DNA of 64,000 nt, from assembly GCF_028622115.1 (NCBI RefSeq), contig NZ_CP097263.1:7688001-7752000 (forward strand). The letters run 5' to 3'. The translations under genes and the position numbers were made by a program. Shown here piece after piece: positions 1 through 64,000 of the stretch. Numbering within the stretch: position 1 is the first letter of the stretch; every line of letters starts with the position of its first letter. The DNA is from Kutzneria chonburiensis. Its GTDB lineage: Bacteria; Actinomycetota; Actinomycetes; Mycobacteriales; Pseudonocardiaceae. Under the pieces are notes generated by a model. The model was given only the letters and a program-made list of their open reading frames with translations, ran no database searches and was not told the origin of the DNA.

Positions 1-33
1 GGACCTGTCGGTCGGGGTCCGTACGCTGGGTAG

Positions 34-804
34 GTGCCAGCGACCGCCGCCGCGAACAACCTCAGCCTCGTCCGCCGGGTGCGGCGGATGACCCGCGCGT
101 TGGCGCAGGGGTACCCCGACGCGCACTGCGAACTCGACTTCGGCACGGCATTGGACCTCACGGTCGCCGTGATCCTGTCGGCCCAGTGCACCGACAAGCG
201 GGTCAACGAGGTCACGCCTGCCCTGTTCCACAAATACCCGACCGCGGCCGACTACGCCGGGGCGAACCGGGTCGAGCTGGAGGAGATGATCAGGCCGACC
301 GGTTTCTTCCGGAACAAGGCCACCTCGATCATGGGCCTCGGCGCCGCGCTGGTGGACAAGCACGGCGGCGAGGTGCCCGGCACCCTTGAGGAGCTGGTCC
401 GGCTGCCGGGCATCGGCCGCAAGACGGCCAACGTGGTGCTCGGCGAGGCCTTCGACGTGCCCGGCATCACCGTCGACACCCACTTCGGCCGGCTGGTCCG
501 GCGCTGGGGCTGGACCGAGGAGACCGACCCGGTCAAGGTCGAGCACGCCATCGGGGAGCTCGTCCCGCGCAAGGACTGGACGATGCTCTCGCACTGGACG
601 ATCTTCCACGGCCGCCGCGTCTGCCACGCCCGCAAGCCGGCCTGCGGGGCCTGCTTCCTGGCCCCGGACTGCCCGTCCTTCGGCGACGGCCCGACCGACC
701 CGGCGGTGGCCGGGAAGCTGGTCAAGGGGGACGAGGCGCCGCACCTGGTGGCCTTCGCCGAGCAGGTCAGGGCCGGCAAGAAGAAGGCCGGCGCCGCGAA
801 ATGA
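34..804 (+). CDS. nth: Endonuclease III, bifunctional DNA glycosylase/AP lyase
   Basis: Base-excision repair enzyme that removes oxidised pyrimidines and nicks AP sites. The helix-hairpin-helix LPGIGRKTA carries the catalytic Lys130, and VDTHFGR carries the catalytic Asp148. A C-x6-C-x2-C-x5-C cluster ([17 protein letters not shown]) near residue 200 would bind the 4Fe-4S cluster. At 256 residues it has the usual length, with a Lys-rich tail. The GTG start sits close to the window edge, so upstream signals cannot be judged. The stop overlaps the next gene's start (ATGA), and the order nth-tlpA-Nudix-marP matches the mycobacterial operon. Confidence 0.95.
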
Positions 805-1412
805 GCGTTCGGTGGCGCTGGGTGCTGGTGGCGGTGGTGCTCGCGGTGGCCACCGCGGTCGCCGTGTGGCCGCGTGGCCAGGCGCCCACCCACGCCGTCG
901 TCCCCACGCCCGACCTGGGCGCATTGCGGAAGACCGCCGCCCTGCCCGGCTGTCCGCAGTCACATGAACCGCGGCAATCCGGTAAGGGCCCCTTGGCCGG
1001 TTTGAAGGTCACCTGTATGTCCGACGGCTCGGAGATCACCCTCGGCGGCGGGCCGATGCTGGTCAACTTCTGGGAGCCGTGGTGCGAGCCGTGCAAGACC
1101 GAGCTGCCCGTGCTCCAGGAATATGCGGCTCGACCTGGGGCGATCCCGGTCCTGCTCGTCGAGATCCCGGCCAACAGCGACCAGGCCGGCGGCCTGGATC
1201 TGCTCGGCTCGCTCAAGGTCAAGCTGCCCTCGGTGTGGGATCCGAACGCGGTGGTGGCCAACGCACTGGGTCGGCCGAACGTCTTCCCTGTCAACCACGT
1301 AGTTGCAGCGGACGGCACCGCGAAGAGGATCACCGCGGTGCCCTTCTTCGAGTCGGCGGACCAGGTGGAACAGGTGGTACGGCAGTATGCGGACGGGAGA
1401 GTCACCGGATGA
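801..1412 (+). CDS. TlpA/ResA-like membrane-anchored thioredoxin
   Basis: Predicted extracytoplasmic thiol-disulfide oxidoreductase of the TlpA family. An N-terminal hydrophobic segment (about residues 5-22) looks like a signal anchor. The thioredoxin fold follows, with the redox motif WCEPC (Cys95, Cys98) and a cis-Pro region NVFPVNHVV. The 203-residue length is normal. It overlaps nth by ATGA and the following Nudix gene by ATGA, so it is translated as part of one operon. It could reduce extracellular disulfides, possibly the one predicted in the downstream MarP-like protease; that partnership is inference. Confidence 0.9.
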
Positions 1413-2095
1413 GTCCTGGCCCCCTGGTGGACCCGGCGGACGTGCCCGACTGGCTGGCCGGCCTGGTCGCCGCCACCGCCGACCTGGACGCGTCCGCGCT
1501 GACCAGGGTGCGCCCGCCGAACGGCCTGCCGACCCGGCCGGCCTCGGTGCTGATGCTGCTCGGTGACGGTGACGACGGTCCCGACGTGCTGCTGACCCGC
1601 CGCGCCGACACGCTCAACTCCCATCCCGGCCAGGTCGCCTTCCCCGGCGGCAGCGCCGACGACACCGACCGCGGCCCGGTCGACACCGCGCTGCGCGAGG
1701 CCGAGGAAGAGGCCGGTGTGCTGGCCGACGGCGTCCGTCCGGTCGCGCTGCTGCCCGACCTGTTCGTGCCGGTCTCCGGCTTCATGGTCACGCCCGTGCT
1801 GGCCCTCTGGGAGCGGCCGTCACCGGTCCGTGTGATCGACCCGGCCGAGACGGCCGCGGTGGCGCGGGTGCCGATCGCGCACCTGACCGACCCGGCCAAC
1901 CGGTTCCGGGTGCGGCATCCCTCCGGATTCAGCGGACCGGCCTTCGCCGCACCGGGCATGCTGGTGTGGGGCTTCACCGCCGGCCTGCTCGACGGGCTGC
2001 TCCGGCTGGCCGGCTGGGAGCGCCCGTGGAACTCGGCCGACGTGCGTGATCTGGACGAGTCGCTGCGGGCGGCGAACGCGGAGGTGCAGGCGTGA
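1409..2095 (+). CDS. Nudix hydrolase, CoA pyrophosphatase type
   Basis: Predicted metal-dependent pyrophosphohydrolase resembling the CoA diphosphatase (NudL-like) group. The region FPGGSADDTD followed by ALREAEEEAG carries the Nudix box with the spacing of the CoA group. An in-frame extension reaches upstream, but the ATG at 1409 overlaps the tlpA stop (ATGA) and gives 228 residues, the usual size. The stop overlaps the GTG of the MarP-like gene. It is the third gene of the nth-tlpA-Nudix-marP operon, equivalent in position to Rv3672c. The substrate is inferred from the family only. Confidence 0.88.
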   Translation: MSPGPLVDPADVPDWLAGLVAATADLDASALTRVRPPNGLPTRPASVLMLLGDGDDGPDVLLTRRADTLNSHPGQVAFPGGSADDTDRGPVDTALREAEEEAGVLADGVRPVALLPDLFVPVSGFMVTPVLALWERPSPVRVIDPAETAAVARVPIAHLTDPANRFRVRHPSGFSGPAFAAPGMLVWGFTAGLLDGLLRLAGWERPWNSADVRDLDESLRAANAEVQA

Positions 2096-3270
2096 ACTGG
2101 GTCGACCTGGTTGTGGTCCTGCTGGCCGTGATCGCCGCGATCTCCGGGGCCCGGCACGGCCTGATCACCACTCTGCCGGCGACCGTCGGCGTGCTCGGCG
2201 GCACCGTGCTCGGCCTGATCGTGACGCCGATGATCATGGCCAACTTCAACAGCAACGTCACCCGGATCGCGGTCTGGATGGGCGCGCTGGTGCTGCTGGT
2301 CGCGCTGGGCGAGACCTTAGGCGTGTGGCTCGGCCGGTCCATCCGCCAGCACATCCGGCTCGGCCCGTTCACCGGCGTGGACCACACCCTGGGCGCGGTC
2401 GTGCAGTGCGCGGTGGTCTTCGTGGTGGCCTGGGTGTTCGCGCTGCCGCTGACCTCGGTGCCGGTGCCCGGCCTGGCCTCGGCCATCCGCGGCTCGGTGG
2501 TGCTGGGCACCGTCAACAACCTGATGCCGGCCGAGGCCGAGCAGCTGCCCAACGACGTGAGCAAGCTGCTCAGCTCGGGCCTGCTCACCGCGACCGGTCC
2601 GTTCACCCGGACCCCGATCACCGATGTCGACCCGCCCGACACGGCCCTGCAGAACAGCCAGGTCGTGAAGTCGGTGGAGTCCAGCGTGCTCAAGGTGCGC
2701 GGGCGGGCGCCGTCCTGCTCACGGGCCCTGGAGGGCAGCGGTTTCGTGATCGCGCCCGAGCGTGTGATGACCAACGCCCATGTGGTCGCCGGCACCGACG
2801 ACGAGGTGGTGGAGGTCGGCCGCGGCCAGCTCACCGCGCACGTCGTCTACTACGACCCGGAGGCCGACGTCGCGGTGCTGTCCGTGCCCGGCCTGGACGC
2901 CCAGCCGCTTCAGTTCAGCCAGCAGGACTACACCTCGGGCCAGGACGCGATCGTGCTCGGCTACCCGCTGGACGGCCCGTACACCGCGCGGGCGGCCCGG
3001 GTCCGGCAGCGCATCCAGCTCAACGGGCCGGACATCTACGGCACCCAGAAGGTCACCCGTGACGTCTACACGATCCGGTCGATCGTGAAGAGCGGCAACT
3101 CCGGCGGCCCGCTGATCAACCCGAACGGCCAGGTCATCGGGGTCGTGTTCGGCGCGGCGGTGGACGACCCGGAGACCGGTTTCGCGTTGACCACGGCCGA
3201 GGTCAGCAAGGTGGTGCAGCAGGCGCGGTCGCTGTTCCGGCCGGTGTCAACCGGCTCCTGCGCCGAGTAG
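2092..3270 (+). CDS. marP: MarP-like membrane serine protease (acid resistance)
   Basis: Homologue of the periplasmic acid-resistance protease MarP (Rv3671c). Four hydrophobic segments fill about residues 1-130 (CvpA-like). A chymotrypsin-fold domain follows with His230 (NAHVVAG), Asp259 (PEADVAVL) and Ser337 (KSGNSGGPL). Cys209 and Cys390 lie where the regulatory disulfide of MarP forms (Cys214-Cys395 there), and the triad numbers are offset by the same five or six residues. Its length is 392 residues. The GTG start overlaps the Nudix stop. Its 3' end overlaps the convergent hydrolase gene by 24 bases. The TlpA-like thioredoxin in the same operon is a candidate redox partner. Confidence 0.93.
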   Translation: MNWVDLVVVLLAVIAAISGARHGLITTLPATVGVLGGTVLGLIVTPMIMANFNSNVTRIAVWMGALVLLVALGETLGVWLGRSIRQHIRLGPFTGVDHTLGAVVQCAVVFVVAWVFALPLTSVPVPGLASAIRGSVVLGTVNNLMPAEAEQLPNDVSKLLSSGLLTATGPFTRTPITDVDPPDTALQNSQVVKSVESSVLKVRGRAPSCSRALEGSGFVIAPERVMTNAHVVAGTDDEVVEVGRGQLTAHVVYYDPEADVAVLSVPGLDAQPLQFSQQDYTSGQDAIVLGYPLDGPYTARAARVRQRIQLNGPDIYGTQKVTRDVYTIRSIVKSGNSGGPLINPNGQVIGVVFGAAVDDPETGFALTTAEVSKVVQQARSLFRPVSTGSCAE

Positions 3271-4059
3271 CAGCGCGGTGACGGCGTCGGGGCGCTCCCA
3301 CTGCGGGAAGTGCCCGGCGCCGTCGATCACCTCGTACGGCGTGAAGCGGGTGGCCGGAGAGGTGCGGGCGTCGTGCTCGCCGCGCAGGCGCAGCACCGGC
3401 GCCTCCAGCGGGCGGCTGACGGCTTTCTTGAACTCGCGGCCGTCGCCTCGTAGCCGGGAGCGGAAGGCCCAGCGGAAGTACTCCATGCTGCTGTGCGGGA
3501 CGCCCCGGATCAGCATCGCCTCACGGGCGCGGCGCAGCACCTCGGGATCGGCCGTCCACTGCGGACCGGTCCACGCGCGCAGCAGGCGCTCGACCACGGC
3601 GGCGTCGTCGGCTGCCAGCTTTCGCTCCGGCCAGAACGGCGGTTGGGCCTTGAGGAGGGTGCGCAGCGGGATCTCCAACGGGTGTGGCGCGGAGATCGTC
3701 GTGACGGATTCGACCAGCCGGGGATGCAGGGCCGCGGTCGTCCACGCCAGCACGCCGCCCCAGCCGTGCCCGACGAGATGGGCCCTGCGCGCGCCGAGGG
3801 CCTTGATCAGCCCGGCGACGTCGCCGGCCAGCGTCCAGCCGTCGTAGCCGCGCGGCGTCTTGTCCGACTTGCCGTAGCCCCTCAGGTCCACGGCTACGGC
3901 GTGGCGGCCGTGCGCGGCGAGCACCGGCAGCTGGTGCCGCCAGGTCCACCAGAACTCCGGGAACCCATGCAGCATCAGCGTGAGCGGACCGCTACCGGCC
4001 TCGGCGACGTGCAGCCGGATGCCGTTGGCCGAGATGGTCCGATGGCGCGGCGGTGTTAC
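3247..4059 (-). CDS. Alpha/beta hydrolase, EphE-like (epoxide hydrolase family), start codon degenerate
   Basis: Alpha/beta-hydrolase resembling Rv3670 (EphE) in position and sequence. The oxyanion-hole motif HGFPEFWW is near residue 31. The nucleophile elbow reads GHGWGG, so Gly99 stands where epoxide hydrolases carry a nucleophilic Asp. A charge-relay Asp (GEHDARTSP) and His (GAGHFPQWE) remain. No ATG, GTG or TTG precedes the conserved domain in frame; the expected GTG, which would overlap the upstream stop by four bases, reads GTA at 4057-4059. The feature is drawn from that codon (270 residues). It could be inactive, poorly translated, or affected by a base-call error. It is translationally coupled to the holin-family gene upstream. 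Confidence 0.75.
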   Translation of the reverse strand, partial: VTPPRHRTISANGIRLHVAEAGSGPLTLMLHGFPEFWWTWRHQLPVLAAHGRHAVAVDLRGYGKSDKTPRGYDGWTLAGDVAGLIKALGARRAHLVGHGWGGVLAWTTAALHPRLVESVTTISAPHPLEIPLRTLLKAQPPFWPERKLAADDAAVVERLLRAWTGPQWTADPEVLRRAREAMLIRGVPHSSMEYFRWAFRSRLRGDGREFKKAVSRPLEAPVLRLRGEHDARTSPATRFTPYEVIDGAGHFPQWERPDAVTALLLGAGAG

Positions 4060-4544
4060 GAGTGCTCGCCGGGGTGGCTCAGCGCGGCGGCCGTGTCCTT
4101 GATCGTCTCGATGGTCCGCTGCGGCGCGCGCAGCTTGCGCACCTTGCGGTAGCCGAGGAAACCGAGCACACCGGCGCCGATGAGCATCACGCCCCACACG
4201 ATGCCGAACGCGGCCGAGCGGTAGAGGCCCAAGTCGGCCAGCAGCTCGGCGATCGCGAAGAACAGGAAGAACAGGCTGAACATCAGGATCGTCAGCGCGG
4301 CGATGAAGAACACGCTGCCGCTGACGACCTTTTTGGCCTCGGCCTTGAGCTCCAGCTTGGCCAGCTCGATCTCGGCCCGCAGCAGCACCGAGACCTGGGT
4401 CATCACGGCCTTGATCAGACCGCCGACCGACTGCTCGCCGGCCACGTCGCGGGCCGTCTCCTCGGTCAGCGGGATCGAGGGCACCGGGGGCAGACCGGCG
4501 CCGTGGCCGTTCGGGGTGTGTCCTGGGCCTGTCACGGTGGTCAT
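4056..4544 (-). CDS. Phage-holin-family small membrane protein (Rv3669-like)
   Basis: A 162-residue protein with two adjacent hydrophobic helices (about residues 75-130), preceded by an amphipathic segment rich in Lys and Glu. This is the layout of the actinobacterial holin superfamily III (PF07332). The ATG at 4544 follows an AGGGGG about 11 bases upstream; a longer in-frame start exists but lacks support. Members are common chromosomal genes in actinobacteria and are not necessarily lytic. The gene lies immediately upstream of the EphE-like hydrolase, as in mycobacteria. Its function is unknown. Confidence 0.82.
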   Translation of the reverse strand: MTTVTGPGHTPNGHGAGLPPVPSIPLTEETARDVAGEQSVGGLIKAVMTQVSVLLRAEIELAKLELKAEAKKVVSGSVFFIAALTILMFSLFFLFFAIAELLADLGLYRSAAFGIVWGVMLIGAGVLGFLGYRKVRKLRAPQRTIETIKDTAAALSHPGEHS

Positions 4545-4664
4545 CGTGCCATGCACCCCCTGAGGTGCGCTGTGCGGTGCGCCCGGAACGCCGTCCGGCG
4601 CTGCGGGCAATCAGGTGGCATGTTGACTCAGACCGTGCCACCGGCGCTGACAGGAGGGCCGGGC

Positions 4665-5204
4665 GTGGACCGACTGGGGAGCGAATCGGACCTGGTCGCG
4701 CTGTACGACACCCACGCCCGGCTGCTGTTCCACTACCTGTCCCGCCGCGTTGGCCCCGAGGCCGCCGACGACCTGGTCGCCGAGACGTTCCTCGCCGCGT
4801 GGCAGCAGCGCGCCACCTTCGACCCGGCGCGCGCCGGGGCCAAGGCGTGGCTGTACGGCATCGCCACCAACCTGATGCGGCGTCACCTGCGCGGCGAGGA
4901 GCGGCGGCTGCGCGCGTGGGGCCGGGCGTGGTCCAACTGGATCGGGCACCGGCGTAGCGACGACGACCTCGGTGAGCGCGTCGCGACCGCGGCCGACGCC
5001 GAGGTGCTCGCCGGCCGCGCCGCCGAGGCCGTCGCCCAGCTGCGCAGCGAGGAGCGGGAGGTGCTGCTGCTGGTCGCGTGGGCCTCGTTGACGCCGACCG
5101 AGGTGGCCGAGGCGCTAGGCGTCGCTGTTGCCACCGTGCGCACCCGCCTGCACCGCGCCCGTACGAACGTTCGCAAGCACCTGGAGGACAGCCGTGATGT
5201 CTGA
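4665..5204 (+). CDS. ECF-type RNA polymerase sigma factor
   Basis: Extracytoplasmic-function sigma-70 factor of 179 residues. Region 2 covers YDTHARLLFHYLSRRVG to LVAETFLAAW. Region 4 covers EEREVLLLVAW to VATVRTRLHRAR. In-frame starts exist further upstream (ATG 4620), but the GTG at 4665 has a strong AGGAGG at 4652-4657 with good spacing, so it is preferred. The stop lies eight bases inside the next gene, whose product is the likely partner. It is divergent from the holin-family gene, with the promoters sharing about 120 bases. Confidence 0.9.
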   Translation: MDRLGSESDLVALYDTHARLLFHYLSRRVGPEAADDLVAETFLAAWQQRATFDPARAGAKAWLYGIATNLMRRHLRGEERRLRAWGRAWSNWIGHRRSDDDLGERVATAADAEVLAGRAAEAVAQLRSEEREVLLLVAWASLTPTEVAEALGVAVATVRTRLHRARTNVRKHLEDSRDV

Positions 5205-6243
5205 ACTCGACGACGACCGCGTCGACGCAGCCGTCGGCGCTGTGCGTTCCGACGCCCCGCAGATGAGCGAGGCGTCCTTCCAGGCCACCCGCGCGCGGGT
5301 GCTTGCCGCGACCGCGGACAACGTGGTGCCGCTACGGCGACGCCGCGCCCTGCTCATCGGCGCGGCTGCGGCCGTGGCCACGGTGATCGGCATCGCCGTC
5401 ATGCCCGGCTCGCCCGATTCCCCGGCGCCGTACGTATCGGCGGCCCCCGTGCTGAACAAGGCCGCCGACGTGACCATCGGCTCCGCGCCGGACCCGGTCG
5501 TCGGCGCCGGCCAGTACCTGCTCGTGCAGAGGGACCAGTGGACCGGCGGCCCGTACGAGTCGACCTGGCCGGCCGACTACGCGTACCTGGCTGAGGTGCG
5601 GACCGACATCTGGATCCCGGCCGACCGCAGCAAGTCGTGGAAGCGGGTGGTGACCGTCAGCCCCGATCCGAAGATGCTCTACGGGGACGAGGCGAAGGCC
5701 CGCGCCAACCTGGCCGAGTGGCGAAAGGCCTGGGACGGCACCACGGTGGCCGACGGCGGCGACTTCTACCACTACCCCGGTGGTCCGGAAGCCGCGGCGA
5801 ACCTGGGCAGCCCGACGCCCAAGTACCTGGCCGGCCTGCCGGCCGATCCCAAGCAGCTCTACGACGCCCTCGAGCGTGAGCAGCGCCCCGACTTCGCCGG
5901 CACCGACGAGCGCCTGCTCGAAGCGGCCGGGGCCGGGCTGGCCAGCGGCCTGATGCCGACCGAGTTCCGGGCGCGGCTGTACCGGGCGCTGACGTACATC
6001 AAGGGGCTCGAGGTCGTCGACCAGGTGGCGAACCTGGACGGCAAGAAGGGCGTCGCGCTGGGGCTGCGGGCCGGATATCCCGGTGGCGACACCAAGAACG
6101 TCGAGACCCAGCTGATCATCGACCCGGCGACCGGGCAGTTCATCGGCGAGCGCGAAGTGGCGATGCAGGACTTCGACGGCGTGCACACCGGGACGGTGTT
6201 GTCGTACAGCTCCGTCACGTCGAAGGTGGTCGACCACAACTGA
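5197..6243 (+). CDS. CU044_5270-family protein (sigma-factor partner, putative anti-sigma)
   Basis: Membrane-anchored protein of 348 residues paired with the sigma factor. A cytoplasmic N-terminus of about 50 residues (starting MSELDDDRVDAAVGAVRSDA) is followed by one transmembrane helix (RRRALLIGAAAAVATVIGIAVM). A large extracytoplasmic domain with no catalytic motif completes it. This matches the CU044_5270 family, usually encoded next to ECF sigma factors. Translation is coupled: its ATG lies within the last eight bases of the sigma gene, behind GGAGG; GTG 5194 is an alternative start. An anti-sigma role is inferred from topology and context. Confidence 0.8.
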   Translation: MSELDDDRVDAAVGAVRSDAPQMSEASFQATRARVLAATADNVVPLRRRRALLIGAAAAVATVIGIAVMPGSPDSPAPYVSAAPVLNKAADVTIGSAPDPVVGAGQYLLVQRDQWTGGPYESTWPADYAYLAEVRTDIWIPADRSKSWKRVVTVSPDPKMLYGDEAKARANLAEWRKAWDGTTVADGGDFYHYPGGPEAAANLGSPTPKYLAGLPADPKQLYDALEREQRPDFAGTDERLLEAAGAGLASGLMPTEFRARLYRALTYIKGLEVVDQVANLDGKKGVALGLRAGYPGGDTKNVETQLIIDPATGQFIGEREVAMQDFDGVHTGTVLSYSSVTSKVVDHN

Positions 6244-6275
6244 CCCGAAGGCGGCCCGCACGGGCCGCCTTCGGG
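6244..6275. terminator. Bidirectional hairpin terminator between converging genes
   Basis: A 15-base inverted repeat (CCCGAAGGCGGCCCG and its complement) separated by two bases lies directly after the stop of the CU044_5270-type gene and before the stop of acs. There is no T-run, as is usual in high-GC actinobacteria. Confidence 0.75.
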
Positions 6276-6282
6276 CCGGTGG

Positions 6283-8253
<1,971 letters not shown>

Positions 8254-8332
8254 GGTGCGTGGCCTCCTGGAAATCGCCTGCGGTAGTGGTGCTGAACCTA
8301 GTGCTACGGGGACTCCCGTACCAGTGCCGTAA

Positions 8333-8342
8333 GGTCTAGACC
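8333..8342. promoter_or_regulatory. DasR-responsive (dre-like) operator between acs and the divergent gene
   Basis: The perfect palindrome GGTCTAGACC is flanked by A and A, matching 11 of 12 positions of the core TGGTCTAGACCA bound by the GlcNAc-responsive GntR regulator DasR. It lies between acs (start 8253) and the Rv3662c-like gene (start 8369), so it could act on both. The DasR assignment is inference from the consensus; no dasR gene is in the window. Confidence 0.75.
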
Positions 8343-8368
8343 ATATCGGCCGGGTAGGGTCGCCGGCT

Positions 8369-9091
8369 GTGAACGACCCGCTGGCGCCACTGTTGGATCT
8401 GCCCGGTGTCGCCGCGGCCGTCGAGGCCGCTCGCGACGCCGTTGCCGAGGTCCACCGCCATCCCGCCAACCGTCGGGGCTGGCCCACCACCGCCGCCGAG
8501 GCTTCCGTCCGGGCGGCCCGGGCCTCCGCCGTTCTCGACGGCGGCGCCGCCGAGATTCCGTCGGACGGGTCCGTGTCCGACCCGTTGTTGGCCGGATCCC
8601 TCCGGGTCGCCGAGGCCATCGGCCCTCTGCTGTCGACGTGGCAGAAGGCCCCTCTCCAGGCGTTGGCCCGTCTGCACGTCCTGGCCGCCGCCGACCTCGT
8701 CGACTCTTCCGCTTTGGGACGGCCTTCTGCCGCCGGTCCCCGGCTGGAGATGCTCGCCTCGTTGATCGCCGGCGGCAGTTCCGTTCCCGCCCCCGTGCTG
8801 GTCGCCGTCGTCCACGGCGAGCTCTTGTCCCTTGCCCCCTTCGGCCCCGTCAGCGGCCTCATCGCCCGCGCCGCCGCGCGTCTGACGATGATCGGTACCG
8901 GCCTCGACACCAAGGGCCTCGCCGTGCCCGAGGTCGCCTACCTCCGCCGCTCGGCTGAGTACCGGTCGACGTTGGAGGGCTTTTCCGCCGGCACCCCCGA
9001 CGGCGTCACCGCGTGGCTCCTGTTCAGCTGCTCCGCCTTGGAGGCCGGCGCCAGCGAAGCCCGCAGCATCGCCGACTCTGTGGGGCAGTGA
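8369..9091 (+). CDS. Conserved actinobacterial protein, Rv3662c-like
   Basis: Ala-rich soluble protein of 240 residues equivalent in position to Rv3662c (beside acs, near the HAD phosphatase and ssd genes). The segment EASVRAARASAVLDGGA and the mostly helical composition recall Fic-like folds, but no HxFxxGNGR active-site motif is present, so no catalytic call is made. GTG start at 8369. The dre-like palindrome lies 27 bases upstream of the start, so it may be co-regulated with acs. Function unknown. Confidence 0.75.
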   Translation: MNDPLAPLLDLPGVAAAVEAARDAVAEVHRHPANRRGWPTTAAEASVRAARASAVLDGGAAEIPSDGSVSDPLLAGSLRVAEAIGPLLSTWQKAPLQALARLHVLAAADLVDSSALGRPSAAGPRLEMLASLIAGGSSVPAPVLVAVVHGELLSLAPFGPVSGLIARAAARLTMIGTGLDTKGLAVPEVAYLRRSAEYRSTLEGFSAGTPDGVTAWLLFSCSALEAGASEARSIADSVGQ

Positions 9092-9239
9092 ATTCGTTAC
9101 ACCCTAATGTGTAGCTCGTTCGGGTGATTGTGCGTATTTTCTTGTCCATTTCGTTTTCCGGTGCGGTGTTCGGTCGGATGGGCGGCTGGCTAGACTTGTG
9201 ACTTCCTCGGTCGTGCGAATTGATCACGGGAGTCGTGGC

Positions 9240-9593
9240 ATGCCCACCGGAAGTGTCGCCATCACCGGCGATGAACAGGAATTGCGAAGCCTGGCCAGGT
9301 GGCTGCGTGACGAGGACGACCTGCGCGGCCGGGTGTCGCTGGCCGACCGCCCGATCGCCGCGGGGGAGATGGGCGGTGTGCTCGACTCCGTGGTCGTGGT
9401 GCTGACCAGCGCCACCGCCGGGCAGCTGGTCAAGTCGGTGTTCGGCTGGCTCGGCCAGCGCCGCCACGCGTCCGCCGTGGTCCTCAAGGCCCGTAACGCC
9501 CGCGGCGCCGAAATCGAATTGAAGTGTGGTTCTGCGGCGGACGCCTCCGTCGTACTCGGTGACCTGCGGGCCTTTCTCTCGGATGGTGAGTGA
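9240..9593 (+). CDS. EACC1-like effector-associated constant component
   Basis: Small protein of 117 residues resembling effector-associated constant component 1 (EACC1), a domain found next to NTPase- or protease-based effectors in predicted conflict systems. It shows an N-terminal strand-helix (MPTGSVAITGDEQELRSLAR), a hydrophobic central helix (VLDSVVVVLTSATAGQLVKSVFGWLG) and a C-terminal helix. ATG 9240 has GGGAG seven bases upstream; an in-frame GTG at 9198 is less likely. Its stop is six bases before the caspase gene, so the two are co-transcribed. The upstream 150 bases are AT-richer than the surroundings, and TAGACT at 9191 is a possible -10 box. Confidence 0.72.
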   Translation: MPTGSVAITGDEQELRSLARWLRDEDDLRGRVSLADRPIAAGEMGGVLDSVVVVLTSATAGQLVKSVFGWLGQRRHASAVVLKARNARGAEIELKCGSAADASVVLGDLRAFLSDGE

Positions 9594-9599
9594 TCGACC

Positions 9600-11021
9600 T
9601 TGCTTCCGCGGCGTGAACTGTCGCGTGCGGTGCTGATCGGCACGAGCGACTTCCAACAATTGCCACTGTTGCCGGCGGTCGGCAACAATCTTGTCGACCT
9701 TCGCTCCGCGCTGACCGATGACGAGGTCGGCATTCTGGGCTGGGGGCAGTGCGTCATGGTGGACAGCCCTGACTCGCCATCCAGCCTGATCAGTCGTCTG
9801 CGTACCGCCGCCGCGCAGGCGCAGGACCTGTTGCTCGTCTACTACGCCGGTCACGGCATCCGCGTCGGTGACGAGGAAGAGCTGTACCTGACCGTGCGGC
9901 AGAGCAACAACGACTCGCCGCTCGACACCTGCGTGCCGTTCGAGTGGGTGCGTCGGGCTGTTGTCGACAGTCCCGCACGGACCAAGCTGCTGATCCTCGA
10001 CTGCTGCTTCTCCGGGATGGCGTTGGGCACCATGTCCGCTCCGGTCGTGGACACCAGGCAGATCGAGGTCACGGGCACGACGGTGATCACTTCGTCGCCG
10101 CGGAACTCCGTGTCGCACTCCCTGCCCGGCGAGCGGCACACCGCCTTCACCGGCGAGCTGATCACCTTGCTGCGCACCGGTTCCCCGCTGCCCGAGGAAC
10201 CGCTCACGGTCGCCGAGCTGTTCCGATCGCTGCTCGCCGCAATGGCCCGCCGGAAGCTGCCGCACCCGAAGATGCGGTCCGGCGACACCAGTGGATCCCT
10301 GCAGCTGCGCCGGTTCTTGCCGCCGCCGCCACCTCCGGAGCCAGAGCCCGAGGCCGTCGTGTCTGAGCCGGTCGTGCCGGTCGCGCAACCAGGGCCGGAG
10401 CCGGTTGTCGTGTGGCCACAGCCGGAGCCGGTCCGGCGTTTCGAGGATCCCGACACGATCCGCTTCGCGCCGGTGAAACCACCCCTCAACCTCGCGCCGA
10501 TCGGCGCGGTCGCCCAGGTCTATCTTCCGCTCGCCGCCGCGATCGTGTTGGTCTTCTGCTTCGACACCGCGGTGGGCTGTTTTGTCGGCTATGCCTGGGG
10601 CGTTCCGAGACCCGGCGCGACTGGCGCAACGGATCTCGGCATGGCGATCGGTGCCACCGTGATGTTCCTGCTCATCGGTGGGTTCGGTGTGCTCTGGCGG
10701 GTAAAGGGCGGGCGCTGGGTTGTGCTGGAGGATGTGTTGCCGCGGCCAGCGAAGTGGACGGCTCCGCTTCGGATCGCCGTGATTGTCGTACTGCTCCTGG
10801 TGTTCGCCATTACCAGCTGCGTAGGTCTGTTCCAGGGAGCGTCGCCGTCGAGCCAACCCTCGAGCTTCAGCGACCTGTCGCTGAGCGTGATGACGCCCCT
10901 GTGCATGATCACGGCCGCCGTGGCCTGCGCATACTCGCTGGCGCGGCGGATCCGTCGCGCCAGCCGAACTGCGCCGGTCATCAGCTCGCCGCAGCTCCCA
11001 ATGCCACCAGCGCATTCCTGA
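9600..11021 (+). CDS. Caspase-family (C14) protease with four C-terminal membrane helices
   Basis: Predicted cysteine endopeptidase of 473 residues. The N-terminal caspase-like domain (about 1-240) shows the catalytic pair His85 (YYAGHG) and Cys136 (LDCCFSG). A Pro/Glu-rich linker (about 240-280) is followed by four hydrophobic helices between about residues 295 and 460, so the protease should be membrane-tethered with its domain in the cytoplasm. The TTG at 9600 keeps the first beta strand (SRAVLIGTSDF); later starts would remove it. It is paired with the EACC1 gene as in predicted EACC1-caspase conflict modules. The target is unknown. Its 3' end overlaps convergent murQ by 41 bases. Confidence 0.85.
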   Translation: MLPRRELSRAVLIGTSDFQQLPLLPAVGNNLVDLRSALTDDEVGILGWGQCVMVDSPDSPSSLISRLRTAAAQAQDLLLVYYAGHGIRVGDEEELYLTVRQSNNDSPLDTCVPFEWVRRAVVDSPARTKLLILDCCFSGMALGTMSAPVVDTRQIEVTGTTVITSSPRNSVSHSLPGERHTAFTGELITLLRTGSPLPEEPLTVAELFRSLLAAMARRKLPHPKMRSGDTSGSLQLRRFLPPPPPPEPEPEAVVSEPVVPVAQPGPEPVVVWPQPEPVRRFEDPDTIRFAPVKPPLNLAPIGAVAQVYLPLAAAIVLVFCFDTAVGCFVGYAWGVPRPGATGATDLGMAIGATVMFLLIGGFGVLWRVKGGRWVVLEDVLPRPAKWTAPLRIAVIVVLLLVFAITSCVGLFQGASPSSQPSSFSDLSLSVMTPLCMITAAVACAYSLARRIRRASRTAPVISSPQLPMPPAHS

Positions 11022-11916
11022 CGTGACCGCCGGTGGCAGTCAAAGCCTCGGCCGCCTGTACGGAGTCGATGCCGGCCAACAGGCGCACCAGCGCCACCTT
11101 CAAATCCCCGTCGGCCTCAAGCAGCGCAGCGGTGCACTCCGCCTCGTCCAGACCGGTGGCCTCGCGCAGGATCCGCAGGGTCCGGCCGCGCAGCTTGGCG
11201 TTGGTCGCCCGCATGCTGACCATGAGGTTGGAGTAGGTACGCCCAAGCTTGATCATCACGGCCGTGGAGAAGGCGTTGAGCACGAGCTTCTGGGCGGTGC
11301 CGGCCTTCATCCGCGTGGACCCGGCGATGACCTCGGGACCGGTGCTGACGGCGATGAGGACGTCGAGGGGCACGGACGGGACAGCGCCGGGGTTGGCGGA
11401 CAGGAGCACGGTCCGCGCGCCGACCTCGTTGCCGGCGGCCAGCGCGCCGAGCACGAACGGGGTGCGGCCGGAAGCGGTGATCCCGAAGACGACGTCGGTG
11501 GGCCGAGCGGCGTCACGGATCTCGGCGGCGCCGGCGTCGAAGTCGTCCTCGGCGTTCTCGACGGCCACCCGCAGCGCGGTGGCGCCGCCGGCGTGGTGGG
11601 CGACGAACCAGTCGGCGGGGGTGTTGAACGTGGGCATGAGCTCGGCGGCGTCGAGCGTGGCCAACCGCCCGGACGTGCCGGCGCCGACGTAGTGCACGCG
11701 ACCGCCGGACCGCAGGGTGGCGACGGCGTGGTCGACGGCCCGCGCGACCTGCGGCAGCACGTCGGCGACGGCGCCGGGCACCAGGCGGTCCTCGCTGTTG
11801 ATCATCCGCAGCACGTCCACCGTGGGCAGTCTGTCAATCCCCTCGGTCGCGGGGTTGCGCTGCTCGGTGGGGGAATCGACTCGCACGATCGACTCACGTG
11901 GCTGCGGCAACGTCAT
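10981..11916 (-). CDS. murQ: N-acetylmuramic acid 6-phosphate etherase
   Basis: Lyase of 311 residues that cleaves the lactyl ether of MurNAc-6-phosphate to give GlcNAc-6-phosphate and D-lactate in peptidoglycan recycling. The SIS domain shows VHYVGAGTSGRLATLDA near the N-terminus and FGITASGRTPFV later. GSTRMKAGTAQKLVLNAFS is the family signature. The ATG start overlaps the murR stop (ATGA), giving a murR-murQ operon on the minus strand. The extreme 3' end overlaps the caspase gene. Confidence 0.96.
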   Translation of the reverse strand: MTLPQPRESIVRVDSPTEQRNPATEGIDRLPTVDVLRMINSEDRLVPGAVADVLPQVARAVDHAVATLRSGGRVHYVGAGTSGRLATLDAAELMPTFNTPADWFVAHHAGGATALRVAVENAEDDFDAGAAEIRDAARPTDVVFGITASGRTPFVLGALAAGNEVGARTVLLSANPGAVPSVPLDVLIAVSTGPEVIAGSTRMKAGTAQKLVLNAFSTAVMIKLGRTYSNLMVSMRATNAKLRGRTLRILREATGLDEAECTAALLEADGDLKVALVRLLAGIDSVQAAEALTATGGHVRNALVALGAAAS

Positions 11917-12845
11917 TTACCTGTCTCCCGTGCCTTCCGGCGGCCGTCGGGACGCGGACCGAGTCGATGTCCGCCCACAGCCTCGTAGGTGGACTCCAAC
12001 GCGTTACGCGCGCTGTCGAGGTGTTTCTGCGCGACGCCGATGAACAGGCAGTCGATGACGGTGAGCTGGGCGATCCGGCTGGCCATCGCACCGGAGCGGA
12101 AGGTGGTCTCCCGCGCGGCGGTGGTCAGCACGTGGTCAGCGACCTCTGAGATGGGCGACCGAGGGAAGTTTGTGAGAGCCACGGTGGTGGCGCCGCGCTC
12201 CCGCGCCACCCGAAGCGCTTCGACGGTGTCGGCGGTCGCGCCGGTGTGCGAGATGCCGAAGGCGACGTCGCCCTCGGACAGCACGGCGGCGGAGGTCAGC
12301 ATGATGTGGGTGTCGCTCCACGCGAAGCTGACACGCCCTATGCGGTGCAGCTTCTGCTGGAGGTCGGCGGCGACGAAAGCGCTTGCGCCGACCCCGTACA
12401 CGTCGACCCGTCCGGCACTGGCGACGGCGTCCACGACGGCGCTCAAGGTCGGGATCTCCAGCTGGTCGGCCGTCTCTTCGACGGCACGCGCATCGGCAAA
12501 CGCGACCTTGCCGACCACCTGCGACAGGTCGTCGGTGGGCGCGATGTCGCTGCCCAGGTCGCGGTCGATGCGGGCGGCGGTCCGCGCGGTGTCGGCGGCA
12601 AGGGCGATGCGCAACTCGGGGTAGCCCCCGACGCCGATCGCCTTGCAGAACCGGGTCACCGTGGTCTCGCTCGTGCCGGCCGCCTCGGCGACCTCTGTGA
12701 TGCTGCGGTGCGCGACGACCTGGGGGTTGTCGAGCACGACCTTGGCCACGCGCTGCTCGGCGCGGGCCAGACCGGGCAGCAGCGAACGGATCCGGACCAG
12801 CGGGCTCGCCTCGCTGATCTCACTGGCTGACTTGGCGGGTGCCAC
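11913..12845 (-). CDS. murR: MurR/RpiR-family transcriptional regulator
   Basis: Repressor-type regulator of 310 residues. The N-terminal HTH_6 domain (RSITEVAEAAGTSETTVTRFCKAIG) covers about residues 45-75, and a SIS sugar-phosphate-binding domain covers about 130-265 (DVYGVGASAFVAADLQ, GISHTGATADTVEAL). It should sense MurNAc-6P or a related sugar phosphate and control murQ, with which it overlaps by ATGA. The GTG start at 12845 has no Shine-Dalgarno sequence. A promoter ends about eight bases upstream, so a leaderless mRNA is likely. A palindrome in that promoter suggests autoregulation. Confidence 0.92.
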   Translation of the reverse strand: MAPAKSASEISEASPLVRIRSLLPGLARAEQRVAKVVLDNPQVVAHRSITEVAEAAGTSETTVTRFCKAIGVGGYPELRIALAADTARTAARIDRDLGSDIAPTDDLSQVVGKVAFADARAVEETADQLEIPTLSAVVDAVASAGRVDVYGVGASAFVAADLQQKLHRIGRVSFAWSDTHIMLTSAAVLSEGDVAFGISHTGATADTVEALRVARERGATTVALTNFPRSPISEVADHVLTTAARETTFRSGAMASRIAQLTVIDCLFIGVAQKHLDSARNALESTYEAVGGHRLGPRPDGRRKARETGK

Positions 12846-12851
12846 GTGGGA

Positions 12852-12880
12852 AACTTACTAACAGTAACTGTTTCGGTCAA
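12852..12880 (-). promoter_or_regulatory. murRQ promoter with overlapping palindromic operator
   Basis: On the minus strand, TTGACC (12875-12880) and TAAGTT (12852-12857) are separated by 17 bases. The palindrome TTACT-aac-AGTAA (12855-12867) overlaps the -10 box and spacer. The -10 box ends six bases before the GTG at 12845, so the transcript would start at or next to the start codon. Binding by MurR is inferred. Confidence 0.7.
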
Positions 12881-12902
12881 CATAATGGCCCCTGACCTGC
12901 GG

Positions 12903-14582
12903 TTACGTCAGCTGCCAACCGACCGGTGTGAACGTGGTGCGGCCGCAGCTCAGCTCGATGTCGGCCACGTTCACGCCCCTTCCTTCGTATGAGGGGTCGG
13001 TTGTGTAACGCCACCGCAGCATCAGATCGTTCGACGGATTCGACACCTGTGCCCGAACCTGCTGCCAGGACCGGCTGGACTGTCCCGACAGTGACATCTG
13101 GGGGGACATCTGGGGGCCGCTGCGACCACGCACCGTGAGCGGCACGGCGGTCCAGGTGGTGCCGCCGTCCGTGCTGGCCTCCAACGTCAGCAGATCCGTC
13201 GTCTCGGTGTTGACGAAAGCCTCGAACGACACCCGCACCGACCCGTGCAGCGTCCCGGTGGTCAACGTGCTGGTCGACCCGCCGCCCTGCCCGGAGAACC
13301 ACGACCGGCCGCCGTCCGGCGCCTGTACGGACATGGCCTGCGCCAATGCCTGCGCCGCCGCACGACGGGCGCCGTTGGTGCTGGGCGTGTTGCGGGTCGG
13401 GTGCACACGGTTGGTCAGCAGGATGGCGAACGAGCGCGACCGCGGGTCGATCACCAGCGACGTGCCGGTGAACCCGGTGTGCCCCATGGTGTCCGGGCCG
13501 GACAGGCCGCCCATGTACCAGATCTGGTCCAGCTCGAAGCCCAGCCCGTGCGAGTCGTCGGGGAACTTCTGGTTGAAGTTGACCTGCATCAGGTGCACGC
13601 CGTGCTCGCTGAGGATCCGGTGCCCGCGGTACACGCCGCCGTTGAGGATGGCCTGGGCCAATACGGCCAGGTCATCGGCCGTGGAGAAGACGCCGGCGTG
13701 CCCGGCGACACCGCCCATCGCCCACGCGTTCTCGTCGTGCACGGACCCGCGCACCATGCCTCGCGGCGGGGAGACCTCGTACTCCGTCGCGGCGATCCGG
13801 CTCAGCTTGGACGCCGGCGGGTTGTAGCCGGTGTCGACCATGTGCAGCGGCTCGGTGATGCCCGTACGCACGAGCTCGTCCAGCTTCTTGCCGGTGACCT
13901 GCTGCAACACCAGCTGCATGGTCAGCATGTTCAGGTCGGAGTACACGTACTGGGTGCCCGGCGCGGCCGATGGCGTCGTGTCCAGGATCGCCTTCTCCCG
14001 CGACGGGATGTCCGGATAGCCGGCCCACAGCGACGGAATCGGGTCGGGGATCAGTCCGGAGGTGTGGGTCAGCAGCTGCTCGATGGTGATGTCGGCCTTG
14101 CCGTTGGTGGCGAACTCGGGCAGGTAGTGCGCGACTGGCGTGTCCAGCGCGATCCGGCCGGCCTCCAGCTGCTGCACGGCCACGATCGACGTGAACAGCT
14201 TGGACAGTGACGCGAGGTCGTAGATGGTGTCGGTTCGGGCCGGCACCTGCTGATCCGGCGGCAGCTGAGTGGTCGCGTCCTGGAACTTCACGGCCTCGCC
14301 GGTCGCCGTGCGGTCGACGACAACACCGTTGTGCGCCAACAACGCCGTGGCGCCGGGATAGATCGACGGGACCCACGCGGCGAGCTGCCTGTTGAACGCG
14401 TCGATCGGGGCCGCGTTGAGCCCGGCCTGGGCCGGCGAACCGGCGCGCAGGACCGTGCCGGCCGGCGCGAAGCCCGGGTAGGGCCGGTCGAAGCGGGCCG
14501 AGTTCGGCCCGGCATCCGCGCTCGCGGTCACGGCGAACGCCAGCACGAGCACGGCCGGCAGGGCGAGGGCACGAATCCGCAT
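12903..14582 (-). CDS. Secreted serine hydrolase, AmiE/beta-lactamase class C family
   Basis: Exported protein of 559 residues with a signal peptide (MRIRALALPAVLVLAFAVTA). The serine beta-lactamase-like fold shows SLSK as the catalytic SxxK, YSDLN as the second motif, and GHTGFTG as the third. About 130 C-terminal residues form a separate beta-sandwich-like domain. In Bacillus subtilis the neighbour of nagZ and namZ is AmiE, a MurNAc-L-Ala amidase of this fold, so the same job is likely here. ATG 14582 is preceded by GAGGTGG. It lies seven bases after namZ in the nagZ-namZ-amiE operon. Confidence 0.83.
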   Translation of the reverse strand: MRIRALALPAVLVLAFAVTASADAGPNSARFDRPYPGFAPAGTVLRAGSPAQAGLNAAPIDAFNRQLAAWVPSIYPGATALLAHNGVVVDRTATGEAVKFQDATTQLPPDQQVPARTDTIYDLASLSKLFTSIVAVQQLEAGRIALDTPVAHYLPEFATNGKADITIEQLLTHTSGLIPDPIPSLWAGYPDIPSREKAILDTTPSAAPGTQYVYSDLNMLTMQLVLQQVTGKKLDELVRTGITEPLHMVDTGYNPPASKLSRIAATEYEVSPPRGMVRGSVHDENAWAMGGVAGHAGVFSTADDLAVLAQAILNGGVYRGHRILSEHGVHLMQVNFNQKFPDDSHGLGFELDQIWYMGGLSGPDTMGHTGFTGTSLVIDPRSRSFAILLTNRVHPTRNTPSTNGARRAAAQALAQAMSVQAPDGGRSWFSGQGGGSTSTLTTGTLHGSVRVSFEAFVNTETTDLLTLEASTDGGTTWTAVPLTVRGRSGPQMSPQMSLSGQSSRSWQQVRAQVSNPSNDLMLRWRYTTDPSYEGRGVNVADIELSCGRTTFTPVGWQLT

Positions 14583-14589
14583 GGCCACC

Positions 14590-15807
14590 TCATCTGTACA
14601 GCAGATACCGGATGCGATCTCGGCGGAAGGCGGCGAGCTCGGCCGCCCATGCGCCCACGACGTCGTCGACACCGGCGCCCGCGTCCACCATGCTGCGCAG
14701 ACGCGCCGAGCCGCTGAGGTTGTCGACCCAGTTGTCCGGCCGCCAACCGAACACTTTCGGGTACAACTCGCGGGCCGTCACGATCATCGAGACGGCGGTG
14801 CGGATGGCGTCGACGCGCGGCCGGTCGGTCAGGTGCGCCTGCACGCCGCCACACGTCTGGTTGACGAACTTGCTGAACGTCGGCACGAAGTAGGCCTCGC
14901 GGAACTCGATCCCGGGCAGCCCCAGCGAGTTCAGTCGCTCAGCCCAATGCCAGTCGATGCCGGGGGCGCCGATCGTCTCGAACGGCCGGCACGTGCCGCG
15001 GCCCTCGGACAGCAGCGTGCCCTCGAACAGACAGGTGCCGGGATAGAGCAGTGCCGTGTCGGCGGTCGGCATGTTCGGGCTCGGCGGCACCCACTGCCCG
15101 CTGAACAGGTCGTTTCGCCGCCATCCCGTGCATTTGACGATCTCCAGGCGGCTCAGCCGGGTCGTCAGGAACTCGGCGTCGAACAGCCGGGCCAGCTCGC
15201 CGACGGTCATGCCGGGCTGCTGCACGATCGGCTTCAACCCGACGAGGGTGGCGAACTTCGGGTCCAGCTGCGGCCCGTACGCCTGGCCGCCGATGGGATT
15301 CGGCCGGTCCAGCACCATGAACGACGCCCCGGTCGCGGCGGCCGCCTCCATGGCGATGAACATCGTCCAGGTATAGGTGTAGAACCGCGCGCCGACGTTG
15401 GCGATGTCGAACACCACGGTGTCCACGCCGGCCTTGCGGTACATGGCCGCCAGCTTGTCGACGGTGACGTTGTACGCGTCGTAGACCGGAATCCCGGTCC
15501 GCGGATCCGTGTAGTCACCCTCGGATCCGCCGGCCTGGGCGGTGCCGCGGAAGCCGTGCTCCGGCCCGAAAACGGCGACCGGGCGGACCTGGTTGGCCAC
15601 CATGTCGTCGACCAGATGCGTGAGATCGGCCAGCACGCCGGTCGGGTTCGTGAGCACGCCGACCTTGCGGCCGCGCAATCGCTTGTAGCCCTCGGCGGCG
15701 AGAATGTCCGCGCCGTTGAGGCGTTTTTGTTCCGGCAGTGCCGGCACGGCCGGTACGGCCGCGGTCAGCGCCGACGCGGCGAGGAAACCCCGGCGGGACA
15801 GGCTCAC
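14590..15807 (-). CDS. namZ: Exo-beta-N-acetylmuramidase NamZ (DUF1343, GH171)
   Basis: DUF1343 protein of 405 residues; the family includes NamZ, which removes terminal MurNAc from peptidoglycan fragments. The N-terminus SRRGFLAASAL is a twin-arginine (Tat) signal. Family features include GRKVGVLTNPTGV, FGPEHGFRG, VVFDIANVGARFYTYTWTM, and LDRPNPIGG. The GTG at 15807 overlaps the nagZ stop (GTGA), which fixes the start well downstream of the longest open frame. It would supply MurNAc for the MurQ branch together with NagZ and the AmiE-like enzyme. Confidence 0.92.
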   Translation of the reverse strand: MSLSRRGFLAASALTAAVPAVPALPEQKRLNGADILAAEGYKRLRGRKVGVLTNPTGVLADLTHLVDDMVANQVRPVAVFGPEHGFRGTAQAGGSEGDYTDPRTGIPVYDAYNVTVDKLAAMYRKAGVDTVVFDIANVGARFYTYTWTMFIAMEAAAATGASFMVLDRPNPIGGQAYGPQLDPKFATLVGLKPIVQQPGMTVGELARLFDAEFLTTRLSRLEIVKCTGWRRNDLFSGQWVPPSPNMPTADTALLYPGTCLFEGTLLSEGRGTCRPFETIGAPGIDWHWAERLNSLGLPGIEFREAYFVPTFSKFVNQTCGGVQAHLTDRPRVDAIRTAVSMIVTARELYPKVFGWRPDNWVDNLSGSARLRSMVDAGAGVDDVVGAWAAELAAFRRDRIRYLLYR

Positions 15808-17462
15808 CAGGTCAGTCCCGTGCCGAAGGAGTACGAGTTCGGGATGTCCACGGGCAGCTTGCCCTGCGGCGCGACCGCGCCGGCGATCACCCGGGCCAGC
15901 GATCGCATCGACACCGCGGTGTACGAGTAGGTGTCGATCCATGTGTGGGCCTCGGGAATCGCGCCCGGGTCGTACGGATTGCCGACGCCGACGGCGATCA
16001 CCGGCTTGCCGGTCGCGACCAGATCGCGAACCCGTTGCTGCTGCGCCGGATCCGCCGCGGCGCCGTTGGTCGTCACCACGATCGCGTCATAGTCGGTGGC
16101 GGTCTTGCTGGCCGGAATCCCTTGGGCGGTCAGGGCATCGGCCAGCGTCTGGGTCGTCGTCACGCCCCACCCCGTGACCAGCACGGACTTCGCCTTCAGC
16201 GGCAGCGTGCCGCCATTGCTCAGCACGGTGACCGTCGAGTCGGTGATGCGCTGCGCGGTGGCCAGACTCGTTGTCGTGCCGACCTTCTTGGCCACGGCGT
16301 TGACGTCGGTGAACGGGTTGAACAGCACGCCCCGTCGCAACTTCACGGCCAGGATGCGGGCCACGCTCTGGTCGATCCGCCGCTCCGACAGCTGCCCCGT
16401 CCGCACGGCGTTGATCACCGCATTGACGGCGGTGCCGACGTTCTGCGGCATCAGCAGCATGTCCGCGCCGGCCTGCAACGCCTTCACCGGGATCTCGGCG
16501 TCGGTGTACTTCTGCCGGACGCCGGCCATCTGCAGCGAGTCGGTGATCACCATGCCGCGGTATCCGAGCTCGTCGCGCAGCATGCCGGTGAGCACGGTCG
16601 GCGACAGCGTCGACGGATCGCCGGACGGGTCGATCTTCGGAAACACGATGTGCGCACTCATGATCACGTCCGTGCCGGCCTTGATGGCGGCCCGGAACGG
16701 CGGCGCGTCGATCTGCTCCCAGGTGGCCTTGTCGTGGTCGATGACCGGCAGCCCGGTGTGGCTGTCGGTGGCCGCGTCGCCGTGCCCGGGGAAGTGCTTT
16801 GCCGTCGTGGCCACACTCTGCTGATAGCCCTTGACCTGCGCGGACACCATGTTCGAGACCAGGGTCGGGTCCGAGCCGAAGGACCGCACGCCGATCACCG
16901 GGTTGGCCGGGTTCACGTTCACGTCGGAATCCGGCGCGTTGTTCATGTTGATGCCCATGGCCCGCAGCTCACGGCCCGTGATGGTGGCTGCCTGCTCGGC
17001 GTTGGCGGTGCTTCGGCTGGCGCCCAAGGCCATGCTGCCGGGGAAGGTGGTCGCCGGCGCACCGATCCTCGTGACCAGGCCTTCTTCCTGGTCGGTGGAG
17101 ATCAGCAGCGGGATGTGCGCGCCGGAGGAGATGGCCGCCTTCTGTAGGCCGTTGGACAGCCCGGCGATCTGGGTCGGGTTCTGCACGTTGTCCGACCACG
17201 CGAAGTAGATGACGCCGCCCAGGTGGTACTTCTGCACCAGCTGGGCCGGCGTGTCGACGCCGAACTCCGTCTGGTTGCGGGCATCCACCGTGTCCGCGGT
17301 CGGGCCGTAGCCGTAGGTCATGAACAGCTGGCCGACCTTCTCGGCCAGGGTCATGCCGTGCAGCGCGGCGCTGACCTGGTCGGGTTGGGCGTCGGCGGCG
17401 CCCGGGGCTGCGGTGGCCATCGCGGCCAAGCCTGCCAGTAAGGCGACGAGTGTCCTGCGCAC
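15804..17462 (-). CDS. nagZ: Secreted beta-N-acetylglucosaminidase, GH3
   Basis: Glycoside hydrolase family 3 enzyme of 552 residues that releases GlcNAc from muropeptides. It shows the catalytic His/Asp loop KHFPGHGDAATDSH and the nucleophile Asp308 in VITDSLQMAG. A second alpha/beta domain follows. GTG 17462 is preceded by GGGAGGA and starts a clear signal peptide (MRRTLVALLAGLAAMATAAPG); the in-frame GTG at 17486 has no such support. It is the first gene of the nagZ-namZ-amiE operon. Its promoter shares the AGTTACT element with the murR promoter. Confidence 0.93.
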   Translation of the reverse strand: MRRTLVALLAGLAAMATAAPGAADAQPDQVSAALHGMTLAEKVGQLFMTYGYGPTADTVDARNQTEFGVDTPAQLVQKYHLGGVIYFAWSDNVQNPTQIAGLSNGLQKAAISSGAHIPLLISTDQEEGLVTRIGAPATTFPGSMALGASRSTANAEQAATITGRELRAMGINMNNAPDSDVNVNPANPVIGVRSFGSDPTLVSNMVSAQVKGYQQSVATTAKHFPGHGDAATDSHTGLPVIDHDKATWEQIDAPPFRAAIKAGTDVIMSAHIVFPKIDPSGDPSTLSPTVLTGMLRDELGYRGMVITDSLQMAGVRQKYTDAEIPVKALQAGADMLLMPQNVGTAVNAVINAVRTGQLSERRIDQSVARILAVKLRRGVLFNPFTDVNAVAKKVGTTTSLATAQRITDSTVTVLSNGGTLPLKAKSVLVTGWGVTTTQTLADALTAQGIPASKTATDYDAIVVTTNGAAADPAQQQRVRDLVATGKPVIAVGVGNPYDPGAIPEAHTWIDTYSYTAVSMRSLARVIAGAVAPQGKLPVDIPNSYSFGTGLTW

Positions 17463-17507
17463 GGCGTCCTCCCGTGACCTTCTCACCGACTATGCAGATC
17501 AATCGGC

Positions 17508-17537
17508 AAGTTACTGACGTCACGGTCGGCCGGTCAA
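17508..17537 (-). promoter_or_regulatory. nagZ-namZ-amiE promoter with AGTTACT half-site
   Basis: On the minus strand, TTGACC (17532-17537) and TAACTT (17508-17513) are spaced by 18 bases, about 45 bases upstream of the nagZ GTG. The sequence AGTTACTG (17509-17516, plus strand) covering the -10 box also occurs in the murR promoter, so the same regulator may bind both. Confidence 0.6.
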
Positions 17538-17575
17538 CGATCCTCGCTGGATCGGCCCAGTCTTTCCCCGGACAC

Positions 17576-17612
17576 AGCGACTCCCCAGCCTCGATGAGGC
17601 TGGGGAGTCGCT
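17576..17612. terminator. Perfect 17-bp hairpin, candidate terminator
   Basis: Left arm 17576-17592 (AGCGACTCCCCAGCCTC), loop GAT, right arm 17596-17612 with full complementarity. No T-run follows on either strand. On the minus strand it lies about 340 bases downstream of the HAD gene and just upstream of the nagZ promoter, so it could insulate nagZ from read-through. Confidence 0.6.
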
Positions 17613-17952
17613 CGTCTTCAGCGCGAACTGATCGGGTTACCAAGCGTGCAACTAGTGTCGTATAGGTGGGGTGCTCGGCGTCCGGCGTCCCGGTACGCAG
17701 CCCCCAGACGACATGCCTCCCGCGGCGTGCTGTGCGTGGGTGCCCGAGGTTCGCGCACGGAGATCTTTCGGGGTGGACGGGGCTTCTCCTCCGCTCCGTC
17801 CCTGGCCGACTCGATGTCCGCATCTCCTTTGTAGTGGGTGACGGCGGCCACAGCAAGGGCACGGTCGGGTGCACCGGTCAAGTGGCTTTGCGTGACCGAT
17901 CAGGACGACCGCACAGATCATGACCTGCGCCGATGCCCTCTTCGGGTGGAGT

Positions 17953-18759
17953 TCAGGCCCGACGGCGGCGGCGAATGCCGTACCAGGCCACGCCGGCGGC
18001 CGCGACCGCGCCCAAGCTCACCGCGGTGACCGCCACGGCGGTGCCGGACGGCGTCGGGATGCGGGCCCGCAGCGACACCGGATCGGAGAAGGTCAGCACC
18101 GGCCAGCCCTGCTGGGCGGCGACCTTGCGCAGCCCCCGGTCCGGATTCACCGCCGTCGGGTGGCCGACCACGGCCAGCATCGGCTCGTCGGTCGCGGAGT
18201 CGGAGTAGGCGTGGCACCGGGCCAGGTCGTAGCCGTTGGTCGCGGCCAACTGCTTGATCGCGACGGCCTTGTTGTCGGCGTAGCAGTAGAAGTCGACCTC
18301 GCCGGTGTAGCGGCCGTCGGCGACCACCATGCGGGTGGCCAGGCTCTGCGTGGCGCCGAGCATGTCCGCGATCGGCGCGACGATCTCCTGGCCGGAGGCT
18401 GAGACCACCACCACGTCGTGACCTGCGGCACGGTGGTCGGCGATCAGCTGGGTGGCTTCCTTGTAGACCAGCGGGTCCACGATGTCGTGCAATGTCTCCT
18501 CGACGATGGCCCGCACCTGGCCGACATCCCAGCCCGCGCACAGCGCCGTGATGTGCTGGCGCATCCGCTCGATCTGGTCCGCGTCCGCACCCGACTGCAT
18601 GAACACGAACTGCGCATACGCGCTCTTGAGCACGGCTCGGCGGTTGATCAGACCCTCCTGGAAGAAGGGCCGGCTGAAGGCCAGCAGGCTCGACTTCGCG
18701 ATGACGGTCTTGTCCAGGTCGAAAAAGGCCGCCACACGAGCGCCGGTGCTGGGATCCAC
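17953..18759 (-). CDS. HAD-IB family phosphatase with C-terminal membrane helix (Rv3661-like)
   Basis: SerB-type haloacid dehalogenase hydrolase of 268 residues. Motif I is FFDLDKT near residue 12, motif II VVSASG, and motif IV AYSDSATDEPML. A C-terminal hydrophobic helix followed by RRRRRA anchors it to the membrane. It corresponds to Rv3661 and stands divergent from the 6C RNA and ssd/tad operon, as in mycobacteria. The phosphorylated substrate is unknown. GTG start at 18759. Confidence 0.88.
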   Translation of the reverse strand: MDPSTGARVAAFFDLDKTVIAKSSLLAFSRPFFQEGLINRRAVLKSAYAQFVFMQSGADADQIERMRQHITALCAGWDVGQVRAIVEETLHDIVDPLVYKEATQLIADHRAAGHDVVVVSASGQEIVAPIADMLGATQSLATRMVVADGRYTGEVDFYCYADNKAVAIKQLAATNGYDLARCHAYSDSATDEPMLAVVGHPTAVNPDRGLRKVAAQQGWPVLTFSDPVSLRARIPTPSGTAVAVTAVSLGAVAAAGVAWYGIRRRRRA

Positions 18760-18845
18760 GGCGCCAGCATAGGTGTCGTCACGAAAATATGGCGTGTCTG
18801 TTGCGGGGATGGGAGGCGCGAGAGGCCTTCGGGGGGATACAGTAG

Positions 18846-18935
18846 AGAGGTCCGGCCACAGATCCGGACGTGTTCAGTCCAACCCCCGGGACTGAACCTA
18901 GGCGGCCCCCGTCCCTCCCCCTGACGGGGGTCGTC
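18846..18935 (+). ncRNA. 6C small RNA
   Basis: Three consecutive hairpins: GTCCGG/CCGGAC (18850-18869), GTTCAGTCC/GGACTGAAC with loop AACCCCCG (18872-18897), and CCCCCGTC/GACGGGGG with loop CCTCCCCCT (18906-18930). Paired hairpins with C-rich loops are the hallmark of the actinobacterial 6C RNA. In M. tuberculosis this RNA (B11) lies between Rv3661 and Rv3660c on the ssd strand, which is exactly this position and orientation. TACAGT at 18838-18843 is a fitting -10 box. The last hairpin probably terminates it. Ends are approximate. Confidence 0.88.
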
Positions 18936-19149
18936 CCATATCTACGGTCAGGTGCCCGGGTATCGCCCGGCTCCAGTATGGCCACCGGGTCTGACAACCT
19001 TCGGCGTCAGAGATCAACATCGGCCGAGTTGTCCACAACCCCCGAGTTGTCCACATGTGGATCTCCGACCGCCCCGCGGCCACCGCCGCCCGGGCGAGTC
19101 TGGTCCCGCGGCGCACGTCCGTTCGCCGCCGGACGAGGACGGGGAGAAC
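18936..19149 (+). other. ssd leader region with paired DnaA boxes
   Basis: About 210 bases between the 6C RNA and the ssd start. An open frame runs through it, but it has no ribosome site or conserved sequence. It contains two perfect DnaA boxes (19029-19055) and ends with GGGGAGA before the ssd GTG. Confidence 0.6.
19029..19055 (+). promoter_or_regulatory. Two DnaA boxes, 18 bases apart
   Basis: TTGTCCACA occurs at 19029-19037 and 19047-19055. This is the actinobacterial DnaA-box consensus. The boxes lie in the leader of the ssd-tad operon. The same pair with the same spacing recurs at 59355-59381. Confidence 0.7.
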
Positions 19150-20226
19150 GTGGACCGAGCACGGCCGCTGGCCCTGGTCGACAACGACGACCTGCTCGAC
19201 GACCTGCTCAAAGTCGCCGCGGCCGCCGGCTGCGACGTGGAACGCGTGGCCGACGTGGCCGCCATGCGGGCCGGCTGGGCGCACGCGCCGATGGTGTTGC
19301 TGGACGAACAGGCCGCGCAGAGCTGCGGCGAGGCCGGCCTGCCCCGCAGACCAGGCGTGGTGGTGTTGGCCGCCGGTCCACCTCCGCCACGGCTGTTCGA
19401 GCACGCCGTCGCCGTCGGTGCGGAACGCGTGGTCGGCCTGCCGGACGGGGAAGACTGGCTGGCCGGGGCAATCGCCGATGCCGTCGAAGGTCCGGCCAAG
19501 GACACCGGGCGCATCATGGCCGTGATCGGCGGTCGCGGCGGTGCCGGTGCTTCCGTGTTCGCCGCCGCGGTCGGTTATGCGGCGTTGCGGCGAGGTCGCC
19601 GCGTTCTGCTCGTCGACTGCGATCCGATGGCCGGCGGGCTCGATCTCGTGCTCGGAGCCGAGCGGATGGACGGATTGCGCTGGCCCGAACTCAAGCTCAG
19701 CGCCGGACGTGTCGCCGCATCCTCGCTGCACACCGCGTTGCCCGGCAGCCAGCGAGGCCAGTCCCGCCTGACCATCCTGTCCTGCGACCGCGGCAACGTC
19801 GATCTCGATCCGCAGGCCGTGGCCACCGTGGTCAGCTCGGCCAAGCGCAGCGGCGAACTGGTCGTTTGCGACCTGCCGCGACATCGGACCGAACCGTCCG
19901 GCGTCGTCCTGGACCGGGCCGACCTGATCGTCGTGGTCATGCCGGCCGAGTTGCGGGCCTGTGCGGCGGCGCGTCGCCTGGTCGAGCGGTTCATCGAGGA
20001 AGGGCGGGAGGCCCAGCTCGTGGTGCGCGGGCCGGCGCCCGGCGGACTGCGGGCCGACGAGGTCGCCAGCACCGTCGGCCTGAACCTGCTGACCGGCATG
20101 CCGGCCGAACCGGGTCTGGCCATGTCGCTCGAGGCGGGCCGGCCGCCGGCTCGACCGCGTGGACCGCTGGCCGACGCCGCCGATCTGGCCGTCGAGGTCC
20201 TGTGCGGGGTGCCCGATGCGGCGTGA
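19150..20226 (+). CDS. ssd: Septum-site-determining protein, CpaE/MinD-like
   Basis: ParA/MinD-superfamily protein of 358 residues equivalent to Rv3660c (Ssd). An N-terminal receiver-like region (LALVDNDDLLDDLLKVA) is followed by a deviant P-loop region (IMAVIGGRGGAGASVFAAAVG) and VLLVDCDPMAGGLDLVLG. The canonical Walker lysine pattern is altered, as is usual in this group. GTG 19150 follows GGGGAGA; longer open frames upstream run through the DnaA boxes and are rejected. It is the first gene of the tad operon and overlaps tadA by 11 bases. It probably positions the secretion apparatus or influences division. Confidence 0.88.
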   Translation: MDRARPLALVDNDDLLDDLLKVAAAAGCDVERVADVAAMRAGWAHAPMVLLDEQAAQSCGEAGLPRRPGVVVLAAGPPPPRLFEHAVAVGAERVVGLPDGEDWLAGAIADAVEGPAKDTGRIMAVIGGRGGAGASVFAAAVGYAALRRGRRVLLVDCDPMAGGLDLVLGAERMDGLRWPELKLSAGRVAASSLHTALPGSQRGQSRLTILSCDRGNVDLDPQAVATVVSSAKRSGELVVCDLPRHRTEPSGVVLDRADLIVVVMPAELRACAAARRLVERFIEEGREAQLVVRGPAPGGLRADEVASTVGLNLLTGMPAEPGLAMSLEAGRPPARPRGPLADAADLAVEVLCGVPDAA

Positions 20227-21361
20227 CCTTGTCGACCGCGTGCGAGAACGCCTCGCCACCATCGGCCGCGGCGTCACCGACGCCGAGATGGCCGACGCCT
20301 TCCGGGCCGAAACCGGCGGTGTGGCCAGCGATCTGGACACCCTCGGCGCCGTTCGCGAGCTACGACAGGAGTTCTCCGGCACCGGGCCGCTCGCGCCGCT
20401 GTTGAGCGATCCCGGCGTGAGCGACGTGCTCGTCACCGGGCCGGACCGGGTGTGGATCGACGGGCCCGACGGCGTTCGCCTCACCCCGATCACCTTTCGC
20501 GACGACGACGCCGTGCGACAGCTGGCTCAGCGCTTGGCCCTCGTCGCCGGCCGACGGCTCGACGACGCCCAGCCCTTCGTCGATGCCTGGCTACCCGAGG
20601 GCATTCGCTTGCACGCCATGCTGCCGCCCATCGCCGCCGACGGCACCAGCCTGTCGCTGCGTGTCCTACGCCCCGCCGGCCACGACCTCGCCGCCCTACG
20701 CGAGCTGGGCACGTTCGACGAGGCCACCGAGGAGCTTCTGGTCCGCATCGTCCGAGCCCGCCTCGCCTTCTTGATCACCGGCGCCACCGGCTCCGGCAAG
20801 ACAACCCTGCTCGCCGCTCTACTCGGCCGGGTGCCCGCGTGCGAGCGTGTCATCTGCATCGAGGACGCCGGCGAGCTCCACCCCGACCATCCCCAGGTCA
20901 TTCGTCTGGTCTCCCGGCCACCCAACGTCGAGGGCGCCGGCGAGGTCACCTCCCGTGAACTGGTACGCCAGGCCCTCCGCATGCGCCCCGATCGCATCAT
21001 CGTCGGCGAGGTACGCGGCGCCGAAGTCTGCGAGCTTCTCGCCGCCCTCAATACCGGCCACGACGGCGGCGCTTGCACCCTCCACGCCAATTCCCCTTCC
21101 GAGGTCCCCGCCCGCATGGAGGCCCTCGCCTCCCTCGGCGGTATCTCCCGCCCCGCCCTCCACAGCCAGCTGGCCGCCGCCATCCACGTCGTCCTCCACC
21201 TCAAGCGTTCCCCTGGCGGCGTCCGCCGCCTCGTCGAGATCGGCGTCCTCACCCGTGAGGCCGCCGAGGTCGTAGTCCTCCCAGCTTGGCGGTCCGGCCA
21301 CCCCACCGAGGCTTGGCCCCTACTCGCCACCCTCCTCACCGACCGGGGTTTCCCATGCTGA
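20216..21361 (+). CDS. tadA: TadA-type secretion ATPase
   Basis: CpaF/TadA family ATPase of 381 residues that powers Flp-type pilus assembly. It has the Walker A GATGSGKTT (Lys195), the Asp-box region ICIEDAGELHPDHPQ, the Walker B-like RPDRIIVGEVRG, and the His box LNTGHDGGACTLHANS. ATG 20216 lies inside the end of ssd (ATGCGGCGTGA). At its own end a 40-codon frame starts within ATGCTGA. Equivalent to Rv3659c. Confidence 0.94.
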   Translation: MRRDLVDRVRERLATIGRGVTDAEMADAFRAETGGVASDLDTLGAVRELRQEFSGTGPLAPLLSDPGVSDVLVTGPDRVWIDGPDGVRLTPITFRDDDAVRQLAQRLALVAGRRLDDAQPFVDAWLPEGIRLHAMLPPIAADGTSLSLRVLRPAGHDLAALRELGTFDEATEELLVRIVRARLAFLITGATGSGKTTLLAALLGRVPACERVICIEDAGELHPDHPQVIRLVSRPPNVEGAGEVTSRELVRQALRMRPDRIIVGEVRGAEVCELLAALNTGHDGGACTLHANSPSEVPARMEALASLGGISRPALHSQLAAAIHVVLHLKRSPGGVRRLVEIGVLTREAAEVVVLPAWRSGHPTEAWPLLATLLTDRGFPC

Positions 21362-21477
21362 GCATCGCTTTCCCGCCTACGCCACCCCTTCCGCCCACTC
21401 CGCCAGCACCCCCTCACGCACTCCCGCGCTCGGTCGGCCGGCCGCGTCCATTCGTGGCAGGGAGGGGCTCGTGCTGA
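21355..21477 (+). CDS. Possible 40-residue Pro-rich leader peptide between tadA and tadB
   Basis: The frame starts at ATG inside the tadA stop (ATGCTGA) and ends at TGA inside the tadB start (GTGCTGA). It encodes a Pro-rich peptide (MLSIAFPPTPPLPPTPPAPP, then basic residues). Coupling at both ends would let ribosomes pass from tadA to tadB, but tadB has its own ribosome site. It may be only a spacer. The starts of this frame and of tadB share TGCTGAGC, suggesting a local duplication or insertion that moved the tadB start. Confidence 0.3.
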   Translation: MLSIAFPPTPPLPPTPPAPPHALPRSVGRPRPFVAGRGSC

Positions 21478-22286
21478 GCCTCTCCGTCGCACTGCTTGCT
21501 GCCGCCGTTCTGGTCTGGCCGGTAAGGCATGCGCCACGTCGGTTGCGGGCGCTCCTGCCGGCCGCACGACCGGCCCGGCGTCGATGGCGCATGCCGCGGC
21601 CGACCACTGGAGTGCTGGCTGTGGTCGGCGCGGCGTTGGGGTGGTGCCTACTCGGCCCGGGCGGTGCGGTGGCCAACGCGGTGCTGTGCACGACGTGTTG
21701 GCGTCGGTGGCATTCGCGTCGCGGTCTTCGACAGCGGACCCAAGCCGCGGAGGGCATGGTCGGCGCGCTCGGGGCCATGGTTGCCGAGCTGCGCGTTGGT
21801 GCTCATCCCGCGACAGCGGCCGAGCGCGCTGCCATCGATGCCGACCCCTTGGCGGCCAAGGCAATGAGCACAGTTGCCAACACAGCACGGCTGGGCGGTG
21901 ACGTCGATCGGGCGTTGGTTCGCAGCGCTACGGCCGAGCCGTCGCTGGCCGTCGTGCTCAGCCAGGTTGGCCGTGCGTGGCGGCTCGCCACCAGACATGG
22001 GCTGCCGCTGGCCGAGGTGCTCGATTCCGTGCGCCGGGATCTCGATCAACGATTGCAGTTCGGCCGGCAGGTCCACGCCCGGATGGCCGGCCCGAGAGTC
22101 AGCGCGGCGGTGCTGGCGGCGTTGCCCGAGCTCGGCGTACTGCTCGGCGAGGCCGTCGATGCCCGGCCGTTGCACGTGCTCGCCGATACGGTCGTCGGAC
22201 AGGTGCTGCTCGTCGTCGGTGCCCTGCTCATCTGCGCCGGCGTGGTGTGGAGTGCCAAGCTGACCGACCACGTGGTGATGCCATGA
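21471..22286 (+). CDS. tadB: TadB-like type II/IV secretion membrane protein
   Basis: Inner-membrane platform protein of 271 residues with hydrophobic segments at the N-terminus (LSVALLAAAVLVWPV), around residues 45-65, and two near the C-terminus. The cytoplasmic T2SSF-like helix bundle carries AEGMVGALGAMVAELRVGAHPATA. GTG 21471 has GGAGGGG at 21461-21467. Equivalent to Rv3658c. The stop overlaps tadC (ATGA). Confidence 0.85.
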   Translation: MLSLSVALLAAAVLVWPVRHAPRRLRALLPAARPARRRWRMPRPTTGVLAVVGAALGWCLLGPGGAVANAVLCTTCWRRWHSRRGLRQRTQAAEGMVGALGAMVAELRVGAHPATAAERAAIDADPLAAKAMSTVANTARLGGDVDRALVRSATAEPSLAVVLSQVGRAWRLATRHGLPLAEVLDSVRRDLDQRLQFGRQVHARMAGPRVSAAVLAALPELGVLLGEAVDARPLHVLADTVVGQVLLVVGALLICAGVVWSAKLTDHVVMP

Positions 22287-23014
22287 CCACGCCCATGCTC
22301 GGGTACGCGGCGTCGGCTCTCCTTCTTTCTCTTGCGCTGCTGGTGCTGCCCGGACCGATCACGGCTCGCGTTCGGCTGGCCATGGTGTTCGGCCCGCCGA
22401 CGACGGTCAGGCGGCACGGCCCTCGAATACCGCCGGCGTGGCTGCCGGCCTTGACCGGGCTTGCCGGCGGGGTGCTGGCAGCGATGGTGTTCGGCTGGAT
22501 GCCCGCGCTGGTGGTGTCGGCGGCGATCTTCCTCTGGTGCCGCAGGACGATGCGGCGCGGACCGCCGCCGCCGGATCCATTACGTCTGGCGGCCACGTGG
22601 GATCTGCTCGCCGCGTGCCTGCGTGCCGGGCTGCCCGTGCCGACGGCAATCCGGGCGGTGGCCGCTGACGCGCCACCGGAGTGCGCCGAGGTGTTGTGCC
22701 GGACGGCCGAACTGCTGGCGTTGGGTTCAGACCCGGTGCAGGCCTGGGCCCCGGCGCTGGCTGAGCCGACCACGGCGGCGTTGGCGAGGAGTGCTCGCCG
22801 GAGTGCGCACTCCGGTACCGCGCTCGCCGAGGTCGCGGACGGGCTGGCCCGGCGCATCCGGGCGGCGTCGGCCGACACGGCCGAGGCCCGGGCCCAGCGT
22901 GCAGGGGTGTTGATCGCCGGACCGCTCGCACTGTGTTTCCTGCCGGCCTTCCTCTGCCTGGGCGTCGTGCCCGTGGTGGTGGGACTGGCCGATCGAGTGC
23001 TCATCAGCTGGTGA
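22283..23014 (+). CDS. tadC: TadC-like type II secretion F family protein
   Basis: Second platform protein of 243 residues: three to four hydrophobic helices (N-terminus, about 50-85, and C-terminus LALCFLPAFLCLGVVPVVVG) around a T2SSF domain (TWDLLAACLRAGLPVPTAIRAV). ATG 22283 overlaps the tadB stop; the longer frame upstream is a shadow of tadB. Equivalent to Rv3657c. Confidence 0.87.
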   Translation: MTTPMLGYAASALLLSLALLVLPGPITARVRLAMVFGPPTTVRRHGPRIPPAWLPALTGLAGGVLAAMVFGWMPALVVSAAIFLWCRRTMRRGPPPPDPLRLAATWDLLAACLRAGLPVPTAIRAVAADAPPECAEVLCRTAELLALGSDPVQAWAPALAEPTTAALARSARRSAHSGTALAEVADGLARRIRAASADTAEARAQRAGVLIAGPLALCFLPAFLCLGVVPVVVGLADRVLISW

Positions 23015-23033
23015 CCATGGACAAGGAGTAGGA

Positions 23034-23222
23034 ATGAGAGGCCTGGTGTGCCGGATCCGTGCACTGCTCGCTTCCGACGACGGCGCGGTGAGCGTCGAGT
23101 TGGTGCTGCTCATGCTCACCCTCGCGGCCCTTGCGGGCACGCTGTATCTGATCGTGACCAGCGACGCCGTGCGTGTCGCCATCGAGGGGCTGATCGACCG
23201 TGCCCTCTCGGTTCCGCTCTGA
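23034..23222 (+). CDS. Flp-like pilin, DUF4244
   Basis: Small protein of 62 residues with a short basic N-terminus, the pilin-type signature GAVSVELVLLMLTLAALAGT (Glu at position five after the processing glycine) and one hydrophobic helix. This is the layout of DUF4244/Flp prepilins such as Rv3656c. A ribosome site, AAGGAG, precedes the ATG. It overlaps the TadE-like gene by 23 bases. It is the likely major subunit of the Tad pilus. Confidence 0.83.
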   Translation: MRGLVCRIRALLASDDGAVSVELVLLMLTLAALAGTLYLIVTSDAVRVAIEGLIDRALSVPL

Positions 23223-23550
23223 GCGCGGTTCGGTCACCGTCGAGGCCGCCATCGCCCTCTGCGCCTTTGTCGTGATGCTCACGGTGGGGATCTCGGCGAT
23301 CGGCGCCGTGGTCGCCGGCCTCCGGGCCATCGACGCTGCCGCCGAGATCGCCCGGCTGGTCGCCCGAGGCGATCGGGCCCGTGGCGAACAGGCCCTACGG
23401 CAACTCGGCCCGAACGGCGCCGAATTGTCGATCAAGGTCGACGGCGACGAGGTCAGCGTGACGGTCACGGCCGAGCCTGTGCCGTTGCTGTTGGGCATAC
23501 GGCCGTCGGGAACGGCCTGCGCAGTGCTCGAACCGGAGGTGAGTGGATGA
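23200..23550 (+). CDS. TadE-like pseudopilin (Rv3655c-like)
   Basis: Protein of 116 residues with the prepilin-like start ERGSVTVEAAIALCAFVVML, where the conserved Glu follows the processing site, and a single N-terminal helix. TadE-like proteins are minor pilins or assembly factors. GTG 23200 lies inside the end of the preceding pilin gene. The stop overlaps the next start (ATGA). Confidence 0.82.
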   Translation: MPSRFRSERGSVTVEAAIALCAFVVMLTVGISAIGAVVAGLRAIDAAAEIARLVARGDRARGEQALRQLGPNGAELSIKVDGDEVSVTVTAEPVPLLLGIRPSGTACAVLEPEVSG

Positions 23551-23975
23551 GGAACACCCAGGCCCGCGCTCGGGATGCGCCGGCCGGGTGCGGCCGCGGT
23601 CCGTGGAGTGATCGGATACGAGGCGAGCGGGGCTCGGCGACGGTGTTGGTGGCCGGGATGGTCGTGGTGCTGATGATGCTCGTGGTGCTCGGTCTCCAGA
23701 TCGGTGGCGCGGTGCTGACCCGGCACCGGGTCGCCGCTGCGGCCGACCTCGCGGCGCTCGCCGCGGCCGGCCAACTGGCCGCCGGCAGCGACCACGCCTG
23801 CGAGCGGGCCCGGCAGGTCGCCGAGCGGATGTCAGTCACGACGACCGCTTGTCGCGTCGTCGAACGGGAGGCGTACGTGTCGGTGACCGCTCGGCCGCCG
23901 GGATGGGCGGCGTTGTCCGGCACGGCCAACGCCCATGCCCGTGCAGGTCCGGCTGAAGTGCCCGACGGTCGTTGA
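23547..23975 (+). CDS. TadE/TadF-like protein (Rv3654c-like)
   Basis: Protein of 142 residues. RGERGSATVLVAGMVVVLMMLVVLGLQ is a pilin-like signal and helix near residues 27-53, and RHRVAAAADLAALAAAGQLAAG is typical of the Rv3654c group. Two Cys (CERAR, TTACR) may form a disulfide outside the membrane. It is the last gene of the ssd-tad operon, overlapping the previous gene by ATGA. About 260 bases without a gene follow. Confidence 0.8.
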   Translation: MRNTQARARDAPAGCGRGPWSDRIRGERGSATVLVAGMVVVLMMLVVLGLQIGGAVLTRHRVAAAADLAALAAAGQLAAGSDHACERARQVAERMSVTTTACRVVEREAYVSVTARPPGWAALSGTANAHARAGPAEVPDGR

Positions 23976-24234
23976 CCGGCAATGACACGACGAGCGGTCG
24001 CTCAGCGGCGGTGAGTGGTGTCACACCCGGTCGGCCGCGTGTCGTCACTCTTCGCCGCCGCTCCTCGTCGCGGGATGGGCTGCCGTCCACCGTTCAGCCC
24101 ATCGCTGTTCGACACCTCACTCGCAGTCCGTCAGCTACCAGTCGTCGACACGGGGTTACGGAGTCCGCGCCCGGTGCCGTTGAGTGTGTTGTGGGCGCCG
24201 ACACGGTGCCTGACAGTCAAGGAGGCGACAGAAG

Positions 24235-24873
24235 ATGGATTGGTCGGATAGCTGGCGCGGCGCGTTCCGCATCGAGCTGCGTGCTGAGGCGATGGGCCTC
24301 GCGTGGCGCGGATGGCCGGTGTTGCCGGGTACCTATCCGACGGGCTCGCAGTGGGCGGGCAGGGACGGCGTCGAGCAGACCGGCCCGGTGCCGGTGCACC
24401 GTGACTGGGTCGACCGCATCGGCACCAAGCCGGAGCAGGTCGCCGCATGGTGGACCGGTCGTCGGTACAGCCTGCTGGTCGCCACCGGTCATGTGGTGGA
24501 CGCCATCGAGGTGGACGCCGAGCTGGGCCGTCGCGTGGCCGGTGTGCTGCGCACGACCGGCGTGCCGGTGCCGATCGCCGCTACCCCTGCCGGCAAGTGG
24601 ATGTTCCTGGTGAACTCGGGCCAGGAGCTGTCGGCCGAACTCGCCGGACGCGGCGATGTCGTGCTGCACGGCCTCGACAGCTGGATTCCCTTGCCGCCCA
24701 CGCCCTTCCAGCACGGTGTCGTGCACTGGAGGGTGAAGCCCGAGGTCTGTGGTTGGTCGCTGCCGGATTCCCAGGTCGTGCAGGAGGCCCTCGTCGAGGC
24801 CACCCGACCGGATCACCACGTCGAGCTGCTGGGCACCTCCGCCCCGCGCCTCGTGGCGGCCGACTCCTTCTGA
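24235..24873 (+). CDS. Bifunctional DNA primase/polymerase-like protein
   Basis: Protein of 212 residues resembling the N-terminal prim-pol domain (PF09250) found as short stand-alone proteins in Pseudonocardiaceae. It starts WRGAFRIELRAEAMGLAWRGWPVLPGTYP and continues with HRDWVDRIGTKPEQVAAWW and YSLLVATGHVVDAIEV. The usual catalytic acidic and His residues are hard to assign, so activity is uncertain. The start is well supported by AAGGAGG nine bases upstream. It stands alone between the tad operon and the helicase. Confidence 0.68.
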   Translation: MDWSDSWRGAFRIELRAEAMGLAWRGWPVLPGTYPTGSQWAGRDGVEQTGPVPVHRDWVDRIGTKPEQVAAWWTGRRYSLLVATGHVVDAIEVDAELGRRVAGVLRTTGVPVPIAATPAGKWMFLVNSGQELSAELAGRGDVVLHGLDSWIPLPPTPFQHGVVHWRVKPEVCGWSLPDSQVVQEALVEATRPDHHVELLGTSAPRLVAADSF

Positions 24874-24883
24874 TCGCCCTGCC

Positions 24884-24945
24884 GGCTGCGTCGGGACCCG
24901 TGACGTCCTCCCGCGACTACCCCGAGCGCGGGGCCCGACGCAGCC
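24884..24945. terminator. 12-bp inverted repeat after the prim-pol gene
   Basis: GGCTGCGTCGGG (24884-24895) pairs with CCCGACGCAGCC (24934-24945) across a 38-base loop, ten bases after the stop codon. It is a probable terminator or recombination relic; no T-run. Confidence 0.5.
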
Positions 24946-25218
24946 ATCGCACCAACCCTGCCCGACCGTCCGCTCGCCGTTCCCGTTCCAGGGCGAGGCG
25001 GACACGGGACAGGTGCACAGCCGAACACCAGCACCGAAAGATCGCCTCCCGGTAGCGACCGGGACCGGGGCCACACCCGCCGGCCCCCGAGGGCGACCGC
25101 CGCGCCGGACACCTCCGCCTCCCTGGTGTCCGCGAGCGCGACACGGTCGGCACACCACCCTCGACGGTCGCTCACACAACGCGGTCGCAGGCGATGTGCG
25201 GTGTTCGGTAGTAACGAA

Positions 25219-25477
25219 TGCGCCGGGCGCGCGCCAGCTCCAGACTGGCGCCCCCGGCGCGTTCGCTCGCTCCGCGGACGTGTGTCCGCGGAAAGCGCGG
25301 ACCGGGTCGCTCGCGGTGCTGTGTGGGGGCCCGGCCCCCACGCCCCCACGCCGGGGCTTCGCCCCGGACGCCTCACCAATGGGAGAGCGATGCTCGCGCG
25401 AGCGCTCGCCTCGTTGGTTCGGAGTGCTGTGTGGGGGCCCGGCCCCCACGCCCCCACGCCGGGGCTTCGCCCCGGAC
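25219..25477. repeat. Intergenic palindromic repeat cluster with a 54-base direct repeat
   Basis: Identical 54-base units at 25316-25369 and 25424-25477 (108-base offset), each ending in the hairpin CCGGGGCTTCGCCCCGG. Upstream are a long imperfect hairpin (about 25219-25262) and TCCGCGGAC-gtgt-GTCCGCGGA (25271-25292). Such GGGGCTTCGCCCC elements recur in actinobacterial intergenic DNA, and a related block follows the tRNA at 45954-46108. Open frames through the cluster are artefacts. The rest of 24874-25524 shows no gene. Confidence 0.75.
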
Positions 25478-25524
25478 CCCAAGGCGTGTCGACAGTCAGG
25501 CGGTGAGAGCGCTCTCACTCGGGG

Positions 25525-27915
25525 CTACTTGGGGGTGATGGCGTTCAGGACGGCGGTGAGGACGGCGACCGCGCCTTCCTTGTCCAAGGGCTCGTTTCCG
25601 TTGCCGCACTTGGGGGACTGGACGCAGGAGGGGCAGCCCATCAGGCACTCGCAAGAGGCGATGGCCTCACGGGTGGCGGTGAGCCACGGGATAAGTGACG
25701 CGTGGCCGCGGTCGGCGAAGCCGGCGCCGCCGGGGTGGCCGTCGTGCACGAAGACGGTGGCCTCGCCGGTGTCGGCGTGCATGGCGGTGGAGACACCGCC
25801 GATGTCCCAACGGTCGCAAGTGGCGAACAGGGGGAGCAGGCCGATGGCGGCGTGCTCGGCGGCGTGGAGGGCGCCGGGGACGCGGGGAGGGAAATGCCGG
25901 CGGCCTCCAACAAATCCTGGCTGACGGTGTACCAGACGGCGCGGGTGCGCAGGGTCTGCTCGGGGAGGTCGAGGGGGATCTGGTCGATGACCCGACCGGA
26001 AGGGAGTTTGCGCAGGTAGCCGACCACCTGCGAAGTGACGTCAACCTCGCCGAGGCACAGGTCTACGCCGTCGAAGCGGTCCCGCTGCGCGGTGCGGACG
26101 ACGGAGATGTCGACGACGTTGCGGGGCTGGGTGGTCCACTCGGGGTCCTCGGCATGGACGAGGGCGAGGCCGTCCTCCAAGGACAGGGCGTCGACGACGT
26201 ACGAGATGCCCTGGTGCAGGTAGAGGGCGCCGGGATGGACCTGCCAGGTGGCGGAGCCGGGGTCGACGGTGCCGAGCATCCGACCGGAATCGCCCTCGAC
26301 GACGGCGATCTGCTCGCCGCCGGAGCCGCGGATGTCGACGCCGGCGTGGGGACGGTCGCGAGAGGTCCAGTACCAACCGGTGGGGCGCCGCCGGAGGAGA
26401 CCGTCCTGCACGAGGTCGTCGACGATCTGCCGGGCGACGGGGCCGCCGAGCGTGATGAGGCAGTCGGGGGTGAGGGGGAGCTCGGAAGCGGCGCAGGCGA
26501 GCTGCGGGGCGAGGACGTAAGGGTTGACGGGGTCGAGCACGGTGGCCTCGACGGGTTTGTCGAGCACGGCGGCGGGATGGTGCACGAGATAGGTGTCGAG
26601 CGGATCGTCGCGGGCGACGAAGACCACGAGGGAGCCGTCGCCGGTGCGGCCGGCGCGGCCGGCCTGCTGCCAGAACGAGGCGAGGGTGCCGGGATAGCCG
26701 GCGACGACGACGGCGTCGAGACCGGCGATGTCGACGCCGAGTTCGAGGGCGTTGGTGGTGGCGACGCCGAGAAGGCGGCCGTCGGCCAAGGAGCGTTCCA
26801 AAGCCCGACGCTCCTCGGGCAGGAAGCCGGCGCGGTAGGCGGCGACGCGGCCGGGAAGGTCGTCGTCGGCGTCGGCGAGGATCCGGCGAGCGGCCAGGGC
26901 GGTGAGCTCGGCGCCGCGGCGGGAGCGGACGAAGGCGAGCGTGCGGGCCTGCTCGATGACGAGGTCGGCGAGGATCCGCGCGGCCTCGGTGCCGGCGGCC
27001 CGCCGGATGGGGGCGCCGTTCTCGCCGGCGAGCTCCTCGAGCAGCGGCGGCTCCCACAGTGCGACGGTTCGCTCACCACGTGGTGAGGAGTCCTCGTCGA
27101 TGGCCTCGAACGACAGCCCGCAGAGCCGCTCGGCCGAGCCGGCGGGGTCGGCGACGGTGGCCGACGCCAGCACGAAGACGGGGGAGGCGCCGTACTTGGC
27201 GGCGACGCGACGGAGTCGGCGCATCAGCAGCGCGACATGGGAGCCGAAGACGCCCCGGTAGGAGTGGCACTCGTCGACGACGACGTAGGTCAGCCGGCGG
27301 AAGAACGTGGACCAGCGGGCGTGGTTGGGCAGCACGCCCCGGTGCAGCATGTCGGGGTTGGTGAAGATCCAGCGGGAGTGCGCCCGGACCCAGTCCCGCT
27401 CGACCATGGGGGTGTCGCCGTCGAACGACGCCGGGCGCACGTCGTCGGCCCCCAACGACCGCACCGACCGGAGCTGATCGGCGCCCAGCGCCTTGGTCGG
27501 AGCCAGGTACAACGCGGTCGCCCGAGGATCTTCAGCCAGACGGCTCAACACCGGCAGCTGGTACCCGAGCGACTTCCCGGACGCCGTTCCTGTGGCGAGC
27601 ACCACATGTTTTCCCGACCAGGCCAGTTCGGCGGCGCGCGCCTGATGGGTCCACGGCCGCTCGACGCCGCCCGCGCGCAGCGCGCTGACCAGCCCATGAT
27701 CGGCCCATTCCGGCCAGTCGGCGTGCCGGCCGACCCGCTCGGGCTGGTCGGTGACGTGCGTCAGCGGCGACTCGCCCGCCGGCACTCCGGCCAGCACGCG
27801 CCGCAGCAGCTCGCGACCACGCTCGGTTCCGCCCACAGCCCCGAGCTTCGCACACAGGTGCGACACCACTCGACCGGCGGATCGGTTGTTCACGGTCGGT
27901 GTCGACCGCTCCATC
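25525..27915 (-). pseudogene. DEAD/DEAH-box helicase with DUF1998 domain (Rv3649/MrfA-like), frameshifted
   Basis: Superfamily 2 helicase of about 796 residues when the frame is repaired. Visible are GTASGKSLG (motif I), DECHSYRG (motif II), VLASATVAD (motif III), and HELICc motifs ATTNALELGVDIAGLD and QQAGRAGRTG. The C-terminal DUF1998 part has the Cys cluster [16 protein letters not shown]. The two parts are in different frames: after EAAGISLP a single base is missing in a run of four G (plus strand 25884-25887), and the next frame resumes [15 protein letters not shown]. The DUF1998 domain is otherwise intact. ATG 27915 is tentative (no ribosome site). Relatives act in DNA-damage repair. 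Confidence 0.82.
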
Positions 27916-28063
27916 GCCACAGGCGGCGCAGACGGTCGCTGTATCGATTCACGACGCCCTCCGAAGATAACGGACTGTGAACGGAACGGGACTGGCCGTC
28001 TGACCGAGTTGACGGACCAATAGACTCCGCCGGCATCGCACCCAAGTGTGAGGGTGCACACGC

Positions 28064-28081
28064 TGCGTCGGAGCCGACGCA
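28064..28081. promoter_or_regulatory. 18-base perfect palindrome upstream of hppA
   Basis: TGCGTCGG-AG-CCGACGCA, with only two central bases, lies 58 bases upstream of the hppA ATG. The short centre favours a protein-binding site over an RNA hairpin. The regulator is unknown. Confidence 0.4.
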
Positions 28082-28138
28082 CGACACCGGCTCCTGGCGC
28101 TGACGGCTGTAACACGCATGACGTCACCAGGAGGACGG

Positions 28139-30411
28139 ATGTCCCAGAAACTCGCGGACGGCCTCACGCTGTCCGGGGGGACTACACCATCGTCGGTGTG
28201 GTCGCTGTGGTCGCCATCATCGCCCTGGCCATCGCGTTCGTGCTGCGCAAGGAGGTGCTGGCCGCGGGCCAGGGCACCCCGAAGATGCAGGACATCGCGA
28301 AGGCCGTTCAGGAGGGCGCCGCGGCCTATCTCAACCGGCAGTTCCGCACCTTGGCCATATTCGTGGTCATCGTGTTCGTGCTGCTGTTCTTCCTTCCCGC
28401 GGACAGCATCGGCGAACGAATCGGCCGCTCTGTCTTCTTCATCATCGGCGCCGTCTTCTCGGCCGCGATCGGCTACCTCGGCATGTGGCTGTCGACCCGC
28501 GCGAACCTGCGCGTGGCGGCGGCCGCAAACGAGCCGGACGGCGGCCGCGAGAAGGCGATGCGGGTAGCTTTCCGCACCGGCGGTGTGGTCGGCATGAGCA
28601 CGGTCGGCCTCGGCCTGCTCGGCGCCTCGATCGTGGTGCTGGCCTACGCCGGCGAAGCGCCCAAGGTGCTCGAGGGCTTCGGCTTCGGCGCCGCCCTGCT
28701 CGCCATGTTCATGCGTGTCGGCGGCGGCATCTTCACCAAGGCCGCGGACGTGGGCGCCGACCTGGTCGGCAAGGTCGAGCAGAACATCCCCGAGGACGAC
28801 CCGCGCAACGCCGCCACCATCGCCGACAACGTCGGCGACAACGTGGGTGACTGCGCCGGCATGGCGGCCGACCTGTTCGAGTCCTACTCGGTCATGCTGG
28901 TCGCCGCGCTCATCCTCGGCTCGCTCGCCTTCGGCACGCAGGGCCTGCTGTTCCCGCTGATCGTGCCGGCCATCGGCGTGCTCACCGCGGTGATCGGCGT
29001 CTACATCACCCGGGCCCGTCCGGGCGAGAACGGCCTGTCGGCGATCAACCGCTCGTTCTACATCTCCGCGGTGATCTCCGCGGTGCTGTGCACGATCGCC
29101 GCCTTCGCCTACCTGCCGAGCACCTTCGCCAAGCTCACCGGCGGCATCACCGACGGCGGCAACCCGGCCCTGATCGCGGCGGTCGCCGTGATCATCGGCA
29201 TCGTGCTCGCGGCCATCATCCTGTGGCTGACCGGCTACTTCACCGGCACCGAGCACAAGCCGGTCAAGACGGTCGGCGAGACCTCGCTGACCGGCGCGGC
29301 CACGGTGATCCTGTCCGGCATCTCGGTCGGCTTCGAGTCCGCCGTCTACACCGCGATCGTCATCGGCGCGGCGGTCTACGGCGCGTTCCTGCTGTCCGGC
29401 TCGGTCGCGGTGGCGCTGTTCGCGGTGGCGCTGGCCGGCACCGGCCTGCTCACCACGGTCGGCGTCATCGTCGCCATGGACACATTCGGTCCGGTCTCCG
29501 ACAACGCGCAGGGCATCGCCGAGATGTCCGGCGAGGTCAGCGAGGACGGCGCGAAGATCCTGACCGAGCTCGACGCGGTCGGCAACACCACCAAGGCGAT
29601 CACCAAGGGCATCGCGATCGCGACCGCCGTGCTCGCGGCGACGGCCCTGTTCGGCTCGTACGTCAACGGCGCCGGTCTCGACGTGCTGGCCTCGAACGTC
29701 AACGCGGCGTTCGCGGTGTTCACGCCGAGCACGCTGGTCGGCCTGATGATCGGCGCGGCCGTCGTGTTCATGTTCTCCGGACTCGCCGTCAACGCGGTGA
29801 CCCGGGCGGCCGGCGCGATCGTGTTCGAGGTGCGCCGCCAGTTCAAGGACAACCCGGGCATCATGGACGGCACCGTCCGCCCGGAGTACGGCAAGGTCGT
29901 GGACATCTGCACCCGCGACTCGCTGCGTGAGCTGGCCACCCCGGGCCTGCTGGCCATCCTGGCCCCGATCGCGGTCGGCTTCGGCCTCGGCGTGGGCCCG
30001 CTGGCCGGCTACCTGGCCGGCGCGATCGCCACCGGCACGCTGATGGCGGTGTTCCTGGCCAACTCCGGTGGGGCCTGGGACAACGCCAAGAAGCTGGTCG
30101 AGGACGGCAACCACGGCGGCAAGGGCTCCGACGCGCACGCCGCGACGGTCATCGGCGACACCGTCGGCGACCCGTTCAAGGACACCGCGGGCCCGGCCAT
30201 CAACCCCCTGATGAAGGTCATGAACCTGGTGTCGGTGCTGATCGCGCCGGCCATCGTGGGGCTGAGCGCCGCGGGCCAGCCGCCGGCGATCCGCATCTCC
30301 ATCGCGGTCGTCGCGGTCGTCGTCATCGTCGCCGCGGTCGTGGTGTCGAAGCGTCGCAGCACGACCATCGCCGACGCGCCGGCGGAGACCGTCGCCAACG
30401 GCGTGGGCTGA
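28139..30411 (+). pseudogene. hppA: Membrane-bound H+-translocating pyrophosphatase, frameshifted near its N-terminus
   Basis: Proton pump driven by PPi hydrolysis, about 757 residues when repaired, with some sixteen hydrophobic helices. Signatures are GGGIFTKAADVGADLVGK, DDPRNAATIADNVGDNVGD and GDTVGDPFKDTAGPAINP. The Lys in GNTTKAITKG marks the K+-independent class. ATG 28139 has a perfect AGGAGG, and the normal opening MSQKLADGLTLSGG is followed by DYTIVGVV in another frame; one G is missing from the run 28175-28180 (six, seven expected). No alternative start exists for the main frame. Natural mutation and base-call error are both possible; the remainder is intact. Confidence 0.88.
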
Positions 30412-30425
30412 TTTACGAAACCGGC

Positions 30426-30463
30426 ACGGCCCGTTTCGGAGGGTATCCTCCGGAACGGGCCGT
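30426..30463 (+). terminator. hppA terminator hairpin
   Basis: A 17-bp stem (ACGGCCCGTTTCGGAGG against CCTCCGGAACGGGCCGT, one G-U pair) with loop GTAT starts 15 bases after the hppA stop and is followed by TT. Confidence 0.8.
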
Positions 30464-30624
30464 TTCGGCAGGGTTTGTCCTCCAACAAGGTGTCGGGGTA
30501 CTACTCCTGATGGGTGCCGGCGCTGTGTTATGTCACTCTGTCCGTCACGGCGCACGATGACATCGGGGTTCGACGGTGCATAGTGGCGGGCTGGGGACAC
30601 AGGTAGACAAGAGAGCGGGACGGC

Positions 30625-33435
30625 GTGGCTGGATCGACAAAGGCGAACAAGAACGGTGCCGGGGGCAACGGGTCCGGGCACCGTCGGTTGGTGATCGTCG
30701 AGTCGCCCGCCAAGGCCCGGAAAATCGCCTCCTACCTGGGCAACAACTTCGTGGTGGAGTCCTCGAAGGGGCACATCCGCGACCTGCCGCGCAAGGCGGC
30801 GGAGATCCCGGCCAAGTACAAGGGCGAGCCCTGGGCCAACCTGGCCGTCGACATCGAGCACGGCTTCGAGCCGGTCTACATCGTCACGCCGGACAAGAAG
30901 GCGACGGTCACCGAGCTCAAGGAGCTGCTCAAGGACGTCGACGAGCTCTATCTCGCGACAGACGGTGACCGCGAGGGCGAGGCCATCGCGTGGCACCTGC
31001 TGGAGACGCTCAAGCCCAAGGTGCCGGTCCGCCGGATGGTCTTCCACGAGATCACCGAGCCGGCCATCCTCGCCGCCGCGGCCAACCCCCGTGACCTGGA
31101 CACCGACCTGGTCGAGGCCTACGAGACCCGGCGCATCCTGGACCGCCTCTACGGCTACGAGGTCTCCCCCGTGCTGTGGAAGAAGGTCATGCCGAAGCTC
31201 TCGGCCGGCCGCGTGCAGTCGGTGGCGACCCGCATCGTGGTGCAGCGGGAGCGCGAGCGGATCAGCTTCGTCAACGCCTCGTACTGGGACATCGGCGCGC
31301 AGCTGGACGCCGGCCCGGACGCCGACCCCCGCCAGTTCGCCGCCCGCATGGTGCAGGTGGACGGCGTGCGGCTGGCCACCGGCCGCGACTTCGGACCGGA
31401 CGGCCGCCTCAAGGGCTCCGGCGAGGTCCGGGTGCTGGCCGAGGCCGAGGCCAGGGCGCTGGCCGCCGGCCTGGACAAGGCCACGCTCAAGGTCACCTCG
31501 GTCGAGGAGAAGCCGTACACGCGGCGACCCTATGCGCCGTTCATGACGTCCACGTTGCAGCAGGAAGCCAGCCGCAAGCTGCGCTTCTCCGCGGACCGCA
31601 CGATGAGCACCGCGCAGCGGCTGTACGAGAACGGCTACATCACCTACATGCGTACCGACTCGACCACGCTGTCGGAGTCGGCGGTGGCGGCCGCGCGGGC
31701 CCAGGCCACCCAGCTCTACGGGGCCCAGTACGTCTCGGACAAGCCGCGCCAGTACACCCGCAAGGTCAAGAACGCGCAGGAGGCCCACGAGGCCATCCGC
31801 CCCGCCGGCGAGGTGTTCCGCACCCCCGGCGAGGTGGCCAAGGAGCTGGCCGCCGACGAGTTCCGGCTCTACGAGCTGATCTGGCAGCGCACGATCGCGT
31901 CGCAGATGAACGACGCCCGGGGCACCACGATGAGCGTGCGGATCGCCGGCACCGCCGCCTCCGGCGAGGAGTGCACGTTCGCCGCCTCCGGCCGCACGAT
32001 CACCTTCGCCGGCTTCCTCAAGGCCTACGTGGAGTCGATCGACTCCGAGGCCGGCGGCGAGGCCGACGACGCCGAGCGCCGGCTGCCGCAGCTGGTCAAG
32101 GACCAGGCGATCACCGCGGTCGAGCTGAGCCCGGACGGGCACACCACCAGCCCGCCGCCGCGCTACACCGACGCCAGCCTGATCAAGACGATGGAAGAGC
32201 TGGGGATCGGCCGGCCGTCCACGTACGCGACGATCATCAAGACCATCCAGGACCGCGGCTACGTGTGGAAGCGCGGCTCGGCGCTGATCCCGTCCTGGGT
32301 CGCGTTCGCCGTGATCGGCCTGCTCGAGCAGCACTTCGAGCGACTGGTGGACTACGACTTCACCGCCGCCATGGAGGACGAGCTGGAGCGGATCGCCGCC
32401 GGCGACCAGCACCGCACCAACTGGCTCAACGGCTTCTACTTCGGCGGCGAGATCGGCCCGGACGGCTCGGTCGGCCGCGGTGGCGGCCTGAAGAAGCTGA
32501 TCGACGCCAGCGTCGAGGGCATCGACCCGCGCCAGGTCAACTCCATCCCGATGTTCACCGACGAGAACGGCCACACCGTGGTCGTCCGCGTCGGCCGGTT
32601 CGGGCCGTACCTGGAGCGCGAGGTCGACGGTGAGTCGCAGCGGGCGAATCTGCCCGACGGCATGCCGCCGGACGAGCTGACCCAGGAGGTGGCGGAGAAG
32701 CTGTTCGCCACCCCGATGGAGGGCCGCTCGCTGGGCAACGACCCGGTGACCGGGCACGAGATCGTGGCCAAGGACGGCCGCTTCGGCCCGTACGTGACCG
32801 AGATCCTGCCGGAGCAGCCCGAGCCCGCGAACGGCAAGAAGGCCACCGCGCCCAAGCCGCGGACCGGCTCGCTGTTCAAGGACATGGCGCTGGACACGGT
32901 GACCCTCGAGGACGCGCTCAAGCTGCTGTCGCTGCCGCGCATGGTCGGCAAGGACCCGGAGACCGGCGCGGAGATCACCGCGCAGAACGGCCGCTACGGC
33001 CCGTACCTGAAGAAGGGCACGGACTCGCGGTCGCTGGCCACCGAGGACCAGCTGTTCACGGTCACGCTGGACGAGGCCCTGAAGATCTACGCCGAGCCCA
33101 AGAAGCGCGGCCGCCAGTCGGCCGCGTCGGCGCCGCCGCTCAAGGAGATGGGCAACGACCCGGTCTCCGGCAAGCCGATGGTGGTCAAGGACGGCCGGTT
33201 CGGCCCGTACGTGACCGACGGCGAGTTCAACGCGTCGCTGCGCAAGAGCGACAGCGTCGAGGAGCTGACCGACGAGCGGGCGGCCGAGCTGCTGGCGGAG
33301 AAGCGGGCCAAGGGCCCGGCGCCGAAGCGGACGACCACCCGCAAGCCGGCGGCGGAGAAGAAGCCGGCGGCCGAGAAGAAGACCGTGGCCAAGAAGCCCG
33401 CCGCCAAGAAGGCCCCGGCCAAAACCAAGAGCTGA
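30625..33435 (+). CDS. topA: DNA topoisomerase I
   Basis: Type IA topoisomerase of 936 residues that relaxes negative supercoils. The TOPRIM domain (RLVIVESPAKARKIASYLG, DGDREGEAIAW) is followed by the active-site Tyr341 in YITYMRTDSTTLS. The C-terminal half has four repeats of the GRFGPYV/GRYGPYL type and no zinc fingers, as in mycobacterial TopA. A Lys/Ala-rich tail (KKPAAEKKTVAKKPAAKKAP) binds DNA nonspecifically in relatives. GTG start. It is equivalent to Rv3646c and keeps its place between the helicase and holB. Confidence 0.97.
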   Translation: MAGSTKANKNGAGGNGSGHRRLVIVESPAKARKIASYLGNNFVVESSKGHIRDLPRKAAEIPAKYKGEPWANLAVDIEHGFEPVYIVTPDKKATVTELKELLKDVDELYLATDGDREGEAIAWHLLETLKPKVPVRRMVFHEITEPAILAAAANPRDLDTDLVEAYETRRILDRLYGYEVSPVLWKKVMPKLSAGRVQSVATRIVVQRERERISFVNASYWDIGAQLDAGPDADPRQFAARMVQVDGVRLATGRDFGPDGRLKGSGEVRVLAEAEARALAAGLDKATLKVTSVEEKPYTRRPYAPFMTSTLQQEASRKLRFSADRTMSTAQRLYENGYITYMRTDSTTLSESAVAAARAQATQLYGAQYVSDKPRQYTRKVKNAQEAHEAIRPAGEVFRTPGEVAKELAADEFRLYELIWQRTIASQMNDARGTTMSVRIAGTAASGEECTFAASGRTITFAGFLKAYVESIDSEAGGEADDAERRLPQLVKDQAITAVELSPDGHTTSPPPRYTDASLIKTMEELGIGRPSTYATIIKTIQDRGYVWKRGSALIPSWVAFAVIGLLEQHFERLVDYDFTAAMEDELERIAAGDQHRTNWLNGFYFGGEIGPDGSVGRGGGLKKLIDASVEGIDPRQVNSIPMFTDENGHTVVVRVGRFGPYLEREVDGESQRANLPDGMPPDELTQEVAEKLFATPMEGRSLGNDPVTGHEIVAKDGRFGPYVTEILPEQPEPANGKKATAPKPRTGSLFKDMALDTVTLEDALKLLSLPRMVGKDPETGAEITAQNGRYGPYLKKGTDSRSLATEDQLFTVTLDEALKIYAEPKKRGRQSAASAPPLKEMGNDPVSGKPMVVKDGRFGPYVTDGEFNASLRKSDSVEELTDERAAELLAEKRAKGPAPKRTTTRKPAAEKKPAAEKKTVAKKPAAKKAPAKTKS

Positions 33436-33440
33436 CCCCA

Positions 33441-33530
33441 CCCAGCACCGGCTGAACTGTCACATGCGGTCCGGATGTGCCTCTTGGAGGCAAGTATGAC
33501 GCGCATGTGACAGTGGCGGCCGGTGCTGGG
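33441..33530. repeat. Nested 90-base inverted repeat after topA
   Basis: Outer arms CCCAGCACCGG / CCGGTGCTGGG (33441-33451, 33520-33530), middle arms ACTGTCACATGCG / CGCATGTGACAGT (33456-33468, 33502-33514), and inner hairpin TGCCTC-ttg-GAGGCA (33478-33492). The whole 90 bases fold as one interrupted stem. It may be the topA terminator or a small palindromic element. Confidence 0.65.
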
Positions 33531-33552
33531 GTGGGCGGTTTACGCTGGGGGT

Positions 33553-33981
33553 ATGGCAGGCGAGTTCGGGCCCGACGGCACGCAGGCGTTGCCGCCGCTG
33601 CCGGTGTATCCGGATGCGCTGACCGGGCTGTCAGCCCAGTCGTTTGCCGATGTTCCCGACACCGTGGTGCCGCCGCCGGTGCCGCCGGTGGTCGTGGACC
33701 AGGACAAGGTGCGCGAGGCGGCCCGCCGTGAGCTGGCTCGCGATCGGACCCGCCGGGCCGCGCCGCCGAGGCAGCCGGCGCCGCTGCCGCCGGCCCCCGG
33801 TCTTCAGCACACGCGGACAGCCCCGACCATCGGGCTCCAGGCCGCCGGTGGCCTGCCGCCCGCGCCGGCAGCGCAGCAGGCGCAACGCCGGAACAGCGCG
33901 GCCGGCTGCGTGGGCTGCTTGGTGGTGCTGTTCTTCATCGCGCTCATTGCCGTCGTGGTGGTCGCGGGCATGCAGCGATGA
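33553..33981 (+). CDS. Pro-rich protein with C-terminal membrane helix
   Basis: Protein of 142 residues with no recognised family. About 110 residues are rich in Pro, Ala and Arg (DTVVPPPVPPVVVDQDKVREAA) with a charged helix in the middle. A C-terminal hydrophobic helix (AAGCVGCLVVLFFIALIAVVVVAG) would place the bulk in the cytoplasm as a tail-anchored protein. ATG 33553 follows a G-rich stretch. The stop overlaps the MFS gene (ATGA), so the two are coupled and may work together. Confidence 0.65.
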   Translation: MAGEFGPDGTQALPPLPVYPDALTGLSAQSFADVPDTVVPPPVPPVVVDQDKVREAARRELARDRTRRAAPPRQPAPLPPAPGLQHTRTAPTIGLQAAGGLPPAPAAQQAQRRNSAAGCVGCLVVLFFIALIAVVVVAGMQR

Positions 33982-35192
33982 GACATATCGCCGAGGTGAT
34001 GGGCATCCCGGCGTTCCGCCGGCTCTGGACGTCCGCGTACCTGTGCTGCGTGGGCGACTGGCTGTCGCTGCTCGGCCTGTCCTCGCTGCTGGCGACCCTC
34101 ACTGGATCGAGTGAATTCGCGCTGAGCGGCGTGGTCGCCACCCAGCTGCTGCCGGGGCTGCTGCTGGCCCCGCTGGCCGGGCACCTGGCCGACCGGTTCG
34201 ACCGGCGCAAGGTCATGATCGCCACGGACCTGGCCCGCTGCGGGCTGTTCCTGTCCATCGCCGTCGTGGGTACGACGTGGTGGCTGCTGGCGGCGAACTT
34301 CCTGGTCGGCGTCTGCTCGATGCTGTGGATCCCGGCCAAGGACTCGGCCCTGCCGACCCTGCTGCACCGACCGGACCAGGTGCAGACGGCCAGCCAGCTG
34401 ACCCTCGTCACGACCTACGGCCTGGCCTTGCTGACCGGCGCCGGCCTGTACTCGGTGATCACCGCCATCGCCCCGCATTCCGACGTGCACGTCATCGTGG
34501 TGATCAACGGCCTGCTGTACCTGAGCTCCGCGCTGGTGATCGCGACCCGGCTGCCCGAGGCGTCCGGCCGCTGGACCGCGCCGCCGACCGGCGAGCCGGG
34601 GATGGCCCGCGACGGCCTGCGCTACGTGCGAGGCAGCCGGCTGGTGCGGGGCCTGGTGATCGGCATCGTCGGTGCGCTGACCGCGGGCGGCACGGTGATC
34701 GCCATCGCCCGTCCGTATGCCACCGAGCTGCGCGGCGGCGAGGCCGCTTTTGGCACGCTGGTGATCGCCATGTTCATCGGTCTGGTGATCGGCGTGGTGG
34801 CTACGCCCAAGCTGCGACTGCCGTTCGGCGTGGCCATCGTGGCCGCCGGTGCGCTGCTGCTGGCCGTGGCGGTCGCCCCGCACCTGTGGTTCGCGCTGGC
34901 CGCCGTCGGCGCGGTGGGGGCCTGCGCGGGCGTGGCCTTCGTGACCGGGCTGACGATGATCGGTGCGCAGGTGCCGGACGAGGTGCGCGGCCGGGTCAAC
35001 GCGTTCGTGCAGGCGCTGGTCAAGGTGGTTCTGTTCGCCGCGACGACGATGGCCCCGGTGCTGGTGGACCTGGTCGGCGTGCGCACATCGCTGGTGGTGG
35101 CGGCCGTGATCGCGGCGTTGGCTGGGGCCTTCGCGCAGCGGCAGCTGGCCGCGCGGCATCATGTCAGGGTGACCGAGCAGGTGCAGGCATGA
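33978..35192 (+). CDS. Major facilitator superfamily transporter
   Basis: Twelve-helix MFS protein of 404 residues of the MFS_3/enterobactin-exporter type. AGHLADRFDRRKVMIATDLARC covers the loop 2-3 signature near residue 60, and VRGRVNAFVQ lies in the second half. The substrate is not evident. It overlaps both neighbours by ATGA, giving an operon with the Pro-rich protein and holB. Confidence 0.85.
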   Translation: MRHIAEVMGIPAFRRLWTSAYLCCVGDWLSLLGLSSLLATLTGSSEFALSGVVATQLLPGLLLAPLAGHLADRFDRRKVMIATDLARCGLFLSIAVVGTTWWLLAANFLVGVCSMLWIPAKDSALPTLLHRPDQVQTASQLTLVTTYGLALLTGAGLYSVITAIAPHSDVHVIVVINGLLYLSSALVIATRLPEASGRWTAPPTGEPGMARDGLRYVRGSRLVRGLVIGIVGALTAGGTVIAIARPYATELRGGEAAFGTLVIAMFIGLVIGVVATPKLRLPFGVAIVAAGALLLAVAVAPHLWFALAAVGAVGACAGVAFVTGLTMIGAQVPDEVRGRVNAFVQALVKVVLFAATTMAPVLVDLVGVRTSLVVAAVIAALAGAFAQRQLAARHHVRVTEQVQA

Positions 35193-36385
35193 CGGTGTGG
35201 GCCGACGTCGTCGGCCAGGAGCACGCGGTCGAGGTGCTCAGCACCGCCGCCGAGGCCGCGGCCGACCTGGTCGCCGGCCGCCCGACCACGCCCGGCGCGA
35301 TGACCCACGCCTGGCTGTTCACCGGCCCGCCGGGTTCCGGCCGGTCCACGGCGGCCCGTGCCTTCGCCGCCGCGTTGCAGTGCGAGGCCCCGGGTGGCCC
35401 GCGCGGCTGCGGCGAGTGTCAGGCCTGTCGCACGACCATGCACGGCACGCACGCCGACGTGCGGCTGGTGGTGCCGGAGGGGCTGTCCATCTCGGTGGCC
35501 GAGATGCGGGCCCTGGTCCAGGTCTCGGCCAAGCGGCCGACCACCGGGCGCTGGCAGGTCGTGATCATCGAGGACGCCGACCGGTTGACCGAGGGCGCGG
35601 CCAACGCGCTGCTCAAGGCGGTGGAGGAGCCGCCGGACCGGACCGTGTTCCTGCTCTGCGCCCCGTCCGACCACCCGGACGACATCTCCGTGACGATCCG
35701 GTCGCGCTGCCGGGCCATCGGGCTGCGCACGCCGGCCACCGCGGCCATCGCCGAGGTGCTGGAGCACCGTGACGGCATCGAGCCGGCGACCGCGCAGTGG
35801 GCGGCCTCGGTCTGCGGCGGCCACATCGGCCGGGCGCGCCGGCTGGCCACGGATCCGGAGGCCCGGCAGCGGCGCGAGTCGGTGCTGGCGATTCCGTTGG
35901 GGCTGCGGCGTTTCGGCGACATCTTCAGCAGCGCCGACGCGCTCGTGAAGGCGGCCGAGGCCGATGCCGTCGCCGCGAACGAGGACCGCAACGCCGCCGA
36001 GACCGAGGCGTTGAAGACCGCGATGGGCGCCGGCGGCACCGGCAAGGGCACCGCGTCGGCCACCCGCGGCGCCGCGGGTGCGTTGAAGGAGCTGGAGAAG
36101 CGGCAGAAGTCGCGGGCCACGCGGACCCAGCGCGACTCGCTGGACCTGGCCCTGGTCGACCTGATGGGCTTCTACCGGGACGTGCTGGTCACGCGGTCGC
36201 GGGCGGACGTGCCGCTGATGCATCCCGACCGGGCCAACGACATCACCAACGCCGCCTCGATGTGGACGTCGGAGTCCACGCTGCGGCGGCTGGAGGCGGT
36301 GCTGGCCTGTCGGGATGCGTTGCAGCAGAACGTGAAGCCGCGCTTCGCCATCGAAGCCATGATCACGTCGATGCACCGCGGATAG
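35189..36385 (+). CDS. holB: DNA polymerase III subunit delta prime
   Basis: Clamp-loader subunit of 398 residues. It starts VWADVVGQEHAVEVL, then has a P-loop-like GPPGSGRST, a zinc-binding Cys cluster (CEAPGGPRGCGECQAC), VVIIEDADRLTEGAANALLKAVEEPP and an SRC motif (IRSRCRAI). ATG 35189 overlaps the MFS stop; the longer frame upstream shadows the transporter. Equivalent to Rv3644c. Its 3' end overlaps the convergent methyltransferase gene by 23 bases. Confidence 0.95.
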   Translation: MTVWADVVGQEHAVEVLSTAAEAAADLVAGRPTTPGAMTHAWLFTGPPGSGRSTAARAFAAALQCEAPGGPRGCGECQACRTTMHGTHADVRLVVPEGLSISVAEMRALVQVSAKRPTTGRWQVVIIEDADRLTEGAANALLKAVEEPPDRTVFLLCAPSDHPDDISVTIRSRCRAIGLRTPATAAIAEVLEHRDGIEPATAQWAASVCGGHIGRARRLATDPEARQRRESVLAIPLGLRRFGDIFSSADALVKAAEADAVAANEDRNAAETEALKTAMGAGGTGKGTASATRGAAGALKELEKRQKSRATRTQRDSLDLALVDLMGFYRDVLVTRSRADVPLMHPDRANDITNAASMWTSESTLRRLEAVLACRDALQQNVKPRFAIEAMITSMHRG

Positions 36386-37148
36386 CGGTCACGAAGCCGC
36401 TGCTGGTCTCCTTGCGGATCGGTCGGCCGTAGGCCGCGGCGACCGGACCGAGGTCATGTTCCGTTGCGCGCCAACCGTGTTCGGCCAGCCATTGGCTCGC
36501 CGGCCGGTCGAGGCCGCCCTTCCACAGTGCCGAATACCGTTGCATGGACGGGGAATTCACTGCCTGATCCTGGTGGGCCCGGTCACCGCGCTCGAAGGCG
36601 ATCCGGCTTCCCGGCGCGGACAGTTCCGTGACGGTCGACAGCAGTTGGTCGGCGTCCGTCGGCGTCAGGTAGATCAGCAGGCCCTCGGCCAACCAGGCTG
36701 TCGGCAGTGTCGGATCGAAACCGCTGTCCGGCAAGGCTGTCGCCCAGTCGTCACGGAGGTCGGCCGGCACAACCGTTCGGGCGCAACGAGGTTCGGCGTC
36801 GCCCAGCACGGCGTCCTTGAACGCCAACACCTTCGGCAGATCGACCTCGTACAGGCCGGTGTCGGCCGGCCAGTCCAGCCGGTAGGCGCGGCTGTCCAGA
36901 CCGGCGGCCAGCAGCACGACCTGGCGACAGCCCGATTCGCGCAGGTAGTCGTCGTAGAAGCGGGTGCGGATGATCGCGTGGAACGCGAAGGCCAGCGAAA
37001 GCGGTGTTCGTTCGCCGCCCGGCACCTGGTCCGGCGCCGCCGCGCAGAACTTCGCCGCCCACGGGTCGTCGAACAGCCGATCTGCGCGTTCGCTCTCAGC
37101 CGCCCGCACCCGGGCCACGCCCAGCGCCGTCTTGCTCACCTCGTCCAT
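36363..37148 (-). CDS. SAM-dependent methyltransferase, LCMT/PF04072 type
   Basis: Methyltransferase of 261 residues related to the many mycobacterial putative SAM-dependent methyltransferases (leucine carboxyl methyltransferase fold). It shows RTRFYDDYL, VVLLAAGLDSRAYRL (SAM-binding loop), LYEVDLPKVLAFK and WLAEGLLIYLT. It is divergent from a MarR regulator with 54 bases between the starts, containing a strong inverted repeat, so it is a likely target of that regulator. The methylated substrate is unknown. Confidence 0.86.
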   Translation of the reverse strand: MDEVSKTALGVARVRAAESERADRLFDDPWAAKFCAAAPDQVPGGERTPLSLAFAFHAIIRTRFYDDYLRESGCRQVVLLAAGLDSRAYRLDWPADTGLYEVDLPKVLAFKDAVLGDAEPRCARTVVPADLRDDWATALPDSGFDPTLPTAWLAEGLLIYLTPTDADQLLSTVTELSAPGSRIAFERGDRAHQDQAVNSPSMQRYSALWKGGLDRPASQWLAEHGWRATEHDLGPVAAAYGRPIRKETSSGFVTAIRGAST

Positions 37149-37154
37149 GCCGGC

Positions 37155-37194
37155 AGATTACATCGGTACCGATGAATCGCCAACGATGTAATCT
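37155..37194. promoter_or_regulatory. MarR-type operator between methyltransferase and marR-family genes
   Basis: AGATTACATCG (37155-37165) is inverted as CGATGTAATCT (37184-37194). CATCGGTACCGATG (37161-37174) is a second palindrome sharing the left arm. The marR-family ATG (37203) is only eight bases beyond the right arm, so a leaderless or very short leader mRNA is likely. Confidence 0.7.
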
Positions 37195-37202
37195 GTCGAG
37201 CC

Positions 37203-37613
37203 ATGGACGGCGTTCGGCTGCACCGCCTGGGCAAGCACCTCATCGACCTGGCCCGCCAGGTCACCACCGACGCCGGCGACACCGCGCTCACGCCCGGCGA
37301 GGTCGCCGTGATCGAGGACGTGTTCAAGCACCCGGGCAGCGTCGTCACCGAGATCCAGGCCCGTACCGGTTTCGCCCAGAGCCACGTGTCGGCATCGGTG
37401 TCACGGCTACGGGAACAGGGCCTGATCGTCGCCGCGCCCGACCCTGCCGACCGCCGCCGCACCCGGCTCAGCGTCACCGACATCGCCCACCGGGCGATCA
37501 TGCGGCGGGCCGGGCGGCCGGCCGACGAGACGATCGCCCAGGTGGTGGGTGAGGAGAAAGCGGAGAGGGTGCTGAAGTTGCTGGGGGAGCTGGCGGACCT
37601 ACTGAAGATGTGA
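37203..37613 (+). CDS. MarR-family transcriptional regulator
   Basis: Winged-helix regulator of 136 residues. The HTH covers VVTEIQARTGFAQSHVSASVSRLREQGLI (about 50-80) and the wing DPADRRRTRLSVT. It is transcribed divergently from the methyltransferase, with the 11-bp inverted repeat between them. No ribosome site is visible upstream of the ATG. Ligand unknown. Confidence 0.87.
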   Translation: MDGVRLHRLGKHLIDLARQVTTDAGDTALTPGEVAVIEDVFKHPGSVVTEIQARTGFAQSHVSASVSRLREQGLIVAAPDPADRRRTRLSVTDIAHRAIMRRAGRPADETIAQVVGEEKAERVLKLLGELADLLKM

Positions 37614-37653
37614 ACGGACCATTCCCAAACTCCGAGTTGAGGAATGGTCCGTT
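37613..37653. terminator. Bidirectional terminator between marR-family and glycosylase-like genes
   Basis: AACGGACCATTCC (37613-37625) pairs with GGAATGGTCCGTT (37641-37653). An inner stem AACTC-c-GAGTT caps it. It starts on the last base of the regulator stop codon and ends 14 bases from the convergent stop. Confidence 0.8.
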
Positions 37654-37667
37654 CCGAACGCCTGGGG

Positions 37668-38753
37668 CTACGGCAGCTCCAACTCCAGCCACTTGGCCAG
37701 ATCCCTGATCTCCTTGCGCACCGCCGCCGTCATCGCCTTGGTGAACGGCTCGTCCTCGTGCACGGCGTTGATCCGCAGCACCCCGGCCTTCCGGTCGGCG
37801 GCGGCGTCGACCTTGCCGATGAGCTCGTCCCCGTACAGGATCGGCAGCGCCCAATAGCCCCAGCGCCGCTTGGCCGCCGGCTTGTACATCTCGAGCTGGT
37901 AGTCGAACTGGAACAGCTCGTCCATCCGCTTGCGGTCGTAGACCAGCCGATCCAGCGGCGACAACAGCGCCGTCCGCCCGGCGAAGCGCTGCCCCAGCTG
38001 CTCGGGATCGACCCGCCACTGCCCCTTCACGCCCTCGACGACCGCCGGCTCGCCGACCTCGCCCACGTCGATCGGCTCGACCGGGCAGCCCGGCCCCTTG
38101 GCCCGGGCAATCCCCAACGACCTCAGCCGCCGCTCGTTGCGGATCCGCACGGCCTCGTCCAACGGCACGGCCGGCACATCGGGATAGATCCGCTCGGCCA
38201 GGTCCCACAGCCGGCCCTTGTCGGTGCCCGACACGGCGACGTCGCCGTTGAGCACCATGAACTCCAGCATCTGCGTGACGTTGCGGTTGTTGGTCCAGCC
38301 GCTGGACTTCCACGGCTGCACACAGGTGTCCTCGAACGCCCGTGCCGGCAGCGGACCCTCGACATCGAGCCGGCTGAGGATGTTCTGCCGGCAGATCTCG
38401 TTGGTGTGCAACCACTTGTGCTGCTGCTGACGGTAGCTGGGGCCCTCGCCCGGCCACGCGTCCATCTCGGCCCGGTACAGGGCGATGTCCTCGGCCGGGC
38501 GGATCATCAGCCGCAGGTCCACCAGCGACCGCTTGGCCAGCGCCTCGGCCAGCTCCGACGGCCGGTATGCGGAGCCGAGCCGGCTCCACGCCACCAGGTC
38601 GGCGCTGGGCGCGACCGCGTTGGTCGGGTCGTTCTGCAGCAGCGTCAGCCCGCGCACGACCTCGTGCAGGTCGGTCGGCCGGTCCCGGCCGAGCAGCTGG
38701 GCCCGCACGGCGATGCGCCGGGCGTCGGTCCGGGACAGCTGGTGCACGGCCAT
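37668..38753 (-). CDS. Winged-helix DNA-binding protein, AlkX/YcaQ-like DNA glycosylase family (HTH_42)
   Basis: Protein of 361 residues of the HTH_42 superfamily (PF06224), which includes the crosslink-unhooking glycosylases AlkZ and YcaQ (AlkX). The N-terminal helix bundle carries RGLTLLQNDPTNAVAPS; the QND corresponds to the QxD motif of the YcaQ subgroup rather than QxQ of AlkZ. It continues RRWGYWALPILYGDELIGKVDAAADRK, the conserved C-terminal segment. It could repair bulky or crosslinked adducts. ATG start at 38753; it stands alone between two terminators. Confidence 0.8.
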   Translation of the reverse strand: MAVHQLSRTDARRIAVRAQLLGRDRPTDLHEVVRGLTLLQNDPTNAVAPSADLVAWSRLGSAYRPSELAEALAKRSLVDLRLMIRPAEDIALYRAEMDAWPGEGPSYRQQQHKWLHTNEICRQNILSRLDVEGPLPARAFEDTCVQPWKSSGWTNNRNVTQMLEFMVLNGDVAVSGTDKGRLWDLAERIYPDVPAVPLDEAVRIRNERRLRSLGIARAKGPGCPVEPIDVGEVGEPAVVEGVKGQWRVDPEQLGQRFAGRTALLSPLDRLVYDRKRMDELFQFDYQLEMYKPAAKRRWGYWALPILYGDELIGKVDAAADRKAGVLRINAVHEDEPFTKAMTAAVRKEIRDLAKWLELELP

Positions 38754-38762
38754 CCGTTGAGG

Positions 38763-39497
38763 CTAATGCGTGTAGCCCAAGGCCCGCGAGACTTCGCGCG
38801 CGGCGTCGACCACGCGCGGTCCCAGTGCGATCAGCTCCGGCAGCGTGTGTTCCAACGCCAGCGTCGACACGCTCAGCCCGCCGACCACGGTCCCGTTGTG
38901 ATTGCGCACGGCCGCGCCGACGCAGCGCACCCCAGGCTCGTTCTCCTGCTCGTCCAAGGCGAATCCACAGCTCCGGACCCGGTCCAGCTGGGCCCGCAAC
39001 CGCTGCGGATCGGTGATCGTGCCGGGCGTGCGAGCCACCAGCTCCAGGCCGTTCATGTCCCTTGTGGACAAAACCGCTTTGCCGATGGCCGTGCAGTGCA
39101 ACAGCAACCGGCCGCCGATGCGGGAGGCCATCCGATACGGCTTGCCGCCCTCCACCTTGTCCACGTACACCAGCTCGTCGCCGAGCAGCATGGCGAAGTG
39201 CACGGCGCACCCGGTGCTGGCCTGCAACCGCTCCAGCACCGGGCGCGCCCGCTCGACGGAATCCACCGGCTGCAACACGTTCCCGGCCAGCACCAACACC
39301 TTGGGGCCGATGCGGTAGTCGCCGTCGGCGGTGGCCACCGCGAAACCGGTGTCCACCAGCGTGCGCAGCACCCGGTGCACGGTCGACTTCGGGAAGCCGG
39401 TGACCCGGGTCAGCTCGCTGATCCGGCCGTGCTGGGCCAATGCCGCCAGCACCGCGAGGGCCTTCTCGACCGCGCCCTCGGTCAACGCGACATCCAC
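38763..39497 (-). CDS. IclR-family transcriptional regulator (KdgR-like)
   Basis: Regulator of 244 residues. The N-terminal HTH (RISELTRVTGFPKSTVHRVLRTLVDTG) covers about 20-46, and the effector-binding IclR domain contains HCTAIGKAVLS and VGGLSVSTLALE. GTG 39497 overlaps the kduD stop by 16 bases, so it is the last gene of kduI-kduD-iclR. It is the probable repressor acting at the palindromes 41141-41165, with a 2-keto-3-deoxygluconate-type inducer; both are inferences from context. Confidence 0.88.
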   Translation of the reverse strand: MDVALTEGAVEKALAVLAALAQHGRISELTRVTGFPKSTVHRVLRTLVDTGFAVATADGDYRIGPKVLVLAGNVLQPVDSVERARPVLERLQASTGCAVHFAMLLGDELVYVDKVEGGKPYRMASRIGGRLLLHCTAIGKAVLSTRDMNGLELVARTPGTITDPQRLRAQLDRVRSCGFALDEQENEPGVRCVGAAVRNHNGTVVGGLSVSTLALEHTLPELIALGPRVVDAAREVSRALGYTH

Positions 39498-40228
39498 CCG
39501 CCGTCGACGACCAGCACGTGACCGGTGACGTAGTCCGAGGCCGGGGCGGCCAGGAACACCGCCGCGCCGACCAGGTCCTCCGGCGTGCCCCACCGGCCGG
39601 CCGGGATGCGGCCGCGGATCGCCGGCTCACGGTCCGGGTCGGCCCGCAGCGCCTCGGTGTTGTTGGTCGCGATGTAGCCGGGCGCGATGGCGTTGACCTG
39701 CACGCCGTACGGGGCCCACTCGTTGGCCAGCGCCTTGGTCAGGCCGGTCACCGCGTGCTTGCTGGTGGTGTAGCCGCTGACGTTGATGCCGCCCTGGAAG
39801 CTCAGCAGCGACGCGACCGTGATGATCTTGCCGGAGCCGCGGGCGGTCATCTGCCGGCCGACGGCCTGGCTCAGCGCGAACACCGAGTCCAGGTTCACCG
39901 CCTGCATCCGCCGCCAGTCCGCCAGCGACACGTCGGTCGCCGGCTGCCGGTGGATGATGCCGGCGTTGTTGACCAGCACGTCCACCTCGCGCCGGGCCAG
40001 CAGCCCGGCCAGCGCCGGCTCGACCGCGTCGGGATCGGCGAGGTCGACGATCAACGTCTCGACACTGGCGCCTGCCGCCTGCGCCTCGGCCGTGACCTCG
40101 GCGAAGTCCGGGCTGTGCCCGAGCACCACGAGATCGGCCCCGGCCTGGGCGAGGCCGACCGCGATCGCCTTGCCGATGCCGGTGCGGGCCCCGGTGACCA
40201 GGGCGGTCTTGCCCTTGAGCGAGAACAT
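39482..40228 (-). CDS. kduD: 2-dehydro-3-deoxy-D-gluconate 5-dehydrogenase (SDR)
   Basis: Short-chain dehydrogenase of 248 residues. It shows the Rossmann motif TGARTGIGKAIA, NNAG, the catalytic Ser/Tyr/Lys (SLLSFQGG, YTTSK), and VNAIAPGYIATNNTEALRAD, typical of KduD. It should reduce 2,5-diketo-3-deoxygluconate to 2-keto-3-deoxygluconate with NADH. ATG 40228 overlaps the kduI stop (ATGA). The pairing with KduI supports the call. Confidence 0.92.
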   Translation of the reverse strand: MFSLKGKTALVTGARTGIGKAIAVGLAQAGADLVVLGHSPDFAEVTAEAQAAGASVETLIVDLADPDAVEPALAGLLARREVDVLVNNAGIIHRQPATDVSLADWRRMQAVNLDSVFALSQAVGRQMTARGSGKIITVASLLSFQGGINVSGYTTSKHAVTGLTKALANEWAPYGVQVNAIAPGYIATNNTEALRADPDREPAIRGRIPAGRWGTPEDLVGAAVFLAAPASDYVTGHVLVVDGGWMSR

Positions 40229-41055
40229 CAGCGCAGCTCCGTCACGGCGACCTGGTCCATGTCGGTGAACGCCTGGTTCTCGCCGGCCATGGCCCACACG
40301 AAGGCGTACGAGTGCGTGCCGGCGCCGCTGTGGATGGACCAGCTCGGCGACACCACGGCCTGCTCGTTGGCCACGATGAGGTTGCGGGTCTCCTGCGGCT
40401 CACCGCACAGGTGCACGATGCGGTCGTTCTCCGGCAGGTCGAAGTACAGGTAGCACTCGGTGCGGCGGTCGTGGGTGTGCGGCGGCATGGTGTTCCAGAC
40501 GCTGCCGTCGGCCAGTTTGGTCACGCCGACCACGATCTGGCTGGAGCGGATGCCGTCCGCGTGGATGTACTTGCGCAGCTCGCGCACGTTGGCCGTGGAC
40601 TGCTCGCCGAGGTTGGCGACATCCACCTCGTCGAAGCGGGCCACCGCGGTCGGGTAGCTGGCGTGCGAGGTGGCCGAGAACAGGTAGAAGTGCGTCTCCG
40701 AGTCGCCGGCGTGGAACTGCACGTCCACCGCGCCACGGCCGATGTACAGGCAGTCGCGGTGGCCGAGTTCGTGCTTGTCGCCGTCGACCACGACGTGGCC
40801 GGACCCGCTGACCACGACCACGGCCATCTCGCGGCGCTCCAGGAACGACGTCGAGCGCAGCTGGTCAGGATTGGGCAGCGACAGCGGCTGGCCGGGCACC
40901 GGCGCCGCGCCGCCGAGCACGACCCGGTCCGCGTGGGTGAGGACCGTGCGCACCTCTCCGGTCCGGAACAGGTCCTCCACCAGGTAGTTCTCCCGCAGCT
41001 GGGCGGTGTCGAAACCGCGCAGCTGGGCGGGGTTGGTGTGGTGCCTGACCTCCAT
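40228..41055 (-). CDS. kduI: 5-keto-4-deoxyuronate isomerase
   Basis: Cupin isomerase of 275 residues that converts 5-keto-4-deoxyuronate to 2,5-diketo-3-deoxygluconate. Zinc ligands are visible in MPPHTHDRRTECYLYF and SWSIHSGAGTHSYAF. The opening MEVRHHTNPAQLRGFDTAQLRENYLVEDLF is typical. ATG 41055 is preceded by AGGAG; a longer frame is unsupported. First gene of the minus-strand operon, with a shared divergent control region. Confidence 0.94.
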   Translation of the reverse strand: MEVRHHTNPAQLRGFDTAQLRENYLVEDLFRTGEVRTVLTHADRVVLGGAAPVPGQPLSLPNPDQLRSTSFLERREMAVVVVSGSGHVVVDGDKHELGHRDCLYIGRGAVDVQFHAGDSETHFYLFSATSHASYPTAVARFDEVDVANLGEQSTANVRELRKYIHADGIRSSQIVVGVTKLADGSVWNTMPPHTHDRRTECYLYFDLPENDRIVHLCGEPQETRNLIVANEQAVVSPSWSIHSGAGTHSYAFVWAMAGENQAFTDMDQVAVTELR

Positions 41056-41140
41056 GTGGTGCTCCTGCTGGGCTAGCGGGGGCAGCGGCGGTTGACCCCT
41101 GGCGGATGTTGCAAGCAGATGACACGATGTCGCCACTTAT

Positions 41141-41165
41141 GGAACTACGTTCCGTCCTACGGAAC
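41141..41165. promoter_or_regulatory. IclR-type double palindrome between kduI and the permease
   Basis: GGAAC-tac-GTTCC (41141-41153) overlaps GTTCCGT-cct-ACGGAAC (41149-41165), giving three half-sites of the GTTCC/GGAAC type usual for IclR-family operators. It lies between the divergent kduI (start 41055) and permease (start 41245), so one regulator could control both arms. Confidence 0.72.
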
Positions 41166-41244
41166 AAGTGCCCCCGTGGCCACCGCCGCCGGTTACGGGG
41201 TCCGGTTTCCAGTCGGGCTCCAACCTGGAAAAAGGCGGTGAGAA

Positions 41245-42873
41245 GTGTTCAGACAGACCCTCGACCCGGCCGGCTCGCTCACGCTGTCCGCGTTGTTGGC
41301 GCTGATCCCCTTGCTAGCGGTGCTGGTGCTGCTCGGCGGCCTGCGCTGGAAGGCGCACTGGGCCGGCATCGCGGCGCTGGCGATCTCCATCGTGATCGCC
41401 GTCGCCGGCTTCGGCATGCCGATCGGCCAGACGCTGGACGCCGGGCTCTTCGGCATGGCCAACAGCGTGCTGCTGGTCCTGTGGATCACGTTCAACGCGA
41501 TCTGGGTCTACAACCTGACCGTGCACAGCGGGCACTTCGAGGTGCTGCGCCGCGCGTTCAGCTCGGTCAGCGACGACTCGCGGGTGCAGGCCATCGTGAT
41601 CGCCTTCTCGTTCGGCGCACTGCTCGAGGCGCTGGCCGGCGGCGGCAGCCCGGTGGCCATCTGCTCGGTGATGCTGATCGCGCTCGGCGTGAACCCGCTC
41701 AAGGCGGCCGCGCTGACCCTGGTCGCCGACACCGCGCCGGTCGCGTTCGGCGGACTCGGCAACCCGATCACGGCCCTCGGGCCGATCAGCGGGCTGCCGG
41801 TCGACCAGTTCGGCGCGATGGCCGGGCGGCAGGTGTGCTTCCTGGCCGCGATCGTGCCGTTCGTGCTGCTGTACATCGCCGACGGCCGCAAGGGCGTCCG
41901 TGAGTGCTGGCCGGCCGCGCTGGTCGCCGGCGTGAGCTTCGGCCTCACCCAGTTCCTGGTGTCCAGCTACCTCTCGTACCAGCTGTGCGACATCCTGGCC
42001 GCGGTCGTCTCGGCCGGCGCCCTGTTGCTGCTGGTCCGGGTGTGGCAGCCGGCCACCGCGACCGTGTCCACCGGCCGGGGAGGCGGCGGTGGCGGCGGTG
42101 TCGCGACGGTGACCGGTGGTGGGGACGTCCGGGACAGCCGGGCCGACGTGATCAAGGCCTTCGCCCCGTACGCGATCATCGTGGTGGTCTTCTCACTGGC
42201 CCAGATAGCGCCGATCAAGAAGGCGCTCAACGCCATCGTGTGGAAGTTCAGTTGGCCAGGACTGTCCATCCAGAACGCCGCCGGCAAGAAGGTGGACACC
42301 AGCTACACGTTGAACTTCTTCGGCGCCACCGGCACTCTGCTGCTCGTCTCCGGCCTGCTGTCGCTGATCGTGCTCAAGGTCGGCATCGGCACCGCCGTGA
42401 AGATCTACGGGAGGACCGTGAAGCAGTTCGGCTGGGCCATTCTGGCCATTCTGGCCGTGTTCGCCCTGTCCTACGTGATGAACCTGTCCGGCCAGATCGG
42501 CACGCTCGGCTCGTGGCTGGCCGGCACCGGCGCGTTCTTCGCGTTCCTCTCGCCCGTCGTCGGCTGGTTCGGCGTCACCATCACCGGCACCGACGTCGGC
42601 TCCAACACCCTGCTCGGCGGCTCCCAGTTCGCCGCCGCGCACCAGTTGGGCGCATCGCCGATCCTGTTCGGCGCGGCCAACAGCTCCGGCGGCGTGATGG
42701 CCAAGATGATCTCGCCGCAGAACCTCGCCATCGGCACCGCGGCCGTCGGTCTGGTCGGCAAGGAAGGTGAGCTGTTCCGCCGCGTGTTCGGCTGGAGCAT
42801 CGGCCTGCTGCTCGTCCTGTGCGTGCTCGTGTACCTGCAATCCACCCCTGTGCTCGGATGGATGGTGCCCTGA
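41245..42873 (+). CDS. L-lactate permease family (LctP) transporter
   Basis: Integral membrane protein of 542 residues with about thirteen helices. Family features are SFGALLEALAGGGSPVAI, ADTAPVAFGGLGNPI and TGTDVGSNTLLGGSQFAAA. The family imports lactate or glycolate, but its place between kduID and the GH88 gene, behind a shared operator, suggests uptake of a uronate product. GTG 41245 follows AAGGCGGTGAG. The stop and the GH88 start share TGATGA. Confidence 0.85.
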   Translation: MFRQTLDPAGSLTLSALLALIPLLAVLVLLGGLRWKAHWAGIAALAISIVIAVAGFGMPIGQTLDAGLFGMANSVLLVLWITFNAIWVYNLTVHSGHFEVLRRAFSSVSDDSRVQAIVIAFSFGALLEALAGGGSPVAICSVMLIALGVNPLKAAALTLVADTAPVAFGGLGNPITALGPISGLPVDQFGAMAGRQVCFLAAIVPFVLLYIADGRKGVRECWPAALVAGVSFGLTQFLVSSYLSYQLCDILAAVVSAGALLLLVRVWQPATATVSTGRGGGGGGGVATVTGGGDVRDSRADVIKAFAPYAIIVVVFSLAQIAPIKKALNAIVWKFSWPGLSIQNAAGKKVDTSYTLNFFGATGTLLLVSGLLSLIVLKVGIGTAVKIYGRTVKQFGWAILAILAVFALSYVMNLSGQIGTLGSWLAGTGAFFAFLSPVVGWFGVTITGTDVGSNTLLGGSQFAAAHQLGASPILFGAANSSGGVMAKMISPQNLAIGTAAVGLVGKEGELFRRVFGWSIGLLLVLCVLVYLQSTPVLGWMVP

Positions 42874-44076
42874 TGACCATGTCACGTCGGACCCTGATCG
42901 CCGGCGCCGCTGTCGCCGCTGGAGGAGCTTTGGTCGCCAACCCCACCGCGTCCGCCGCCGACGCCTCGTACGGCGGCAACCTGCGTTCCACAATGGACTA
43001 CGCGATCGCCAAGCTGCGTGCGGTCGCGCCAACCGTGACGGCCTTCCCGACCGGCACCAAGTTCGAGAAGTACACCACCGCCGCGGACGGCAGCTGGGTC
43101 GGCGGCTTCTGGCCGGGGCAGCTGTGGATGGCCTACCTGTACTCGGGCGACGAGTTCTTCCGGCAGCAGGCCGAGTCCTGGGCGCTGAAGCTGGCCCCGA
43201 GAGAGACCAAGAACACCGACCACGACCTGGGCTTCCTTTTTGCCGTCGTGGGTAACCGCTTTCCGGCTGACCGGCGACACCTCGTGGCGTGACGGCGCAC
43301 TGGTCGCGGCCGGCGAACTGATCAAGCGGTTCAACGAGAAGGGCCAGTTCATCCGGGCCTGGGGCGCGCTGGGCACGCCCGACAACGCCGGCCGCATCAT
43401 CATCGACACGATGATGAACCTGGACCTGCTGTGCTGGGCCACCAAGGTCACCGGCGACAGCAAGTACCAGGACATCGCCGTCGCGCACGCGTTGACCGCG
43501 CAGAAGTACCAGGTGCGGCCGGACAACACCACCTGCCACGTGTTCGACTTCAACCCCGACACCGGCGCGGCCATCGGGCAGAACACCGTGCAGGGCTACA
43601 GCGCCACGTCCTGCTGGTCCCGCGGGCAGTCGTGGGCCGTGCACGGCTTCGCGCGGATGTACCTGCGCACCGGGAACAAGTCGTTCCTCGACACGTCGCG
43701 TCGGCTCGCCGACTGGACCATCCAGCACATCACCGACGACTACGTGCCGGTGTGGGACTACCGGTCTCCGTTGGCGCCCAACGACATCAAGGACTCGTCG
43801 GCCGCCGCCGTCAACGCGGCCGGCATGCTCGACCTGGCCAGGCTGACCGGCAACCCGCGCTACGAGGCCGCCGCGCTGCGGTTCCTCGACGCGCTCGGCC
43901 GGTCGTGCCTGACCACCAAGTCGGCGCGGGCCGACGCCGTGCTGGCGCGCGGCACCCGTAACCGGCCGGCCGAGGACGGCATCGAGATCGGGCTGCCCTA
44001 CGCCGACTACTACCTGATGGAGGCCATCCTGCGGGTGCTGCGGCCCGACCGGGCCAAGCTCGCGCTCGACCTCTGA
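42873..44076 (+). pseudogene. Unsaturated glucuronyl hydrolase, GH88, frameshifted
   Basis: About 400 residues when repaired. It starts with a Tat-like signal (MTMSRRTLIAGAAVAAGG), so it should be exported. GH88 features are GSWVGGFWPGQLWMAYL, HDLGFLF (catalytic Asp), IIIDTMMNLDLLCWA (second Asp) and SCWSRGQSWAVHGFA. The frame breaks after HDLGFLF at the T-run 43237-43241 and resumes at PSWVTAFRLTGD; the repair needs two added bases or one removed. The enzyme family releases unsaturated uronates that become the KduI substrate. The downstream part is intact, so the break is recent or a base-call error. Confidence 0.83.
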
Positions 44077-44077
44077 G

Positions 44078-45673
44078 TCAGCTGTTGTTGCGGCGCTGCC
44101 GGCGATACGGCAGCGCCGCAACGACAACCACCCCGGTCAGCAGCAGCGCTGTACCCGTCCAGAACAGCGGGATCGTCGCGTAGGCCGCGTTCGTGTAGGC
44201 CAGCGGCGGCGAACCCTGCGGGTTCGGGTTCGACGTCGGCGAGCCCGGCGTCGTCGAGCCGCACACCACGCCGCCGGTCGGCGCCACCGCGCGGGCCACC
44301 TGCTCGCCCAGCGTCACCTGGGCCAGCGCCGACGGCAGGTTCGGCAGGCCCAGGGCGTCCGTCGGCAGCACCTGGAGATCCAGCAGCCGGGCCGTCGCGC
44401 CCAGCTGGAAGCCGTCGAACGGCTGGCCCTTGATCGCCTGCGTCTTCTGGTCCAGCTCCGCGATCTGCAACCGCAGCACGCCGATGTCGATCTTCTTCAG
44501 GTCGTTGGGCAGCGCCCCACCGGTCGGCAGCATGCCGCCGATGATCGGCAGCTTGCCCAGCTGGTCCGCGCCCGGAAGCGGCACCCCGATCGGCACGTCC
44601 AGCTTCGGATTCGCGGCGTCCAGCGTGCCCAGCGTCTTGCCGCCCTGCACCACCTGGAGCACCGGGGCCGTGTAGTTCACCGACGACGTCTTCGGGTCGC
44701 CCGTCGAGGTCACCTGCAACGTCGGCTGGCTGACCACGTTGATGTCCAGCTCCATCGGCGTGCCGGCGAGGATCTTCACCCCGGCGACCTGCATCGTCGA
44801 CGTCGACTGCACGGCCTTGTTCGGCGAGCCCGGGATGTCCACCAGCTTCACCACCGAGCGGGAGCTCAGCGTGTTCGGCAGGCTCACCAGCGAGCCTTTG
44901 CCGTCGGTGGTCTGCTTTCCCGACAGCAGGCCGCCCAGTTGGCTCAGCGGGGCCGTCATCGTCTTCAGGGAGTTCACGACCTGGTTCGCCGTGCCCTGGT
45001 CCAGCTTGCCGCTCGGGTTGATCAGGCCCGTCAGGTCCGTCACGTTCGGCAGGTTCGGGATCGCGTTCAGCAGCGACAGATCCGCCAGCGACGTCTGCGC
45101 GTCCGCGATCGTGTCCACACAGGGGCCCGTCGTCTCACTCCAGCGTGCGTGCACGCTGCCGTTCAGCAGGCCCACCTTCAGCAGCGAGTCCAGCGGCGTC
45201 GACGGCGGGTTCAGGCCACCCGTCGTCGCCTGCGGGTTGTCCGGCAGCGCCGTCTGCGACAAGGCTCCCGGCGTCTGCGGCGCGTTGCCGCCCACCGCAA
45301 ACCCCAGCGGCGACGCCTGCGCGATCGCCCGCTCGTACGACAGGTACGCCTCCGAGTTCGCCTGCGCACTCGACAGGCCGAAGCCCGCCTCCGCCGCCGG
45401 CTGCTTCGGCAGCTCGTCTTGCAGGCCTTGCAGGATCGACGTTGTCGGCGTCGAGTTCGGCAGCAGCCTCACCACCGCCAGGCCGCCCCCCGCGTCCCCC
45501 ACCGCGTGCCCCAGCGGCTGCGGCCCATTGGCCGCCGACGCCGGCGGTTGCCCCGGACTCACCGGCCCCGGCACCGGCGTCGTCGTCGGCACCCCGAACG
45601 CCGGTCCCGCCCCCAGCGCCACCATCACCACAGCAGCCGGCAACGCCAGGACCAGCGGCGGTCGACCTCGCAT
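44078..45673 (-). CDS. Secreted, C-terminally membrane-anchored protein of unknown function
   Basis: Protein of 531 residues. ATG 45673 follows GAGGAGG and starts a signal peptide (MRGRPPLVLALPAAVVMVALG). The mature part is Pro/Ser/Thr-rich with long beta-type segments and a few Cys (CVDTIAD, VVCGSTTPG). It ends with one transmembrane helix and RRQRRNNS (FWTGTALLLTGVVVVAALPYR), so the body is outside the cell. It resembles choice-of-anchor proteins of actinobacteria; no enzyme motif is seen. Its 3' end lies one base from the GH88 stop. Confidence 0.78.
   Translation of the reverse strand: MRGRPPLVLALPAAVVMVALGAGPAFGVPTTTPVPGPVSPGQPPASAANGPQPLGHAVGDAGGGLAVVRLLPNSTPTTSILQGLQDELPKQPAAEAGFGLSSAQANSEAYLSYERAIAQASPLGFAVGGNAPQTPGALSQTALPDNPQATTGGLNPPSTPLDSLLKVGLLNGSVHARWSETTGPCVDTIADAQTSLADLSLLNAIPNLPNVTDLTGLINPSGKLDQGTANQVVNSLKTMTAPLSQLGGLLSGKQTTDGKGSLVSLPNTLSSRSVVKLVDIPGSPNKAVQSTSTMQVAGVKILAGTPMELDINVVSQPTLQVTSTGDPKTSSVNYTAPVLQVVQGGKTLGTLDAANPKLDVPIGVPLPGADQLGKLPIIGGMLPTGGALPNDLKKIDIGVLRLQIAELDQKTQAIKGQPFDGFQLGATARLLDLQVLPTDALGLPNLPSALAQVTLGEQVARAVAPTGGVVCGSTTPGSPTSNPNPQGSPPLAYTNAAYATIPLFWTGTALLLTGVVVVAALPYRRQRRNNS
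44087..44122. terminator. 15-bp hairpin at converging gene ends
   Basis: GTTGCGGCGCTGCCG (44087-44101) pairs with its complement at 44108-44122 over a six-base loop. It lies within the last codons of the minus-strand secreted-protein gene and ten bases beyond the GH88 stop, so it could terminate the plus-strand operon. Confidence 0.6.
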
Positions 45674-45870
45674 CAGCCACGTCCTCCTCAGCGGCCGGCC
45701 GCCTGAGACCGGCATCACGTAGGGGCTAACGACATACGTAACCGCAGGTAACGCCCCCGTCGTTAGCACTTCCGGGCGACCCGCGCCCGATGAGACCCCC
45801 GTCACCCCCGCCCCGGCGGTATCCCCTGCACAAGCACCCTCCCCCGCCCGCTATAGTGGTCACGCACCAC

Positions 45871-45944
45871 GCCGCCTTAGCTCAGTCGGCCAGAGCAGCT
45901 CACTCGTAATGAGCAGGTCGTCGGTTCGATTCCGACAGGCGGCT
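45871..45944 (+). tRNA. tRNA-Thr (CGT)
   Basis: Cloverleaf of 74 bases: acceptor GCCGCCT/AGGCGGC, D arm GCTCAGTCGGCCAGAGC, anticodon stem GCTCA/TGAGC with loop CTCGTAA (anticodon CGT), and T arm GTCGGTTCGATTCCGAC. The discriminator is T and no CCA is encoded. TATAGT at 45852-45857 is a well-placed -10 box. Confidence 0.95.
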
Positions 45945-45953
45945 CGTCCTCGG

Positions 45954-46108
45954 GGCCTCCATGTTCGCGGAACGCGCGAACATGGAGGCCTCGCGTGTTT
46001 TCTGGGGCTCTCGCCCCAGACCCCAAGCCAGGGCGGGCTTCGCCCCCTGGACCCCCTTCGGGCTCGGCTTCGCCATCGCCTCCCCTCGGGCTCGGCTTCG
46101 CCATCGCC
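45954..46108. repeat. Palindromic and tandem repeats directly after the tRNA
   Basis: Hairpin 45954-45990 (16-bp arms GGCCTCCATGTTCGCG), hairpin TCTGGGGC/GCCCCAGA at 46001-46020, and a CCAGGG...CCCTGG hairpin near 46028-46050. Two 23-base direct copies of TCGGGCTCGGCTTCGCCATC-type sequence follow at 46058-46080 and 46086-46108 (28-base period). The first hairpin is a probable tRNA terminator. The rest resembles the repeat cluster at 25219-25477. Confidence 0.75.
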
Positions 46109-46837
46109 CTTGGGCGTGGGGTGAGTTGGGTGGGTCTGTTGGCTGTGGCGTGAGCTCGTGGGTGCTCAGTCTTTGCTGGAAGCAATTCGGCGGGCGGTTG
46201 CCGAATTGGGTTGCCGTGGCGTCAAGCTCGGGGGATCGCTCATTGTGAGCCCGGTTATCACCGAGGGTGTGTGATTGGCGTGAGAAGTTGATGATTCGCA
46301 AAGGGAAAACGTGACTGTGTAGGTAACGAAATCTGCCTATATAGCGACTTTTGTCGCAGCGGAGGCGGCTTGGGCTGGCCGGTGCCTGATAACGTGCCGC
46401 AAAAACCGCAGTCGAGGGTGAGGCGAGGCCGTGAGCAGGCGATGTTGTAACCGTCCGTGGCAGTGGCCTGCCTTGTCGAGCGCGGTCGGCGAAGTCGACA
46501 CCTGGTCGCGGACGGTGTCCAAACGTGTGTGTAGAGTAAGCATGCGGCCTGGCCGAGATGGCATGCAGCGGATGGCAAATTGCATCTAGTTGCGGCGTCA
46601 GCCGTCCCCTTGATGGGTGACGGTAAATCAGGCTTGTCGAATCTCAACCAAAGATGAAACACTTTTCGACTACGGCGAGGTAGCACTGTGACTGAGTGTC
46701 TGGCGACGGTCTGGTCTGGCGATGAGGGTGGCCCGGGTTCTGGCAAGACCGGGGTAGCTCGCGCTGAGCTTCACCTGTAATCCTGTCCGGACCGTCTGGC
46801 CGCAGTCGGAACCGGTGCTGCGGCCAGGCGCGACGGC
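46109..46837. other. AT-richer non-coding stretch of the accessory region
   Basis: No convincing gene in about 730 bases. Base composition is visibly less GC-rich than the surroundings. Present are GCGAC-tttt-GTCGC (near 46346) and a 30-codon frame at 46688-46780 whose product contains GGPGSGKT, a P-loop-like string that may be chance or a gene remnant. It lies between the tRNA and the orphan membrane protein. Confidence 0.5.
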
Positions 46838-47776
46838 TCAGATTAGATCGAGTCGCATCCCGATGCGATGATCGGCTGGAACGTCACTCGCGGTGAGAGT
46901 AAATTGAGTCTGCCCGTTCTCGTTGACGCTTGTCTGTAAGTCGCAGTCTAGATCGTCGTCGAGGCCGATGCTGTCGAAGCGGGCTTGGTGGCCTTGTGGA
47001 AGAACAACTGTGTAGCGCAAGAACTTGAGTGGCGCGGAGAATATGCGGACAAAGTCTTCGGCGGCGTGACGGCGAATCAGGGGAACGCACTTCAACGGCC
47101 AATACAGCCTGAAGTTGAAGCTGGCCTCATTTCCTTGCTCCAATGGACTGGCCAGATGGACGGTTATCGCAATCTTGGCGGACTGATACCATGTGTGCGT
47201 GACCGCACGCGGACGTACTCCGCCTTTGCGACCATTTGTGGATGTTGTGACGCTGAATCGGACTTTACCCTGGAAGCGTTCTGGCCAGGTGTGCGCGGCG
47301 CCGGCCCACAGGCTGAAAAACTCGACGAAGTCGCTCTCCGCGACAATGGTGCATTCGATCTCCTCGACCGTGTTGCCTCGTGCGTCAATCTGGATGACGT
47401 GATCCCAAGTCCGCGGTTGGCAAGAATGGTGATACCGCTCTTCGAGTGCGAAGCAGTAGTCTCGAATCAGTCGCTCGGCAGTCGTGGCACGGCTCAGTAA
47501 GTGAAGCTTGCTCGCGGTCAAGAAGGCGAATAATGCCACGGTGCATGCCGTGGTTGCGACGATAGCGCCTGTTCGAATTGCGGGCTCCCCTAGTGTTGCG
47601 CTTAATAATCCGGCGAAGGCGAGAACTGCTAGTACGGCTTCGGTTGTGGCTGCCATGCTGGCGTTTGAGATGTAGTCTCGCAGATTGTCGAGGGTGATCG
47701 ACAGTAATGTCGTTTTCGGCGAATGCCCAGGACTGGCAACCTTCCTTGGGTGGGTGCCGATGTTCGTCGACTTCAC
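46838..47776 (-). CDS. Orphan membrane protein of the accessory region
   Basis: Predicted protein of 312 residues with no family I recognise. Two hydrophobic helices lie at about 48-68 (TEAVLAVLAFAGLLSATLG) and 72-95, followed by a soluble domain of about 210 residues rich in beta strands (DHVIQIDARGNTVEEIECTI, KVRFSVTTSTNG). Codon and base usage are less GC-rich than in neighbours, which suggests acquisition by transfer. The start is uncertain: GTG 47776 has a GAGGGGTGG upstream, ATG 47806 is an alternative. It stands alone; no partner gene is seen. Confidence 0.6.
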   Translation of the reverse strand: MKSTNIGTHPRKVASPGHSPKTTLLSITLDNLRDYISNASMAATTEAVLAVLAFAGLLSATLGEPAIRTGAIVATTACTVALFAFLTASKLHLLSRATTAERLIRDYCFALEERYHHSCQPRTWDHVIQIDARGNTVEEIECTIVAESDFVEFFSLWAGAAHTWPERFQGKVRFSVTTSTNGRKGGVRPRAVTHTWYQSAKIAITVHLASPLEQGNEASFNFRLYWPLKCVPLIRRHAAEDFVRIFSAPLKFLRYTVVLPQGHQARFDSIGLDDDLDCDLQTSVNENGQTQFTLTASDVPADHRIGMRLDLI

Positions 47777-48306
47777 GTCGCCACCCCTCTCGGAGCCTGC
47801 CCGCATGCAATCCTTTGGGCTGCCAGTAGCGCGTCCCGGCCGTTGCGGCCGGGTAGAGTAACTGAAGCAGTCGGTGAGGACTTGCGTCAATGCGCATCCT
47901 GCATAGGGTGGTTGACGGGCCCGGCTTGAGACGCGGTGTGTCGAACGGCAAATCGAGTACCTCGAAGGCGGGCTCCGGGCGTGCTAGCGTGCTGGGTGAC
48001 GGGTTTTGTCTCGGACTGGTGACGTGCCGAGTGTGGATCAATAACGTGCATGGGCCAATAGGGTTAGGGTTGACGGCCATTGGGTGCTCTGCGTTGCGTG
48101 GATGAAATTGAACCACGCAATTGCAACGTAGGCGGCCGGCTGTGCACGTGCGGGGATGTTAAGGCGTGCTAACTCTCCGGTGTTGAGGGTTTAGCAGGTG
48201 GATATTTCGCGGACGAGCTTGTTCTGCGAAACGGTGTCGGACGCGCGGCGAGATAGCGGGGCGGGCAGACGTTGCCCGTGGCGGAAATAGTGACCAGGAT
48301 GGCCGA
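47777..48306. other. Non-coding stretch upstream of the DUF574-type methyltransferase
   Basis: No gene supported. Holds the stem TTGCGTGG/CCACGCAA (48094-48101, 48113-48120) and a weak TGCTAA/TTAGCA pair (48167-48196). Short frames here lack ribosome sites. AT-richer than the backbone. Confidence 0.5.
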
Positions 48307-49086
48307 ATGACGGAGCGGTGGGCGGACGGGGCGGATGTTCGGCGGGCGAATGTGGCGCGGGTGTACGACTTCCTGCTGGGTGGGTCGCACAACTTCGAGG
48401 CGGACCGGGAGATGGCTCGCCACATGATCGCTACGGCGGGAGACGCGGCGAAGGTGGCGAGGGCGAACCGGGCGTTTCTGCGGAGGGCGATGGGGGAGCT
48501 GGGGAAGGCCGGTGTGCGGCAGTACCTGGACATCGGGGCGGGCATACCGACGGTGGGGAACACGCACGAAGCGGCGATGCCGGGTGCGAAGGTGGTGTAC
48601 GTGGACCACGACCCGGTGGCGGTGGCCCACGCGCAGGTGCTGCTGGCCGACGACCCGAACACGATGGCGGTGGAAGGGGATCTGAGGGAGCCGGACCTGC
48701 TGCTGCGAATGGCGGAGGCGACGGGACTGCTGGACCTCGGCGAGCCGGTGGGGATTCTGATGCTGGCGGTGCTGCCGTTCGTGAAGGACGAAGAGCGGCC
48801 GGAGGAAGCGGTGGCGCACCTGAGGGACGCGGTGGTGCCGGGGAGCTACCTGGTGCTGTCGCACGGGGCGAGCGACGCGGTGCCGCCGGAAGAAGTGCAA
48901 GCGCTGTACGAGAAGCGGGCCACGTCGACGATCACGCTGCGGAGCAAGGGGCAGGTGGAAGGGTTCCTGGACGGCTGGGAGGTGCAGGAGCCGGGAGTGG
49001 TGTGGCTGCCGGCCTGGCGTCCGGACGACGAGCCGACGGACCCGGCGGCGTCGATGATGTACGGCGCGATGGGGCGTAAGGCCTAG
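48307..49086 (+). CDS. SAM-dependent methyltransferase, DUF574/PF04672 type
   Basis: Protein of 259 residues of the actinobacterial S-adenosyl methyltransferase family PF04672. It shows NVARVYDFLLGGSHNFEADRE, the family's conserved opening, the SAM-binding QYLDIGAGIPTVGNTHE, and VVYVDHDPVAVAHAQ. Such genes are numerous in Streptomyces and Pseudonocardiaceae and often lie near XRE/DUF397 regulators; none is seen here. The substrate is unknown. ATG 48307 fits the conserved N-terminus. Confidence 0.9.
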   Translation: MTERWADGADVRRANVARVYDFLLGGSHNFEADREMARHMIATAGDAAKVARANRAFLRRAMGELGKAGVRQYLDIGAGIPTVGNTHEAAMPGAKVVYVDHDPVAVAHAQVLLADDPNTMAVEGDLREPDLLLRMAEATGLLDLGEPVGILMLAVLPFVKDEERPEEAVAHLRDAVVPGSYLVLSHGASDAVPPEEVQALYEKRATSTITLRSKGQVEGFLDGWEVQEPGVVWLPAWRPDDEPTDPAASMMYGAMGRKA

Positions 49087-49370
49087 CGGCAATCGATTGC
49101 ACAGGCCGCGCAACAGCGTAACCGCTGCCGTCATTTGAGGGTCACTCGTTAGTGTCGTGACGTTCAGTATTTGTGGAATATCGCGCGCACGTGCATCTGC
49201 GCGTCGAACTTGAGTCACTCGATAGTGTGAACCGAAGCGTTTCGACGATCATGGAAGGTGAAATCGGCGTGCCGCTCGTCGCCCCTGGGCGACCGGTCGT
49301 CGATGATCGGGCTCCGGTGCTTCGGGTGATCGTGTCAGCCGGCGGTGACGGGAGCATGATTCCGGCACCG

Positions 49371-49407
49371 AAAAAAGCCGCGGTCCTGTGGCAGCAGGAA
49401 CCGCGGC
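49371..49407 (-). terminator. Intrinsic terminator, minus strand, with T6
   Basis: Arms GCCGCGGTCCTG (49377-49388) and CAGGAACCGCGGC (49395-49407) with one bulged base. On the minus strand the stem is followed by six T (49376-49371). No minus-strand gene is recognised upstream of it. Confidence 0.65.
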
Positions 49408-49692
49408 GCAGCCCTTCCCATGTCGTCGCCCGAGAGAGGACCGACTTTGAGTGTAGAACCGCCACCGCAGCGTGACGGGTCACACGACCGAGTGCAGATC
49501 ATCGTGCACGCGTTCCCGGATCGCACCCGGTCGGCGAACCGGCCGCCGAGCTGCCCACAGCAGCCGGCGACCGCGGGTCGCGGCCGCGGCGGGGCACACC
49601 GTCGCGCCAGCTCGGGCCTGCTGCCCACGCTGGTCCGCCGGGTTTTCGCGGGCTGGCTGCCGTCGGCGTGACGGCGCGCAATTGACGATGTG

Positions 49693-49736
49693 AAAAAAGG
49701 GGCGTCCACCGGAGATCACATTCCGCTGGACGCCCC
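49693..49736. terminator. Intrinsic terminator with T6 on the minus strand
   Basis: GGGGCGTCCA (49699-49708) pairs with TGGACGCCCC (49727-49736), and the loop contains CGGA/TCCG. Six T follow on the minus strand (49698-49693), only two on the plus strand. Confidence 0.65.
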
Positions 49737-49862
49737 TTGGTGTGTTCGGGTGATTCCGCCCGGGGGTCACGCCAATGGCGGAGTTCCGTATCAGACGGCC
49801 AAACCGATGCTCCTGTCAGCGGTACCCGCCGGCTTTCGGCGGGCCTAGGAGGGGACATCGCC

Positions 49863-50672
49863 ATGACCAGTCCGACACCGAGGAGCGTGGCCCGCTACGG
49901 ATGGGTTCCTGACCTTCCCGACGCCAGGGACCACATGTATGCCGCGCCCCGCGCCGCCGTCGCCAATCTGCCGGCCAGCGTCGACCTCAAGACCGGCCTG
50001 CCCGAGTGCTACGACCAGGGCCAGATCGGCAGCTGCACGGCCAACGCGATCGCCGGCGCCTTCGAGTTCTCGCTGCGCAAGCAGGGCCTCGCCGATTTCA
50101 TGCCGTCACGCCTGTTCATCTACTACAACGAGCGGGCGATGGAGGGCCACGTCGGCACGGACTCCGGCGCCCAGATCCGTGACGGCGTGAAGAGCGTGGC
50201 CAAGCTGGGTGTCTGCCCGGAGACGGAATGGCCCTACGAGGCCATCCCGGCCGACGCGAACGGCAACTTCCCGGCCGGCTCGCGGGAGGCGACCCGGCCG
50301 TCCAACGCCTGCTACCAGGATGCGCTGAAGAGCCGGGCGACGACCTACCAGCGGGTGACGACGACGCTGGACCAGCTGCGCGGCTGCCTGGCCGCGGGCT
50401 ACCCGTTCGTCTTCGGCTTCAGCGTGTACGAGAGCTTCGAGAGCCAGCAGGTCGCGAACACCGGCGTGGTGCCGATGCCCGGCCCGTCGGAGGAGCTGCT
50501 CGGCGGCCACGCGGTGCTCGCCGTCGGCTACGACGACGCCAGCAAGCGCTTCCTGGTGCGCAACTCGTGGGGCACGGGCTGGGGCCAGCAGGGCCACTTC
50601 ACCATGCCGTACGCGTACCTGACCGAGCGCAGCCTGTCCTCGGACTTCTGGACGATCCGCGTCGTGACGTGA
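49863..50672 (+). CDS. Papain-family (C1) cysteine peptidase, cytoplasmic
   Basis: Protein of 269 residues with a C1 peptidase fold: QGQIGSCTANA places the catalytic Cys58, GGHAVLAVGYD gives the His, and VRNSWGTGWGQQG gives the Asn. No signal peptide or propeptide-like N-terminal domain is present, so it should act inside the cell or leave by another route. ATG 49863 has AGGAGGGG eight bases upstream, overriding a longer open frame. Bacterial members of this group are little studied. It is monocistronic, with a strong terminator after the stop. Confidence 0.88.
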   Translation: MTSPTPRSVARYGWVPDLPDARDHMYAAPRAAVANLPASVDLKTGLPECYDQGQIGSCTANAIAGAFEFSLRKQGLADFMPSRLFIYYNERAMEGHVGTDSGAQIRDGVKSVAKLGVCPETEWPYEAIPADANGNFPAGSREATRPSNACYQDALKSRATTYQRVTTTLDQLRGCLAAGYPFVFGFSVYESFESQQVANTGVVPMPGPSEELLGGHAVLAVGYDDASKRFLVRNSWGTGWGQQGHFTMPYAYLTERSLSSDFWTIRVVT

Positions 50673-50686
50673 TCGACAGCGCGGCG

Positions 50687-50720
50687 AACGGCCCGACCGT
50701 GGACACGGTCGGGCCGTTTT
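50687..50720. terminator. Strong hairpin terminator after the cysteine peptidase
   Basis: AACGGCCCGACCGT (50687-50700), loop GGAC, complement 50705-50718, then TTTT on the plus strand. It lies 14 bases after the peptidase stop and before the convergent VC0807-like gene. Confidence 0.88.
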
Positions 50721-50732
50721 CCTTGCTGGCAC

Positions 50733-51416
50733 TCACTTCTCGCCGGCGGCGGTGTTGACCATGGCAGCCACCGGGACCAGCCAGCGGCGCTGCACGATCG
50801 AGCAGCCGACGATGGTGACGTACAGCGGGATGTTGGTGGCCCACACCGCGGTGTCGAACGGCTGCGTGAACACGATCAGCAGCCGCGCCGCCACCTCGAC
50901 GACAAAACCGATGGCCCACACCATGTTCGCCCGCACCAGCAGCGCACGGAAGGCGGGCGAGCTGACCATGAACTCGTCCCAGGCGGCCGACTTCCGCACG
51001 CTGTTCGCGATGAACGGCTTGAACGCGGCGGTCATCACCGGCTGCTGGCGCAGCGCCATCACGGCGATGTAGATGCCGAGTGTCGCGGTGCCGAGGCCTT
51101 CCTTGGCCAGCATGAAGGTCGGCGAACCGGTCAGCAGCGTGATCGGGATGCTGATGACGGTCACGATCAGCACCGCCAGCGCGAACTGGTCGGGCTTGCC
51201 GGACCGCACCGTGGTCCAGATCGTGCGCGCCGCCGGCACCAGGCCGCTGACGATCAGCGCGGTGATCACGTCAACGCCGAAGGCGTTCTTCAGCAGGTAG
51301 TACGTGCCCAGCGGCAGGCCGATGTCCATGACCAGCGACAGCAGACTGCCCAGCGGGCCCTGCACCTTGGTCGGCTCGGTGGTCTGACCGGCTGCGATCT
51401 GCTGTGTCGTCGTCAT
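50733..51416 (-). CDS. VC0807-family membrane protein
   Basis: Integral membrane protein of 227 residues with about six hydrophobic segments. It shows GLPLGTYYLLKNAFGVDVITALIVSGLVPAARTIWTTV near the start and a pattern FRALLVRANMVWAIGFVVEVAARLLIVF in the second half, as in VC0807-family/septation-protein-A-like proteins. ATG 51416. Function unknown; no operon partner. Confidence 0.75.
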   Translation of the reverse strand: MTTTQQIAAGQTTEPTKVQGPLGSLLSLVMDIGLPLGTYYLLKNAFGVDVITALIVSGLVPAARTIWTTVRSGKPDQFALAVLIVTVISIPITLLTGSPTFMLAKEGLGTATLGIYIAVMALRQQPVMTAAFKPFIANSVRKSAAWDEFMVSSPAFRALLVRANMVWAIGFVVEVAARLLIVFTQPFDTAVWATNIPLYVTIVGCSIVQRRWLVPVAAMVNTAAGEK

Positions 51417-51485
51417 GGCAGTAACGCTAGGAAAGCCGGCCTTTCCGCACGGGTGCCGAACAATCGAGCTGTGCCATGACAGTTG

Positions 51486-51941
51486 TCACGACCGGTTGGG
51501 CCGCAGGGTCCACAGCACGGTGAGCTCGGTGGTGATCACGCCGTCGGCGTTGGTGATGGTGACCCGCACCGGGAACTCCGGGCGCTGCCCGGCGTCCAGC
51601 TCGGCGATGACCTCGGCGGCGTCACGGCCGAGCACGGCCTCGGCTCGCAGCGGGCCGAGCGCGACCTTGCGATAGCCGATCTCGGCGCTGACCACGAGCG
51701 GGGTGGCCCGGCCGAGCTGCTCGGCGAACGCGGTCAACAGCAGCGCCCCGGACGCGGTCTCGCCGACGCCGAAAATCATGGCCGCGTGCAGGCCGCCGAC
51801 GTGGTTGTGTTGGCGGGAGTCGTCGGCGATGGTCGCGACGACCTTGTCCGGCCCGATGTGCTCGAACTCGACGCCGTTGCTGCCGACCCACGGCACGGCC
51901 TGCTTCATGCCCTCGCCGATGAGTGCGTAGTCAGTGCTCAT
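51486..51941 (-). CDS. Hotdog-fold thioesterase-like protein (DUF4442/PaaI-like)
   Basis: Protein of 151 residues with a single hotdog domain. NHVGGLHAAMIFGVGETASGALLLTAF resembles the central helix with active-site acid of PaaI/DUF4442 proteins, and the following beta sheet carries VSAEIGYRKVALG. Probably hydrolyses or binds an acyl-CoA. ATG 51941. Divergent from the MarR-MFS gene with 140 bases between the starts. Confidence 0.8.
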   Translation of the reverse strand: MSTDYALIGEGMKQAVPWVGSNGVEFEHIGPDKVVATIADDSRQHNHVGGLHAAMIFGVGETASGALLLTAFAEQLGRATPLVVSAEIGYRKVALGPLRAEAVLGRDAAEVIAELDAGQRPEFPVRVTITNADGVITTELTVLWTLRPNRS

Positions 51942-52081
51942 GAGCCGATGCTACTCGACGGTAACTTAACGGGCGCCCCATGACCGAGCTCACAGAGTAT
52001 TTCAGTTGCTAAGACACTGGCGCGAAATGCATGCTTGTACTCGGCAACTACTTGGATGACACAAGCAACAGGGGGAGCCCC

Positions 52082-54283
52082 GTGGTTCCGCTGGGTGAGG
52101 TCGAGGTGCGGGACGACCTGGAGGTGGCCGACGGCATCGGGATGTCGATCGCACGGCTGCACCGGTTGCTGGCCTGCGTGTCGTCCTCCGGCAGCAAGGC
52201 CGGTATGGACCGGCCGACGTTCATGCTGCTCGCAACCCTGGCGGAGCACGGTCCGCGCAGGTCGGGGGCGCTGGCCGAGCTGGTGCACAGCGATCCGTCG
52301 ACGGTCAGCCGCCAAGTGGCGCAGCTGGTCAAGACGGGCCTGGTCGAGCGCCAGGTGGACAAGCAGGACGGACGGGCGACCGTCCTGGCCGCGACCGAGC
52401 AGGGCCTGGCCCTGCTCGCGGACATGCGCGGTCGGCGCAATGCGCAGATCGCACAAATGATCATGCACTGGCCCGATGACGACCGGGCTCGCTTCAACGA
52501 GCTGTTCGAGCGGTTCATCACCGACTACGAGCGTCATCTGCCGGTGTTCATCGCCGCGTTCGCCGACAAGGCGGGCGTGGGAGGAGAAGTAATGGCACAG
52601 ACCGCTTCGCCGGCCACCGCCGGTGTCGGCGGTGGGGGGTTCACCCAGCGTCAGATCATGACCGTGATCTCGGGCCTGATGCTGGGCATGCTGTTGGCCG
52701 CGCTCGACCAGACGATCGTCTCGTCGGCCATGCGCACCATCGCCGACCAGCTGCACGGCCAGACGCTGCAGGCGTGGGCCACCACCGCGTATCTGATCAC
52801 TTCAACCATCGCGACGCCGCTGTACGGCAAGCTGTCCGACATCTACGGGCGCAAGCCGATGTACCTGGCCGCGATCACCATCTTCCTGGTCGGCTCCGTG
52901 CTGTCCGGCATCTCCACGTCGATGTACGAGCTGGCCGCGTTCCGCGCGCTGCAGGGCGTCGGCGCCGGCGGCCTGATGTCGCTGGCCTTCGCCATCGTCG
53001 GCGACATGATCCCGGCCCGTGAGCGGGGCAAGTACCAGGGCTACTTCCTGGCCGTGTTCGGCCTGTCCAGCGTGGCCGGCCCGGTGGTCGGCGGCTTCTT
53101 CGCCGGCCTGCCGACGCTGCTGGGCGTGGACGGCTGGCGCTGGGTGTTCCTGGTCAACATCCCGATCGGCGTGATCGCGCTGATCGTGGTCAGCCGGGTG
53201 CTCAACCTGCCGCACAACCGGGTCGAGCAGAAGGTCGACTACTGGGGCGCGCTCACGCTGTGCCTCGGCGTGGTGCCGCTGCTGATCGTGGCCGAGCAGG
53301 GCCAGGAGTGGGGTTGGGGCTCGGCCGGTTCGCTGGCCATGTTCGCCATCGGCGCCATCGGCATCGTCTCGTTCATCTTCGTCGAGCTGCGGATGGGCGA
53401 CGCGGCGCTGCTGCCGATGCGGCTGTTCCGCAACAGCGTGTTCAGCCTGGCCAACGTGCTCAACTTCATCGTCGGCATGGGCATGTTCGGCGGCCTGGCC
53501 GCGCTGCCGCTGTACCTCCAGATCGTCAAGGGTGAGACGCCGACCAACGCCGGCCTGCTCACGCTGCCGCTGATGGTCGGCATCACGGCGTCCTCGCTGA
53601 GCTCCGGCCAGGTGATCGCCCGTACCGGTCGCTACAAGGTGCTGCCGATCATCGGCACCGCCGCCATGGCGACCGCGCTGTTCCTGTTCAGCGGCCTGTC
53701 CGCGGACAGCAACCTCGGGTACGCCGGCCTGGTGATGGCGCTGATGGGCGTCGGCCTCGGTCTGTGCATGCAGACCCTGGTGCTGGCCATCCAGAACGTG
53801 GCCAAGCCGCAGGACATGGGTGTGGCCACCGCGTCCGCGACGTTCTTCCGCGGCATCGGCGGCACCGCCGGCACGGCGATCTCGCTGTCCATCCTGTTCG
53901 GCGTGGTCGGCGAGCGGATCACCAACGCGTTCTCGGCGGCCCGGACCGACCCGGCGTTCATCGCGGCGACGCAGGACCCGAAGGTGCTGGCCAACCCGGC
54001 CAACGCCGGCTTCTTGAAGGGCCTCGCCTCCGGCGGCGGCAACATCGACCTGGAGAACACCTCGTTCATCCAGCAGTTGGACGGCCGGCTGGCCCGGCCG
54101 CTGCTGGAGGGCTTCGCGTCCGCCATGGACACGGTGTTCCTGGTCGGCGGCATCACCACCGTGGTCGCCTTCGCGCTGGTCTGGTTCCTGCGGGAGGTGC
54201 CGCTGTCGACCAAGTCCGGTCTGCAGCGCGCCGCCGAGGGCGAGCAGGCCGAAGAGCGTGCGCTGATGCCCGTGCTGGACTGA
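52082..54283 (+). CDS. MarR regulator fused in frame to a DHA2-type MFS drug exporter
   Basis: One uninterrupted frame of 733 codons. Residues 1 to about 165 are a MarR winged helix (RSGALAELVHSDPSTVSRQVAQLVKTG, wing VDKQDGRATVLAATEQG). After KAGVGGE the sequence passes at ATG 52592 into a fourteen-helix MFS exporter (GMLLAALDQTIVSSAMRTIAD, motif A LYGKLSDIYGRKPMYL, WRWVFLVNIPIG). ATG 52592 has its own GGAGGAG, so the exporter can also be made alone. In one other frame a TAA overlaps that ATG, the usual two-gene junction, so the fusion may come from a lost stop or an indel. GTG 52082 follows GGGGAG. Likely self-regulated efflux. Confidence 0.8.
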   Translation: MVPLGEVEVRDDLEVADGIGMSIARLHRLLACVSSSGSKAGMDRPTFMLLATLAEHGPRRSGALAELVHSDPSTVSRQVAQLVKTGLVERQVDKQDGRATVLAATEQGLALLADMRGRRNAQIAQMIMHWPDDDRARFNELFERFITDYERHLPVFIAAFADKAGVGGEVMAQTASPATAGVGGGGFTQRQIMTVISGLMLGMLLAALDQTIVSSAMRTIADQLHGQTLQAWATTAYLITSTIATPLYGKLSDIYGRKPMYLAAITIFLVGSVLSGISTSMYELAAFRALQGVGAGGLMSLAFAIVGDMIPARERGKYQGYFLAVFGLSSVAGPVVGGFFAGLPTLLGVDGWRWVFLVNIPIGVIALIVVSRVLNLPHNRVEQKVDYWGALTLCLGVVPLLIVAEQGQEWGWGSAGSLAMFAIGAIGIVSFIFVELRMGDAALLPMRLFRNSVFSLANVLNFIVGMGMFGGLAALPLYLQIVKGETPTNAGLLTLPLMVGITASSLSSGQVIARTGRYKVLPIIGTAAMATALFLFSGLSADSNLGYAGLVMALMGVGLGLCMQTLVLAIQNVAKPQDMGVATASATFFRGIGGTAGTAISLSILFGVVGERITNAFSAARTDPAFIAATQDPKVLANPANAGFLKGLASGGGNIDLENTSFIQQLDGRLARPLLEGFASAMDTVFLVGGITTVVAFALVWFLREVPLSTKSGLQRAAEGEQAEERALMPVLD
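52577..52594 (+). promoter_or_regulatory. Internal ribosome-binding site and ATG for the MFS half
   Basis: GGAGGAG followed by AAGTA and ATG 52592 lies in the middle of the fused frame. It marks the expected start of a separate exporter of 563 residues and suggests two products from one mRNA. Confidence 0.6.
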
Positions 54284-54294
54284 CGAGCTGATCG

Positions 54295-54326
54295 AAAAGG
54301 GCCCTTCCTGCCGGAAGGGGCCCTTT
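54295..54326. terminator. Bidirectional terminator between the MFS gene and ppa
   Basis: AAAAGGGCCCTTCC (54295-54308) pairs with GGAAGGGGCCCTTT (54313-54326) with one bulged base, between converging stops at 54283 and 54337. Confidence 0.8.
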
Positions 54327-54336
54327 CCTCATGTGC

Positions 54337-54855
54337 TCAGTGCTTCGCGAACGGCTCCATGGTGCCGTTGGCGATCGCGTCCTGGTAGCGCTGGTAGGAG
54401 CGCTTGACCTCGGCCTCGGCCTCGGTGCGACCGACCCAGGTCGCGCCCTCGACGCTCTTGCCCGGCTCGAGGTCCTTGTAGACCTCGAAGAAGTGCTGGA
54501 TCTCCAGCTTGTGGAACTCGTTGAGGTGGTGGATGTCACGCAGGTGCTCGGACCGCACGTCGTCGGCCGGCACGCAGAGCAGCTTGTCGTCGCCGCCCTT
54601 CTCGTCGGTCATCCGGAACATCCCGATGGTGCGGGCCCGGATCAGACAGCCGGGGAACGTCGGCTCCTGGACCAGCACGAGGGCGTCCAGCGGATCCCCG
54701 TCCTCGCCGAGCGTGTCGTCCACGAACCCGTAGTCGGCCGGGTACTGGGTCGCCGTGAACAGCGTCCGGTCCAGGCGGATCCGGCCGGTCTTGTGGTCGA
54801 CCTCGTACTTGTTCCGCACACCCTTGGGGATCTCGATGGTGACGTCGAACTCCAC
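54337..54855 (-). CDS. ppa: Inorganic pyrophosphatase (soluble)
   Basis: Family I pyrophosphatase of 172 residues that hydrolyses PPi in the cytoplasm. The signature [10 protein letters not shown] near residue 52 gives the metal-binding Asp. The opening [22 protein letters not shown] and [10 protein letters not shown] near the end are typical. ATG 54855. It is convergent with the MarR-MFS gene and divergent from the PBP4 gene, as in mycobacteria (Rv3628-Rv3627c). The window also holds a membrane pyrophosphatase. Confidence 0.96.
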
Positions 54856-55039
54856 TGTCCTCGCTCGTTTCGCCTCTTTGTACGCGAGCGCGCTCCACGG
54901 TCGGCGCGCTGCGGCGGGGTTGGCACTCCGGTTACGCCACTAGTGTGGACCACAAGTCGTGTGTCGCCGGTATCCATGGGGCCGGTGAGCTGTGTGAGCT
55001 TGGTCCGTGTCGGCCACGGGCCCCGTCGAGGAGGACTCC

Positions 55040-58000
55040 GTGCCCGAATCCGGCCAACCGGCGCCGGCCTGGCCGACCCAGCCGGTGGAGGACGCTTCGG
55101 AGCCGGCCGTCGCCGCAGGTGAGGGCGCCCAGGTCGGGTGGCCGTCGGCCGACGGTGACGGCTCGTCGCCGGCCTGGCCGAGCGATGAGTCACGGTCGCC
55201 TGATGGGGTGAAAGTGGCGGCCGAGGAGTCGGCGACGGCCGAGGTTGAGCCCGACATTGAGGATGAAACAGACAGCGAGACGGAGTCCGTCGAGCCCGTC
55301 GAGTCTGAGGCTGAGGTCGCGGTCGAGGAGCAGGACACCGAGCCGGCGACGCAGCAGGTGCAGGAGCCGGTCAAGCAGTCGGAGCCCGCCGGGGAAGCGG
55401 AATCGCCCGAGGAGTCGGAGCCGGCGAAGCAGTCGGAGCGCACCGAGAAGTCGGAATCGGTCGAGGACCCGGTGACCAAGCAGGTCCCGGTCGCGGAACA
55501 GGTGCCTGCGAAGGAGCAGGTGGCCCAGCAACTGCCCGTGCCGGTGAAGCAGCCGGCCGAGGAACCGGCGGCCCGGCAGGACTCGGTGCCGGAGCCGGTC
55601 GCGGAACAGGTTCCTGCTGAGCAGCAGGCCCAGCAGCCGCCGGTACCGGTGAAGCAGCCGGCCAAGGACCCGGTCACTCAGCAGGTGCCGGTGCCGCAGC
55701 CCGTGCGGGAAGCGGACAAGGAGCCGGTGGCTCAGGCCGCGCCGGAATCCGTCGAGGAGCCGCCGACCCAGCCGGTCCCGGAGCCGGTCACTCAGCAGAT
55801 GCTGGAGCGGCCGACGAAGTCGGGGTCGGTGCAGCCGGTGCCTGGGTCGCCGACCCAGCAGGTGTCGGAGCGGTCGATCGAGCCGGTCGCGGAGCCCCTG
55901 ACTCAGCAGGTTTCGGAGCGGCCGATCAAGCCGGTCGCGGAGCCGCTGACTCAGCAGGTGTCGGAGCCGCCGACCCGGCAGGTTTCCGAGCGGCCGCCCA
56001 AGCCGGGGCCGGAGCGGGCGGCGCGGCCGGTGCCCGAGCCGCCGACTCAACCGGTTCCGGAACCTCCCACCTCGCACGTTTCGGAGTCGCCGGCCCAGCA
56101 GATGTCGGAGCGGCCGACCCGCCATGCTCTCGAGCGGCCGACCCCGCCGGACCCGGAGCCGCCCACCCAGCAAGTGGAGCGCCTGACTCGGCAAGCGCCG
56201 GAGCCGCCGACTCAGCAAGGCCCGGAGCGGTCGCCCAAGCCGGGGCCGGATCGACCGGTGCCCGAGCCGGCGACCCAGCGGGTGCAGGTCCCGCCGCCGC
56301 CCGTCCCACCGCGGACGCAGCCGCCGGCGCCGTTCACGCCACCGGCCCCGCCGCGGACGCAGCCATCGGTGCCGCTCACGTCACCGACCCCACCGCCGAA
56401 GCCGCCCGTGCGGCCGGCTCCGCCTCGGGAGCCCGTCACGCAGCGGGTGCCGGTGCCGCCTCCGCCGCCGAAGATCCAACCGCCGCAACCGGTTCCGCCG
56501 CCCAAGCCGGTGTCCAAGGAGCCGGAGACGCTGAGGATCAGGCTGGCCGACGTGCCGACCAAGGCCCAGCCCATGCGGATCGAGCCCGCGCGGTCGGAGC
56601 CGCCGGTGTCGCCGCTCGAAGACACGATCGCCATGCCGGTGGACAACGACCGGGCCCGCCTCGATCCGCCGACGGTGCAACTGCCGGGTCCCGGTGGGCC
56701 GTCCGTCGATGACACACCGACGATTCGCGTGCAGGTGCCACGCCCGCCGGCGGCCGGCCGGCCTGAGCTGGGCGACGACGTGCCGCAGCCGGCGCCGCAG
56801 CTGCCCCCGCCGCCGCGGACGTCACCCGAGAACGACGTCGACGAGCCGGCGCCGCGCCGGTCCCGCAAGCCGTTGTTGGTCGGGCTGGCCATTTTCCTGG
56901 TGCTGGCCGTCGGTGCGACCGTCTACTTCGGATCGTCCGGCTTCGGTGGCTCCACGGTCGTCGCGACCGCCCCGCCGCCGTCGCCGGCCGCGCCGAACCT
57001 GCTGATCAAGCCCCTGGGCGACGCCCAGGGCCCGACCGCGGCCGGTGTCGCGGCCAAGATCGCCGGCCCGGTGTCGTCGCCCGCGCTGGGCACGCTCACC
57101 GGCAGTGTCATCGACCCGGCGACCGGCACGACCTTGTGGGAACGCAACTCCAGCACGCCGCTGACGCCCGCGTCGGCCGGCAAGGTGCTGACCATGACGG
57201 CCGCGCTGCTGTCGCTTGACCCGCAGTTCCGCTTCACCACCACCGTTGTCGCCGGTCCCGACCCCGACACCGTGGTCCTCGTCGGCGGCGGTGATCCGAC
57301 CCTGTCGTCGCTCCCGGCCGGCAAGGAGACCGTCTACCCGGGCGCCGCGCGCCTGGACGACCTTGTCGCACAGGTGAAGCAGGCGACCGGCGGCACCGTC
57401 CACAAGGTCTTGCTGGACACCAACCGCTACAGCGGCGACGCGATGGCCCCGGGTTGGGAGAACAGCGACATCGCCGGCGGGTCCGTCGCCCCGATCACGC
57501 CGATCATGCTGGACGGCGGCCGCAGCCGGCCGACCGTGTCGGAACCGGCGCGCACCGCGACGCCGGACACCGACGCCGCCAAGGAGTTCGCCCGGCGACT
57601 CGGCGCCGACCCCAACTCGGTGGCCAAGGGGACCGCGGGGCCTGACGCCAAGGTGCTCGGCACCGTGCAGTCGCCGCCGCTGACCGACATGGTCAGCAAC
57701 CTGTTGCAGATCTCCGACAACGTGCTGGCCGAAGCGATCGGCCGCGAGGTCGCCAAGCAGGCCGGAGCGCCCGTCACCTTTGCCGGCGGCTCCAGCACCG
57801 TGCTGAACATCTTGCGTAACAACAACTTCGACCTCACCGGCGTCACCATGGTCGACGGCAGCGGACTGTCCACCCAGGACCGGGTGACGGCCAAGCTGCT
57901 CGGCTCGATCATGACCGTGGCCGCCGGGCCGGACGGCGGCAGCGATCCGCGGGTGGCCAAGCTGCGGCCGCTGCTGAACGGGCTGCCGGTGGCCGGCGGC

Positions 58001-58231
58001 AGTGGCACGCTGGCCGATCGGTACGGCGACGCCTCGTCCGCGCCGGGCAAGGGCTGGGTGCGGGCCAAGACCGGCACGCTCGACGGGGTGAACACGTTGA
58101 CCGGCATCGTGCAGACAGCCGACGGCAAGGTGCTGGCCTTCGCGCTGATGTCCAACGGATCGCAGATCGACCAGGGGCGGGCGGCCCTGGACAACGTGGC
58201 CGCGGCGCTGCGCGGATGCGGATGCCGCTGA
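55040..58231 (+). CDS. dacB: D-Ala-D-Ala carboxypeptidase/endopeptidase (PBP4, S13) with a long repetitive cytoplasmic domain
   Basis: Protein of 1063 residues, about twice the family's usual size. Residues 1 to about 600 are low-complexity, rich in Pro, Glu, Gln and Thr, with some twenty T-x-x-(V/I/L/M) units such as PTQQVSER, LTQQVSEP and PTIRVQVP. RRSRKPLLVGLAIFLVLAVGA (about 605-630) is a membrane anchor with positive charges on the inside, so the repeats should be cytoplasmic. The S13 domain follows: Ser712-x-x-Lys715 (SAGK), Ser892-Asp-Asn and Lys1010-Thr-Gly. GTG 55040 is preceded by GAGGAGG, which rejects the frame's earlier GTG. It trims peptidoglycan stem peptides. Equivalent to Rv3627c. 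Confidence 0.9.
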   Translation: MPESGQPAPAWPTQPVEDASEPAVAAGEGAQVGWPSADGDGSSPAWPSDESRSPDGVKVAAEESATAEVEPDIEDETDSETESVEPVESEAEVAVEEQDTEPATQQVQEPVKQSEPAGEAESPEESEPAKQSERTEKSESVEDPVTKQVPVAEQVPAKEQVAQQLPVPVKQPAEEPAARQDSVPEPVAEQVPAEQQAQQPPVPVKQPAKDPVTQQVPVPQPVREADKEPVAQAAPESVEEPPTQPVPEPVTQQMLERPTKSGSVQPVPGSPTQQVSERSIEPVAEPLTQQVSERPIKPVAEPLTQQVSEPPTRQVSERPPKPGPERAARPVPEPPTQPVPEPPTSHVSESPAQQMSERPTRHALERPTPPDPEPPTQQVERLTRQAPEPPTQQGPERSPKPGPDRPVPEPATQRVQVPPPPVPPRTQPPAPFTPPAPPRTQPSVPLTSPTPPPKPPVRPAPPREPVTQRVPVPPPPPKIQPPQPVPPPKPVSKEPETLRIRLADVPTKAQPMRIEPARSEPPVSPLEDTIAMPVDNDRARLDPPTVQLPGPGGPSVDDTPTIRVQVPRPPAAGRPELGDDVPQPAPQLPPPPRTSPENDVDEPAPRRSRKPLLVGLAIFLVLAVGATVYFGSSGFGGSTVVATAPPPSPAAPNLLIKPLGDAQGPTAAGVAAKIAGPVSSPALGTLTGSVIDPATGTTLWERNSSTPLTPASAGKVLTMTAALLSLDPQFRFTTTVVAGPDPDTVVLVGGGDPTLSSLPAGKETVYPGAARLDDLVAQVKQATGGTVHKVLLDTNRYSGDAMAPGWENSDIAGGSVAPITPIMLDGGRSRPTVSEPARTATPDTDAAKEFARRLGADPNSVAKGTAGPDAKVLGTVQSPPLTDMVSNLLQISDNVLAEAIGREVAKQAGAPVTFAGGSSTVLNILRNNNFDLTGVTMVDGSGLSTQDRVTAKLLGSIMTVAAGPDGGSDPRVAKLRPLLNGLPVAGGSGTLADRYGDASSAPGKGWVRAKTGTLDGVNTLTGIVQTADGKVLAFALMSNGSQIDQGRAALDNVAAALRGCGCR

Positions 58232-58276
58232 TTCGGCTGCTGCGGTCGGCGCGTCACCCAAGGTAGCGTCGAGGGT

Positions 58277-59353
58277 GTGAACGCGGGAAACGCAGCCAGG
58301 TCCCTGCCCGACGGTGGCCCTCCGTCACCGGTGGACTGGTCGGTCGCCGCGTCGACCGCCCAGCGGTTGATCCGGTCCGGGCCGACCGTGCCCAGAGCGG
58401 AGGCCGACGCCGTCGTGCGCGAATTGCGCGGCATGACCGGCGACGCCGAGTTGCACGTGCGTGAGCTGACCGGGCTCGGGCACGGCTTGCCGCTGCGAGA
58501 GGGCACCGTGGTCGACCGGCACGGCTGGGTTCGTGCCGCCAGCGAAGGCCTCGCGCTGCTCACCGAGGGTGCGATGCCGGCCAACCTGCCCGGTCCGCTC
58601 GGCGGCGTGCTTGCCGGCACCGCCGGCGTGCAGGCCGGCATGGTGCTGGCCTTCCTCAGCTCACGGGTGCTCGGCCAGTACGACCCGTTCGGCGGTGGCG
58701 GCCGGCTGCTGCTCGTCGCACCCAACATCGTCGCCGCGCGGCAGGCCATGGACGTGCCGGCCAGTGACTTCAGCATGTGGGTGTGCCTGCACGAGGTCAC
58801 GCACCGGCTCCAGTTCACCGCCGTGCCGTGGCTGCGGGACTACTTCTCTTCGCAGGTCGGGCAGCTGCTGTCGGTCATGGACGACAACGCCGTCGGGGCC
58901 TTCAACCGGATTCCCGAGATGGTCCGTTCGGCGCGGGACCGGCTCAAGACCGTGCGCCCCACCGAGGGGCCGACCGCGTTGATGGAGCTCATCCAGTCGC
59001 CCGAGCAGCGAGCCGTCCTCGACCGCCTGGTTGCGCTGTCCACCCTGCTCGAGGGCCATGCCGATCACGTCATGGACGCCGTCGGACCGGTTGTCGTGCC
59101 GTCCGTGACGACCTTGCGCAGCCGCTTCACCGCCCGTCGCAAGGGCGGCGGCGTGCTGGACCGGGTGTTGCGGGCCGTGCTCGGCGTCGAGGCCAAGATC
59201 CGGCAGTACGCCGAGGGCGCCGCCTTCACCCGGCACGTCGTCGACGCCGTCGGCATGGACGGCTTCAACACCGTGTGGACCTCGCCCGAGACCTTGCCCT
59301 CCCGCGCCGAGATCGCCGACCCCGACGCCTGGCTCCGGAGGGTCCATCCCTGA
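58277..59353 (+). CDS. Zincin-like metalloprotease (PF10103, Rv3626c-like)
   Basis: Protein of 358 residues of the family once labelled coenzyme F420 biosynthesis-associated. The zinc motif is HEVTH in SMWVCLHEVTHRLQFT near residue 175, with a downstream Glu in LSTLLEGHADHVMDA as the likely third ligand. GTG start. It lies between dacB and tilS as in mycobacteria. Substrate unknown. It is followed by paired DnaA boxes. Confidence 0.88.
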   Translation: MNAGNAARSLPDGGPPSPVDWSVAASTAQRLIRSGPTVPRAEADAVVRELRGMTGDAELHVRELTGLGHGLPLREGTVVDRHGWVRAASEGLALLTEGAMPANLPGPLGGVLAGTAGVQAGMVLAFLSSRVLGQYDPFGGGGRLLLVAPNIVAARQAMDVPASDFSMWVCLHEVTHRLQFTAVPWLRDYFSSQVGQLLSVMDDNAVGAFNRIPEMVRSARDRLKTVRPTEGPTALMELIQSPEQRAVLDRLVALSTLLEGHADHVMDAVGPVVVPSVTTLRSRFTARRKGGGVLDRVLRAVLGVEAKIRQYAEGAAFTRHVVDAVGMDGFNTVWTSPETLPSRAEIADPDAWLRRVHP

Positions 59354-59354
59354 G

Positions 59355-59381
59355 TTGTCCACAGGGCCCGAGTTGTCCACA
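59355..59381 (+). promoter_or_regulatory. Two DnaA boxes, 18 bases apart, upstream of tilS
   Basis: TTGTCCACA at 59355-59363 and 59373-59381, starting two bases after the zincin stop codon. Box sequence, orientation and spacing equal those of the pair at 19029-19055, and both boxes of each pair are preceded by GAG. Confidence 0.7.
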
Positions 59382-59468
59382 GGCTCACCCATTTCAAGAT
59401 CAACGAGTGATCATGCCGGATAGAATGGCTTCGGGGCGGCCCCCCGGGAGTGGTGGGGGCTGAGTTAG

Positions 59469-60455
59469 TTGGCTTCTGGTGCGCGCCCGGATGAGGCGGT
59501 GTCGGCGGTGCGGACGGCGGTGCGCCGTCTGGTCACCGTGGCGAAGAAGGCCGGCTATCTGAGCAGTGGGCAGCTGGCGGTGGCGGTGTCGGGTGGGGCG
59601 GACTCGCTGGCGCTGGCGGCGGCGGCGCAGCATCAGGCTCGAAGGCTGAACGTCACCGTGCACGGTCTGATCGTCGATCACGGACTCCAGCCGGGCTCGG
59701 ACAAGGTCGCGGCGAAGGCGGCGGAGCAGCTGTCGGCGCTGGGCATCCCGCACGTACGGGTGCTGACGACCAAGGTCGAAGGCCCGGGCGGGATGGAGGC
59801 GGCGGCACGGAGGGCGCGGTACGAGGCGCTGAGGCGAGCGCTGCCGGCGGAAGACGCGATCGTGCTGCTGGGACACACAAAAGACGACCAGGCGGAGACG
59901 GTGCTGCTGGGCCTGGGCCGAGGCTCGGGACCACGCTCGATCGCCGGCATGCGGCCGCTGGACCCGCCATGGGGTCGCCCGCTGCTGACGGTGACAAGAG
60001 CCCAGACGGAGCGCGCCTGCACGGCGCAAGGGCTGACCTACTGGAGTGATCCGCACAACGTGGATCCGGCGTTCACCCGGGTCCGCCTGCGCAACGAAGT
60101 GCTGCCACTGCTGGAGGACGTGCTGCAAGGGGGAGTGGCCGACGCGCTGGCCCGGACGGCGGCGCAGCTGCGGGAGGACAACGACGCCCTGGACGCGCTG
60201 GCGGCGGAAATGCTGGTGGACGACCCGGAAGGACTGGACACACAACGGCTCGTGAACACCCCGCCGGCGATCCGGCGGCGGGTGCTGCGGAGCTGGCTGC
60301 TGCGAAGCGGTGTGACCGAACTCACCGACGCCCAGCTGCGTGACATCGACGCACTGATCGGTGAATGGCGTGGTCAGGGAGGCGTGTTGCTCCGCGGCGG
60401 CTTGGTGGCACAGCGCGCACATGGCAGGCTGCAACTAGACCGAGCGTCGTCCTGA
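59469..60455 (+). CDS. tilS: tRNA(Ile)-lysidine synthase
   Basis: ATP-dependent enzyme of 328 residues that converts C34 of tRNA-Ile(CAU) to lysidine. The PP-loop [13 protein letters not shown] is near residue 38. [33 protein letters not shown] and RPLLTVTR are family features. The TTG at 59469 is the first start; GTG 59499 is an alternative with an equally weak ribosome site. It is followed by hpt and, further on, ftsH, the widely conserved order. Confidence 0.93.
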
Positions 60456-60495
60456 CCAGGGGCCACGCACCAGGCCGAAAGAGGGGAAGCGGCCC

Positions 60496-61050
60496 GTGTA
60501 CGAGGGCGACGTCGCCTCCGTGCTCATCACCGAGCAGCAGATCAGCGACAAGATCCAGGAACTGGCCAAGCAGGTGGCCGCGGACCATCCCGCGCGCGAC
60601 GGCGGCTCGGACCTGCTGCTGGTCGGCGTGCTCAAGGGCGCGGTGATGTTCATGACCGACATGGCCAGGGCCCTGCCGGTGCCCGTCCAGCTGGAGTTCA
60701 TGGCGGTCAGTTCCTACGGCTCGTCCACGTCCTCATCGGGCGTGGTGCGCATCCTCAAGGACCTCGACCGGGACATCGCCGGCAAGAACGTGGTCATCAT
60801 CGAGGACATCGTCGACTCCGGCCTGACGCTGTCCTGGCTGCTGAAGAACCTGGCCTCGCGCCGTCCGGCCTCGCTCGAGGTGTGCGCCCTGCTGCGCAAG
60901 CCGGACGCGGTCAAGGTGGACGTGCCGGTCAAGTACATCGGCTTCGACATCCCGAACGAGTTCGTCGTCGGCTACGGCCTCGACTACGCCGAGCGCTACC
61001 GGGACCTGCCCTACATCGGCACCCTCGACCCCAAGGTCTACTCGAGCTGA
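60496..61050 (+). CDS. hpt: Hypoxanthine phosphoribosyltransferase
   Basis: Purine salvage enzyme of 184 residues that makes IMP or GMP from the base and PRPP. The PRPP motif is [38 protein letters not shown] and [20 protein letters not shown] are also typical. GTG start with GAGGGGAAG upstream. It is 40 bases from tilS, in the same operon. Confidence 0.95.
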
Positions 61051-61083
61051 CCCGCCAAGGGACGTTTCCTGACGTTGAACGTG

Positions 61084-61130
61084 AGGAAGGGCCCCTTACT
61101 GGCGTTGAACGTCAGTAAGGGGCCCTTCCT
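61084..61130. terminator. 18-bp hairpin terminator between hpt and the VWA gene
   Basis: AGGAAGGGCCCCTTACTG (61084-61101) pairs perfectly with its complement at 61113-61130 over an 11-base loop. A partial second hairpin (TTCCTGACGTT with AACGTGAGGAA) overlaps its left side. It separates converging stops at 61050 and 61137. Confidence 0.85.
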
Positions 61131-61136
61131 GACACA

Positions 61137-62852
61137 TCAGCAGGGGCCGGTGTTGCAGGGGCGGCGGCTGAGGGCGTCGAACAGGACGCCGCGGAACGAG
61201 GCGGCGTCGGCGGCCGGGTAGGCCTTGCCGCCGGTCGCGGCGGCGATCGCGTTCAGGGCGTTCATGTCGGCGTCCGGCCCGAGCCCGATGCCGATGATCT
61301 GCACCGGCTTGGTCGGATCGGTCTGCGCCCGCAACATCTGCAGCAGGCCGTTGAGGTCCAGCCCGCCGTTCTTCTCGTTCTTCCCGTCGGTGATCAGCAC
61401 GACCGCGTTGACCTTGGTCGGGTCGAAGTCGTCCTTCAGCGTCTCGTACGCGGCGAAGGCCGTGTCGTACAGCGCCGTGCCGCCGCGCACCCGGGCCGGC
61501 AGCCCCGTCGCCGCCTGCTGCAACGCGAAACGCTGGTTGACGCCGTTGACCTTGCCGCCGAGCGGCCCGAGCGGCACCAGTTCCTTCCAGTCGTTGGGCG
61601 GCCCCTGCTGCTGCGAAAACGCCCACAGCCCCACATAAGTGCTGTCCGGCATCAACGCCATCGCGGCCAGCGCCCCGTCCCGGGCCACCTCGATCCGGTT
61701 CTGTCCACCGGGCATAGGCGAGGTCATGGACCCGGACACGTCGATCACGGCCAGCGTCCGCCCGTCCAGATGCACCACGTTCCACGCCCGCAGCACGGTC
61801 CCGACCTGCGCGGCCGACGGCGCCGGCAGCAGCGGCGGGGTCGCGGCCTGCACGCCGTCCTTGCCGCCCCACGAGGTCGACGCGGTGCCCTTGGAGTCAC
61901 GGAAGCCGGCGGCGCTGAAGATGCCGGCCGACCGCGCCGACCGCAGCTCCTGCTCGAACGCGGCCGCGGCCTGGTCGGTGCCGTTGACCTCGCCCCGCGT
62001 GTTCACCCGGACGACCGGGTAGTCGAACAGCACGGTGCCCTCGGCGGGATAGATCGCCACGGCCTTGGCCGGCGCGGCCGTCGTCACGTTGTACGACACG
62101 ACCGACTGCTCGGTGGTGGTGAACAGCAGCGCGTTGGCCGGGTCCTTGCGGATGTTGTCGAAACCGTTGGACACCGAGTTCAGCGTGGTGCCGCGCAACC
62201 GCAGCAGCACCGCGATCAGCTCCTGCGGCGGCAGCCCGTTGGACTGCACCGGCAGCAGGCCCTGCGCCAGGCCCAACGTGGCCACGCCCTCGGTGTTGGT
62301 CAGCGGGTCGGTGATCGCGATCGGAGTCTGCCCGGTGACCAGCCGCTGCCAGCTCACCGGCGACTTGGGCCAGCCCAGCTTGTCGGCCTGCGCCGTGCTG
62401 GCCGCCACCACCAGCGGCGACGAGGCCAGCGACGGGTGCTCGGTCAGCTTGGGGCTGTTGACCGGGTCCTTGTTGTCCAGGCCCTGCGCGGTCGACACCC
62501 ACAGCGACGAGTCCGGGATCCACAGCGCCGGCGGGTCGATGGGTCTTGTCGGCAGCGACTGCACGACGTCGGCCGAGCCCTCGCTGACCACGGACACCTT
62601 CACGCACTGCCCGTTGACCGACGTCTGGTCGTGTTCGAAGGCGTCGGCCACCGACTGCACCGCGGTGGCCGCGCTCGGCGTCACCGCCACCCGCAGCGGC
62701 ACCTGGCCGGCGCACCGCACCGAGTTGGCGGTGTTGGCCACCACAACCCCGCCCACCGCCAGCACGGCGACCACAATGGGCAGGAAGAAGTGCCACTTTC
62801 GACCCCGATCCGGCCGGGAGGGCGGCCGGTGGGCTCCGGTAGGAGTAGACAT
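61137..62852 (-). CDS. Membrane-anchored substrate-binding and von Willebrand A domain protein
   Basis: Protein of 571 residues. An N-terminal helix (WHFFLPIVVAVLAVGGVVVANTA) anchors it, with the body outside. About residues 50-330 resemble a bacterial extracellular solute-binding domain (VPLRVAVTPSAATAVQSVADAF). The C-terminal VWA domain has the MIDAS motif DVSGS (Asp371, Ser373, Ser375), GTALYDT and VLITDGKNEKNGG. Two Cys close to the C-terminus (RRPCNTGPC) may form a loop. The start at 62852 has AGGAGG 13 bases upstream. Similar SBP-VWA proteins are common in actinobacteria; function unknown. Confidence 0.85.
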   Translation of the reverse strand: MSTPTGAHRPPSRPDRGRKWHFFLPIVVAVLAVGGVVVANTANSVRCAGQVPLRVAVTPSAATAVQSVADAFEHDQTSVNGQCVKVSVVSEGSADVVQSLPTRPIDPPALWIPDSSLWVSTAQGLDNKDPVNSPKLTEHPSLASSPLVVAASTAQADKLGWPKSPVSWQRLVTGQTPIAITDPLTNTEGVATLGLAQGLLPVQSNGLPPQELIAVLLRLRGTTLNSVSNGFDNIRKDPANALLFTTTEQSVVSYNVTTAAPAKAVAIYPAEGTVLFDYPVVRVNTRGEVNGTDQAAAAFEQELRSARSAGIFSAAGFRDSKGTASTSWGGKDGVQAATPPLLPAPSAAQVGTVLRAWNVVHLDGRTLAVIDVSGSMTSPMPGGQNRIEVARDGALAAMALMPDSTYVGLWAFSQQQGPPNDWKELVPLGPLGGKVNGVNQRFALQQAATGLPARVRGGTALYDTAFAAYETLKDDFDPTKVNAVVLITDGKNEKNGGLDLNGLLQMLRAQTDPTKPVQIIGIGLGPDADMNALNAIAAATGGKAYPAADAASFRGVLFDALSRRPCNTGPC

Positions 62853-63347
62853 TGTGGTGCGCGAACCTCCTGGTCGGCGTCCCAGCGGGCGCGGGCTTTC
62901 TGCTCGGATCGTCGACATGGCGGCCCCGACTCGTAACAGTCGAGGGCCCGGTCCGGACGGATTGAGCCGGATGGCGCAACTTTCGGGCCCGAACGGCTCA
63001 GCCTGGTGATGGCATTGGCACCCGGGCGCCCTCCTTCTTCCGGTGCAGAGCAGTGCACGGAGGTACGTGGCCGCCCTCGCCCCGGTTCAACCCGAACGGC
63101 CCCGGCGTGTCGCCGGTCATGTCGGGGAACCGTGCCCCAGCTCCGAGCGTTGGGACCGTCGTGAGGTCGCCGCCGGCCGAGCGCCGAACTTCCGGCCGTG
63201 GTCCGACGGCGGCGGGCGGTAAGCTAGCTGGACGGGGCTGTCCCGCCGAGCGCGGTGACATCGCCGCTCGACGTGTTGAGCAGTGTCGTGAGGCAGGGCT
63301 TGACGTAAACGCAGGGAGGGTCGAGGCCGCGTGACGGCCGTAGGTGC
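62853..63347. other. Divergent control region between the VWA gene and ftsH
   Basis: No gene in about 495 bases. TAAGCT near 63221 and TTGACG at 63300-63305 are promoter-like on the plus strand. GGGAGGG at 63313-63320 is too far from the ftsH ATG to serve it. Open frames here are shadows without ribosome sites. Confidence 0.45.
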
Positions 63348-64000
63348 ATGGACCGCAAGCGCGTTCTCCGCAACCCGCTGATCTGGATCGTGGCGGCGGT
63401 TGCTGTCTATCTGGCCATCAACTTGCTGGCCGATGACACCCGTGGCTACACCCAGGTTCAGACCTCGGATGCAATTAGCCAGGTGCAGAAGGGCAATGTC
63501 AAGGCGGCCCGCCTCGACGACAAGGAGCAGCAGCTCCGACTCGACCTGAACACGCCGTTCAACGGGCACACCCAGATCATCACGTCGATTCCGGCCAACG
63601 GGTCGGAGGACGCGATCTTCCGGATGCTCCAGGACCCGGCCAACAAGGTCGGCTCCTACGACGTGCACGTGACCAGCGAGTCGCCCTTCCTCCAGATGCT
63701 GATCATCCTGGTGCCCATCGGCCTGCTGCTGCTGGCACTGATGTGGATGATGAACAACGTCCAGGGCGGCGGCAACCGGGTGCTGAACTTCGGCAAGTCC
63801 CGGGCCAAACAGCTGTCCAAGGACATGCCCAAGACGACCTTCGGCGACGTCGCCGGGGCGGACGAGGCGGTCGAGGAGCTCCACGAGATCAAGGACTTCC
63901 TCCAGAACCCCGGCCGCTACCAGGCCCTCGGCGCCAAGATCCCCAAGGGCGTGCTGCTCTACGGTCCGCCGGGAACCGGCAAGACCCTGCTGGCCAGGGC
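63348..64000 (+). CDS. ftsH: ATP-dependent zinc metalloprotease FtsH (5' part)
   Basis: N-terminal 217 residues of the membrane AAA+ protease, cut by the window end. Helix 1 is [20 protein letters not shown], then the small periplasmic domain (about 30-110), and helix 2 is [19 protein letters not shown]. The AAA entry [19 protein letters not shown] and the Walker A GPPGTGKT at about residues 206-213 are visible. The ATG at 63348 fits the conserved start. The tilS-hpt-ftsH order supports the call. Confidence 0.95.

Follow-up and report, generated by a model that had tools for sequence, protein, structure and literature searches.

The window is a stretch of 64,000 nucleotides from Kutzneria chonburiensis, whose genome is one 10.4 Mb contig. 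On its forward strand we found an EACC1 gene at 9240–9593, which encodes 117 amino acids and matches PF19953 (E 8.3e-27; 93.7 bits, cut-off 23.6); the EACC1 assignment rests on this Pfam profile. An in-frame GTG at 9198 is an alternative start and would give a protein of 131 residues. On the same strand a gene at 9600–11021 encodes a 473-residue EACC1-associated caspase with a C-terminal membrane domain (PF00656, E 2.9e-12; NF047832, E 2.7e-68). Its start is the TTG at 9600, the first start past the EACC1 stop in its own frame, and both genes use the same reading frame. A 117-residue EACC1-like protein six bases ahead of a caspase had been described in the earlier note, and the open reading frame, the PF19953 match and the position of the TTG agree with that description.

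The caspase domain (9621–10250) was delimited by its match to NF047832, the NCBIfam model caspase_w_EACC1 ('caspase, EACC1-associated type'), which scores 229.6 bits against a cut-off of 140 and matches all 24 members of an alignment of close relatives (A1) at E ≤ 0.001. When residues are counted from the TTG, His85 and Cys136 are present in 66 of 66 aligned proteins. Besides the window protein this alignment (A4) includes 65 of the 79 named relatives; the other 14 named loci are near-copies, cut or oddly extended, as are the 17 of 72 EACC1s omitted from the EACC1 alignment (A3). Following the family motif, we take the catalytic residue to be the second of two invariant cysteines. In 54 of the 66 proteins the constant region ends in a basic residue (Arg237/Arg238 in the 473-residue numbering), which is at most suggestive of a conserved cleavage site.

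The codon-position GC of the pair is that of real genes. In 72 of the 79 named loci recovered with the caspase query, moreover, EACC1 is no more than 250 bp upstream of where the caspase starts. On both counts the pair is more than a chance arrangement. As the single transmembrane helix expected of EACC1 in the known system described below, the central hydrophobic stretch of the window EACC1 is borderline: its best 19-residue hydropathy is 1.55, under the line of 1.6 that is reached by 41 of 56 EACC1 proteins.

Site and distribution of the pair

The pair lies between an Rv3662c-like gene (8369–9091, forward strand) and murQ (10981–11916, reverse strand), as the earlier note had placed it. The name Rv3662c-like comes from that note, and the gene product is without a Pfam match; murQ is named from its SIS/GKRP Pfam matches and from the same note. 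The caspase gene and murQ converge and overlap at their 3' ends by 41 bp (10981–11021). Ahead of the pair is an A+T-rich leader (9092–9239, GC 0.53 versus 0.70 for the window), in which we found no resemblance to empty sites and no site in a consensus promoter scan. Resemblance to empty sites begins at about 10997, and of the sequence between the flanking genes at five empty sites we found no trace in the window. Rfam gave no match. The region 10981–17486 encodes murQ, an RpiR-type regulator with a SIS domain, a beta-lactamase-fold protein, NamZ and a family-3 glycosidase, and looks like a MurNAc recycling cluster.

The Rv3662c-like gene is a core gene of the family, with 379 of 390 genomes matching it at E ≤ 1e-30, and murQ has a match in all seven genomes of the genus. 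The pair is at this site in only one of the seven. In five of the other six Kutzneria genomes the Rv3662c-like gene adjoins murQ without the pair, and the sixth carries an IS110 transposase at the site. We inspected 1.5 kb on each side of the best 30 Rv3662c-like loci and found the pair in two, the window and Actinophytocola oryzae (G048). The gap to murQ was 10–208 bp in 15 of these loci and 494–1258 bp in five; in eight, one with IS110, murQ was absent within 1.5 kb. These comparisons indicate that the pair is accessory in an otherwise conserved backbone, as the earlier note had proposed. That note had set strict conservation as housekeeping genes against its reading; the pair is not strictly conserved in related genomes, so this pattern did not appear. 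The GC3 of the pair is 0.81–0.83 against a median of 0.92, though it is as low in 11 of the window's 50 gene calls. EACC1 had a match in 218 of 390 Pseudonocardiaceae genomes; since the genome searches score few first-look candidates per genome (4, or 9 in the membrane-domain searches), all such counts are lower bounds.

The related A. oryzae pair (L095/L110) lies between the same two core genes and has the same kind of membrane domain; its caspase domain is about 49% identical to that of the window. In the caspase tree a sister relation of the two was neither supported nor rejected (AU p 0.37). The same site in two genera could reflect a hotspot or old shared presence. No clear target duplication was found as an insertion signature; the repeats are short and chance-like. 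A phage origin was rejected because neither protein was in any of 50,697 phage records; viral contigs gave two distant matches. A plasmid origin was likewise rejected: 40 of 72,556 plasmid records gave a match to the caspase, in no case across more than 80% of the protein, and among the 20 plasmid matches listed the protease part alone matched. EACC1 matches 8 plasmid records. The nine neighbouring genes gave no convincing defence match (best PADLOC E 8.5e-4), and within them a defence-island context is absent.

Pairing of EACC1 and caspase among relatives

EACC1 was next to the caspase in 18 of 20 fetched loci that carry the membrane domain. The two exceptions, L092 and L100, encode membrane-domain caspases (two in tandem in L100) without EACC1 in the sequence stretch examined. 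Distances between EACC1s and distances between caspase domains were correlated (r 0.70 over 73 pairs), and none of 2000 permutations rose above 0.09. The C-termini of 71 relatives fall into 29 groups. Apart from the pair itself, the only family found in at least three of the 20 membrane-domain loci that crosses genus groups is an ABC transporter ATPase (three loci); the other families recur because loci share a site within one Amycolatopsis group (nine loci) and within Crossiella (four). Neighbours in other genera showed no common theme by eye.

In a four-helix relative from Amycolatopsis vastitatis (L101:5161–6798, reverse strand; also L108) the linker contains an EAD2 domain (PF19956, E 2e-14), which connects it directly with the network of effector-associated domains. 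A second EACC1 lies past the caspase in five Amycolatopsis-group loci (L090, L091, L094, L098 and L101). In the one that was aligned (L090:7583–7894) the stretch ahead of the hydrophobic segment is missing, and these second copies are possibly decoys or antagonists. In Amycolatopsis jejuensis (L112, 5974–7354) the caspase frame is broken between protease and membrane domain, which is either real decay or a sequencing fault. The K. chonburiensis genome has a second EACC1-caspase pair (L212, C1:704000–712000; caspase at about 2441–5359 of the locus, reverse strand). The C-terminus of that caspase is a full HSP70 (PF00012, E 1e-208) preceded by a weak HEAT match (E 0.01), and a chaperone end of this kind is unusual.

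The C-terminal membrane domain

In the window caspase a proline-rich linker (10317–10502), seen in alignment A1, is followed by four hydrophobic segments past residue 300. The intact dyad and these segments are in line with the His85/Cys136 pair and the four C-terminal membrane helices of the earlier note. By hydropathy the helix cores are at 10530–10586, 10638–10694, 10773–10829 and 10875–10931. Between the second and third is a positively charged loop of 26 amino acids with 6 K/R (10695–10772), predicted to be cytosolic from its charge count. In the 15 of 24 proteins in which four segments were found (the nine with fewer were left out), the mean number of K/R was 0.9 and 0.6 in the outer loops, which are short (about 14 amino acids), 7.7 in the inner loop and 4.4 past helix 4. 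We therefore predict a four-pass topology with both ends and the middle loop cytosolic and the caspase in the cytosol. A GxxxGxxxG motif, which in the window protein begins in the last residues of helix 1, is present in 13 of the 24 proteins; in 500 composition shuffles, not corrected for kinship, the count averaged 3.4 and never exceeded 9.

The 24 membrane-domain proteins and one Nocardia protein with a single predicted helix form one clade (SH-aLRT 98 in a tree of 81 rows; 99/99 in a careful tree of 29 rows). Outside this clade the C-termini change often. The membrane domain is a coherent domain with its own sub-lineage. In six comparisons among close relatives dN/dS was 0.04–0.22 for the caspase, 0.30–1.46 for the linker and 0.20–0.54 for the membrane domain, and in four comparisons it was 0.12–0.34 for EACC1. 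The membrane domain is thus kept, yet it evolves faster than the caspase.

The profile A5, built from the membrane domain alone, gave 23 matches at E ≤ 4.2e-20 in caspase loci of at least 22 of 386 family genomes; 20 of these 22 match by construction, having contributed to the profile, and two (G195 and G111) are new. At E ≤ 0.001 the profile matches 42 of the 386 genomes. Our count takes in the 22 genomes that reach E ≤ 4.2e-20 and the two motif-bearing proteins described below; weaker matches were left out because the one in G015 (E 6e-6) is a P-type ATPase. Beyond the family, among 394 Actinomycetes genomes (the window's own included), nine others gave partial matches only (best E 5e-6). 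A PDB search with the membrane domain returned one 38-column match (E 0.019). Assignment to a known fold was rejected on this and on the Pfam matches, which were scattered and weak (best E 0.0004 to 0.004) and included holins.

Caspase-free relatives of the membrane domain

The A5 profile also found two proteins without a caspase, in G009 and G346, which belong to two other genus groups (E 6e-11 and 1.5e-10). They align along nearly the whole domain (hhalign probability 96.6%, E 6e-10) and score 42–43 bits; 200 locally shuffled copies reached no more than 22.0 bits, and reversed copies no more than 3.5. None of 117 other multi-helix gene calls matched the profile.

The N-termini of the two proteins are short and share N-S-[IV]-x4-V-x2-[LV]-[IV]-Q-A-x2-[IV]-x-G-D. 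We take this motif to resemble the RHIM-like BASS3 motif. A RHIM-like expression matches both caspase-free proteins and an NB-ARC protein, but neither of the window proteins and none of the 367 open reading frames of the window. Searches of the two genomes with either N-terminus led to the same spot in G346 as the best or only non-self match, each match being weak (E 0.12 and 0.77). This spot is the N-terminus of the NB-ARC protein (L250:565–1599, reverse strand; PF00931, E 1.2e-12), which is on another contig. One query also matched elsewhere in G009 (E 0.50). Other matches were at E 0.38–1.0; by eye, the open reading frames of four of them had no such motif, and the N-terminus searches found no such NB-ARC partner in G009. 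The NB-ARC match is notable because both queries lead to one NLR N-terminus. A RHIM-like BASS3 motif linked to bacterial NLRs has been described (PMC7889193, PMC8086366). These comparisons suggest that another predicted death pathway contains relatives of the membrane domain.

Proposed role of the pair

The sequence analysis shows both genes with an intact dyad, tight pairing, an accessory distribution, a four-pass topology and motif-bearing caspase-free relatives. From these features we propose, with roughly even confidence, that the pair is an accessory two-gene conflict module, similar to abortive infection, in which a caspase triggers a membrane effector. EACC1 would sense the membrane or be held near it; that it senses the membrane is a published suggestion (PMC7159879). 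Upon a trigger, EACC1 would switch on the cytosolic caspase, which would then cut its own four-helix C-terminal domain loose or rearrange it, and perhaps cut other substrates. The membrane domain could then permeabilise or depolarise the membrane, so that the infected compartment is stopped or killed. Of this scheme we infer the trigger, the autoproteolysis, the membrane damage and the defence benefit. The papers listed by our literature searches included no experimental study of an EACC1 system. For the module we counted the pairing (72/79 and 18/20), the distance correlation, the variable effector end, EAD2, the topology, the reuse of the domain and dN/dS. Against it we counted L092 and L100 without EACC1, the lack of a phage record and of a defence island, and the weakness of the NB-ARC match. 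Nine of the 20 membrane-domain loci, from one genus group, have common flanking genes, which would also suit a domesticated role.

Another reading is a membrane-anchored regulatory protease: the helices would serve for sensing or anchoring only, the caspase would cleave a cytosolic or membrane protein to control development or the envelope stress response, and the membrane would not be damaged. The outer loops (just two, of about 14 amino acids) and the charged inner loop would fit, as would the position beside murQ here and the nine loci of one genus group, where the pair is near a PASTA-type protein kinase gene (of the nine, L086 was scanned) and stable in the group. We nevertheless consider a regulatory protease fairly unlikely, given an accessory distribution in at least 22 of 386 family genomes, immediate neighbours that by eye have no theme in common in other genera, and caspase-free domain relatives beside an amyloid-like motif. 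The link of the relatives to this motif also leads us to prefer an effector to a simple anchor. The earlier note left the choice between damage to the envelope and sensing at it; the caspase-free relatives sharpen the choice towards damage.

Alternatively, oligomerisation in the membrane might gather caspases, as death-fold adaptors do, and killing would proceed via other caspase substrates. The excess of the GxxxGxxxG packing motif over the shuffle maximum and the EAD2 in one linker are consistent with a clustering platform, but the shuffles ignore relatedness and no substrate gene recurs near the 20 membrane-domain loci, and we regard it as quite unlikely. That the pair is a passenger, neutral or in decay (a selfish cassette or a remnant with no present function), we hold to be highly improbable. 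Its presence in a single genus genome at the site, its low GC3, though shared by other window genes, and the broken frame in A. jejuensis would be expected of a passenger; however, dyad and frames are intact in the window, and in all comparisons, made among relatives rather than with the window copy, EACC1, caspase and membrane domain had dN/dS values under 0.6.

Returning to the caspase-triggered effector, we read the membrane domain as a putative portable membrane effector, which a caspase would activate in the window pair and an amyloid-type signal in the caspase-free relatives. We put forward tentatively, and on balance with some doubt, that the four-helix domain is an unnamed membrane-killing effector of Pseudonocardiaceae common to release by EACC1-caspase and to NLR amyloid templating via the RHIM-like motif. 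One domain would then link two predicted bacterial cell-death pathways, and a shared effector would be a bacterial parallel to apoptosis-type and necroptosis-type signalling meeting on membrane executioners. A small membrane-bound effector end related to parts used elsewhere offers a simple read-out, membrane potential, and the window pair offers a concrete test, namely whether the caspase releases an executioner.

Comparison with known systems

System 4, the EACC1 two-gene system of Kaur et al. 2020 (PMC7159879), is a predicted conflict system found in 671 organisms according to the table of that paper and common in filamentous actinobacteria. It shares with the window the gene order, both domains, a variable C-terminus and membrane association, and the window scores exceed the curated cut-offs; by these marks we consider the pair a genuine, intact member of System 4, a kind already known. 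The earlier note was right that EACC1-protease pairs have been predicted as conflict systems, the source being itself a prediction. Its remark that a membrane role is undescribed does not hold, since PMC7159879 reports membrane association (at least 33% of the caspase proteins have transmembrane helices) and proposes EACC1 as a membrane sensor triggering autoproteolysis. The sections of that paper covered here name up to 50 C-terminal domains and transmembrane helices in general, and in them we found neither the four-helix domain as one family nor caspase-free relatives. What appears to be new here is the membrane domain as a coherent family, together with caspase-free relatives that carry a RHIM-like motif.

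The BASS NLR signalosomes with BELL effectors (PMC7889193, PMC8086366) resemble our findings in the RHIM-like motif on the domain relatives and in a similar motif at an NB-ARC N-terminus in one genome (G346). They differ in several respects from what we describe. The window proteins are without an amyloid signalling motif, the effector here has four helices whereas BELL is described in these papers with one, and the motif is C-terminal on BELL but N-terminal in the caspase-free proteins; the NB-ARC gene of G346 is not adjacent. SLATT effectors have two transmembrane helices, in contrast to the four segments of the window domain. Orthocaspases, or prokaryotic metacaspases, have the caspase fold and the His-Cys dyad in common with the window protein, and transmembrane helices were reported in 104 sequences (15%) of an orthocaspase survey (PMC3501461). 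Compared with the orthocaspases as covered there, it is the EACC1 partner and the C-terminal four-pass domain that set the window pair apart.
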